Origin: a virus
IMG/VR virus record: IMGVR_UViG_3300020195_000088
Coordinates: 1-36,733 of that record
DNA length: 36,733 bases
Reading direction: 5' to 3' (one strand)
Of this stretch, positions 1 through 36,733 are shown in pieces; the stretch's first letter is position 1; each line of letters begins with the position of its first letter. The notes under the pieces are model-generated. The model was not told the DNA's origin, made no database searches, and saw only the letters and a program-made list of their open reading frames with translations. A program made the position numbers and the translations under genes.

Positions 1-1
1 A

Positions 2-127
2 AATGGAGCAGTGGCCTGGTCCACTGAAATCGCAAAGGTGGCCAGCCAGTGTTCTCTTGTACGACTTCCGTACGCAGTTTCTGAAACCAGCGGAATGGAT
101 CTTCGCGACTTTTTTGGAGGCAGGTAG
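2..127 (+). pseudogene. C-terminal end of a Toprim-type primase frame, cut by a stop
   Basis: The frame starting at base 2 is open from the window edge to a TAG at 125-127. Its 41 residues end in VRLPYAV, then MDLRDFFGGR. In phage/plasmid primases the Toprim domain ends in an 'LP...GKDLRD' stretch and runs straight on into 'T-ADLL-LAD' and the D5 helicase part. Here the continuation (TYADLLRLAD) exists, but it lies in another frame about 260 nt downstream, at 387 onward. The gene therefore looks like one primase-helicase interrupted at this point, not an unrelated upstream gene. Upstream sequence is outside the window, so I cannot say whether the N-terminal primase domain is intact. The match to the Toprim end comes from motif memory, without alignment. 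Confidence 0.5.
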
Positions 128-386
128 ATGGGGTTCACTATACAGATGTCAGATGAACTGGGGTGCAACCGAATCCTAGCAGGGTATGGCGATGCGTGCC
201 TCGATCAAGATGACCAAGGTTTAAGTGGCGATTCCGACCGGAACCACACCAGTCGTTGCAGCACGAAAAGGCGGCCTTGATTGTGTTTTTGACGCCTAAA
301 CACAATCAGATGGCCCAATGCAACCTGTCAGCGGTTTCGGCATCCAAAATTATGGAAGATCTCGATCGATGATTGCATTCGTGCGA
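125..386 (+). other. Intervening segment splitting the primase reading frame; possible intron or insertion
   Basis: This segment separates the primase frame ending in FFGGR (to 124) from its apparent continuation TYADLL (from 387). All three forward frames carry stops soon after 124 (TAG 125, TGA 154, TAG 177), so simple read-through fails. A single-base error cannot explain it, because about 260 nt of unrelated sequence intervenes. The segment holds a long nested stem at 250-327. It also holds a 50-codon ORF at 128-280 that starts 7 nt after GGAGG (116-120) and resembles nothing I know. A self-splicing intron fits the size and position. A junction of 125/382 would give a group I-like U at the 5' exon end and G at the intron end, but I could not build a P3-P7 core. 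A small insertion or split gene remains possible. Confidence 0.4.
250..327 (+). other. Nested RNA-like stem inside the intervening segment
   Basis: Four nested helices can be drawn: CAG 250-252 with CTG 325-327; GTTGCA 255-260 with TGCAAC 319-324; GGCC 273-276 with GGCC 312-315; and a perfect 10-bp helix GATTGTGTTT 279-288 with AAACACAATC 298-307 closing a 9-nt loop. No T run follows, so it is not a simple terminator. The ATG at 318 lies in the second helix. The nesting suggests a folded RNA domain. The RNA class is not recognised. Confidence 0.5.
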
Positions 387-1919
387 ACATACGCGGACCT
401 GCTTCGGTTGGCCGATAAGGCGATGGTCGTTCCCAAAGACCCGAACGCGATCCTGCGACCAGCCGCCCTCGAAAGTGACGATGATCCACATCGTCTAGCC
501 AGGATCAACCTGGCCCGTTATGCAACGCTCGAGGAAGGTGGCAGCCTGCGATACTGGCGCGACGAATGGTACACCTGGAAGCTGAGCCGCGGCTGTTACC
601 GGAAGATCGGGATCGAGGAGCTGCGAGCGAAGGTCAGCCAGTCAATCAAAGCCGAGTTCGATCGCATCAATATCGAGCAGCAGGAGAATCCAAAGGGCGA
701 CGAAGTGCCGCGAGCCCAAAAGGTAACCAAGGCCCTAGTCACGAACGTGGTCGACGCAATGAAGAGCATAACCATTATCCCCTCGTCAGTTGAGCAAATG
801 TCGTGGCTCAGCGGCGGCCTTCGTGAGCGTCTCAATTATGTGGCCATGCGAAATGGCATCCTCAATCTCGATCGCTTGATCAACGATGACGACGCCGATT
901 TTGACGATGTCATGCTGCCACACTCGCCTGATTGGTTCTCGACCGTGCGGCTGCCCTACGACTTTGACCCAGAGGCCGTCTGTCCTCGCTGGGATGCGTT
1001 CTTGGAAAAGAACCTTCAAATGGACCCCGAGCGGATCAAGCGACTCCAGGAGTGGGCTGGCTATCTGCTGCTGCCCGATACGACACAGCAGATGTTCCTG
1101 GCTCTGGAAGGCGAAGGGGCCAACGGCAAGTCGGTCTACATTGCCGCCATGACGGCCATGGTAGGCATTGAGAATTGCTCGAGCATTTCCGTGGAGTTGC
1201 TGGGCGACAAGTTCTCACGCACTCAAACGATCGGCAAGCTGGTCAATATCTGCCCGGATGCTGGAGAGATCGACAAGACCCGTGAGGGTGATTTCAAGTC
1301 GTTCGTCTCTGGCGACGTGATGTTCTTTGACCGCAAAAACCTATCGGGCCTGATCTGCACACCGACGGCCAGGATGATGATGGCCTTCAATACCAGGCCA
1401 CGATGGGCCGACAAATCGAACGGAATCTGGCGCCGCATTCTGAACGTTCCGTTCAAGTTTATCATCCCCGAGGCAGAGCGAGTTAAGGGCATGGATCAGT
1501 ACAAATGGTGGAACGAAAGCGGCGAGCTTCCGGGCATTCTTCTGTGGGCTATCGGTGGCCTATTTCGGCTTCGCAAGCAGGGGCGATTTACTGACTCTGA
1601 AGTGGGTGACCGAGCCAGGGAAGAATGGCGTACCGAGGACAATCCAGCACGTGATTTCATTGGCGAGAACCTCGAACCGCACCACAATTCGGTGCTCAAG
1701 TCATCGGCGCTTTACAAGTTCTACAAAACATGGGCTGACTTGAACGGCTACCGGCCACTAGGCGCGGGCGCCTTCGGGCGAGAGCTCAGCAGGCTGTTCA
1801 CGGACTGCAACCGAGTGCAGAGAGGCGTCCGGGGTGATCGCTATTGGTGTTACGAGGGTATCCGTTTCACCCAAGACGAGATCTGTGGAGTGCGGACAGC
1901 GGAGAGTGAAGTGTACTAA
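318..1919 (+). CDS. D5/P4-family phage primase-helicase, helicase part
   Basis: This is a superfamily 3 helicase of the D5/P4 phage-plasmid primase type, which would unwind DNA at the phage replication fork. The N-terminal part (about residues 40-160) resembles the D5_N region, including DDPHRLAR. Walker A is GEGANGKS, with Lys at residue 271. An acidic Walker B-like PDAGEID lies near residue 315. The sensor/arginine-finger stretch FNTRPRWADKSNGIWRR is typical of the family. At 533 aa it has the helicase but lacks the Toprim or prim-pol domain expected upstream, and that domain seems to end at base 124. ATG 318 is the longest start. ATG 369 has GGAAGA at 354-359 and may be the true start if this part is made alone. 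If the RNA is spliced, neither start is used. Helicase family call is firm; the start is not. Confidence 0.85.
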   Translation: MQPVSGFGIQNYGRSRSMIAFVRTYADLLRLADKAMVVPKDPNAILRPAALESDDDPHRLARINLARYATLEEGGSLRYWRDEWYTWKLSRGCYRKIGIEELRAKVSQSIKAEFDRINIEQQENPKGDEVPRAQKVTKALVTNVVDAMKSITIIPSSVEQMSWLSGGLRERLNYVAMRNGILNLDRLINDDDADFDDVMLPHSPDWFSTVRLPYDFDPEAVCPRWDAFLEKNLQMDPERIKRLQEWAGYLLLPDTTQQMFLALEGEGANGKSVYIAAMTAMVGIENCSSISVELLGDKFSRTQTIGKLVNICPDAGEIDKTREGDFKSFVSGDVMFFDRKNLSGLICTPTARMMMAFNTRPRWADKSNGIWRRILNVPFKFIIPEAERVKGMDQYKWWNESGELPGILLWAIGGLFRLRKQGRFTDSEVGDRAREEWRTEDNPARDFIGENLEPHHNSVLKSSALYKFYKTWADLNGYRPLGAGAFGRELSRLFTDCNRVQRGVRGDRYWCYEGIRFTQDEICGVRTAESEVY

Positions 1920-1925
1920 GTCCTT

Positions 1926-2158
1926 TGGTGCACAGGCTGTGCACCAGTGAGTACACAAGACGTGACACCAGACTAAACCATTGATACGAAACGAGTTCAC
2001 CATGTACACCAGTTATTTCCCTAAACTACTAATCGAAATTAATAAGAGAGGAGAAGAAAGAGAGCGCAAAGATTGGCCTCGCGTGCGCGCCCGCGTACGC
2101 GTACGCGCGCAGGGGCTGAAATGGGAAACCACCGGTGTACTGGTGTACGTGGTGCACC
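1926..2158 (+). repeat. Iteron-like GTRCACCAG repeats flanking an AT-rich stretch
   Basis: Directly after the helicase gene a short motif recurs in both orientations. Direct copies are GTGCACCAG 1939-1947, GACACCAG 1964-1971 and GTACACCAG 2004-2012. Inverted copies are TGGTGCAC 1926-1933, CCGGTGTAC 2132-2140, CTGGTGTAC 2140-2148 and GGTGCAC 2151-2157. The first pair forms a perfect hairpin, TGGTGCACA 1926-1934 with TGTGCACCA 1938-1946. Between the two clusters lies an A/purine-rich stretch (about 2023-2066). Repeats plus an AT-rich tract next to a replication helicase fit a replication origin or an operator cluster. The function is inferred. Confidence 0.5.
2092..2107. repeat. 16-bp perfect palindrome CGCGTACGCGTACGCG
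   Basis: A perfect 16-bp palindrome of alternating purine and pyrimidine, inside a longer CG/TA-alternating tract (about 2080-2110). It lies between the AT-rich stretch and the second repeat cluster. It could extrude as a cruciform, adopt Z-form DNA, or bind a dimeric protein. No function is shown by sequence alone. Confidence 0.6.
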
Positions 2159-2321
2159 GACCCATTTAACCAAGCTTGCCCAGACTACCATAAGGACTTA
2201 CGTCTTATCGGGAGGCTTTTTCCGTTTTTGGGTCCTTCCCCCCCTGGTGGGGCAGAAACGTACGCCACCCCCATCATCCGCGACCTCTGCATAGTCCGTC
2301 CATCCTGGATTTTTCACCCTC
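2159..2321. other. Rest of the 402-nt gap after the helicase; no gene seen
   Basis: There is no credible coding region in this part of the gap. It contains a C- and G-run tract near 2240-2255 and a T-rich stretch near 2217-2230. No convincing promoter or hairpin terminator is visible. Confidence 0.4.
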
Positions 2322-2831
2322 ATGAGCAACCCTATCGTGGCCCTAAAATCGAAGGCGATGTCGGCGGCGAAAAACGTCGACCGAACGTCGCCGCGTGAGC
2401 GCCACGGTGCCGCTCAAAATTCGCCCCTGGAGCCTGCACCATGCGGGGGATGCGGCTCGCCTGATTTTTGGATCGACGTCTACCGCGGAGTGCACTGCCG
2501 CGGCTGCGATCCGCCGTCGGCCCCTTCGCTGGTCGCGCGCATCGTCCGCGTGGTCGGCGAGCCGGGCCAGTTCGCCTGGTGGTCGACCGACGAAGCCGGG
2601 CCGCGCGGCGCGAGGGACGAGCTCGACGGCGACGATCACGGCGACGATGAGCTACAATCGTTCGACCTGGCCGGCGATCGGCTGGTGCGAGCCGTGGCCG
2701 CGCGATCGCGCGTCGATCCCGCGCGGGTGCGATCACCAGGTGGCCGATACTCGCCGCCGCCGATCCATGGCCCGGTGGGCGACATGACGCTCGACGAGTG
2801 GTTCGAAAGTTTGCCGCTGCCGGACGCGTGA
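2322..2831 (+). CDS. Hypothetical protein with one zinc-ribbon-like motif
   Basis: A 169-aa protein, not assigned to a family. Residues about 42-62 carry CGGCGSPDFW then HCRGC, a four-cysteine arrangement that fits a zinc ribbon. The middle is acidic (DELDGDDHGDDE) and the C-terminus reads TLDEWFESLPLP. In planctomycete phages and plasmids, small zinc-ribbon proteins often sit beside D5 primases; that is context only. ATG 2322 is the first start in the frame, and no clear Shine-Dalgarno precedes it. The coding direction is supported by high third-position GC and by the zinc motif. Longer frames on the opposite strand look like GC-driven shadows. Confidence 0.55.
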   Translation: MSNPIVALKSKAMSAAKNVDRTSPRERHGAAQNSPLEPAPCGGCGSPDFWIDVYRGVHCRGCDPPSAPSLVARIVRVVGEPGQFAWWSTDEAGPRGARDELDGDDHGDDELQSFDLAGDRLVRAVAARSRVDPARVRSPGGRYSPPPIHGPVGDMTLDEWFESLPLPDA

Positions 2832-2932
2832 CCGATGCCAGCAGGCTTGACGCGCTGTCGCGAGTTGGTACAGTTTTCGTTGCTTTCTTGGCCGGGATGG
2901 CCGCGAGAAAATGCAGGAGGGATTCGCAAACG

Positions 2933-3130
2933 ATGCTTAGACGCCAAGGATTGAAATGTGGGCAAGCCATCGTCTATCGTGGAGTCACGTTCCGCCCAGA
3001 TCGCGATGTTACGATTGCCATCGAGTCTCACGAATATGTGCCGTGGTTCGAGCCATACCCGGATCGCGGAATTGTTGTTTTAAGTCTTCGCAAAATTGAT
3101 AAAATAAACGAGCCGCGCACGGAGTTGTGA
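2933..3130 (+). CDS. Small hypothetical protein
   Basis: A 65-aa protein beginning MLRRQGLKCGQA and ending NEPRTEL; no family is recognised. The frame is open from 2798, but that longer start would overlap the previous gene by 34 nt and has no ribosome site. ATG 2933 follows AGGAGGG (about 2914-2920), so I chose it. Base composition is more AT-rich than the neighbours, as in the HNH gene that follows, which hints at recent acquisition of 2900-3740. Function unknown. Confidence 0.45.
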   Translation: MLRRQGLKCGQAIVYRGVTFRPDRDVTIAIESHEYVPWFEPYPDRGIVVLSLRKIDKINEPRTEL

Positions 3131-3141
3131 TCCGCGCACGG
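3113..3141. repeat. Direct repeat CCGCGCACGG, 19 bp apart
   Basis: The 10-mer CCGCGCACGG occurs at 3113-3122 and again at 3132-3141, across the stop codon of the preceding small gene. The two copies can also fold as CGGA 3120-3123 with TCCG 3131-3134 around a 7-nt loop, with an outer GCCG/CGGC pair. It may be a protein-binding site or a weak transcript-end structure. No T run follows. Confidence 0.5.
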
Positions 3142-3180
3142 CCCTAACCATTCCGCCAACCTACATGCGAGGTTCACGTC

Positions 3181-3738
3181 ATGGCTGCTCAACAGTCTAC
3201 GCGCCGAGGTCCGAAGGTAATAGATCTCACCGGGCACATTTACGGTCGATGGACCGTTATCGAATTTGCTGGGTTGGATGGATCGGGAATTCGTCAATGG
3301 AAGTGCCTTTGCCAGGGCTGCCAGCGGATATTCATTCGGACTGGCAATTCACTCAGGACAGGACATTCAACGAAATGCGCCGAATGCTCCAGGGTTGAGG
3401 CTGGCTTTGATGGCATAAGTCACGGTCATTCTCCGAGGTCTGGAATGAGTGTTGAGTATCGCACGTGGAAAGGCATGCGAAATCGTTGCAGTAAGCCAAA
3501 CCCTTGGAATTATCGCTACTACGGCGGCCGCGGCATTCAAGTTTGCGAGCGTTGGCTTCACTCGTTCGCGAATTTCTTAGCCGACATGGGGCCAAAACCG
3601 AGTCCGCAACACTCAATTGACCGCATTGACAACGATGGCAATTACGAGCCCGGCAACTGTCGTTGGGCGACCAGGATTGAGCAGGCGAACAACAAGCGAC
3701 GAGCCGCCACTAGCCAGAAACAGCTTGACGCCGACTGA
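3181..3738 (+). CDS. HNH/AP2-type free-standing homing endonuclease
   Basis: A 185-aa protein of the phage AP2-HNH endonuclease type. The N-terminal part (about residues 15-75) has the 'G..YGRWTVIE...W.C.C..C' pattern of the AP2-like DNA-binding/zinc region. The C-terminal part carries the family signature: YYGGRGIQVCERW, then SIDRIDNDGNYEPGNCRWAT, which ends in the asparagine and arginine/tryptophan residues of the HNH core. Such enzymes nick or cut DNA and spread themselves or a nearby intron to empty alleles. ATG 3181 follows GAGG at 3169-3172. The gene is free-standing and ends before the 3811 terminator. It could act in trans on the interrupted primase site upstream, but that link is speculation. 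Confidence 0.75.
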   Translation: MAAQQSTRRGPKVIDLTGHIYGRWTVIEFAGLDGSGIRQWKCLCQGCQRIFIRTGNSLRTGHSTKCAECSRVEAGFDGISHGHSPRSGMSVEYRTWKGMRNRCSKPNPWNYRYYGGRGIQVCERWLHSFANFLADMGPKPSPQHSIDRIDNDGNYEPGNCRWATRIEQANNKRRAATSQKQLDAD

Positions 3739-3810
3739 TTCAACTTCGTAGACTTACTGGCGACGCAGCAAAACTTATCGTGGCCTGAAAACCACACCAG
3801 TACCCGAAAG

Positions 3811-3877
3811 CCGGGCATTGTCTGCATCGAGCCCCTGAAAAGGCCCGATGCGAGCGATGTCCGGTTTTTTTGTTTTT
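3811..3877 (+). terminator. Strong extended intrinsic terminator
   Basis: CCGGGCAT 3811-3818 pairs with ATGTCCGG 3857-3864 (one G-U pair). After a 5x5 internal loop, GCATCG 3824-3829 pairs with CGATGC 3846-3851, and GCC/GGC closes an 8-nt loop. Seven Ts (3865-3871) and five more (3873-3877) follow. It separates the replication/HNH block from the accessory genes. The reading frame start at 3848 lies inside this hairpin, so that start is unlikely. Confidence 0.85.
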
Positions 3878-3889
3878 GGTACCAAGCCC

Positions 3890-4150
3890 ATGGCCGCGTA
3901 CGTCCAAGTGCCGATCGTCGTGGATGCCGTGCAATTCCTGCGCGACGACCAGCCTTGGCCCGAGGAAGTGCGGCCATGGAGCGAGAGTGCGCAGCCGCTG
4001 TCGGGCTGTGACGCCTGGATACGCACCGCCATGGGCGCGCTGTGTATCAACTCGACCGATTGGGTGTTGCGATGGCCCGACGGCGCGGCGACCGTGTGCA
4101 AGCACGATGTGTTTAGCAGGCTCTATCGACCCCACACAGAGAGGCGATGA
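3890..4150 (+). CDS. Small PGDYG-like phage protein
   Basis: An 86-aa protein. The layout QVPIVVDAVQF near the start, then WIRTAMGALCINSTDWVLRWPDG and CKHDVFSRLYRP, matches the common small phage protein of the form 'KKPVVVEAVQ...TLEGTM.V.PGDYII.G..GE.YPCKPDIF...Y'. Here the PGDYII part reads NSTDWVL. The role of the family is unknown, although it is frequent in phage accessory regions. I took ATG 3890 because the longer start (3848) lies in the terminator hairpin. No strong Shine-Dalgarno is visible. The stop overlaps the next start (ATGA at 4147), so the two are probably coupled. Confidence 0.6.
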   Translation: MAAYVQVPIVVDAVQFLRDDQPWPEEVRPWSESAQPLSGCDAWIRTAMGALCINSTDWVLRWPDGAATVCKHDVFSRLYRPHTERR

Positions 4151-4842
4151 TGGGCTTCGAAGCGGTGACCTACGATGACGTTCGCGAGCTAATTCGCTCG
4201 GGCGATCTCGTCGTGTTCAACCGCGATGGCCTGATCTCTATGATGGGCCGCCGCGGCGGCTCTCACGCGGCCACGGCCGTTTGGCGGCACGCCGATCAGA
4301 ACTCACTCGGCCTGGCCGAAACCCGCGAAGGCGTGGGCGGCCGCGTGGTATCGCTCAAGCACCAGGTGAAGCTCTACCCGGGCTGCATCGACGTTTACAC
4401 GCCGACCGACGAGTGCCCCGACGAACTGCGCGAGCGGGCCGCCACGATCGCCTACAACTGGTCGGGCCGCAGCTACGGCTACAAGCGATTCGGCGCGATG
4501 TCCGTGGTCGAATCGCCGCTTGCGTTCTCGATCGCGCGCTGGTTCGGCTACGACCCCGACTTCGAAGACCTGATCCCCAGTCCCTGGGACGAGCTGAAGG
4601 TTTGCAGCCAGCAGCATGCCTGGGCCTACCGCTGGGCGAAGCTAGAGCTGGCCGGGCTGCTCAAGGTGCTCGACGCGAAGCGGATTGATCAACTCGACGT
4701 CTCGGAGTTGCTGCGCTGGCGGGCCTGTCTGGCCCAAGGCTGGGACCCGTGCCGCGGCCTGGGCGATCGCTGGGTCACGCCGGCCGATCTGTCGCGCAGT
4801 TTTGCCTATCGCCCGCTCGCGAAAGGACTGGTGATTGCATGA
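4147..4842 (+). CDS. Permuted NlpC/P60-like (YiiX-type) hydrolase
   Basis: A 231-aa protein with the order of motifs seen in circularly permuted papain-fold NlpC/P60 enzymes. GD occurs at residues 19-20 (SGDLVVFNRDG), His at 40 in SHAATAVWR, and a late Cys at 153 in KVCSQQHAW. In that family the histidine precedes the cysteine and the pair forms the catalytic dyad. Members cut peptide, amide or thioester bonds. In a phage this would most simply be a peptidoglycan or lipid hydrolase. No signal peptide is seen, so export would need a holin or another route. ATG 4147 overlaps the previous stop. The gene overlaps the next one by ATGA at 4839. Confidence 0.6.
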   Translation: MMGFEAVTYDDVRELIRSGDLVVFNRDGLISMMGRRGGSHAATAVWRHADQNSLGLAETREGVGGRVVSLKHQVKLYPGCIDVYTPTDECPDELRERAATIAYNWSGRSYGYKRFGAMSVVESPLAFSIARWFGYDPDFEDLIPSPWDELKVCSQQHAWAYRWAKLELAGLLKVLDAKRIDQLDVSELLRWRACLAQGWDPCRGLGDRWVTPADLSRSFAYRPLAKGLVIA

Positions 4843-5159
4843 AGTTCCTCACCCGCGCGCTACTGGTGCTGGGCCTGGCATGCTGGACCGTGGTTGGCAT
4901 GGCGCTGCTGGTGCGCGACCCGGTCGATTGGGCGCTGGATCGCACCGCCACTGCCATGGACTACCGCCGCTTTCATCACGAATTCGCCCGCGGCGACGAG
5001 GACGGATTCGACGCGGTCGTTAATTACATCGGCCGCGATCTGCTATTCGCCAAAGCGTGCCTGCCGCAAATCGATCGCTACCAGGTCGTGGTGTTCGTGC
5101 GTCGCGATCCACTGCCACCGCCCCCAAAAGCTCCCATGCTCGCGAGGCACTTCGAATGA
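4839..5159 (+). CDS. Small membrane-anchored hypothetical protein
   Basis: A 106-aa protein with an N-terminal hydrophobic segment (about residues 5-25, RALLVLGLACWTVVGMALLV) after MKFLT, so it is probably an inner-membrane anchor or uncleaved signal. The rest is soluble and ends in a proline-rich DPLPPPPKAP stretch. No family is recognised. ATG 4839 overlaps the stop of the hydrolase gene (ATGA), and its own stop overlaps the next start (ATGA at 5156), giving a coupled three-gene unit. It may partner the hydrolase upstream or the large exported fusion downstream, for example as a spanin-like or anchor component. That is inference. Confidence 0.6.
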   Translation: MKFLTRALLVLGLACWTVVGMALLVRDPVDWALDRTATAMDYRRFHHEFARGDEDGFDAVVNYIGRDLLFAKACLPQIDRYQVVVFVRRDPLPPPPKAPMLARHFE

Positions 5160-7495
5160 GCAAGTGGAATCGCAATTGGCTAATCCTGATCATCGTGGCC
5201 ACGCTCTGGTCCTGGCTGAACGGCGTCGGCGGCCACGTGCACGGCGCGGTGCCGGCAAGTGTGGCGGTAACAGCCGGCCCCGAGCTGTGGGGCTTTACCG
5301 CGTCGTGGTGTCCGCCGTGCCAGGAAATGAAACCGATCCTTGCGCGGCTTGAGGCGGCCGGCTACCGCATTCGCGTGGTCGATTGCAGTGATCGCGCCAC
5401 GTTCGAGAACGCCAAGGCCGCGCACGGATTTCGCTCGCTGCCGATGTTCATTATTTTCGATGGTGGCCGCGAGATTGCCCGCCGATCAGGCAAGGCCAGC
5501 GCCGCCGAATTGGCTGCCATGCTGGTCAAGCCCAAGACGCCGAACGCGTTGCTGATCGACGAGGGCAAACGGCTGGCGGTCAACAGCCTGCGAACCGGCC
5601 AGCAGCATCCCATCCTGCAAGCCATGGCCGAGCGACATGCGGCGTATCAGGCTCGCGTGGGCGTGCAGGGGCATCAACTTTGGGACGATCGGCAGGCCGA
5701 ACTCGAGCGGACCGCTCCCGAGTGCCGCCTGACCGTGGAAGTCGCCGCCGAATCGAACGCTGGGCAAGGAACGAACGCCGCGGCGGCTGAAATGTACCAA
5801 TCATGGCGGCAGAGCCCCGGTCACTGGGCGGCCGTCAACGGTGCGTGCAATCAGTGGGGCTATGCGATGGCCTATTCGCCGACCACGCGCAAGTGGTACG
5901 CGGCCGGCGTGCTAGGCCACGCCAGCTATCGCGTCGACGCCAATGGTTTTCGTGTGCCGGCTCAGCGAGTCGCTCGGATGCAGGCCCCGAACAACTCGGC
6001 GCGGTCCAGAAACTTTGTCGTGTCGGTTTCTGGCAACGCCAACGCCCAGCAAATTGCGACCGAGGCCGAACGGTTTCGCCGCGAGTTGGCGATCGAGTGG
6101 CTGGGCGTGGAGCTGCCCGCCTGGTCGCAACCGTGCCCGATCCATGCCCAGGCGAACGTGAGCCTTGGCGCTGGCGGCGCAACGAGTTTCCATTTCGAAA
6201 ACCGCCAAGTGTTCGGCTGGAAAATGCAACTGCAGGGTAGCTGCGAGCGGATCGTCGATTCCGTTTTGCCGCACGAGATCATCCACACGCTGTTCGCTTC
6301 GTACTTTCGCGAGCCGGTGCCACGCTGGGCCGATGAGGGCGCGGCCACGACGGCCGAGCACGCCAGCGAAATTTCGAAGCACAAGCACCACTTGGTGGAA
6401 TTTTTGCGGACCGGGCGCGGCATTCCATTCAATCAGATGCTCGCGATGACCGAGTATCCCGCGGACGTTGCGCCGCTGTACGCGCAAGGTTATTCGCTGG
6501 TCGATTTCCTGATCGAGCACAACGGCAAGCAGGGCTTTGTCGGATTTCTGGAGGATGCAATTCCTGGCGGCAACTACGCCGCGGCCCTGCGGACTAATTT
6601 CGATTACGGATCGACCGACGAACTACAAACCGCCTGGCTGGAGTGGATTCGGGCCGGATCGCCGCGTGTGAAGCAGGAAGCCTATCGCCTGGGCAGCGGT
6701 CAGCGACCGGCTTGCCATCGCTGGCGGCCGCTCAAGCGATTATGGGAACGCCGGCCTGGTTTTATTTTCCCCAAGCTCGCGCGACAGCAACAGCAACCCT
6801 CGGGCCAGGCCGGCCCCATCATGGCCGACGCTGGCACGCAGCCGGGCATGAACATCGACACCTACACACCCGATCCGCCGCTGTATCCGGTGTCAGGCGA
6901 ACCGACACCCCAGCTGGGGCCGGTCGACGAAGCCGCGCCGGCCGATCTGGGCGGCCGCGACACCGAGGCCCCGCCATGGCGCCCAGGCGGCAAGATCGTC
7001 GACGCGGTCAAGCGGGGCACGGGTCGTGCCATCGATGCCGCGGAAGGTACCGTGAAGACGGCCGGCACGAGCTGGCTGACCGGTGCCCTGGTGTCATGGG
7101 GCGTGCCCGGCGGAATCGCGGCCGTGTTGGCTGGCGGCGGCATGTGGCTGGTCATGCGACGCGGCAAAAAGGCACGCGAGAAAATCACCGAGCAACTGCA
7201 AACGAAGGTCCGCAACTTTGAACAAGACGCGCGTCTGCGATTGTCGCACGTTGTTGGCGGCGACACCGGCCCCAGCGGCGAGGCGCTGACGATTTCCGGC
7301 GATCCGGTCCTCGTCGAACGCAACCGCAATCACGTCGTCGAACTGGATCACGCCAAGACGGACGCGGCCTGGTCGCGCGCCCACCGGATCTACATGGATT
7401 ACTACCCTGGCACGGCCAACGCGCTCAAGTCCGTTGAAAAACTCAAGAACCAAATTCTCAAGGGTGACCCCCTTGACTTCGAACCCCGCTTCTAG
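5156..7495 (+). CDS. Thioredoxin-CAP-metallopeptidase fusion, membrane anchored
   Basis: A 779-aa protein with several recognisable parts. Residues about 8-25 form a signal/anchor. A thioredoxin fold follows, with WCPPC at 51-55 and cis-Pro 96 (RSLPMF). A CAP/SCP-like domain spans about 148-240, with His151, Glu199 (VAAESN) and His223 in SPGHWAAVN. A gluzincin-like peptidase spans about 300-500, with HEIIH at 373-377 and a downstream Glu394 in WADEG. A proline-rich linker and a transmembrane segment (about 642-667) come next, followed by a basic cytoplasmic-type tail. All key catalytic motifs look intact. The start at 5156 is coupled by ATGA to the previous stop; longer frames overlap coding sequence. 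Role inferred: envelope remodelling, superinfection exclusion or host fitness (moron). The gene is very large for a non-structural phage accessory protein. Confidence 0.75.
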   Translation: MSKWNRNWLILIIVATLWSWLNGVGGHVHGAVPASVAVTAGPELWGFTASWCPPCQEMKPILARLEAAGYRIRVVDCSDRATFENAKAAHGFRSLPMFIIFDGGREIARRSGKASAAELAAMLVKPKTPNALLIDEGKRLAVNSLRTGQQHPILQAMAERHAAYQARVGVQGHQLWDDRQAELERTAPECRLTVEVAAESNAGQGTNAAAAEMYQSWRQSPGHWAAVNGACNQWGYAMAYSPTTRKWYAAGVLGHASYRVDANGFRVPAQRVARMQAPNNSARSRNFVVSVSGNANAQQIATEAERFRRELAIEWLGVELPAWSQPCPIHAQANVSLGAGGATSFHFENRQVFGWKMQLQGSCERIVDSVLPHEIIHTLFASYFREPVPRWADEGAATTAEHASEISKHKHHLVEFLRTGRGIPFNQMLAMTEYPADVAPLYAQGYSLVDFLIEHNGKQGFVGFLEDAIPGGNYAAALRTNFDYGSTDELQTAWLEWIRAGSPRVKQEAYRLGSGQRPACHRWRPLKRLWERRPGFIFPKLARQQQQPSGQAGPIMADAGTQPGMNIDTYTPDPPLYPVSGEPTPQLGPVDEAAPADLGGRDTEAPPWRPGGKIVDAVKRGTGRAIDAAEGTVKTAGTSWLTGALVSWGVPGGIAAVLAGGGMWLVMRRGKKAREKITEQLQTKVRNFEQDARLRLSHVVGGDTGPSGEALTISGDPVLVERNRNHVVELDHAKTDAAWSRAHRIYMDYYPGTANALKSVEKLKNQILKGDPLDFEPRF

Positions 7496-7527
7496 CATCG
7501 ACCACCGTTTTCGCAAGGAGAGATCCC

Positions 7528-8433
7528 ATGCCCGTTACCGGCCAGCAGTTTCCCGTGTTCGATACCGACGAAATTCTTTGGTACGAGAACGGCAAGTGGG
7601 GCCAGGCCGGCTATGCCGTGCCCAATCCATCGGGCAAAACCTGGACGATCAACTCGGTCATCTATGGCCTGGTGCAGCTCGTCGGCCGCAACCTGTTCGA
7701 GCTCACCCATCGCGAGGACGTGAAGTTCTACCGCGCGCCGCACAAGCAGTTTTGGTTCGACCTGCACCAGCTGATCATCACGGCCCGCCGTCGCCTGGCC
7801 GACCGCATGCGCAAGGACAACGACTCAAACGGCCTGGTGCCGCAGCACGTTACGCCCGTGCCGCAAGTGTTCCTGGTTTACCCGGTGCCCTACTTCGGCG
7901 AGCGAATCCGCCAGCAGGATATCCGCGAGTACACGCAGCTAACGCTGATGATGCTCTCGGAAATCATGCAGCACTCGGAAAACGACCGCACCAGCTACAT
8001 CACCGACACGTTCGCCGGTCAGATCGGCCGTTACCTGCAAGAGATACTGGCGCTGTTCGCCACCAAGTATTTCGGCAAGACACGCGAGCAGGCGTACGCC
8101 CCCGACTTCATGCTGACCGACGACGACTTCAAGAACTACGATCCGTCGAAGGTGATGACTTCGGTCGAAATGACCGAGGAGCGCCCGCCGCTGCAATGGT
8201 GGCCGACCGAAAACGATCTGTCGCAGATCCGTGGCCTGCCGATCAATGAGGCCCTGATGCTGGCCAAGCGGTTCCCGCTGGGCGATTGGCGGACCATGGC
8301 CGATGGCAACGCGTTCGCGTCACCGACGAATCAGACGGTGGAAACCAACACGCAAGGCAGCGGTGTTGTGGTGCCCGACACCACGGGCGTCACGAGTGGC
8401 GCGTTCGTGCCGGCGCCGGGCACGGCTCCCTGA
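7528..8433 (+). CDS. Unknown protein, probably abundant virion or accessory protein
   Basis: A 301-aa soluble protein not assigned to any family. The sequence is rich in aromatic and charged residues in the first 240 residues (for example KFYRAPHKQFWFD). It ends in a low-complexity Thr/Val/Gly/Pro tail (TNTQGSGVVVPDTTG to PAPGTAP), which is common in virion surface proteins. The ribosome site is strong: AAGGAGAG just before ATG 7528. That suggests high expression. It heads a three-gene cassette with the two small genes that follow. No signal peptide, membrane segment or catalytic motif stands out. Confidence 0.6.
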   Translation: MPVTGQQFPVFDTDEILWYENGKWGQAGYAVPNPSGKTWTINSVIYGLVQLVGRNLFELTHREDVKFYRAPHKQFWFDLHQLIITARRRLADRMRKDNDSNGLVPQHVTPVPQVFLVYPVPYFGERIRQQDIREYTQLTLMMLSEIMQHSENDRTSYITDTFAGQIGRYLQEILALFATKYFGKTREQAYAPDFMLTDDDFKNYDPSKVMTSVEMTEERPPLQWWPTENDLSQIRGLPINEALMLAKRFPLGDWRTMADGNAFASPTNQTVETNTQGSGVVVPDTTGVTSGAFVPAPGTAP

Positions 8434-8483
8434 ATTTAAGCGGGAGGTTTTTAACGAGTCACTAGCTCGCGCGAGATAGACCA

Positions 8484-8681
8484 GTGGACGGAACGATCGT
8501 ACTCAAGCTCGATGCCGATCTGTCCAAGCGGTTCTTTTCGCGTGGAGTATCGGACGCTGAAAAACAATTGCTGGTCAGCGTGCAAAGCATGCGGCACCTG
8601 CAAACGCTGGTCAAGCATCAAGAGGCCACGCACTTAACGATCGAACTTGGAAAACCTGAACCAAAGAACAAGGGACCCTAG
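8484..8681 (+). CDS. Small hypothetical protein
   Basis: A 65-aa protein starting at GTG 8484 and ending GKPEPKNKGP. It is charged, probably helical in the middle (SDAEKQLLVSVQSMRHLQTLV), with no family recognised. It lies 50 nt after the previous gene, in a gap holding GGGAGG (about 8441-8446) and the palindrome CTCGCGCGAG. The next gene begins 2 nt after its stop, which favours a real gene in the same operon. The start is uncertain because no good ribosome site lies at the right distance. Confidence 0.5.
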   Translation: MDGTIVLKLDADLSKRFFSRGVSDAEKQLLVSVQSMRHLQTLVKHQEATHLTIELGKPEPKNKGP

Positions 8682-8683
8682 CG

Positions 8684-9010
8684 ATGATTGCTCTGGACAA
8701 CGAACACAACTACCCGATCACACTGACGCCCAAGACGGCCGCCGGCAATCCGGCGCGCGTCGACGGCGTGCCGACCTGGTCGACCAGCAACCCCGAAGCC
8801 TTCACGCTCGAAGTGGCCGAGGACGGCTTGAGCGCGAAGATCTTGACCGCCGACACGGGCGCCGAGGTCCGTAGCGGCACACTCACGATCACGGCCGACG
8901 CCGACCTGGGCGAAGGCGTCAAGACGATCGGCTTCGAAGGTCCAGTGGTCGTGGGCCCGGCGTTCGCGGACAACCTCGGCATCGAATTGGGCACGGGCGA
9001 GCCCAAGTAA
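8684..9010 (+). CDS. Ig-like domain protein, probable virion decoration
   Basis: A 108-aa protein with the alternating beta pattern of bacterial Ig-like domains: NYPITLTPKTAAGNPA, then PTWSTSNPEAFTLEV, then GTLTITADADLGEG. The 'W.SSN' and 'T.T..A' parts resemble Big2-type folds. Such domains on phage often decorate capsid or tail and bind cell-surface sugars. AAGGGA lies just upstream. It closes the 7528-9010 cassette and is followed by a terminator at 9087. The Ig-like call is by pattern, and the virion role is inference. Confidence 0.5.
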   Translation: MIALDNEHNYPITLTPKTAAGNPARVDGVPTWSTSNPEAFTLEVAEDGLSAKILTADTGAEVRSGTLTITADADLGEGVKTIGFEGPVVVGPAFADNLGIELGTGEPK

Positions 9011-9086
9011 TCCACTTGCAACGGGACGCAGACACCGGATTCCAGCCAGGGGGCTCATAACCCTTTCTGTCTGGAAGCGGTTGGCG

Positions 9087-9132
9087 CCGCGTGCCGCTGC
9101 TTTTCCTACCAAGGGGCACGGCACGCGGTTTT
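9087..9132 (+). terminator. Intrinsic terminator after the Ig-like gene
   Basis: CCGCGTGCCG 9087-9096 pairs perfectly with CGGCACGCGG 9119-9128, with an additional TGC/GCA pair inside, and four Ts follow at 9129-9132. It ends the 7528-9010 transcript and shows that the nuclease start lies downstream of it. The gap 9011-9158 holds nothing else that I can identify. Confidence 0.8.
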
Positions 9133-9158
9133 CAGAGCTTAAGAAAACATTCGAACGA

Positions 9159-9920
9159 ATGGAAGCGATGCAACACGTCTGGAAAATCACCTGGTTGCTG
9201 ATCGAATTGCTGGCGGCAATCGCCACTGCCGCCGAGGAATTGCCGACGCCGGTCGAAGCACGGCTCCACACCATCGCCGCCCCGCGCGTGATACACGCCG
9301 GCCGGTATATCTATGCACCGTCGCCAGTGACCGGCTCGGCAATTTTTGCGGCCACGTATCTGCCGCCCAGCAAGCCAGCCAGCGCCGCGCCCCGCGAGGG
9401 CGATTTCAAGATCGATCGCAACCTACCGGACGAACTGCGGGCCAGGGACGCCGATTACAGGGGCAGCCCATACGCCAAAGGACACCTGATCCCCTGGGGA
9501 CATTTCAGCAACCTGGCCGACGCCCAGGCCACGCTCAACTACTCGAACGCCGCGCCGCAATCTCCAAACATGAACAGCGGCATCTGGGGTCAGAATATCG
9601 AGCCGGCCGTGCGAGCGCTGCGCGATGAGACGCACGGCGTGTTCGATATCACGATTCTGATCTACGAGTTCCGCCGGCAAGTGCCGCGCTGGATCGGGCC
9701 TGGTCACATCTTCGTGCCCACGCATTTTGCGAAGGCGGCGATCCAAGTCGACGGCGACCAGGTCACGGCGATCCGATCCTGGATGGTGCCGAATGAGGCC
9801 GTCGCACCCGGCCCCGACAAGTTCCGCACCACGCTGGCGATGATCGAGGCCAAAAGCCAACTGGAACTGTGCCCGTGGCTCGATGAGGAAACAGAGCGCC
9901 GATTGGAGAACGCGGAATGA
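9159..9920 (+). CDS. DNA/RNA non-specific endonuclease, exported
   Basis: A 253-aa nuclease of the NUC1/EndoG (beta-beta-alpha metal) family. The active-site region reads RGSPYAKGHLIPWGHFSN, where the family has DRGH. The His in KGHL is the expected general base, and the Asp/Arg of DRGH are replaced, as in a subset of the family. The metal-binding Asn block follows: NYSNAAPQSPNMNSGIWGQNIE. An N-terminal hydrophobic stretch (WLLIELLAAIATAA) is a probable signal peptide, so it likely acts outside the cytoplasm. A TTG at 9081 would start inside the terminator hairpin, so I prefer ATG 9159; ATG 9168 is also possible. The stop overlaps the next start (ATGA, 9917). Suggested role: degrading host or competitor nucleic acid, or DNA at entry. 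Confidence 0.75.
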   Translation: MEAMQHVWKITWLLIELLAAIATAAEELPTPVEARLHTIAAPRVIHAGRYIYAPSPVTGSAIFAATYLPPSKPASAAPREGDFKIDRNLPDELRARDADYRGSPYAKGHLIPWGHFSNLADAQATLNYSNAAPQSPNMNSGIWGQNIEPAVRALRDETHGVFDITILIYEFRRQVPRWIGPGHIFVPTHFAKAAIQVDGDQVTAIRSWMVPNEAVAPGPDKFRTTLAMIEAKSQLELCPWLDEETERRLENAE

Positions 9921-10441
9921 CGACCATCGAAACACTGATTGCCGTGATCGGATACGGAGCGGTGACAACGGTGGTCATCGTGGCACAAGCAGCGTCGCCC
10001 GCTGTTGTTGGCCTCGAGGGAACGTTCAATCTCATTTCAAACCTTGGCCCGAGCGGCTTTGCGATTTTCTTCGGCTGGTACACGATCACGAAAACATTCC
10101 CGCGTATGTCGCGTGAGAACCGCGAGGTTGTTGAAAAGATTGCCATGGAATGTGCAGCCGTCACATCGCGTATCGAGGCCAGCAAGGAGGCAATCGTCCG
10201 CGATCTGACAGTGAGCTTTCGCGAGGAAATGAAAGCCGAGCGGCAGAGGAACATGTATCAGATGAACGCCCTAGGCGAACGCATCCACGAGGCAAACGAC
10301 CTGCTACATCAACAGGCCCTCCAGGGTGTGCAGGTCATGGGCGACGTGACGAGGGCGATCCTGGAATTGACGGTTTTGATTAAGGGTATGACCAAAAACT
10401 CCGCCGACATCGCGGTACTCCAGGCAAAGGGCAATCCATGA
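9917..10441 (+). CDS. Two-segment membrane protein with coiled coil; holin-like candidate
   Basis: A 174-aa protein. A first hydrophobic segment (about residues 4-26, TLIAVIGYGAVTTVVIVAQA) and a second (about 44-60, PSGFAIFFGWYTI) are followed by a long charged helical region (about 65-165) likely to form a coiled coil. This layout is common in phage membrane proteins next to lysis genes, but no holin family signature is certain. It is coupled by ATGA to the nuclease gene and to the next small membrane gene (10438). It may be a holin partner, a spanin-like protein or a membrane anchor. Confidence 0.55.
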   Translation: MTTIETLIAVIGYGAVTTVVIVAQAASPAVVGLEGTFNLISNLGPSGFAIFFGWYTITKTFPRMSRENREVVEKIAMECAAVTSRIEASKEAIVRDLTVSFREEMKAERQRNMYQMNALGERIHEANDLLHQQALQGVQVMGDVTRAILELTVLIKGMTKNSADIAVLQAKGNP

Positions 10442-10623
10442 GTGACCCGAGGCATCCAATTTGGGGCATCGCCAAGGGCGTGTTGGCCACGAGCGTACTG
10501 GCGGTGATTCTGTTCTTTAGTGCGGAGCGGTACGACGAAACAGAGTTGGAGACCATCGGCTGGTTCGCTGCCATCTACGCAGTGATCCAAGGCGGGCACG
10601 AATTGATGAAACAGCGGAAGTAA
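10438..10623 (+). CDS. Small holin-like membrane protein
   Basis: A 61-aa protein with two predicted membrane segments, GVLATSVLAVILFFSA (about residues 14-30) and IGWFAAIYAVIQGG (about 40-54), and a basic C-terminus, MKQRK. Size and topology match class II holins, which form pores in the inner membrane at lysis. The start overlaps the previous stop (ATGA, 10438). The gap to the next gene holds a 7-bp hairpin, GAGCGGC 10629-10635 with GCCGCTC 10652-10658. No holin family motif is certain. Confidence 0.55.
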   Translation: MSDPRHPIWGIAKGVLATSVLAVILFFSAERYDETELETIGWFAAIYAVIQGGHELMKQRK

Positions 10624-10684
10624 ATTTCGAGCGGCACTGGAAGCACGCGAAGCCGCTCCACCAAACAAAAAAAGGAACACGACC

Positions 10685-10987
10685 ATGCAAGGCTGGACGA
10701 TCGGCTCAATGAAAAACGGCAGCGGCACGACCGCAACGTCGGCTGCCCAGCTCACTTCGGCGGATGTGCCATGCGATCACGGTGTCTGCATCAAGGCCAA
10801 TCCGGCTAACGGCGGCATCGTGTACGTCGGCTTCAACAGCGACCTCACGGCGGGCTCGGCCGCGCCGACTACCGATGGCTTTCCGTTGTCGGCCGGCGAG
10901 GCGATCGACCTGGAGATCGACAACGCCAACAAGGTGTACGTAATCGGTTCCGACGCCAGCCAGAAATTCCACTTTATCCGCAGGTAG
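10685..10987 (+). CDS. Small virion-type protein before the fibre
   Basis: A 100-aa protein of beta-rich composition with the pattern 'VYVG...TAG...PTTDGFPLSAGEAIDL.IDNANKVYVIG'. Similar small proteins occur in many phage morphogenesis clusters, where they are thought to decorate the virion; the exact role is unknown. The ribosome site AAAGGAA (10671-10676) sits 8 nt before ATG 10685. The fibre gene starts 3 nt after its stop, so both are probably co-transcribed and the product may bind the fibre. Confidence 0.55.
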   Translation: MQGWTIGSMKNGSGTTATSAAQLTSADVPCDHGVCIKANPANGGIVYVGFNSDLTAGSAAPTTDGFPLSAGEAIDLEIDNANKVYVIGSDASQKFHFIRR

Positions 10988-10990
10988 ATC

Positions 10991-13825
10991 ATGCTGACGA
11001 AAACCATGCTGCGCCCTGGCCCGCTGGGCGGAATGGTGGGCGGCCGGCGCGGTGCCGCCTACCCCGGCTCCGCTCTTACCTTCGGCGCCGGGCTCAATCC
11101 GGCTGCCCCACTGTACGCGCGCAATGATTGCGACCCCGACGACGTGACATCGGCCGGCGGTGTCTCGAATATGTTCCCGCGTATCCCCATGTTGGCCATG
11201 ACCAAGGCGGGCACGGTGCTGTCCTGCTGCGAAGCCCACGAGGCGAACGATGACGAGGGTATCTCACATTTCCTGTTGCGCCGGTCGACCGACAAGGGGC
11301 GGACGTTCGGCGCCTGTAAGGCGATCGGTCGCATTCCGGCCTACGTGACGAATGCAAAGTGGGGCAATGCGGGCGTACTCGCGGCGAATCGAGCAACTGG
11401 GCGAATCCATTTTTTCTATACGCTGTCGACCGGTGCGGCTGGCGTCGCCACGAACAACGCGGCCATCGACGCGATGCACACCTATTCTGACGACGACGGC
11501 GTTGCGTGGTCGGCTCCTGTTGATCGCTCGGCCGATTTCAAGGGTGCTCCTCAGGGCTGGTGGATCGCTGGCCCTGGTCATGCGGTGCAGATCCGCAATG
11601 GGGCGAACGCTGGCCGGATCGTGGTGCCAATCGTCTATCGCACGACGAACGATATTAGCGGCACGTCCTACTCGCAAGTCATGTATTCGGACGATGATTT
11701 TGCCACGGCTCCAACGCTCGCTGGCCCGAGCATGGCGAACGCGGCCAATGACAACTCCAACGAATTTCAGATCTGCGAGTATGGTACGCTTGGCTACCTG
11801 TTCGGGATGGCTCGGCGCAAGGACGGCGATTGGCATTGCACGACGCGGTCGCTGGACGGCGGCGCAACGTGGTCCGACTTCGTCGATCAGGATGGCACTG
11901 GCGGCACGACGGCGCTGGGGTTCGCCTCGGCCGGCGATGGCACGGGCGGCGATTGTCAGTTAGGGCTGGCCTCGACTCCCGATGGCTCGACGATCTATTG
12001 CTCGTTCCCGGTGGACGGCATCATCCGTGCTCGGCTGCGAATTTATCAATCGGTCGACGGCGGCGAGACGTTCCCGGTTTCCAAGAGCATCGACGATCAT
12101 CGCTGTGCCTATAGCGATCTGCTTTGCGTGGACAACACTTCGCTGCTGGCGGCCTGGGAAATGATTCAGGACTGCTTGCAGTTCAACTCGAACTCGCTCA
12201 CCCATTGCCAGTATATTCGCTGCGCGCGAATCCCAGCTGCGTTCTTTGGCGCGTCGGGCACGCCTCGCTCGACGATCTTGTTGTTCAACGAGGCGGCGAA
12301 CGGATCGGTCTTCTCGACAATTGGCTGGCCGATTGTCGACCGTGGCGGCGGCAACGTCAACGCGGTGGGCTACACGACCAACACCGCGACGGCGACGGCG
12401 ACTGGTGTCTCGACTGTGATCGCTGGGCCGGGGTTGCTCTTGGCCCGCGTCCAAGAGGATACGGCGGGCAACGATTCGCATTTCGGTAGCGAGTTGGCTC
12501 CGGTGTTTGGCGACAACTGGACGATGGAGTTGGCGGGTTTCGATCTGACTGGGCAGGCGACTCCACTCAAGATGTGGCTCAGCTCGCAAGACTCGGGGCG
12601 CGGAATTACCGGGTCGATTCTCTCGGGGACTTCGCTCATCCGATTTACAATCAACGACGGCACGACGGCGGTAACTTGCACCTCAAATGCCGTCCTGCCC
12701 TCCGGCAAGCACGACCTGCGCGTCGAGATCAACTGGGACACGGACGTGATGACGCTATACATCGACAGCGTGGCCCAAACGCTGACGGCGACACTGGCGG
12801 CTTACACGGCCGCCTCGCGGTTCGGTGGTGCCACGCAGTTCTTCATCGGCGGGCGGCTGGCCGGCACGGCTTCCTGCGCCGTGCTGTGCGACGGCATGAG
12901 ATTCACGCAGGGGCTGGTCACGTCGAATTACTTTACGGAAGCCAGTATCGCTACCAAACAAACGCTCGATACGTTCTACGGCCACACGGTCACGACTCCC
13001 GCCACGTCGCCAACGCTGGTCGCGGGTGCTGTGTATCTGGGGCTGGCCACGTACGACGGCGGGCGTGGTGCTGGAAAAGACATGTGGGGCGGCTGGGACA
13101 AGGGCGTTTTGCCCATGCGGCGTGGAGACGGGATCGCGGCCTATCGGGACCTGATTGGCAATAAGCACGGCACGTTCGTCGATTCGCAATTCCGAGGTGC
13201 GTGGTGGGATACCGACGCGGCGATTGGTCCGCACTGGCGGCTGACTCGCGGCTCGTCGTCGGGCTATCTGAAAATGCTCGCGGCCGAGGCTGGCACGGCG
13301 TTCGACCACATTCAGAACACGGGCGTGTTTACGTTTTCGGCCGAGGTGTGCTTTGTCGCCTCGACGGGCGGCGCGCAGGGGATCTTCGATAATCACTCGG
13401 CGTCGGCCAACACTCCCGGCCTTACTGTGCAGCTAGACGATACGACGCACATCACGGTCAACATTTCGGACGGTACCGGCACGGCGGTCGTCTCCAAGCA
13501 GTTTACGATTCCCGCGATTGAGTATGGCGATTGGTATCACATCGCGGTAACGGGCAACGGCACGACGCTGCGGCTGTACTGGACGGCTTATCCCGGTGGG
13601 CAGGCTTCGGCGACTCTCGCGGCGGCTCAAACTCAGGCTTATACGTCGGCCGGCTGGCTGGCTGGTCCTGGCGGTACGTTCCCGGCGACAGGCATCTGGG
13701 CGTTCGGAGGTCGCAACAGCGACACGGCGGGTGCCGATCTGCGGTGCAAGAACGTCTATTTCAACTCGACTTGCCTGGGGACCGAGGCCCTGCAAAGCGA
13801 CATGGATTTCGGGCCGGCTTACTAA
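10991..13825 (+). CDS. Sialidase-like BNR/LamG tail fibre or glycan-binding protein
   Basis: A 944-aa protein. The first half is a sialidase-like beta-propeller marked by four Asp-box motifs: STDKGRTF (residue 99), SDDDGVAW (166), SLDGGATW (287) and SVDGGETF (354). The second half shows two LamG/concanavalin-like beta-sandwich regions (about 480-650 and 760-944), with stretches such as MELAGFDLTGQATPLKMWLS and YGDWYHIAVTGNGTTLRLYW. Propeller plus LamG is a known layout for surface-glycan hydrolases and for virion receptor-binding proteins. Its place between a virion protein and the terminase suggests a fibre or depolymerase. Catalytic sialidase residues were not checked, so enzyme activity is open. 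Third-position GC is lower than in the terminase gene, consistent with a swapped-in module. Confidence 0.7.
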   Translation: MLTKTMLRPGPLGGMVGGRRGAAYPGSALTFGAGLNPAAPLYARNDCDPDDVTSAGGVSNMFPRIPMLAMTKAGTVLSCCEAHEANDDEGISHFLLRRSTDKGRTFGACKAIGRIPAYVTNAKWGNAGVLAANRATGRIHFFYTLSTGAAGVATNNAAIDAMHTYSDDDGVAWSAPVDRSADFKGAPQGWWIAGPGHAVQIRNGANAGRIVVPIVYRTTNDISGTSYSQVMYSDDDFATAPTLAGPSMANAANDNSNEFQICEYGTLGYLFGMARRKDGDWHCTTRSLDGGATWSDFVDQDGTGGTTALGFASAGDGTGGDCQLGLASTPDGSTIYCSFPVDGIIRARLRIYQSVDGGETFPVSKSIDDHRCAYSDLLCVDNTSLLAAWEMIQDCLQFNSNSLTHCQYIRCARIPAAFFGASGTPRSTILLFNEAANGSVFSTIGWPIVDRGGGNVNAVGYTTNTATATATGVSTVIAGPGLLLARVQEDTAGNDSHFGSELAPVFGDNWTMELAGFDLTGQATPLKMWLSSQDSGRGITGSILSGTSLIRFTINDGTTAVTCTSNAVLPSGKHDLRVEINWDTDVMTLYIDSVAQTLTATLAAYTAASRFGGATQFFIGGRLAGTASCAVLCDGMRFTQGLVTSNYFTEASIATKQTLDTFYGHTVTTPATSPTLVAGAVYLGLATYDGGRGAGKDMWGGWDKGVLPMRRGDGIAAYRDLIGNKHGTFVDSQFRGAWWDTDAAIGPHWRLTRGSSSGYLKMLAAEAGTAFDHIQNTGVFTFSAEVCFVASTGGAQGIFDNHSASANTPGLTVQLDDTTHITVNISDGTGTAVVSKQFTIPAIEYGDWYHIAVTGNGTTLRLYWTAYPGGQASATLAAAQTQAYTSAGWLAGPGGTFPATGIWAFGGRNSDTAGADLRCKNVYFNSTCLGTEALQSDMDFGPAY

Positions 13826-13856
13826 ACGCGCGCATTAAGAGCAGGTAGGAAGCAAT

Positions 13857-16025
13857 GTGGCGACGGCCGCGGCAATCAAGAGCACGCACGTCAAGACCGA
13901 GCGAGAACGCGACGCTGAACGCAAGCGATCGGATCGCGAGGACAAGCGCGAGGTCATTATCCCGAAGTGCGCGAATCGGCGGCGACGCAAGCGACTGGAG
14001 GCCAACGACGTCGCCTGGCTGATGCACTACTTCGGCACCGACAGTGAGGTCCGCGATCCGTTCTGGTACTCGTTCACCCAGCAACAGATCGAAATGATTT
14101 ACGCGATCGGGAGCGTCGTCAAGTTCGGCGGCGACCAGGCCGTGGCCGCCAGTCGCGGAGAGGGGAAGACCACCATTTTCGAACGCATGCTGACCAAGTA
14201 CACGCTGCAAGGCGTGCTGTCGTTTTCGGTGCTGTTTGCCGCCACTGGTTCGGCGGCCGAGGATTCGCTCGACTCGATCAAGACGGCGATGGAGGAAAAC
14301 CCGCTCTTGACCGAGGACTATCCGGAAGTCTGCGTGCCCGTGCAGGCCCTGGAGAACACGCCCAATCGGGCCCACTACCAGATTGTCAGCGGCTTCCGCC
14401 ACGACAATGGCAAGCCGTTCAAGCGCGCCGCCAGCAAATTCAACTGGTGCGGTCAGGAGATTATCTTTCCCAAGGTTCCCGGCTCGCCCTCGAGCCAGGC
14501 CCTGATCGCCACGCGCGGGCTCGACAGTGCCGTACGCGGGCTCAAGCGCAAGGGCCGCCGGCCGCAACTGCTGGGCATCGACGATCCGGATACCGAGGAC
14601 ACGGCTCGCAGTCCCGACCAGGCGAAGAAACTCGAGGACCGAATCGACCGGGCCTTGGGTGGCCTGGGCGGCCAACAGCGGGGCGCCTCGCGCGTGATGC
14701 TGACCACGCTCCAGAATCGAATCTGCGCGTCGTATCGGTTCACCGATCCGGAGCAAAAGCCGGCTTGGAAGGGCAAGCGATTCCGCTACCTGATCAAACC
14801 GCCCACGAACACCGAGCTCTGGGAAGAGTATGTGCAGTCGCGGCAGGCCGAGTTGCAGGCATTTGCCGTGGGCACGAATGACGACGAATACTGCCGCGGC
14901 TCGCACCAGTTTTATCTGGACAATCGGGCCGCCATGGACGAAGGCGCGGAGGTCGCCAACAAGAACCGCTTCAATCCCGAGAAGATGCCCGACGGCTCGC
15001 AGGTGGAAGTCTCGGCGCTCGAGCATTATTACAACGAAGTGGCCCGGGTCGGCGAAGAGGCCGTGGCCACCGAGCTCGACAACAACCCGCCGGAAGAGTC
15101 GGGCCCGATCGAAAGCGGCATCACGCCGCACCGAATTCAAACGCAAGTCAACGGCTATCCGCGGCGGACGGTTCCGCCTGGCTGCACGAAGCTCACCCGC
15201 GGCGTCGACTGTCGCAAAACGGCCTTGCACTGGGTGGTTCGCGCGTGGCGACCGGACGGCACGGGGTACACGATCGACTACGGCGTGCACGAAGTGCTCG
15301 GCACGATCTACGGCAGCGACGACGGCCTGGACGTGGCACTCAAGCGGGCCATCCTGGGATTCCTGGAAGAGAACAACAAGGTCCCTTACTGCGAAGCCGA
15401 CGGCACCCACCGCAAGATCGATCGCACCCTGATCGATGCCGCTTGGCGGACCAGCGCCGTCTACGCCGCGTGCAGCGAAGCCGGCCTGGGCGTTTCGCCC
15501 GTGATGGGATTCGGCAAGTCGAGCGGCTGCGTGCAGGTCAATTTTTCGGACATGCAGCACACGACGTTCGATCGCAAGCCGGGCGACGGCTGGTTCCTGT
15601 CGCGCAAGGGCAAAATGTGGCAGGGCAAGCTGTGGCTGGTGTGTGCCGACACGGACCGCTGGAAGACCTGGGAACACGACCGCTGGATGACCAGTCCGAC
15701 CAAGCCGGGCTGCATGACGCTGTTCGGCGAATCGAGCGCGGACCACAAGCGGCTGTCGCTCGACGAAAAGGCACACCATTCCTACGCCCGCCACCTGTGC
15801 AACGAGGTCGAAGTCGAAGAGCCGCACAAGGGCGGCATCAGGCGGCACTTTAGGGCGAAGAGCGACAACACACATTGGCTGGACGCGAGCTATTACGCCG
15901 ACGTGGCCGCAAATATGGAAGGCATCCGAATCATTCAATTCGCGATGCCAGACGATCCCAAGCCGCCGGGCCCTGGTGGCTGGTTCGCCGCGCAGTCCAA
16001 GCCCAACCGCCGACGGAGCGCCTGA
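13857..16025 (+). CDS. terL: Phage terminase large subunit
   Basis: A 722-aa DNA-packaging motor with an N-terminal ATPase and a C-terminal RNase H-fold nuclease. Walker A is ASRGEGKTT, with Lys at residue 104. Walker B is QLLGIDDPD, with Asp 242-243. Nuclease acidic residues are plausible at Asp451 (TRGVDCRK) and Asp527 (LIDAAW). The layout resembles GpA-type large terminases. GTG 13857 is chosen because AGGTAGGAAG lies just upstream; it comes 31 nt after the fibre stop. The first 60 residues are highly charged. The next gene starts 1 nt after its stop. No small terminase gene is obvious upstream. Confidence 0.85.
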   Translation: MATAAAIKSTHVKTERERDAERKRSDREDKREVIIPKCANRRRRKRLEANDVAWLMHYFGTDSEVRDPFWYSFTQQQIEMIYAIGSVVKFGGDQAVAASRGEGKTTIFERMLTKYTLQGVLSFSVLFAATGSAAEDSLDSIKTAMEENPLLTEDYPEVCVPVQALENTPNRAHYQIVSGFRHDNGKPFKRAASKFNWCGQEIIFPKVPGSPSSQALIATRGLDSAVRGLKRKGRRPQLLGIDDPDTEDTARSPDQAKKLEDRIDRALGGLGGQQRGASRVMLTTLQNRICASYRFTDPEQKPAWKGKRFRYLIKPPTNTELWEEYVQSRQAELQAFAVGTNDDEYCRGSHQFYLDNRAAMDEGAEVANKNRFNPEKMPDGSQVEVSALEHYYNEVARVGEEAVATELDNNPPEESGPIESGITPHRIQTQVNGYPRRTVPPGCTKLTRGVDCRKTALHWVVRAWRPDGTGYTIDYGVHEVLGTIYGSDDGLDVALKRAILGFLEENNKVPYCEADGTHRKIDRTLIDAAWRTSAVYAACSEAGLGVSPVMGFGKSSGCVQVNFSDMQHTTFDRKPGDGWFLSRKGKMWQGKLWLVCADTDRWKTWEHDRWMTSPTKPGCMTLFGESSADHKRLSLDEKAHHSYARHLCNEVEVEEPHKGGIRRHFRAKSDNTHWLDASYYADVAANMEGIRIIQFAMPDDPKPPGPGGWFAAQSKPNRRRSA

Positions 16026-16026
16026 T

Positions 16027-16485
16027 ATGACCTACCTGCGGCTCCAGCGCGCGACCGGGCCCGCCTGCCCCCGCTGCGGCTGCACGGACAGCGAGATTTT
16101 GCAACGTCCACCCGAAGCCGCGACAGCCCAACAGCCGTTCGCGATCGCCGATCCCCAAAAGGCCGCCGCCTGGGCCCGTTCGAGCTGGTGGCAATCCGGC
16201 AAGGCCCGCTGCAATCACTGTCGCAACGTGTTCGTGTTTCAGGAAATGCCGGCGTCGCCGCCAGAAGTGGCCGACCAGGTGATCGAACAAGAATCGCAGC
16301 CCGCCGAGCCATCGCGGAAGGCGACAGAATGCCCCAAGTGCGGCGGGCCGTTTCACGTCTACAAAACGCGCGGTCAGGTTCAATACCGCAAGTGCAAGAA
16401 TCCGGATTGCAAGAACACGGAAGGCGGAAAAACTTCTGTACCAACTTTGACGCCAGTTGGTACACAGCCCACTTCGCGCCCTTGA
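16027..16485 (+). CDS. Double zinc-ribbon protein
   Basis: A 152-aa protein with two zinc-binding units: CPRCGC (near residue 15) with CNHC (about 61), and CPKCGG (about 99) with CKNPDC (about 122). The second unit resembles the topoisomerase-type 'CPKCGG...Y.KCKNP.C' finger. It probably binds nucleic acid and may assist packaging or regulate late genes, given its place directly after the terminase and before the portal. ATG 16027 is 1 nt after the terminase stop. A longer frame from 15976 would overlap the terminase and is less likely. Confidence 0.6.
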   Translation: MTYLRLQRATGPACPRCGCTDSEILQRPPEAATAQQPFAIADPQKAAAWARSSWWQSGKARCNHCRNVFVFQEMPASPPEVADQVIEQESQPAEPSRKATECPKCGGPFHVYKTRGQVQYRKCKNPDCKNTEGGKTSVPTLTPVGTQPTSRP

Positions 16486-16509
16486 CGCGCCGGCGTTACG
16501 ATCGACCGC

Positions 16510-16806
16510 ATGAGCATTGCCGATCTCGAAACGCTCTACGAAGCCGCGATCGCAGCCCTGGATTCAGGTGATTACGACACGGCGATCGTGAAGGCGAACG
16601 CCTTGCAGCTGCGGCTGGCCACGATGCCCAGTGTAACGCAGCGCCAAGGCGGCCGAACCGAGTTCACGGCCGAATGGATCGATCGGTTTATTGCCCAGTG
16701 CCGGAAGCTTAAATCAGAAACCGCGGCCGCCGCAGCCACGGGCGGCCCGTTTCAAGTGACCAAAATTACCTACGCCCGACCCGACCGCCTGGATAGATTC
16801 TCGTGA
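16510..16806 (+). CDS. gpW-like head-tail joining protein
   Basis: A 98-aa protein. An N-terminal helical part (LETLYEAAIAALDSGDYDTAIV) is followed by RQGGRTEFTAEWIDRFIAQCRKL, which matches the 'G..VEFT......L..YI..L' part of phage lambda gpW. gpW-type proteins sit on the portal and complete the head before tail joining. Position directly before the portal, with a GTGA overlap at 16803, fits lambda-like order. The C-terminal extension (PFQVTKITYARP) is usual for this kind of joiner. Family call is by motif and position. Confidence 0.65.
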   Translation: MSIADLETLYEAAIAALDSGDYDTAIVKANALQLRLATMPSVTQRQGGRTEFTAEWIDRFIAQCRKLKSETAAAAATGGPFQVTKITYARPDRLDRFS

Positions 16807-18371
16807 ATTTTTGTTCGCAGGAATTCGTGGACTACGGCAGCGGATCGACTCCGTCGCTTCCACCCATGACGATGCGTTCGGCCGAACCGGCGCGAACAGG
16901 TAGTGGATTCACGTCGGCCCCTTCCTGGCTGGGCACACGCAGTTTCGAAGTAGGCGAAACGGATCGCCTGAACGAAGCCCATTGGCAACTGGCCAAAGAC
17001 ACCGACATCAACTGCTGGCTGGGCGAAAAGCTGGCGGTGATTCGCGGCCGAGCCACCTACGAAACGCGAAACAACGCCCTGATGGCCGGCATCGTGGCCA
17101 CGGCCGAGGACGACATTATCGGCGAAGATGGTCCGATTCTGTCCGTCCATTCCGAGGACGAAGCCTACAGCGAGGCAGCCGAGGAGGCGTGGCGACAGTG
17201 GTTTGTCGCGCCCACGTTCAGGCCGAACGTGTCGGGCACGGCATTGCTCAAGCTGTGGGTTCGCAACCTGCTGCGGTGCGGCGAGTTCCTGAGCACGATC
17301 GGCACCGATGAGAACGCCGAAGGTCCGGTGGCCATGCGACTGCGGCCGCTGCACCCGCGCCGCCTGGCGACGCCACACAGCCTGGCCGGCGACCAACGCT
17401 GCATCATGGGCGTGCAGTTGGACCGCTACGATCGGCCGATTCGCTATTGGATCGGCGAAAGCGAGCAATACAACGCGGTCACCAATTACGAGCCTTACCC
17501 GCCCGATATGGTGATCCACGAATTCCGCCTGGACGAAGAGGGCCAGGCCCGCGGCTATCCCTGGCTGACTCCGTCGCTGCAGCCGGGCGCCGATCTGCGC
17601 GACTTCGACGACCAGGTGCAGGATGCGTCGCGGCAGATGGCCGACCAATCGGCGATGTTGTGGACGAACCACCCCGACGCGCCCGTATGGACTGCGCCGG
17701 AAAGTGCCACGGTCGAACGCCGCACGTACAAGATGGCTCCCCCGGGCTGGCAGCCCTGGAAATACGACGCCGGCGCGCCACCCGTGCAGTATCCGGACTA
17801 TCGATCCGAGCGGCACCTGGATCTCGGCCGGCCGATCAACATGCCCGGCCTGATCGTGCGGCTGGACGGCAAGCGGCACAACTACAGCTCGGCCCGCTTC
17901 GATTCGCAAGGCTGGGCCCGCACCTGCACCGCCGTGCAGTGCTTTTTGAGCGGCACGCCCGAAAGCTACGGCACGCTCAACCGGCTGCTCGACATGGTCG
18001 TGGCCGAGGCCCGCTTTTCGGTTCCGCAACTGCGGCGCCGGCCGAAGGAAGTCACCTACGAGTGGACGTTCCCGCCCCGCAAGCACGTCGACCCGGCGAA
18101 AGAGGCCGACGGCGAAGCGATCGGGCTGGAAACGCAAATGCTCGATCCAATTTCCGGACTCAATGCGCGCGGCACCACGCTCAAGCGGCACGTGCTGGCG
18201 ATGAAACGATTCGTGGCCGCGTACAAAGCCGCCGGCCTGGATCTACCGCTGTGGCTGACCGGCCCGCCGCAAGCGTCGGCACCGACAGGCCGCGACCAGA
18301 GACAACAGCAATCGGCCGCCGAGGAAAAGCAGACCGAGGACAAACAGCAGGAGGCCGTCAGTGCTAAATAA
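16803..18371 (+). CDS. Portal protein, lambda gpB type
   Basis: A 522-aa portal subunit that would form the ring through which DNA enters and leaves the head. It has the lambda-family layout: an RGRATYETRNNALMAGIVAT region (about residues 81-100), then a core with RNLLRCGEFL, MRLRPLHPRRL and VIHEFRLDEEGQARGYPWL. A Gln/Glu-rich basic tail (about 490-522) follows. The start is GTG 16803, overlapping the gpW-like stop by GTGA. Its 3' end overlaps the protease/capsid gene by 11 nt (18361-18371), so production of the two is probably coupled. Confidence 0.85.
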   Translation: MNFCSQEFVDYGSGSTPSLPPMTMRSAEPARTGSGFTSAPSWLGTRSFEVGETDRLNEAHWQLAKDTDINCWLGEKLAVIRGRATYETRNNALMAGIVATAEDDIIGEDGPILSVHSEDEAYSEAAEEAWRQWFVAPTFRPNVSGTALLKLWVRNLLRCGEFLSTIGTDENAEGPVAMRLRPLHPRRLATPHSLAGDQRCIMGVQLDRYDRPIRYWIGESEQYNAVTNYEPYPPDMVIHEFRLDEEGQARGYPWLTPSLQPGADLRDFDDQVQDASRQMADQSAMLWTNHPDAPVWTAPESATVERRTYKMAPPGWQPWKYDAGAPPVQYPDYRSERHLDLGRPINMPGLIVRLDGKRHNYSSARFDSQGWARTCTAVQCFLSGTPESYGTLNRLLDMVVAEARFSVPQLRRRPKEVTYEWTFPPRKHVDPAKEADGEAIGLETQMLDPISGLNARGTTLKRHVLAMKRFVAAYKAAGLDLPLWLTGPPQASAPTGRDQRQQQSAAEEKQTEDKQQEAVSAK

Positions 18372-20625
18372 CGACCTCACCCTGCGCGAGACGCCCGAAC
18401 TGCGTGATATCACAGCGCGCACGTTTGCCGTGCGTGCCGACAGTGTCGACGAGGCCACGCGCAGCGTCGAAGCGATCGTGGCCACCGAAGATCCCGTACT
18501 CGTGTTCGACATGCGGTCCTGGGACGTGATCGAGGAAGTGCTGCGGATGGACGGCGCCGTGGTGCCCGACCAGGTGCCCATGCTGGCCAACCACGACCGC
18601 TACTCGCTCGATTCGGTTTATGGCTCCACGCGGCAGTTGCGGACCTCGGGCAGTGAAATGCTCGGCCGGCTGTACTTTGCCGAGGGCGATCCTGAGTCGG
18701 AACGGGCCTGGCAGAAGGTCAAGCAAAAGCACATCAATGCCGTTTCGGCCGGCTATCGCTCGACCGAATACACCGACATCGACCCCGGCCAGAGCGCCGT
18801 TGTCGGGGGAAAGACTTATACCGCGGGTCAGCGCCGGCTGCGTGTGACCACGCGATGGGAGTTGCGTGAAGTTTCTCTCGTTCCGATTGGCGCGGACAAG
18901 CGATCCAAGATCCGGAGCGATGCCGATACGAATTCTCGAAAGGACGAATTGACCATGAATCCAAAACTTAAAGCGTTTCTTGTGACGTTGGGCTTGCGGA
19001 CCGAGGCCAGCGACGCCGAGGCACAGGAGTTTTACTCCAAGCTGAACGCTGCCGACAAAACCCGGGCCGACGCCGCGGCGATCACGACGCCCGCCGCGCC
19101 GCCCGTCGAAGGTCAGCGCAACGACTTGCCGGCCGGTGGCACGCAAACCAACTCGGCAACCCCGCCGCAGACACTCGGCGCCGACGCGATCCGCCAGCAG
19201 GCGATCACCGACGAGCGTGAACGGGTTCGCTCGCTCACCGAACTGGCCGGCCAGGATGTGCCCGCCGAGGTGCTGACCCGTGCCGTCAATGAAGGATGGG
19301 CCGTCGACCGTGCCAGTCGAGAATTCTTGACCGCCGTTCGTGGCTCTCGCACCAACGGCCAGCAGCCGCCCGCCGGGGGACAGGCCGGCCCGGCGATCCA
19401 TTCGCGATCACACGAAGTCGATTGCAACGTGCGGTCCCTGGCCGCCGGCATGCTCGCCTCGCAGGGCTTCGATCCGACCAAGTGTCGGATGCACGACGGC
19501 CGGCGATTCAGCCGTGAACCGCTGACCGAGCAGGATGCCGATCGGGGCGACGTGTTCGCACGCTTAAGCGCCGTGGACATCGCGCGGGAGTGCGTGCGGC
19601 TCGACAGTGGCCGCCACGTGCTGGACTACGAAGACGCGGTCCGTACGGCCGTGTCCGGTGCGTCGCTCTCGCACGTGTTCTCGACCAACGTCTACGCCCG
19701 GCTGACCCAAGGCTGGAGTCGTTACCCCGACACGACCATGGGCTGGTGCGACGAGGAGGACGTGCCCAACTTCTTGCAGCAGGAAGACATCAGCGTCACG
19801 GGCGATGCCAAGCTGCAACGCCTGGCGCGCGGCGACACGGCGAAAGACGCCACCATGTCGGACAGCCACGAGACGTACAAGATCGCCCGCTTCGCCAAGA
19901 AATTCACGGTCGACGAGCAAGATTTCCTCGATGACCGGCTGGGCGCGATCATGCGTCAGCCCGACGAAATGGGCCAGGCGGCTCGCCAGCTGCGACCCGA
20001 CATGGTGTACAGCCTGATGCTACAAAATCCCACCCTGGTCGCCGACAGCGGTGCCGTGTTCAATGCCACGGCCGTCACGACCGCCGGCGGCCACGCCAAC
20101 CTGGGCACGGCTGCCTTGTCGAGCACGGGCTTAAAGGCGGCCATCACCGCCATGGTCAAGCAGCGGCTCAATCGCACCAGCAGCAAGCCTGGCGATGCGT
20201 TGACCATTCGCCCGCAGTATTTGATCGTGCCGGCCGCGCTGGAGTGGATCGCTCGCGAGCTGACCAGCGCCGCGGCGCTGTCGAAGCTGTTCGCCGATTC
20301 TAGCGACCCTTTCTTCGCCACGCTGAACTTACTTGCGTCGGAAGGATTGAAGCTGGTCATCGACGACCGGATCGGCCTGATCGGTGTTTGGGACCCGACG
20401 TCCGAGAGTGCCCGCCTGGGCACCGACAACAACTGGTTCCTGACCGCTGGCGGCTCCAAGGGCCTGCGGGTGGCCTACCGCCGCGGCACCAACCGCCAAC
20501 CGCAGATGCGCAGCTACACGCTCGATCGCGGCCAGTGGGGCATGGGCTGGGACATCAACATGGACATCGGCCTGGCGTTCATGGATTATCGCACCTGGTA
20601 CAAGAGCACCGGCGCCGGGTCCTAG
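18361..20625 (+). CDS. Fused prohead protease and major capsid protein
   Basis: A 754-aa fusion. Residues 1-185 are an HK97-type prohead protease (S78 family) with His78 in MLANHDR, Ser129 in NAVSAGY, and WELREVSLVPIGAD near the end. Residues about 200-330 are a charged, proline-rich linker that may act as scaffold. Residues about 370-754 form the major capsid protein, resembling the Mu gpT-like/HK97-fold group (RFAKKFTVDEQDFLDDRLGA; a C-terminus with MDIGLAFMDYRTWYKS). The protease would cut itself off and trim the scaffold during head maturation. Start is GTG 18361, inside the portal gene. An internal in-frame ATG at 18955 with AGGA at 18941-18944 could give capsid without protease. Confidence 0.85.
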   Translation: MLNNDLTLRETPELRDITARTFAVRADSVDEATRSVEAIVATEDPVLVFDMRSWDVIEEVLRMDGAVVPDQVPMLANHDRYSLDSVYGSTRQLRTSGSEMLGRLYFAEGDPESERAWQKVKQKHINAVSAGYRSTEYTDIDPGQSAVVGGKTYTAGQRRLRVTTRWELREVSLVPIGADKRSKIRSDADTNSRKDELTMNPKLKAFLVTLGLRTEASDAEAQEFYSKLNAADKTRADAAAITTPAAPPVEGQRNDLPAGGTQTNSATPPQTLGADAIRQQAITDERERVRSLTELAGQDVPAEVLTRAVNEGWAVDRASREFLTAVRGSRTNGQQPPAGGQAGPAIHSRSHEVDCNVRSLAAGMLASQGFDPTKCRMHDGRRFSREPLTEQDADRGDVFARLSAVDIARECVRLDSGRHVLDYEDAVRTAVSGASLSHVFSTNVYARLTQGWSRYPDTTMGWCDEEDVPNFLQQEDISVTGDAKLQRLARGDTAKDATMSDSHETYKIARFAKKFTVDEQDFLDDRLGAIMRQPDEMGQAARQLRPDMVYSLMLQNPTLVADSGAVFNATAVTTAGGHANLGTAALSSTGLKAAITAMVKQRLNRTSSKPGDALTIRPQYLIVPAALEWIARELTSAAALSKLFADSSDPFFATLNLLASEGLKLVIDDRIGLIGVWDPTSESARLGTDNNWFLTAGGSKGLRVAYRRGTNRQPQMRSYTLDRGQWGMGWDINMDIGLAFMDYRTWYKSTGAGS
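18941..18957 (+). promoter_or_regulatory. Internal ribosome site and ATG for capsid alone
   Basis: AGGA at 18941-18944 lies 10 nt before ATG 18955, which is in frame (residue 199) just after the protease domain ends. Initiation here would make scaffold plus capsid without protease, as nested capsid genes do in other phages. No direct evidence of use. Confidence 0.45.
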
Positions 20626-20638
20626 GCGACCGGTTTTT
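20608..20638 (+). terminator. Probable intrinsic terminator overlapping the capsid stop
   Basis: ACCGG 20608-20612 and CGCC 20613-20616 pair with GGCG 20625-20628 and CCGGT 20630-20634 (one bulged A), followed by Ts at 20635-20638. It overlaps the stop codon (20623-20625). Partial termination here could raise capsid mRNA over downstream tail genes. Confidence 0.6.
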
Positions 20639-20698
20639 CATACGGCTTTTCACCTGCATACCGGAACTTAAAACCAAAACTTTTTCGGAGTCTCTACC

Positions 20699-21676
20699 AT
20701 GACCGCAGAAGCAACCCTTGTCAAAGACAGCCCGAACGTCGACCAGATCGCCGATGCCGCTTATGCGTCGGGGCAGGTCATCCAGCTGGCCGATGGCCGC
20801 GCGGCCGCCAAGGCCGGACTGGCCGCTTGTGCCGTTGGCGATCCGGCCGCGTTCCAAACCGAAGGACAATTCGAGCTGCCCAAGACGGCTAGCATCAACT
20901 TGCTCGACGGCCAGGAAGCATACTGGGATCACTCGGCCAACACGGTCACCTACACCGACTCCGGCAACGACCGCGACTTCTTCCTGGGCGTGGTGGTCGG
21001 CGATTCGCTGGCCGCGGCGACCACGGTTGTCGTCAACTTGAACGTCCGGCAGCGGCCGATCATCGACCTGCAGCACTCGGCGTTCGACACGGCGATCATC
21101 AAGACCGTGGTCGGTTCCACCACCGTCGAAGTGCCCGAGGTGTTCGCCCGCGGTGGCGCTACCTTCCTCACGTTCGGCACCACGGCCGAAGCCCAGAAGG
21201 TCGACCTGCTTTCGGAGCGGTCGTTCGCCGTCGGTTCCAAGTGGATCGTCGAGGGCATATTCAATATCGTCGTCAACTCCGACGCGGCGGCCGGCGATAT
21301 CAATATCGGCGTGGCCAGTGGCACCCACGACACCAATTTTGACACGATCGCCGAGTGCATGGCGATCCACATCGACGGCGCGTCGCTGGTTCTGAACGCG
21401 CAGAGCGACGACAACGTGCTCGCGGTCGCGGCGGCCACCACGGGCGTCAGCGCCTCGGCCGGTGTGCCGGTGCACTTCGTCATGGACGGGCGCAATCCGG
21501 ACGACATCCAGCTGTACATCAACGGTGCGAACGTGCTGCCCAGCGCCACGTTCAAGACCATCACTGGCCCGTTGTTCCTGATCGCCCACGCCGAGAAGAC
21601 CTCGGACGACAGCCCGTTGACTTTCCGGGTCGACAAGTTCACCTGCCGCACGATGGAACAAACGAACGCGGCGTAA
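20699..21676 (+). CDS. DUF2190-like head decoration protein with C-terminal beta domain
   Basis: A 325-aa protein. The first 110 residues follow the DUF2190/capsid-stabilising pattern: 'ASGQVIQLADGRA.VA', then 'EGQFELPK......GQEAYWDHSANTVT' and 'DRDFFLGVVVGD'. Such proteins bind the capsid surface next to the major head protein. The remaining 210 residues are beta-rich (FNIVVNSDAAAGDINIGVAS, VHFVMDGRNPDDIQLYINGA) and look like a carbohydrate-binding or jelly-roll type domain exposed on the head. ATG 20699 follows CGGAG. Position directly after capsid supports the call. The C-terminal fold is a guess. Confidence 0.65.
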   Translation: MTAEATLVKDSPNVDQIADAAYASGQVIQLADGRAAAKAGLAACAVGDPAAFQTEGQFELPKTASINLLDGQEAYWDHSANTVTYTDSGNDRDFFLGVVVGDSLAAATTVVVNLNVRQRPIIDLQHSAFDTAIIKTVVGSTTVEVPEVFARGGATFLTFGTTAEAQKVDLLSERSFAVGSKWIVEGIFNIVVNSDAAAGDINIGVASGTHDTNFDTIAECMAIHIDGASLVLNAQSDDNVLAVAAATTGVSASAGVPVHFVMDGRNPDDIQLYINGANVLPSATFKTITGPLFLIAHAEKTSDDSPLTFRVDKFTCRTMEQTNAA

Positions 21677-21707
21677 GCGGGCCGTTTTACTTAGACGCAG
21701 AAATCAG

Positions 21708-21743
21708 CCCGCGGCGCGCCTCCACACGCGCCGCGGGTTATTT
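21708..21743 (+). terminator. Intrinsic terminator after the decoration gene
   Basis: CCCGCGGCGCG 21708-21718 pairs perfectly with CGCGCCGCGGG 21727-21737 around an 8-nt loop, followed by TTATTT. It splits head and tail gene expression. Confidence 0.75.
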
Positions 21744-21760
21744 GCTAAACGGAAATGGCG

Positions 21761-22129
21761 ATGGCTCGTTACGACAACATCCTGACAGGCGGCGACGAGC
21801 TGCTGGCCGAAGCCTTTGCCGACGATGATGTGGCCGGTCGCGTCGGAGCGACCACCGCCACGCTGACCTTGATTTTTGACCTGGTGAGCGACGATCGCGA
21901 CGAGGCCAACAAGACTTCGCTGGTCGACGTGGCCACCGTCACGATCTCGCGAACGGAGTTACTGAAATTGGGGGCGGAAACCCCACACCGCGACATGGCC
22001 ATCCTGCCGGCTACTTACGACGCCGACGATGGTTGGTACGCCTGGAGCGGCGACATCCTGGCGGCCTCGGCCACCCACTTCGTTCTCAAATTCGAGCGAC
22101 CACGACCCTACCGACTGGGCAGGCGATAA
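21761..22129 (+). CDS. Hypothetical head-tail connector (neck) protein
   Basis: A 122-aa protein beginning MARYDNILTGGDELLAEAF; no family recognised by motif. In siphoviruses the genes between capsid/decoration and tail tube encode connectors and tail completion proteins, so a neck role is likely from order only. ATG 21761 is preferred, because GGAA (21751-21754) lies at a proper distance; ATG 21755 would add two residues. The stop abuts the next start at 22130. It follows the 21708 terminator closely, so the transcript must read through or start in between. Confidence 0.5.
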   Translation: MARYDNILTGGDELLAEAFADDDVAGRVGATTATLTLIFDLVSDDRDEANKTSLVDVATVTISRTELLKLGAETPHRDMAILPATYDADDGWYAWSGDILAASATHFVLKFERPRPYRLGRR

Positions 22130-22939
22130 ATGGCGATCGTGCTGGCATTCACCGACGCGGAAGATGGCACGGGGGGCATTGCCGCCGTGGTCGGTTCCAC
22201 CGTCGGCACGACCAACAACCTGTACGTGGCCGCATTCGCCGACGATCCAATGTTCGCCCTGGCCGGCTCGCGATCAGGAGACGGCGGCATTGCCTACCTC
22301 GCGCCCGTGGGCGGCTACATCGCCTATGTGATCAACAACGCAGCGCCCAATCAAACTATCTCGAACGTCAAGATTTTCGAAGTCACCGACGCCACGCCCA
22401 CGCTGCCGACGCCAGCCGGCGCGTACATCGTGCCGATGGCCAACCTGGCCACCCTGTTGTCGGAATCCGAGAACACCCAGGAGTTCCTGGGCATCGATCC
22501 CTTGAACCCGGCCGCCGCGGCGTTGGCCCTGGCGCGGATTCACTTCCCTGACTTCGAGGCCGATCGGGTTCGCGATTACATGCCCTGCCTGGTGATCAGC
22601 TACGGCGATGCATGGGACTGGGAAACCAAGGCCGGCGGCAGCCAGAACTACCTCTGGCCGCGCGGCACCTTCACGCTGTTCGCCTTCGACGTGGCCCGCG
22701 ACATGAACGGCGACCAAGTGCCGGCCGACGAAGAGCCGGACATCGAACAAGTCAGCCGCACATTCGGCAACGCCATCGGCCTGATCGCGGGCGACCTGGC
22801 TGCCGTGGCCGCGCTGGGCGGCAACCTGGCCATCGGCGGCATGCACCAGTTTTCCCGGCCGCTGATGTGCAGCCTGGAAGAGCAGCGATCCGGCGGATTG
22901 TATTTCGAGGCAGGACTATCGGTGGAGTGGGCGAATTGA
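22130..22939 (+). CDS. Hypothetical neck or tail completion protein
   Basis: A 269-aa protein in two parts. An N-terminal beta-rich portion (about residues 1-90, with VGSTVGTTNNLYVAAFAD) is followed by a part with VRDYMPCLVISYGDAWDWETK and FTLFAFDVARDMNGDQVPADEE. The latter resembles the overall layout of tail terminator/completion proteins, but no firm family match can be made. It starts directly after the preceding stop and overlaps the next gene by TGATG (22937-22941). Role is inferred from order. Confidence 0.5.
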   Translation: MAIVLAFTDAEDGTGGIAAVVGSTVGTTNNLYVAAFADDPMFALAGSRSGDGGIAYLAPVGGYIAYVINNAAPNQTISNVKIFEVTDATPTLPTPAGAYIVPMANLATLLSESENTQEFLGIDPLNPAAAALALARIHFPDFEADRVRDYMPCLVISYGDAWDWETKAGGSQNYLWPRGTFTLFAFDVARDMNGDQVPADEEPDIEQVSRTFGNAIGLIAGDLAAVAALGGNLAIGGMHQFSRPLMCSLEEQRSGGLYFEAGLSVEWAN

Positions 22940-23451
22940 TGGTCATTCCGGTTTTCATCAATGTGACCGAACACCCGTTGCTCAAGACAACGAAGGCGGA
23001 CCGCCGCGTCATGTTGACCGCTGCGCACCGAGCCATGGCATTGACCTGGGCGAATCGCTTCCTGCCGGTCCACTTCACGCCCGAGGCCAGCCACCGCTAT
23101 TCCCACCAGGCGCGCGCACCCGCGACCGTCAAACGCAAACGGGCCCTGGCCCGCCGCGGCAAGGCCCTGTTCGGCGGCGAAATGGACAACGTCGTCACGG
23201 GCCGCGCCATGCGCAGCATCCTGGGCAACCAGGAGATCATGGCCAACGAGCGGAAGGGCACAGCCACGATTCGGCCCCCGCGCTACTTCTGGATGTACCG
23301 CAAAGACTACCGCCAACCCAACAAGGCGGCGGAAGTCACCCGCGTGGCCGACGTCGAGATTCTCATGCTCAACGAAGTGGGCAACACGGCAATCGACCAT
23401 GCGGCGTCGACTCTAACGACTACCAAGACAACAAAATTCGGGAGTCCATAA
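22939..23451 (+). CDS. Hypothetical tail morphogenesis protein
   Basis: A 170-aa basic protein. Segments such as MALTWANRFLPVHFTPEASHRYSHQARA, then KRKRALARRGKALFGGEMDNVVTGRAMRSI, resemble HK97 gp10-like or Mu virion-morphogenesis type proteins, which join head to tail. The match is loose. ATG 22939 shares bases with the previous stop. The tail tube gene begins 1 nt after its stop, so it lies where gp10-like proteins usually do. Confidence 0.5.
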   Translation: MVIPVFINVTEHPLLKTTKADRRVMLTAAHRAMALTWANRFLPVHFTPEASHRYSHQARAPATVKRKRALARRGKALFGGEMDNVVTGRAMRSILGNQEIMANERKGTATIRPPRYFWMYRKDYRQPNKAAEVTRVADVEILMLNEVGNTAIDHAASTLTTTKTTKFGSP

Positions 23452-23452
23452 A

Positions 23453-24373
23453 ATGGGCGTTTCCAATCTCTGGTTCCTGCACGGCGTCCTGTTGCCATCG
23501 GCCACCTTCCTGTCGGAGCTGACCGACCTGTCGCCGACCAGCGGCATCGACGAGCTCGTGGGTCGTGCCAGCGGTCACCCGGACCCGCTCTTCCTGGCCG
23601 CGCGAAAAATCAACCCTGGCATCGCCTTCGAATCGCCGAGCGTCGCCCAGGTGCTGACCGCTTGCGGCGCAACATTCGCGGCCGATCTGTCGGGCGGAAA
23701 TACCGACTTGCACTACAAAAAAGGTGCGAACCTGGGCGTGCGTCTCGCCGACGCCACGGCCGGCCATCAGCGATTCCGCATGGCCAGCGGCATGATGTTC
23801 TGGGAGGAGATCAGCGCCACGCACCAGCAGGACGCCGTGATTCGTGCTCGGATCATTCCCACCTACAACGGCTCGGTGGCGCCGATCGTTCCGGCGGGCG
23901 GCCTGGCCCTGGCCGGAACCGCGGCGGCCGGGTCGTTCTACACGCTCGGTCCGATTTTCATCAACGGCACCGAACTGAACGGCATCGAGAGCATGCGGCT
24001 GACGCTCGGCGCCCAGGTCATGGAGCTAAGCTCGGGCGGCGACGTGTACACGACGTTCGCCGGCATCGGCCAGCGTGAACCCGTGCTCGAAATCACCAGC
24101 CTCGAGACCGGCGCGTGGGTCACGTATGGCTTGAACGGCACGGCCCTGAATGGCTCCAGCGGCGTGGTGGCCTATCTTCGCACGAAGACGGCCGACGGCA
24201 CCAACGCCGTGACCGGCTGCATTTCGCTCACCGCACTATACGGTCGCGTCGAAGTGTCCCAGACGGCCGGATCGGGCAACGGGCCGGCCAAGACCACATT
24301 GCGGATTCCGCTGCGGGCCAACTCCGCGGCGGCCGCTGTTCTCGCGTACGACACGAACGCCTCGCTGCCATAG
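23453..24373 (+). CDS. Major tail tube protein candidate
   Basis: A 306-aa protein of beta-rich and Gly/Ala/Thr-rich composition. It begins MGVSNLWFLHGVLLPSATFL and has repeated alternations such as GPIFINGTELNGIESMRLTLGAQV and TTLRIPLRANSAAAAVLA. Length, composition and position (after neck genes, before the chaperone and tape measure) fit the tail tube subunit that polymerises around the tape measure. No specific motif confirms it. Confidence 0.55.
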   Translation: MGVSNLWFLHGVLLPSATFLSELTDLSPTSGIDELVGRASGHPDPLFLAARKINPGIAFESPSVAQVLTACGATFAADLSGGNTDLHYKKGANLGVRLADATAGHQRFRMASGMMFWEEISATHQQDAVIRARIIPTYNGSVAPIVPAGGLALAGTAAAGSFYTLGPIFINGTELNGIESMRLTLGAQVMELSSGGDVYTTFAGIGQREPVLEITSLETGAWVTYGLNGTALNGSSGVVAYLRTKTADGTNAVTGCISLTALYGRVEVSQTAGSGNGPAKTTLRIPLRANSAAAAVLAYDTNASLP

Positions 24374-24408
24374 TCCATTCATCGGGAGCCCATTCACTGG
24401 AGAACGTC

Positions 24409-24624
24409 ATGGATCAAAAAATTCTCGTGGACACCGAAAGCGACGATTACCGTTCGGCGCTCAATCACGCGTGCCGAACGCGGCACCTGACCCACTGGGC
24501 CGCTCACCAGTTGCTCAAGAGCAGCAAGCTGGATTTAGAGGCCACGCTCGCCGAAGCCCGTGCGGCTGCCGAGGCGGAAGCTGCCACCGACGTCGAGCCA
24601 ACCAACACCCCCAAGAAAAAGTAG
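24409..24624 (+). CDS. Small charged protein between tail tube and chaperone
   Basis: A 71-aa protein starting MDQKILVDTESDD. It is helical (AAHQLLKSSKLDLEATLAEARAAAEAEAA) and ends in a lysine run, TPKKK. No family recognised. GGAGA lies just before ATG 24409. The next gene starts 3 nt after its stop. By position it may be a tail-assembly factor. Confidence 0.5.
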   Translation: MDQKILVDTESDDYRSALNHACRTRHLTHWAAHQLLKSSKLDLEATLAEARAAAEAEAATDVEPTNTPKKK

Positions 24625-24627
24625 CCC

Positions 24628-25380
24628 ATGTCCTGCCCGCTCTATTTTTTTCCGCGCACGCGTGCCGACGAAGTCACCCAAGCCGATCGGTTCAAGCTCG
24701 GTTTCCTGGAGAAGCGTGGCGTTGCGCCAGCGTTCGCCGGCATCGAAAGCGTTTCGCAGCAGGCATCGCTGTTCGAGTGCACAGGCAAGGGACCAGGCGG
24801 CGGCACGGGCATGTTCCTGACGGTCGTTCCGAACGGCGTGGCGCCGTTGCGGCTGGGCCATTATCCGGAGTTCCAGATCTGGGCCGAGCGGCCGGCCGGC
24901 GCCGACTGCTGGGTAGCCATCGATCGCGAGCATCCACCGCAACCGCACGAACTGGCGATCGGTCAGCCCAAGGGTCATTCGGTCAAGCTCGGCGACGGCA
25001 ACACCTGGACGGTGCCGATCATCCGTTCGCCGCAAGGTGGCCGCTCGCAGTTGCCCAGCGATTTCATTTACGACGGCAACGGCAATCCGCAGATCGTGCG
25101 CGACCCGGCCACCGATCGACTGTGGGAACTGGCCGGCGAAGTGTGGGACCACACGGTCGACCGCGCGAATCATCCGCTCATGCCGGCCGGTTCGGTCATG
25201 GAACTGGCCCTGGGATCGCTGGCCATGAATTACCGCGTCGGCCGCGTGGAAGCGACCCTGTTGCGGCTGTTCGGCTCGGCCAATTGGGAAAAGGTCATGG
25301 AGGCCGTGCTCGACTGGCCGGCCGTGGAAGAAATGCTGATTGTTCAAAAAAAAACGGCGAGCCATCCGCTCGGCAGCTAG
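24628..25380 (+). CDS. Tail assembly chaperone, gpG-like position, with 3' slip site
   Basis: A 250-aa protein with no firm family match. Position between tail tube and tape measure is where siphoviruses encode the gpG/gpGT tail assembly chaperones, which bind the tape measure during tail assembly. Support comes from the 3' end: nine As at 25346-25354 lie 8 codons before the zero-frame stop. In the -1 frame the sequence then stays open for 56 more codons to 25523, filling the 150-nt gap before the tape measure gene. The zero-frame product ends in QKKTASHPLGS. At 250 aa it is longer than lambda gpG (140 aa). Confidence 0.6.
   Translation: MSCPLYFFPRTRADEVTQADRFKLGFLEKRGVAPAFAGIESVSQQASLFECTGKGPGGGTGMFLTVVPNGVAPLRLGHYPEFQIWAERPAGADCWVAIDREHPPQPHELAIGQPKGHSVKLGDGNTWTVPIIRSPQGGRSQLPSDFIYDGNGNPQIVRDPATDRLWELAGEVWDHTVDRANHPLMPAGSVMELALGSLAMNYRVGRVEATLLRLFGSANWEKVMEAVLDWPAVEEMLIVQKKTASHPLGS
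25345..25355 (+). promoter_or_regulatory. A9 slippery site for -1 ribosomal frameshifting
   Basis: C followed by nine As then C. In the zero frame it reads CAA AAA AAA ACG, so the heptamer A-AAA-AAA at 25347-25353 is in the X-XXY-YYZ register required for -1 slippage. The -1 continuation is AAC GGC GAG. I did not find a clear downstream pseudoknot, though the following sequence is GC-rich. Confidence 0.65.
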
Positions 25381-25523
25381 AATCGCATGCGTGGATTCGA
25401 GGACTGGCACCGTGGCATAGGCCGTCACGGGCCGACTTACTTTTGCAATACGTGGAATCGCGGCGGGCAACGGCAGCTTCCCATCACCATCATCCGGCCC
25501 AGGCCATTGGCATCCGCCGCTAA
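25353..25523 (+). CDS. -1 frame extension (gpT-like) of the tail chaperone
   Basis: If ribosomes slip back one base on the A run, 56 residues are added to 242 residues of the upstream product, giving a 298-aa fusion. The extension begins NGEPSARQLESHAW and ends AQAIGIRR, with W/R/P-rich content (HAWIRGLAPWHRPSRADLL) followed by a His run. Its stop (25521-25523) lies 6 nt before the tape measure start at 25530, the spacing expected of a gpT-like frame. A caveat is that this frame is also open upstream as a shadow, which is common at this GC. Confidence 0.55.
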   Translation, partial: NGEPSARQLESHAWIRGLAPWHRPSRADLLLQYVESRRATAASHHHHPAQAIGIRR

Positions 25524-25529
25524 ATCATC

Positions 25530-27005
25530 ATGCCGCCAAAAGTTGAATTCACCGGCGATCCCAAGCAGCTTGTTGCCGCACTCGACAAGTTGGAGGAGAA
25601 ATACAAGAAGCTCGAACACGCTATCGGTGGCGTGGCGAAGCAGTCCAAGCAGGGCCACAACGAAATCAAGGCTCACTTCAGCGAGCAGATCACCGGCCTG
25701 GCTGCCGTGGCGGCTAGCTACTTCACGGTCGAGAAAGCGATCGAACTGACGGTCGAGGTCAACCGCCACTGGCTGGAAGAACAAGAGAAGATCGCCCATC
25801 GCGTGGACGATACGAACGCGGCATTAGTCAAGCAACTCTCACTGGCCGGCAACCTGCTGGAAGTCGAGAAGGTTCGCGCGGCCCTGTCGAACCTGCAGCT
25901 AGCGACACCCGAACAAGCCATCCAGGCATTCAGTGGCGTGCAGGCCGGCGCTCCGCAGGCGACCATAGATCAGAAGATCGAGATCGCCAAGGCCGTCGCC
26001 CCACTGGCCGCCACGGGCCGCGACGTTGGCCCGATCGGGGCGGCCGCCGGCCAGATCTTCACGCTCGGTGGCATGACGCCCAAACAAGCCGGTGGAATGG
26101 CGAACATTTTCGAGCAGCAGACGGGCGGCGGATTCGATAGGGCTCTGTCGGAAAAAAAGTTCCAGCCCGTGCGGCAGCTCGAGCAGGCCGGGTTCGACCG
26201 CAATCAACTGCTGGCGATGGAAGTCGTCGCAGTTCGCAATCAAATGGGCAGTGTGCTCAAGGATCTGTCGGGCACGGTGCTGTCGGACGAGGCCGCCCCG
26301 CGTGGCGCTTCCGCACGCGGCCCAGAAGGCAAAGCCAAGCGGCTACTGGCCAAGATGACGCCCGAAGAGCGGATGGCCGCGATCGTGTCGGGCGACGAGA
26401 GCATTCAAGCCGGCTTGCCCGACAAGCTCCGTATGGCCGGGGACCTGTTCAGCGAAAAGAAAGTCGGGCCCGTGCGGGCGATGTTCGCCGGCAGCGCCAC
26501 CTCGATCGACGGCGAGATTGCAAAACTCCAGGCGACCAAGACGGGCCGGGAAGTTTCCCAAGAAGCCCTGGCCGGTACGCGCAAGATCGATGCCGAGGGC
26601 AAAGGCGAGGACGTCGCCAAGTTCATGGCCGACGCCAATCAGGAACTGGCGATCTCGATGCGCAAGCACGGGGCCGGAAGTGCTTTCGAGTTCATGTCCG
26701 GCTCCGCGTTCTCGATCGCCCGCATGATGCACGGCTCCGACAAGGAAGGGATTATCGGTGCCTTGCGTGCGGTCGACGAAGGCGCCGCCGCGGCCTTGGT
26801 GCAGCGTGAAGAGATCGAGACTGGCCACCCGCTATTCCCTGGATCGGAAACGACGCGTGGCCTGCACACGCCAGAGATCGCCGCCACGCTGGGTGAAAGC
26901 TCGGAAGTTCTCAAGGACATCTTGATCGAACTGCGCCAGCAGCGCGTGGAAGACGGCACCAACAAGCGAACGACCGCCACGCCCACGAATCCCAACCAGC
27001 GATAA
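25530..27005 (+). CDS. Tape measure protein
   Basis: A 491-aa largely alpha-helical protein. The N-terminus (GDPKQLVAALDKLEEKYKKLEHAIGGV) is a typical tape measure start with a coiled coil. A hydrophobic segment follows (about residues 55-72). Long Ala/Gln/Lys-rich helices and an N-terminal half rich in GG turns (FTLGGMTPKQAGGMA) come next. It sets tail length. At roughly 1.5 angstrom per residue this would give a tail of about 70 nm, short for a siphovirus. ATG 25530 lies 6 nt after the -1 chaperone stop. Its own stop overlaps the next start (TAATG, 27003-27007). Confidence 0.75.
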   Translation: MPPKVEFTGDPKQLVAALDKLEEKYKKLEHAIGGVAKQSKQGHNEIKAHFSEQITGLAAVAASYFTVEKAIELTVEVNRHWLEEQEKIAHRVDDTNAALVKQLSLAGNLLEVEKVRAALSNLQLATPEQAIQAFSGVQAGAPQATIDQKIEIAKAVAPLAATGRDVGPIGAAAGQIFTLGGMTPKQAGGMANIFEQQTGGGFDRALSEKKFQPVRQLEQAGFDRNQLLAMEVVAVRNQMGSVLKDLSGTVLSDEAAPRGASARGPEGKAKRLLAKMTPEERMAAIVSGDESIQAGLPDKLRMAGDLFSEKKVGPVRAMFAGSATSIDGEIAKLQATKTGREVSQEALAGTRKIDAEGKGEDVAKFMADANQELAISMRKHGAGSAFEFMSGSAFSIARMMHGSDKEGIIGALRAVDEGAAAALVQREEIETGHPLFPGSETTRGLHTPEIAATLGESSEVLKDILIELRQQRVEDGTNKRTTATPTNPNQR

Positions 27006-27406
27006 TGCAAAACTCCATCGGCGGATTTTATTTCATCCAGCTGGCCGGCGCCATTCGGCTGCCGACTTCCGCGATCGCGGTCCACTCGCGCGCGGGTGTG
27101 GATGGTGTGACGCTGATCGACGACGGCAAGCGTGGCCAGCCGTTCGCTTTGCGGTCGATGGTCGACGCCGCCAACTACGCCGCGGCTGTTGACGAATACG
27201 ATCTCTACCGCGAGTCGGTCGGCAGCAACGACGTCGCGATCGTCTGGAACAACGTGGACCTGTCAGGCTACGCCAAGTTCCACGTGCTCGACGTGGCTCT
27301 GATTGACTGCCGCGCCATCGTGGGCGGAACCGGTGGCCTGTATCCGCCCAGCACGGGCTGGCTGGTGGCCGAGTGGACTCTGATCGCATCATCTTACGGG
27401 GAATAG
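27005..27406 (+). CDS. Hypothetical distal tail protein
   Basis: A 133-aa protein beginning MQNSIGGFYFIQLAGAIRLP, with IDDGKRGQPFALRSMVD and a beta-rich C-terminus. No named family is recognised. By order (after tape measure, before hub) it may be a distal tail protein or tail-tip component. The start overlaps the tape measure stop. The next gene starts 3 nt after its stop. Confidence 0.5.
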   Translation: MQNSIGGFYFIQLAGAIRLPTSAIAVHSRAGVDGVTLIDDGKRGQPFALRSMVDAANYAAAVDEYDLYRESVGSNDVAIVWNNVDLSGYAKFHVLDVALIDCRAIVGGTGGLYPPSTGWLVAEWTLIASSYGE

Positions 27407-27409
27407 GAC

Positions 27410-27910
27410 ATGGCAACGACCATCACCAGTGTTTTGAAATTCGGCGCCGTCACTGTCGAAACGCTCGACGCGGCTGTCGTGGCCGCCGGCTTGTCGAATC
27501 GCAAGGTGACCCATAACGGCTACGAGCGGACCGTCAACTTGAACGGCACCGACACGCCGGCTGCGTCCTTTGTTTCCTCGCAACTGCTGGCCGCCGCTAA
27601 CTCGGGCACGATCGATTGCACGTCGCTGTCCACGACTGAGGGCACGCGATCCGCCACGGGCCTCAAGCTAGTGGCCATGCGAATCCACAACCTGGCGGCT
27701 CGGGCATCCGACCACAATTTCAATATCGCGGTCGGGGCCTCAAACGGCATGGCCATCGGCGGCAGTTCGATCCGTGTTCACCCGAAAGGCTCGATCCTGA
27801 TTTTCTTCGACGACGCCCTGGTGGACGTCAGCGGCTCCCTCAAAACGCTCGACTGGACTTACAACGTGGCCGCCACCGGCGGCGTCGAAGTCACGCTTAT
27901 TTTCGGATAG
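27410..27910 (+). CDS. Hypothetical tail structural protein
   Basis: A 166-aa beta-rich protein (VLKFGAVTVETLDAAVV; LKTLDWTYNVAATGGVEVTLIFG). The composition resembles small tail-tube or decoration proteins, but no family is certain. It lies between the putative distal tail protein and the hub, with 3-nt gaps on both sides. A structural role is inferred from order. Confidence 0.5.
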   Translation: MATTITSVLKFGAVTVETLDAAVVAAGLSNRKVTHNGYERTVNLNGTDTPAASFVSSQLLAAANSGTIDCTSLSTTEGTRSATGLKLVAMRIHNLAARASDHNFNIAVGASNGMAIGGSSIRVHPKGSILIFFDDALVDVSGSLKTLDWTYNVAATGGVEVTLIFG

Positions 27911-27913
27911 TCC

Positions 27914-30172
27914 ATGGCCACTGAAGTTCGCTTTATCAACGTGCCGCGCAAAACCCGCGCGGTCAATGTGTTCACGGCCGCGTCGTGGGCCGACGAGTGG
28001 GCATATGAACCGAACCTGCACTGCGACTATTGCGCGTTCACCGCCAATCCGGAAATGGCCCGCGCCCAGCTCACCTGGCTGTACGGCCGCATCCGCCGGC
28101 CAGGCGGCGAGTGGGAAGTGGTGGAGCCGCTGGAAGCCCTTCGCAAGTTTATCCTGATCGAGATTCTGTACGAAGAGGACGGCGACATTGAGGCCACCGA
28201 GGAAGATCTGAACGCCGTCCACTGGCACGGCATCATCGAGGACGACAACGGCGAGCAGGCCCGCGAGCTCACCGATCCGGAAACGGCACGCACCGGCCGG
28301 CAGGTGTTCGTGGCCTACGGCCTGGACATCATGCTGCAAAGGCACTTGCTGCGCGAAAGCGTCGCGTTCGATCAGGCCGGCGAGGAAGTGACCATTAACC
28401 GCGCCCTGGAGTTCAATCAGCGGCTTCAATACCACGGCCAGGACAAGACCGAGCTCGGCAACCGTTCGGCCGACGTGGGAACCAACGTCGCCTACATTTT
28501 TGAGCACAACCTGGCCACGGCCGAGTATTGGACCACGCTCGACGCGGTCGAATACCTGCTGGCCTACCAGCCGCCGACCAATCAGATCAACGAGATTGAA
28601 ATCCCCTGGGAGATCGATTACGGCGAGTGGGAGAGCATTCCCAACTGGGACAAGCCGCGCGTGCCCTGTCAGGGCCGCACGCTACGCGATGTGCTGAACC
28701 ACCTGCTCAATCGCTCGCGACTGCTGGGCTATACGATCGCGGTCGACACGCGCACCGAGCCCGAGACGATTCAGATCGTGCCGTTCACGTTTACGCCGAT
28801 CGCCATCGACTTCGACGAGGACGAGTTCATTTCCAACATCATCCCGGCCAACGCCAATCAGAAGTTTTTGATATTCGAAAGCGACTGCGGCGTGGCGATG
28901 GCCGCCCTCAAGCGATCGACGCTCGAAAAATTCGACCAGGTGGTGTGTACCGGCGATCGGGTGGTGTCCTGTTTTTCATTGCAGGCATCGACGGTCGGTT
29001 CACTCGAAAAGGGCTGGAGCGGTTACCAGCAGACCCTCTACGAAGAGGCCGCCACCGGGCTGACTGGATACGGTGCCCTGGACGGTTCCGACCAGGAAGC
29101 GTTCAACAAGATGGCCCGCAACACGCACGCCACCAAGCGGGTCTATTCCTATTTCAACCTGCCCAGCAACTGGAACGGCGAAATCGTGATCGGCATCGGC
29201 GGCGGCAACTATACCGGGCCTTACTTCGAGGACCCGGACAACCCGGGCCAGCCGCTGCCGTTCTACTGGCCCGATCTGCGGTTCCTGTCGCACCTGCCGC
29301 TCAAGACCGATCACGACTATTCGACCGACGCGATCGAGCAGGCCAACGACCAGGACACCGACGTGCCCGACGAAACACCCGCCGGCCAACGCTGGGAATA
29401 CCTGCCGCCCATGGTGGCGATCCACGTGCCCGAAACCGACTCGCCAGGACGCTATCTGCTGGTCAATGCGATGGCCGCCAGCTCGGAGCTCGCGATCGTG
29501 GCCGCCGGCTTGGATGACGGCATTCGCTGGAGTGCCAGCGTGCGGACGCAAGATGAAATGCCGGGCATTGTGCTCGGCGTGCAAGGCCAGCCGCAACACG
29601 TGATGGGCCTGAACGATTTCACCGGCCTGGACGAAATCGAACAGGAAGAGGCGAAGTTTGACTGGGAAACCCTGATTATCACCGTGGCCGTTGAGTGCGA
29701 CCTGTACGCCGAAGGCGTGTATCCCGAAGACGAGGTGCTAACCAGCGAGGCCATGCGTCGCATGACGGTCGACCTTGGCGACGAATACAAGTGCCACTAC
29801 GTCGCCAAGGGAACGATGGTCGACATCGACATGGCAGACGGCTCGGTGCGCGTTTCGACCACGGGCGGCTACATCCGGGACGATCGACCCCGACTGCGAT
29901 CCCTGGCCCGCCTGGTCTATGAGTGGTACGGCATCGAGCGGCAGAGTTTGGAGTTGGTCTTTAACTACGTGACGGCCAAGCTGTCGGTGGGCGATCTGAT
30001 TACCACCATCGGCGAAGGCGACACCGAGCAAGGGATCAACAGCGTCGTGACCGGCGTCAAATACGAGTTCAGCTACAAGGAATCGGCGCAGCCGGGCGTC
30101 GCGCGGACCACGATCACGACCGACTTTGCCGAGCTGGACGCCAAGGGTTTTTCGGCACTGTCCATGGCGTAG
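27914..30172 (+). CDS. Tail hub/tip protein
   Basis: A 752-aa protein, the largest in the tail module. It has an N-terminal beta-rich part (residues 1-160), a middle part with DVLNHLLNRSRLLGYTIAVDTRTEPETIQIVPF (about 255-295) that resembles the domain order of phage hub proteins, and a C-terminal part with YVTAKLSVGDLITTIGEGD. Two acidic linkers are seen near 475-490. Position after the tape measure and before adhesin genes fits a hub that anchors receptor-binding proteins. No lysozyme or peptidase motif seen. Family match is loose. Confidence 0.55.
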   Translation: MATEVRFINVPRKTRAVNVFTAASWADEWAYEPNLHCDYCAFTANPEMARAQLTWLYGRIRRPGGEWEVVEPLEALRKFILIEILYEEDGDIEATEEDLNAVHWHGIIEDDNGEQARELTDPETARTGRQVFVAYGLDIMLQRHLLRESVAFDQAGEEVTINRALEFNQRLQYHGQDKTELGNRSADVGTNVAYIFEHNLATAEYWTTLDAVEYLLAYQPPTNQINEIEIPWEIDYGEWESIPNWDKPRVPCQGRTLRDVLNHLLNRSRLLGYTIAVDTRTEPETIQIVPFTFTPIAIDFDEDEFISNIIPANANQKFLIFESDCGVAMAALKRSTLEKFDQVVCTGDRVVSCFSLQASTVGSLEKGWSGYQQTLYEEAATGLTGYGALDGSDQEAFNKMARNTHATKRVYSYFNLPSNWNGEIVIGIGGGNYTGPYFEDPDNPGQPLPFYWPDLRFLSHLPLKTDHDYSTDAIEQANDQDTDVPDETPAGQRWEYLPPMVAIHVPETDSPGRYLLVNAMAASSELAIVAAGLDDGIRWSASVRTQDEMPGIVLGVQGQPQHVMGLNDFTGLDEIEQEEAKFDWETLIITVAVECDLYAEGVYPEDEVLTSEAMRRMTVDLGDEYKCHYVAKGTMVDIDMADGSVRVSTTGGYIRDDRPRLRSLARLVYEWYGIERQSLELVFNYVTAKLSVGDLITTIGEGDTEQGINSVVTGVKYEFSYKESAQPGVARTTITTDFAELDAKGFSALSMA

Positions 30173-30189
30173 GGGTTTTTGGAAAGACA

Positions 30190-30816
30190 ATGGGACTGAC
30201 TGCAGACCAAGACCGAATCCGCATGCTGGAAGATCGCCTTGCGCGATTGGAGCAATCTGCGCTGCGGTCGGGGAACGTCGAGGCGCGGATGGAGTCGCCG
30301 CCGCCGGTGCGATTGGCGCGGACGGTTGCGCCGGATGGCGGCAGTTATCCGACGGCAATCAGTTTGCCGACGTGCTATCCGATCATCTTTCTCGATGGCA
30401 CGTACACGCGAGTTGCCGGTGCGCAGACGCCGACCTGGACGGACCGGCAGAATATCGCCCGCGACGTGGCCTACAATCTGGCGGACGATCAACAGTACAG
30501 CTACGTGCCAGTGGGCACCACCGTGGCCGTGTGGTTCAAAAATAATCGTTGGTGGTTTTGCTGGCACACGACCGGCGGCGGTGGCTCGACGATCCACTTC
30601 GGCACGCTCACATCTAACCTGGACAGTGCCGCTGCCGAGGGCTTCATCCTCGAAGTGCCGGACGGCATCTGCCTGAATACGTTTTCGCTCGCCGGGCTGA
30701 CGGGCGACAGTGTGGCCTACGTGTTCTCTCACACGGAGGGCGAAGGCGAAGAAGCCGTCGACAATTACCACATCCTCCAAGTCCAGCATCACGTCTGCGA
30801 CGAGGAACCGGTATGA
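30190..30816 (+). CDS. Tail tip-associated protein with N-terminal coiled coil
   Basis: A 208-aa protein. Residues about 5-27 (DQDRIRMLEDRLARLEQSAL) are a strong short coiled coil, likely a trimerisation unit. The rest is beta-rich and aromatic (FKNNRWWFCWHTTGGGG), typical of small receptor-binding or fibre-cap proteins. It overlaps the adhesin gene by 4 nt (ATGA at 30813), so the two products may assemble together. No family recognised. Confidence 0.5.
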   Translation: MGLTADQDRIRMLEDRLARLEQSALRSGNVEARMESPPPVRLARTVAPDGGSYPTAISLPTCYPIIFLDGTYTRVAGAQTPTWTDRQNIARDVAYNLADDQQYSYVPVGTTVAVWFKNNRWWFCWHTTGGGGSTIHFGTLTSNLDSAAAEGFILEVPDGICLNTFSLAGLTGDSVAYVFSHTEGEGEEAVDNYHILQVQHHVCDEEPV

Positions 30817-32573
30817 CGCTCCGAGTAACACTCGATCATCTAGGCCGCCAGATCACGCCAGTCGGCGACATCACGCCAGTCGGTGCGTCGGCCGAGGACA
30901 CCAGCCTGTGCGAGTGCGGCAAGTGCTACCAGAATTGCCCTGGCGTCGCTCTCGCCTACGGCTGGGATCAATACCCAGATGATCGCCTATTCGATTTTTT
31001 CGTGGTCCCAGTTACCAGGAAAATAAGCTACCTGACACTTTCCGGCCTCGAATGGGACCAGAATCCAGACGAGGATAATTGTGCCGGCCAGTGTGGCGAA
31101 CTCGACATGGGCTTGAGCCATTATTGCGCAGGCTCCGACTCGGACTTGCCGGCCTGCAATGGCCTGAACTTTGGTCCTAAAACGAAGTATTCCGATGACT
31201 TCGAGTTCTTGGACTTCAGCGATGACGCGGAGGAAGATGAAATCGAAGGCGTCCTTGCCACAATGGATACCGATGGCTTGTGTGGCACTTGCTGGGGACC
31301 GCACGGTAACTGCGAGGTGCCCGAAACATACGAAGGCGCGGATTCTAAGCCGTGGTTCACGAACCCGTGCTCAAACTTTACCGACAGCACCAGCGACTGC
31401 GTCAGGAGATATCAGTGCCGCAATTGGGCGGGCGTTTGCGCTTACCTGGTAGCTGGGAAGGGCAGCGGCCTGGCTCGCGACGACATCGGGTCGTACTACT
31501 GGCAGGCCTTCGTTGAGATTAGCAGGTCCACCGTCGCCAACGTCGGCCCGTTCGGCATGACGTGGAAGGTTTATTTTCGCTCGCCGGCATTGCCATTTGT
31601 CGATGGCATTTTGCAAATAGATTACGACGACGAACTGGATTTTTGGGCCAGCACTTTTGAATCAAGTTACGTTGAAGGGATTCCGGGCATCGACCCGTGC
31701 CATCACGACTACATTTTGTCGCCTGTCCTAGAGGATGAAATCTGCAAGCTCGGCAGGCTGTTATTCAAATGCGTGACGTTCGAGCCGACATGCCTGTGCC
31801 GCCTGCCAAAATACTATTGCTTCAAGGATGTGGCGGGCGACCAGGATCGCAATGGATGTTTACGCGCCAAGTCGTGGGCCGGACACGAACCATCGGGCAG
31901 CGACAGCGAGGGTTTTGCGACGCTGGCGGAGTGCGAGGCCGATGACTGCTCGGCGCTCTGGTGGTGCTACGTGTCCGGCAGCGGCTGCGTCCAGCTATTC
32001 AACCCACCTGGCTCGCCGACCGGACCCTACGAGGACGAGGCCGAATGCGAGGCAGCCTGTGATCCGACGTGGTGGTGCATTGAAAACGTCTGCGAAAATA
32101 CGTTCCCTGGCGGCCAATCGTCCGGCGGACCATACGCGGACATCGAAACCTGCCGTGGCTCGGGCGACTGCGAATTAGACGAGATTCCCTGGTACTGCTA
32201 TCCCGGCCGTGTTTGTGCCCAAGAGGGCGAAACCGGCAACGCCTCCGGTCCTTACGACAACGAATACATGTGCTGTACCGAGGCTGGCTGCCTCGATGCT
32301 TATGGTGCCTGTACCGAGAACACCTGTAACTTGACTTGTGATGACAGCGGCCCATTCACGCCATACATCTGGCAGCACTACTCGATGAACTGCCTCGGCT
32401 ACTGCTCGTGCGTCAGCCGCACAGGCGACCACAACAACACAACCTACGGCGTCGTTCGCATGGGTGACTTCTGCTTTGACGACAATCCAAGCCAGGGTTC
32501 TGATTATCTTGAAACAATCGGCGGCAATTGCGAGGACCCACCGGGCCTCGTAGGCTGTGCCATTCCAGCTTAA
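30813..32573 (+). CDS. Cysteine-rich adhesin/tail fibre with disulfide-type repeats
   Basis: A 586-aa protein with many cysteines. The N-terminal region carries CECGKCYQNCPG. The middle (about residues 50-330) is acidic and aromatic. Residues about 334-495 hold four imperfect repeats of the form 'W-W/Y-C ... C ... GPY ... C ... C'. The density of paired cysteines suggests disulfide-bonded modules on the outside of the virion, so I infer receptor binding. Similar repeats are common in planctomycete phage-type proteins. ATGA overlap with the preceding gene. Base composition is more AT-rich than the hub gene, which suggests a separately acquired module. Confidence 0.6.
   Translation: MTLRVTLDHLGRQITPVGDITPVGASAEDTSLCECGKCYQNCPGVALAYGWDQYPDDRLFDFFVVPVTRKISYLTLSGLEWDQNPDEDNCAGQCGELDMGLSHYCAGSDSDLPACNGLNFGPKTKYSDDFEFLDFSDDAEEDEIEGVLATMDTDGLCGTCWGPHGNCEVPETYEGADSKPWFTNPCSNFTDSTSDCVRRYQCRNWAGVCAYLVAGKGSGLARDDIGSYYWQAFVEISRSTVANVGPFGMTWKVYFRSPALPFVDGILQIDYDDELDFWASTFESSYVEGIPGIDPCHHDYILSPVLEDEICKLGRLLFKCVTFEPTCLCRLPKYYCFKDVAGDQDRNGCLRAKSWAGHEPSGSDSEGFATLAECEADDCSALWWCYVSGSGCVQLFNPPGSPTGPYEDEAECEAACDPTWWCIENVCENTFPGGQSSGGPYADIETCRGSGDCELDEIPWYCYPGRVCAQEGETGNASGPYDNEYMCCTEAGCLDAYGACTENTCNLTCDDSGPFTPYIWQHYSMNCLGYCSCVSRTGDHNNTTYGVVRMGDFCFDDNPSQGSDYLETIGGNCEDPPGLVGCAIPA
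31812..32292 (+). repeat. Four cysteine-rich protein repeats
   Basis: Repeat starts lie at 31812 (YYC), 31959 (WWC), 32070 (WWC) and 32190 (WYC). The last three are spaced 111 and 120 nt apart. Shared positions are the aromatic-aromatic-Cys start, a second Cys 7-8 residues later in the last three repeats, a GPY motif, and two closing cysteines. The DNA itself is not well conserved, so the repeats are old at protein level. Confidence 0.65.
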
Positions 32574-32587
32574 AGGATCTTGATATT

Positions 32588-33904
32588 ATGAAGCTCTCAA
32601 TTGTGTCCATCATCAACGGCAACTCGCTTCTGTGGCGGCACGACATCCAGCACATCCGCACGGCCAACGATTGCACAGACGTCGAGTTCGTGGCACTGGA
32701 CATGCTGCCGGAGCATCCACACGCCAAGCGCATCTCTGCGATGGCCGAGAGTGGCTTTGCCGGCGCGTCTCGGTACGTCGCTGGGACGCGGGATGGCTCC
32801 ACATTGCAGCAGGCTGCCGAAGCCGCACGGGGGCCGGCCGTGCTCGTGCTGTCGCCCGGTGCGATTCTTTTCCCAGGCGTGGTCCCAAAGCTGATCCGAT
32901 ACTTTGCCGATCACCCGGACAGCAAGGACATCGTCACCGGCCCGATGGTCGGCGACAATTTGCGGAGTATTGCGACGCACATGCGGGGAGAATGGCACGG
33001 TCGCGAGTTTGGTCAGCAAGCGACGGCCTGGGAAACACCGGACGGGCGACTGGTTGGCGCCTACCGTAGTCCACCCAACAACACGCTCTATCACGTCATG
33101 CCCAACGGCGAGCAAACCGAAGGGCCTGATATCAAGTGGAGCGAACACGCCACGCGGCTTGTCGCCAGCCGATGGTCGCCGCTCGGCAACTCGCCGCAGG
33201 ATTCATTCGCGATCCCTGCCCAGAGGCTCGACGTTTTCGCATTTATGAAGCCGGCCTGGCCGGCACTCGATCCAAACATTCGCGGCCTCGGCGGCGAGGA
33301 GTTTTACTTGCACGACCTGTTCCGTGCCAATGGTGGACAGGCGCTGTGTCTCGGATTCATGCGGTGGGCACTGGTGACGGATGGGGCCGGTCGGTCGTCT
33401 CGCGATGCCCTCATCCGCAATATCCTGATCGGCCTGAAAGCTCGTGGCCTGTCGACGGACGACATTGCTCGTGCTGTCGGCGAGCATAAGCTGCTGACGC
33501 CCGAGGACTGGGAGCGCGTTTCGAGCGACCCGGTCGGGTACAAGGCGAAGTCGCAGGAGCCGCCACCTACACCGGAGACTGGCCCCGGCGAGGAGATCGG
33601 AGCAATACTAGCCAGCCTGGGCGCGAAAGAGAAATCCGGCTGCGGTGGCTGCGCCAACAAGCGGCGGCAAATGAACGTCTGGGGCGTGAAGGGCTGCCGC
33701 GCTCACTACTGGGAAATCGTCGGCTGGTTCAGGGATGGGCAAGCGAATTTCTCGACCGTCGATAAAGTCAAGGCGGCGGCCTGGGCGGCCGTCAACGGCC
33801 TGGCCTGGAAGATCGAAAGCTGGGACGATCCCTTCCCGTCGCTGGTCACGCTGGCCATCGACCGGGCCGAGGTGGCGCCTCCTACCGTCGATGCTCACGG
33901 ATAG
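32588..33904 (+). CDS. Glycosyltransferase-like protein (GT2/GT-A type)
   Basis: A 438-aa protein. The N-terminus MKLSIVSIINGN, then PAVLVLSPGAILFPGVVPKLI (about residues 83-103) and IRGLGGEEFYLHDLFRANGG (about 230-249), follow the layout of family 2-like transferases. In those, a 'D.D' sugar-donor region and a late 'GxGGED' box are typical; here the D.D position reads SPG, so metal binding may be lost. The C-terminal third carries KSGCGGCANKRRQMN, a cysteine motif common near the ends of phage proteins of unknown role. It may modify virion or host glycans. ATG 32588 follows AAAGGA (about 32573-32578). It ends the late operon. Confidence 0.5.
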   Translation: MKLSIVSIINGNSLLWRHDIQHIRTANDCTDVEFVALDMLPEHPHAKRISAMAESGFAGASRYVAGTRDGSTLQQAAEAARGPAVLVLSPGAILFPGVVPKLIRYFADHPDSKDIVTGPMVGDNLRSIATHMRGEWHGREFGQQATAWETPDGRLVGAYRSPPNNTLYHVMPNGEQTEGPDIKWSEHATRLVASRWSPLGNSPQDSFAIPAQRLDVFAFMKPAWPALDPNIRGLGGEEFYLHDLFRANGGQALCLGFMRWALVTDGAGRSSRDALIRNILIGLKARGLSTDDIARAVGEHKLLTPEDWERVSSDPVGYKAKSQEPPPTPETGPGEEIGAILASLGAKEKSGCGGCANKRRQMNVWGVKGCRAHYWEIVGWFRDGQANFSTVDKVKAAAWAAVNGLAWKIESWDDPFPSLVTLAIDRAEVAPPTVDAHG

Positions 33905-33968
33905 CGCGGGAGAACACGCCGATAAAATTCCGGTGAGTCATGCGCGGCCCTTCTTCTTTGCCGTCTTC

Positions 33969-34004
33969 CCGGCCCAGCAGTGGGGCCGGAGCCGATCCGG
34001 CTCC
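33969..34004 (+). terminator. Tandem hairpins at the end of the late operon
   Basis: CCGGCCC 33969-33975 pairs with GGGCCGG 33983-33989, and GGAGCCG 33988-33994 pairs with CGGCTCC 33998-34004. The two share GG, so they are mutually exclusive at the boundary. No T run follows, so this is a weak or factor-dependent terminator. The rest of the gap 33905-34045 holds nothing else clear. Confidence 0.45.
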
Positions 34005-34045
34005 CCTAAGGGCATTGCTGTGGTAAAATTGCTCAGGGGTCTCGC

Positions 34046-34276
34046 ATGAGCGCAATACTGGAAATGGCAACACAACTGCGCGATGTCGGCGAAGCAATCG
34101 CGCGACATGAGCGCGCAATTGCTAAGCGACGATCCCCTTCTCTCGTTGCGGGCTTGCGGTCGCTGCAAAAACGCATGCAGCGATTAGAAGAAGACTTTGC
34201 AGCGATTACGGCTGACGCTGGTGTCGACGTTCAAATATGCTCACGACCAGCCCCAGCCAGGCGAAAATTGAAATGA
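34046..34276 (+). CDS. Small coiled-coil hypothetical protein
   Basis: A 76-aa protein, mostly helical (ATQLRDVGEAIARHERAIAKRR and LRSLQKRMQRLEEDFAAI), ending in a basic tail, ARRKLK. A ribosome-site-like AGGGG lies about 10 nt before ATG 34046. Its last 71 nt overlap the 3' end of the minus-strand zinc-ribbon gene, so both may not be expressed together. No family recognised. Confidence 0.4.
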   Translation: MSAILEMATQLRDVGEAIARHERAIAKRRSPSLVAGLRSLQKRMQRLEEDFAAITADAGVDVQICSRPAPARRKLK

Positions 34277-34610
34277 AAACTCCCGGGACCGAATGATCCA
34301 ACCTGTAAACGCTGCGGGCCTCATCGCAATTGCTTCCGGACCCCAGCGGTCTGCCGCAGTGCGGACACGTGACGGCCAGCTTGGAAATCTGCTCCGTACA
34401 ATCGGGGCATGGTGTCAAGTTAGGCGGCGATTGAAATACGACCGGCTCTTCGGCGCGCGGAGGCGGTTCAATGGCAACCGGAACTGCGAGCTGAAGTTTT
34501 GCGGGTACAGTGATACGTCCCCCACAAAAACGGCACTTAGCAACGCGGCCCTCGTGCACGTCCTCGGCTTCAATCATCCGTTCGCAATGCGGGCAAGGAA
34601 AGTGAATCAT
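34206..34610 (-). CDS. Zinc-ribbon membrane protein, minus strand
   Basis: A 134-aa protein. Residues 1-33 carry CPHC then CRFCGGRITVPA, an MJ0042-like zinc-finger pattern often seen at the start of planctomycete proteins. A second unit, PCPDCTEQISKLAVTCPHCGRPL (about residues 72-94), follows a proline-rich linker. Near the C-terminus VFISIFAWLGLVVSIF is a membrane segment. The layout, zinc fingers with a membrane tail, resembles host stress or regulatory membrane proteins, so it may be a moron expressed from the prophage. It lies on the same strand as the integrase and just downstream of it. Confidence 0.6.
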   Translation of the reverse strand: MIHFPCPHCERMIEAEDVHEGRVAKCRFCGGRITVPAKLQLAVPVAIEPPPRAEEPVVFQSPPNLTPCPDCTEQISKLAVTCPHCGRPLGSGSNCDEARSVYRLDHSVPGVFISIFAWLGLVVSIFERRHQRQP

Positions 34611-34669
34611 CCTCGTTCCATCGTGTCACGGTGCAATCGGCTGATCCTACCCCACCGCTGGCCGTCAAG

Positions 34670-35470
34670 CTACTCGATTGCCGGCGGCCGGGGCTTGGAA
34701 ATCCCTAGCTGGGCCTGGTCGATATAGTGCTTTTCGGCCAGGCCGTGCGTTTTGTGGCCGAGATAGTCTTTGGCCGACCCCGGCCGCTCGCGTTCGCAAT
34801 GCGTGGCCCCGGAACGGCGAAGCCACTTGATTGAGCCAGGTAGCTTGGCGGCCAGCAGCAAGTCACCAAACTTTTCTTGCAACCGCCGGATGCGCAGCGT
34901 GTCGAAGCGGCGAACCTTCGAGAATGCCACCAGTGCGTCGGCGGATAGCTGGCACGCCACAACTTCTCCGGTTTTGCGCTGCGCCGTCACCACCATGCAG
35001 TCGCGTAATTGGTCGGCATTCAGCGCGAGCAAATCACTGAGACGCAAGCCCGTTTCGTAACCGACCAAAATGAACGCTCGCCAATAATCCGGCCTTCGTG
35101 ACTTCGCCGCGAACTCCAAAAGCCGCCGCAATTCAGGCAGCGTCCACGCTCTCGGCAGCTTAGTTGGCACGCGGACTTTTCGCACGCGGCATGGCGCCGG
35201 TATCAGCCCGCCTTCGGCCGCAGCCCGCCAGACGACAAGCAGAATCCTGCGATAGGTGTGGATTGTCGATCGGTCTAGCTGGCCCGCCAAGAGATCACCA
35301 AGCCAGTCATTGACCAGCTCATGAAACAGATCGTTCAGGCTTGCCGTGCGATCCAGTGACCGCTCGAAGCTCGCAATAGCGTACAGGATCACATTGGCGG
35401 AACTGGTGACCAAGCCATGTTCCAGCGCGTACTGGCCGGCAAAGGCACGCAGAGAAATTGGGGCGATCAT
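34670..35470 (-). CDS. int: Tyrosine site-specific recombinase (integrase)
   Basis: A 266-aa phage-type tyrosine recombinase that would integrate and excise the phage. A core-binding SAM-like domain spans about residues 10-90, and the catalytic domain about 105-255. Arg143 lies in YETGLRLSDLL. Lys166 is in QRKTGE. The HxxR box reads KWLRRSGAT, so Arg218 is kept but the usual histidine is Lys215. His239 is in LGHKT and the nucleophile Tyr249 in EKHYID. All but one of the expected residues are present. It reads leftwards, away from tRNA-Leu(CAG) 157 nt from its start, which fits integration near that tRNA. Confidence 0.85.
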   Translation of the reverse strand: MIAPISLRAFAGQYALEHGLVTSSANVILYAIASFERSLDRTASLNDLFHELVNDWLGDLLAGQLDRSTIHTYRRILLVVWRAAAEGGLIPAPCRVRKVRVPTKLPRAWTLPELRRLLEFAAKSRRPDYWRAFILVGYETGLRLSDLLALNADQLRDCMVVTAQRKTGEVVACQLSADALVAFSKVRRFDTLRIRRLQEKFGDLLLAAKLPGSIKWLRRSGATHCERERPGSAKDYLGHKTHGLAEKHYIDQAQLGISKPRPPAIE

Positions 35471-35583
35471 CGAAGCCGTCAGGCGTCCTGAATCGTCGCA
35501 CTCCGAGCGATCCTATGCGGAAAACCCCGCATTTCCTGCCACGGCCATAAATACCCTGCCGCGTAGGCACATGCAAGACCCCC

Positions 35584-35599
35584 GCGCTAGCCTCAGGAG
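35584..35599. repeat. Partial copy of the tRNA-Leu anticodon arm; candidate att core
   Basis: The 16 bases at 35584-35599 match 35652-35667 in the tRNA (anticodon arm, ending CCTCAGGAG) in 15 of 16 positions; the single change is T for C. It lies between the integrase start and the tRNA. A 15/16 match at this distance is unlikely by chance. It may be an attachment-site core or a scar of an earlier integration. The rest of 35471-35627 holds a weak hairpin, ATGCGG 35515-35520 with CCGCAT 35527-35532. Confidence 0.5.
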
Positions 35600-35627
35600 A
35601 ATTTGCCTAGACAACGGAACATTACCC

Positions 35628-35711
35628 GCCCGGGTGGCGGAATTGGCAGACGCGCCAGCCTCAGGAGCTGGTGGCCGTAAGGTCGTGCAGGTTCAACTCC
35701 TGTCCCGGGCA
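35628..35711 (+). tRNA. tRNA-Leu(CAG)
   Basis: 84 nt. The acceptor stem is GCCCGGG 35628-35634 with CCCGGGC 35704-35710, discriminator A at 35711 and no encoded CCA. The anticodon loop is CTCAGGA between CCAGC and GCTGG, giving anticodon CAG. There is a long variable arm, as leucine tRNAs have, and the T arm contains GGTTCAACTCC. The intact gene may be host-derived (an integration target) or carried by the phage. Confidence 0.95.
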
Positions 35712-35755
35712 ATGAATCGGAAACTGCGGGAACGCGGCCTAGAACGTGAGTTGGA

Positions 35756-35784
35756 TTGACGAATCGTATGGTATTCCCTATATT
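35756..35784 (+). promoter_or_regulatory. Repressor promoter with overlapping operator
   Basis: -35 TTGACG 35756-35761, a 17-nt spacer, and -10 TATATT 35779-35784. The 12-mer GGTATTCCCTAT (35770-35781) overlaps the first 3 nt of the -10 box; ATTCC 35773-35777 and GGAAT 35788-35792 form a dyad. The start of transcription is expected near 35791, at the ATG itself. It probably drives and autoregulates the XRE gene. Confidence 0.7.
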
Positions 35785-35790
35785 ATAGGA

Positions 35791-36054
35791 ATGCAAGACG
35801 TGATGACCGACGAAGAAGCGAAAGCCAATATTGCTGCGAACGTGCGTCGATTGCGCGGGGACCGGAGCTTTGGGCAGATTGCCAAGGCATGCTGCACGGA
35901 TGATTGGCATGCCTACCCGGCTACAATTCAACAGATCGAATGTGGACGCCATCTTCCGAGTGCCGGCCTACTTGCGCGCGTTGCTGAAGCGCTTGGGGTC
36001 ACAGCGAATGATCTTCTTCGCGAGCCGCCGAAACGTGGTCGGCGAGCCTCTTGA
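35791..36054 (+). CDS. XRE-family repressor (CI-like), possibly leaderless
   Basis: An 87-aa protein with an XRE-type helix-turn-helix. IAANVRRLRGDRSFGQIAKACC is followed by the recognition part ATIQQIECGRHLPSAGLLARVAEALGVTANDLL. It has no C-terminal dimer or RecA-cleavage domain, so it is shorter than lambda CI. Its promoter places the transcript start near ATG 35791, so translation may be leaderless; ATG 35803 is an alternative, and GTG 35746 would lie upstream of the promoter and is rejected. Identical operators lie at its own promoter and at the promoter right after it (36091), so it likely represses both and controls the lysogeny switch. Confidence 0.75.
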   Translation: MQDVMTDEEAKANIAANVRRLRGDRSFGQIAKACCTDDWHAYPATIQQIECGRHLPSAGLLARVAEALGVTANDLLREPPKRGRRAS

Positions 36055-36062
36055 AATCGTAG

Positions 36063-36103
36063 TATTTTCCCTATTGACAAGCGCGTAGGGTATTCCCTAT
36101 GCT
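36063..36103 (+). promoter_or_regulatory. Rightward early promoter with two operators
   Basis: -35 TTGACA 36074-36079, an 18-nt spacer, and -10 TATGCT 36098-36103. GGTATTCCCTAT (36089-36100) overlaps the first 3 nt of the -10, exactly as at the repressor promoter, and TAGGG/CCCTA makes it a dyad. A third variant, TATTTTCCCTAT (36063-36074), abuts the -35. It drives the zinc-finger and pentapeptide genes to the right. Confidence 0.75.
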
Positions 36104-36123
36104 TCGTCCATCGTGATTGATGG

Positions 36124-36174
36124 GCGTTCTTCTAGCGGGTTTCTTCCCGCGACCTGAACGCGAACCGCGTTTTT
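36124..36174 (+). promoter_or_regulatory. Attenuator-like leader with competing hairpins
   Basis: Hairpin 1: GCGTTC 36124-36129 with GAACGC 36156-36161, and inside it GCGGG 36135-36139 with CCCGC 36146-36150. Hairpin 2: ACGCG 36158-36162 with CGCGT 36166-36170, followed by four more Ts at 36171-36174, an intrinsic terminator. The two share 36158-36161, so they exclude each other. It lies about 15 nt after the expected transcript start. No RNA family is recognised. Confidence 0.55.
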
Positions 36175-36209
36175 CCAACTTATGTCCGTGCGTCCGACTG
36201 TTTGCCTCA

Positions 36210-36260
36210 GTTCCCCTGCGGCAGCGGTCGGCCACGGGCACCTTCAGCCGTTAGGGGAAC
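36210..36260 (+). promoter_or_regulatory. Stem sequestering the Shine-Dalgarno of the zinc-finger gene
   Basis: GTTCCCCT 36210-36217 pairs perfectly with AGGGGAAC 36253-36260, which contains the AGGGGAA ribosome site of ATG 36266. CGGC near 36219 pairs with GCCG near 36247 inside it. When folded, the ribosome site would be hidden, so translation may be controlled by a trigger that opens the stem. Confidence 0.55.
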
Positions 36261-36265
36261 CAACC

Positions 36266-36550
36266 ATGATTTCCGCCGCTTCCAAAAAAACCGAAAAGTG
36301 TCTCGCCCCCAACTGTGGTAGCTTTGCCAGCCATCGCGGACTATGCCGCAACTGCTATTCGTCGGCCATGCGACACGTCGCCCGCGGCAAGTTCACCTGG
36401 GCGGAACTGATCGAACTGGGCCTGGCACTCGACTGCCGCACGTTCCCGCCCAACGCCTTCACGGCGGCACTCGAAGCGGCGGCCAGCGATCGGTTGCGTG
36501 GTAAGCCGGCGGTGCAAAAGCCGAGCAAGCAAAAGCCGGCCTGCAAGTAG
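36266..36550 (+). CDS. Small zinc-finger protein
   Basis: A 94-aa protein. CLAPNCGSFASHRGLCRNCY (residues about 11-30) gives four closely spaced cysteines, a treble-clef-like finger. It is followed by a helical part, FTWAELIELGLAL, and a basic lysine-rich tail. Similar small proteins are frequent in phage-like regions of planctomycetes; function unknown, DNA or RNA binding likely. ATG 36266 is chosen because AGGGGAA lies 6 nt upstream; the frame is also open to ATG 36182, inside the structured leader. It is the first gene of the rightward operon. Confidence 0.6.
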   Translation: MISAASKKTEKCLAPNCGSFASHRGLCRNCYSSAMRHVARGKFTWAELIELGLALDCRTFPPNAFTAALEAAASDRLRGKPAVQKPSKQKPACK

Positions 36551-36592
36551 TTCGCCACGCCCACCCGCCCCATTCCAGAAAGGATTCGTTCC

Positions 36593-36733
36593 ATGCTTTT
36601 CAAAATTCTCCACCGTTGGACCGCTGCCGTCTTGTTCGAGTGCGAGGTGGACGACAACGAGCAATTCAAAATGCGTGTGGCGGTGCAGTTGGCGGTTAAA
36701 GCCCGCGCGGACCTGATCGGTGCGGACCTTAGC
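36593..36733 (+). CDS. Pentapeptide-repeat protein, 5' end only
   Basis: 47 codons visible before the window ends. MLFKILHRWTAAVLFECEV, then KMRVAVQLAVKARADLIGADLS, follows the usual phage pattern of a short beta N-terminus leading into A(D/N)LxxADL pentapeptide repeats, of which the first two repeats are visible. Pentapeptide-repeat proteins form a beta-helix; those in phages are of mostly unknown role. GAAAGGA (36578-36584) precedes ATG 36593. The gene continues outside the window. Confidence 0.6.
   Translation, partial: MLFKILHRWTAAVLFECEVDDNEQFKMRVAVQLAVKARADLIGADLS

Follow-up and report, generated by a model that had tools for sequence, protein, structure and literature searches.

The primase-helicase locus at the contig start

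We analysed the whole of a 36,733-base linear virus record (hereafter, the window), base 1 of which is a contig end. Such a linear record may be a fragment, and the virus is probably a planctomycete virus. The locus under study comprises the following features.

2 to 127, plus strand: C-terminal end of a zinc-finger/Toprim primase half, truncated by the contig start and closed by TAG at 125-127, identified by tblastn to the related contig L013
125 to 368, plus strand: intercistronic segment, ~50% G+C against 61.6% for the window, without detected homolog
128 to 280, plus strand: orphan 50-aa ORF, starting in a TAGATG at the Toprim stop behind GGAGG at 116-120, weak coding score
250 to 327, plus strand: hairpin with an 11-12 bp core (TGATTGTGTTT/AAACACAATCA), from folding and a tile survey
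369 to 1919, plus strand: helicase half (D5_N and DUF5906), second cistron, from profile matches, in a frame open from 300

Translation of frame 2 from base 2 yields NGAVAWSTEIAKVASQCSLVRLPYAVSETSGMDLRDFFGGR, followed by the TAG at 125-127, and the C-terminal end of this frame (2-124) reads LVRLPYAVSETSGMDLRDFFGGR, i.e. it finishes in ..DLRDFFGGR. This stretch aligned by tblastn with the Toprim C-terminus of L013 at 45-46% identity (E 1e-4 to 1.7e-6) and retains the family motif LPYxV..DLRD without a frameshift. The Toprim label is based mainly on position, on a weak profile match of L013 (PF13362, E 0.007, under the cut-off) and on PHROG primase matches. Most of the Toprim half lies outside the record, the contig starting at base 1, and its remainder was not found in a search across the rest of the contig. 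A strong inverted repeat (CAGTGG..CCACTG, z -4.5) occupies positions 1-78, within the Toprim coding sequence at the extreme contig start.

The helicase half is unbroken across 516 codons, with conserved motifs present and good codon scores. It belongs to TIGR01613 (phage/plasmid primase, P4 family C-terminal), scoring 151 bits against a cut-off of 108.7, and also exceeded the cut-offs of DUF5906 (53.9 vs. 27.6) and D5_N (27.6 vs. 22.4). Its frame had been thought to resume at 387; instead it opens sooner, at 300, contains in-frame ATG codons at 318 and 369, and runs to 1919. ATG 369 closely matches the start position of the free-standing helicase of another relative, L012 (see below). The predicted nearby HNH endonuclease gene is real (3181-3738; PHROG 374, E 1e-58) and follows the helicase gene at a distance of ~1.3 kb. 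Between it and the next gene, a long hairpin with a T run after it (3784-3870, z -4.8) is likely a terminator or structured RNA.

The gap between FFGGR and TYADL measures ~260 nt, with a stop straight after the former and a new ATG ahead of the latter; stops are also present in frames 1 and 2 of the segment. G+C content is about 0.50-0.53 in the Toprim tail and the segment, and codon scores of both are poor. Within the segment, the GGAGG seven bases upstream of the start of ORF 128-280 makes a good ribosome-binding site. The codon score of this ORF is -0.14 per codon, against a 5th percentile of 0.15 among genuine genes, and the genuine Toprim tail scores equally poorly (-0.12). ORF 128-280 matched no Pfam or PHROG profile and had no relatives in viral contigs, phages, or the loci of the relatives, and DNA similarity to the segment was likewise absent from phages and relatives' loci. 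It is possible that the ORF is a small inserted gene or the remnant of one.

The junction and breaks of the same gene in relatives

Single-protein searches found no relatives. Alignment-based searches of viral contigs and planctomycete genomes recovered viral relatives at 41-53% identity together with planctomycete genome copies, and none above 53%. A single ORF spans the junction in ~30 relatives (viral and planctomycete contigs), the Toprim C-terminus passing straight into the helicase linker, and in almost all relatives the ORF is laid out as zinc-binding primase domain, Toprim-like region, and helicase. At the family junction, "LPYxV..HGKDLRDWxxxGH" runs straight into "TxxDLxxLA" in the same frame, as in L013 (LPYDVTETHGKDLRDWISAGY-SWADLQQLAG), L014 (LPYEIRADHGNDLRDYFSDGH-TRADFDQLV), and L017 (LPYAITENHGKDLRDYFADGH-SWADFEAL). 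The window residues LPYAVSETSGMDLRDFFGGR and TYADLLRLAD fit this junction, with a linker one residue shorter. Since ~30 relatives join the matching residues in frame, we infer that FFGGR and TYADL were adjacent in the ancestral protein. The direct joining of both halves in aligned uninterrupted homologs bears out the original prediction that the two frames are halves of one primase-helicase. Its fallback, a split gene that had lost part of the linker, was right about the split and wrong about the loss, as nothing conserved is missing. The window thus does not encode a fused zinc-finger/Toprim primase-helicase in one ORF; a gene that is contiguous in relatives consists here of two ORFs, the second with its own start, as in other split phage genes.

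Breaks in this gene were also evident among the relatives. In L012 (51% identical), the helicase is a separate gene starting MHTYADLL, at the same break point as in the window; its start codon shares a TAATG with the stop codon of the DNA methyltransferase gene in front of it, and the Toprim half falls outside the contig. The gene is unsplit in L093, the strongly supported sister of L012, and on the 34-row tree 4 changes are needed to account for the split state, which makes independent breaks probable. In L017 (4351-4632), the break lies inside the Toprim region and is caused by an 88-aa ORF (PHROG 13902, function unknown) that fits closely between the stop and the ATG at which the second half begins. 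In L107/L108 (1853-4085), the helicase N-terminal domain is interrupted by ~2.2 kb of several small ORFs, with no Rfam intron at gathering threshold, and the second half again has its own ATG. L165 was considered as a further split and left uncounted, as it may be only a frameshift in the assembled genome. An odd arrangement of another kind occurs in L110 (2314-4086), where a tape-measure-like ORF continues in frame into the helicase, with the look of a chimeric assembly. Because L012, L017, and L107/L108 are broken while the gene is nearly always whole in the sampled Planctomycetia genomes, splitting is recurrent but uncommon, and wherever the filler is readable it is protein-coding. In addition, plasmid homologs encode the helicase as a free-standing gene, which shows that this domain can be encoded alone.

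Alternative explanations for the interruption

The original prediction favoured a small self-splicing intron or an unknown intervening RNA. We considered such an intron in the form of a group I or group II element, reduced or divergent, or of an unknown ribozyme, its removal from the mRNA yielding one polypeptide. Several observations accord with it, namely that homologs join FFGGR to TYADL with all conserved residues kept, that ~260 nt is the size of a minimal intron, and that frame-keeping joins obeying the group I rule (exon-final U, intron-final G) exist, e.g. U125 to U382, although such joins arise easily by chance. The T4 td, nrdB, and nrdD group I introns likewise interrupt conserved replication or nucleotide genes with the coding sequence kept; these, however, have a group I core, and none was detected in the window segment. 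A permissive Rfam scan of 60-450 (391 bases) to E = 10 returned no intron and a chance microRNA as the sole match, nor was there an intron match at gathering threshold, whereas the T4 nrdD group I intron, run as a positive control with the same tool, scored 105 bits. We found neither a P3-P7-P8 core nor a match to RF00028, and a scan of the segment for the GACTA-type group I R/S core element was negative. Rfam gave no group II match either, and of the group II hallmarks (GUGYG at the 5' end, a domain V hairpin and AY at the 3' end) the first is absent, the segment starting UAGAUG.

Folding told the same story, the whole segment being no better than its dinucleotide shuffles (z -0.48). The predicted structured stem at 250-327 does exist as a hairpin (-26.5 kcal/mol, z -2.87) but is unexceptional, 13 of 940 same-length window tiles being at least as extreme, and its exact pattern had no match in viral contigs. 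A homologous segment is absent from phages and from the relatives' loci, where the breaks in the same gene are occupied by protein genes. The second half, moreover, carries its own in-frame ATGs. With no Rfam match, no excess folding, and no core element, we consider the intron very unlikely. It is likewise very improbable that the segment is an unrecognised minimal RNA, self-splicing or otherwise removed, that belongs to neither of the known intron groups I and II; nothing positive points to a divergent ribozyme in the segment.

Another possibility is that mutational damage produced the stop and the spacer, the primase gene being a decaying pseudogene of a defective (pro)virus. The lower G+C and poor codon scores of the Toprim tail and segment would suit such decay, as would a linear virus record that is possibly a fragment. 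Against this stand the whole helicase half, with its conserved motifs and good codon scores over 516 codons, the frameshift-free Toprim tail with its LPYxV..DLRD motif, and the seamlessness of the break, which involves neither deletion nor frameshift; we therefore regard decay as unlikely. Chimerism of the first few hundred contig bases would equally explain a feature at the extreme contig end, adjoining the 1-78 inverted repeat, and the related contig L110 does appear chimeric. Yet a random chimera is not expected to bring the right family tail, in the right order and orientation, exactly to the right junction, which makes an assembly artefact extremely improbable. Finally, ribosomes might bypass the segment to make one polypeptide, in the manner of T4 gene 60 hopping, as a stop codon immediately follows the take-off region and all conserved residues are retained. 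The known ribosomal bypass spans 50 nt, which ~260 nt greatly exceeds, and no landing codon that would match the take-off codon AGG occurs in the helicase frame from 300 to 387, so the chance that bypassing operates here is close to negligible.

Probable division into two cistrons and comparable systems

The locus is likely explained by ordinary gene fission into two cistrons, split at the Toprim/helicase linker. The halves are homologous to parts of one protein and adjacent in relatives, a stop and a new start separate them in the window, and relatives carry analogous splits. We propose that a single gene for a zinc-finger/Toprim primase and a superfamily-3-type helicase was divided at the interdomain linker. 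The first cistron would end just past the Toprim domain, at TAG 125, and the second would restart at its own ATG before TYADLL, most likely 369 (or 318). The free-standing helicase would be translated separately, probably from the same transcript as the Toprim half, and the two polypeptides may continue to act together as primase and helicase. The spacer of ~240 nt could be an inserted small gene, possibly ORF 128-280, or its decayed remains. Gene fission is weakened by this ORF's lack of relatives and poor coding statistics, and by the position of the Toprim half, which falls almost wholly outside the contig here and is likewise off the contig in L012.

By analogy, the split would resemble a kind already known in other phages (T4-like). 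Gene 43 (DNA polymerase) of Aeromonas phages 44RR and 25 is split into 43A and 43B, the halves being parted by untranslated intercistronic sequence or by a seg endonuclease gene, and those of phage 25 co-purify with polymerase activity present (PMC2988022). The window shares with this case a replication gene that forms two cistrons where relatives have one, divided apparently by an untranslated spacer or, in a relative, by an inserted gene. On the other hand, gene 43 encodes a DNA polymerase, whereas the window encodes a primase-helicase in an unrelated virus, with a spacer ORF that is possibly coding. For phage Aeh1, PMC2988022 (citing Friedrich et al. 2007) describes nrdA as split by mobE, a gene for an HNH homing endonuclease, and the split NrdA enzyme as functional. 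Here too a conserved phage gene is parted into coding regions by inserted DNA, but the Aeh1 gap holds the endonuclease gene while that of the window lacks one, its HNH gene lying downstream of the helicase. A Pseudonocardia plasmid (L003) has, like the window, a D5_N/DUF5906 helicase as a gene of its own; its partner is a separate primase/polymerase gene, whereas the partner in the window is the tail of the same fused gene.

Across this one set of related viruses, breaks in the primase-helicase gene fall at three different points, one of which, a codon separating the Toprim from the helicase domain, was broken twice. The filler differs each time, being a methyltransferase gene in one case, a small phage gene or several small genes in a row in others, and a short orphan spacer in the window. 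The window split, taken with those of its relatives, gives no grounds for proposing a new intron class. The family is instead a usable natural series of how phage replication enzymes tolerate splitting, and it could also address whether domain linkers are preferred gene-insertion sites.

Further features were noted towards the other end of the record. A tyrosine-recombinase-like ORF on the minus strand (34670-35711) adjoins a tRNA-Leu (CAG) gene, a pair that possibly represents the attachment site of a temperate virus. A small HTH-repressor-like ORF (approximately 35803-36053) lies within 35770-36110, a region in which operator-like motifs (TATTCCCTA) are repeated on both sides of the ORF. The tile survey located the strongest fold across the window in the tile at 36076 (z -5.6).
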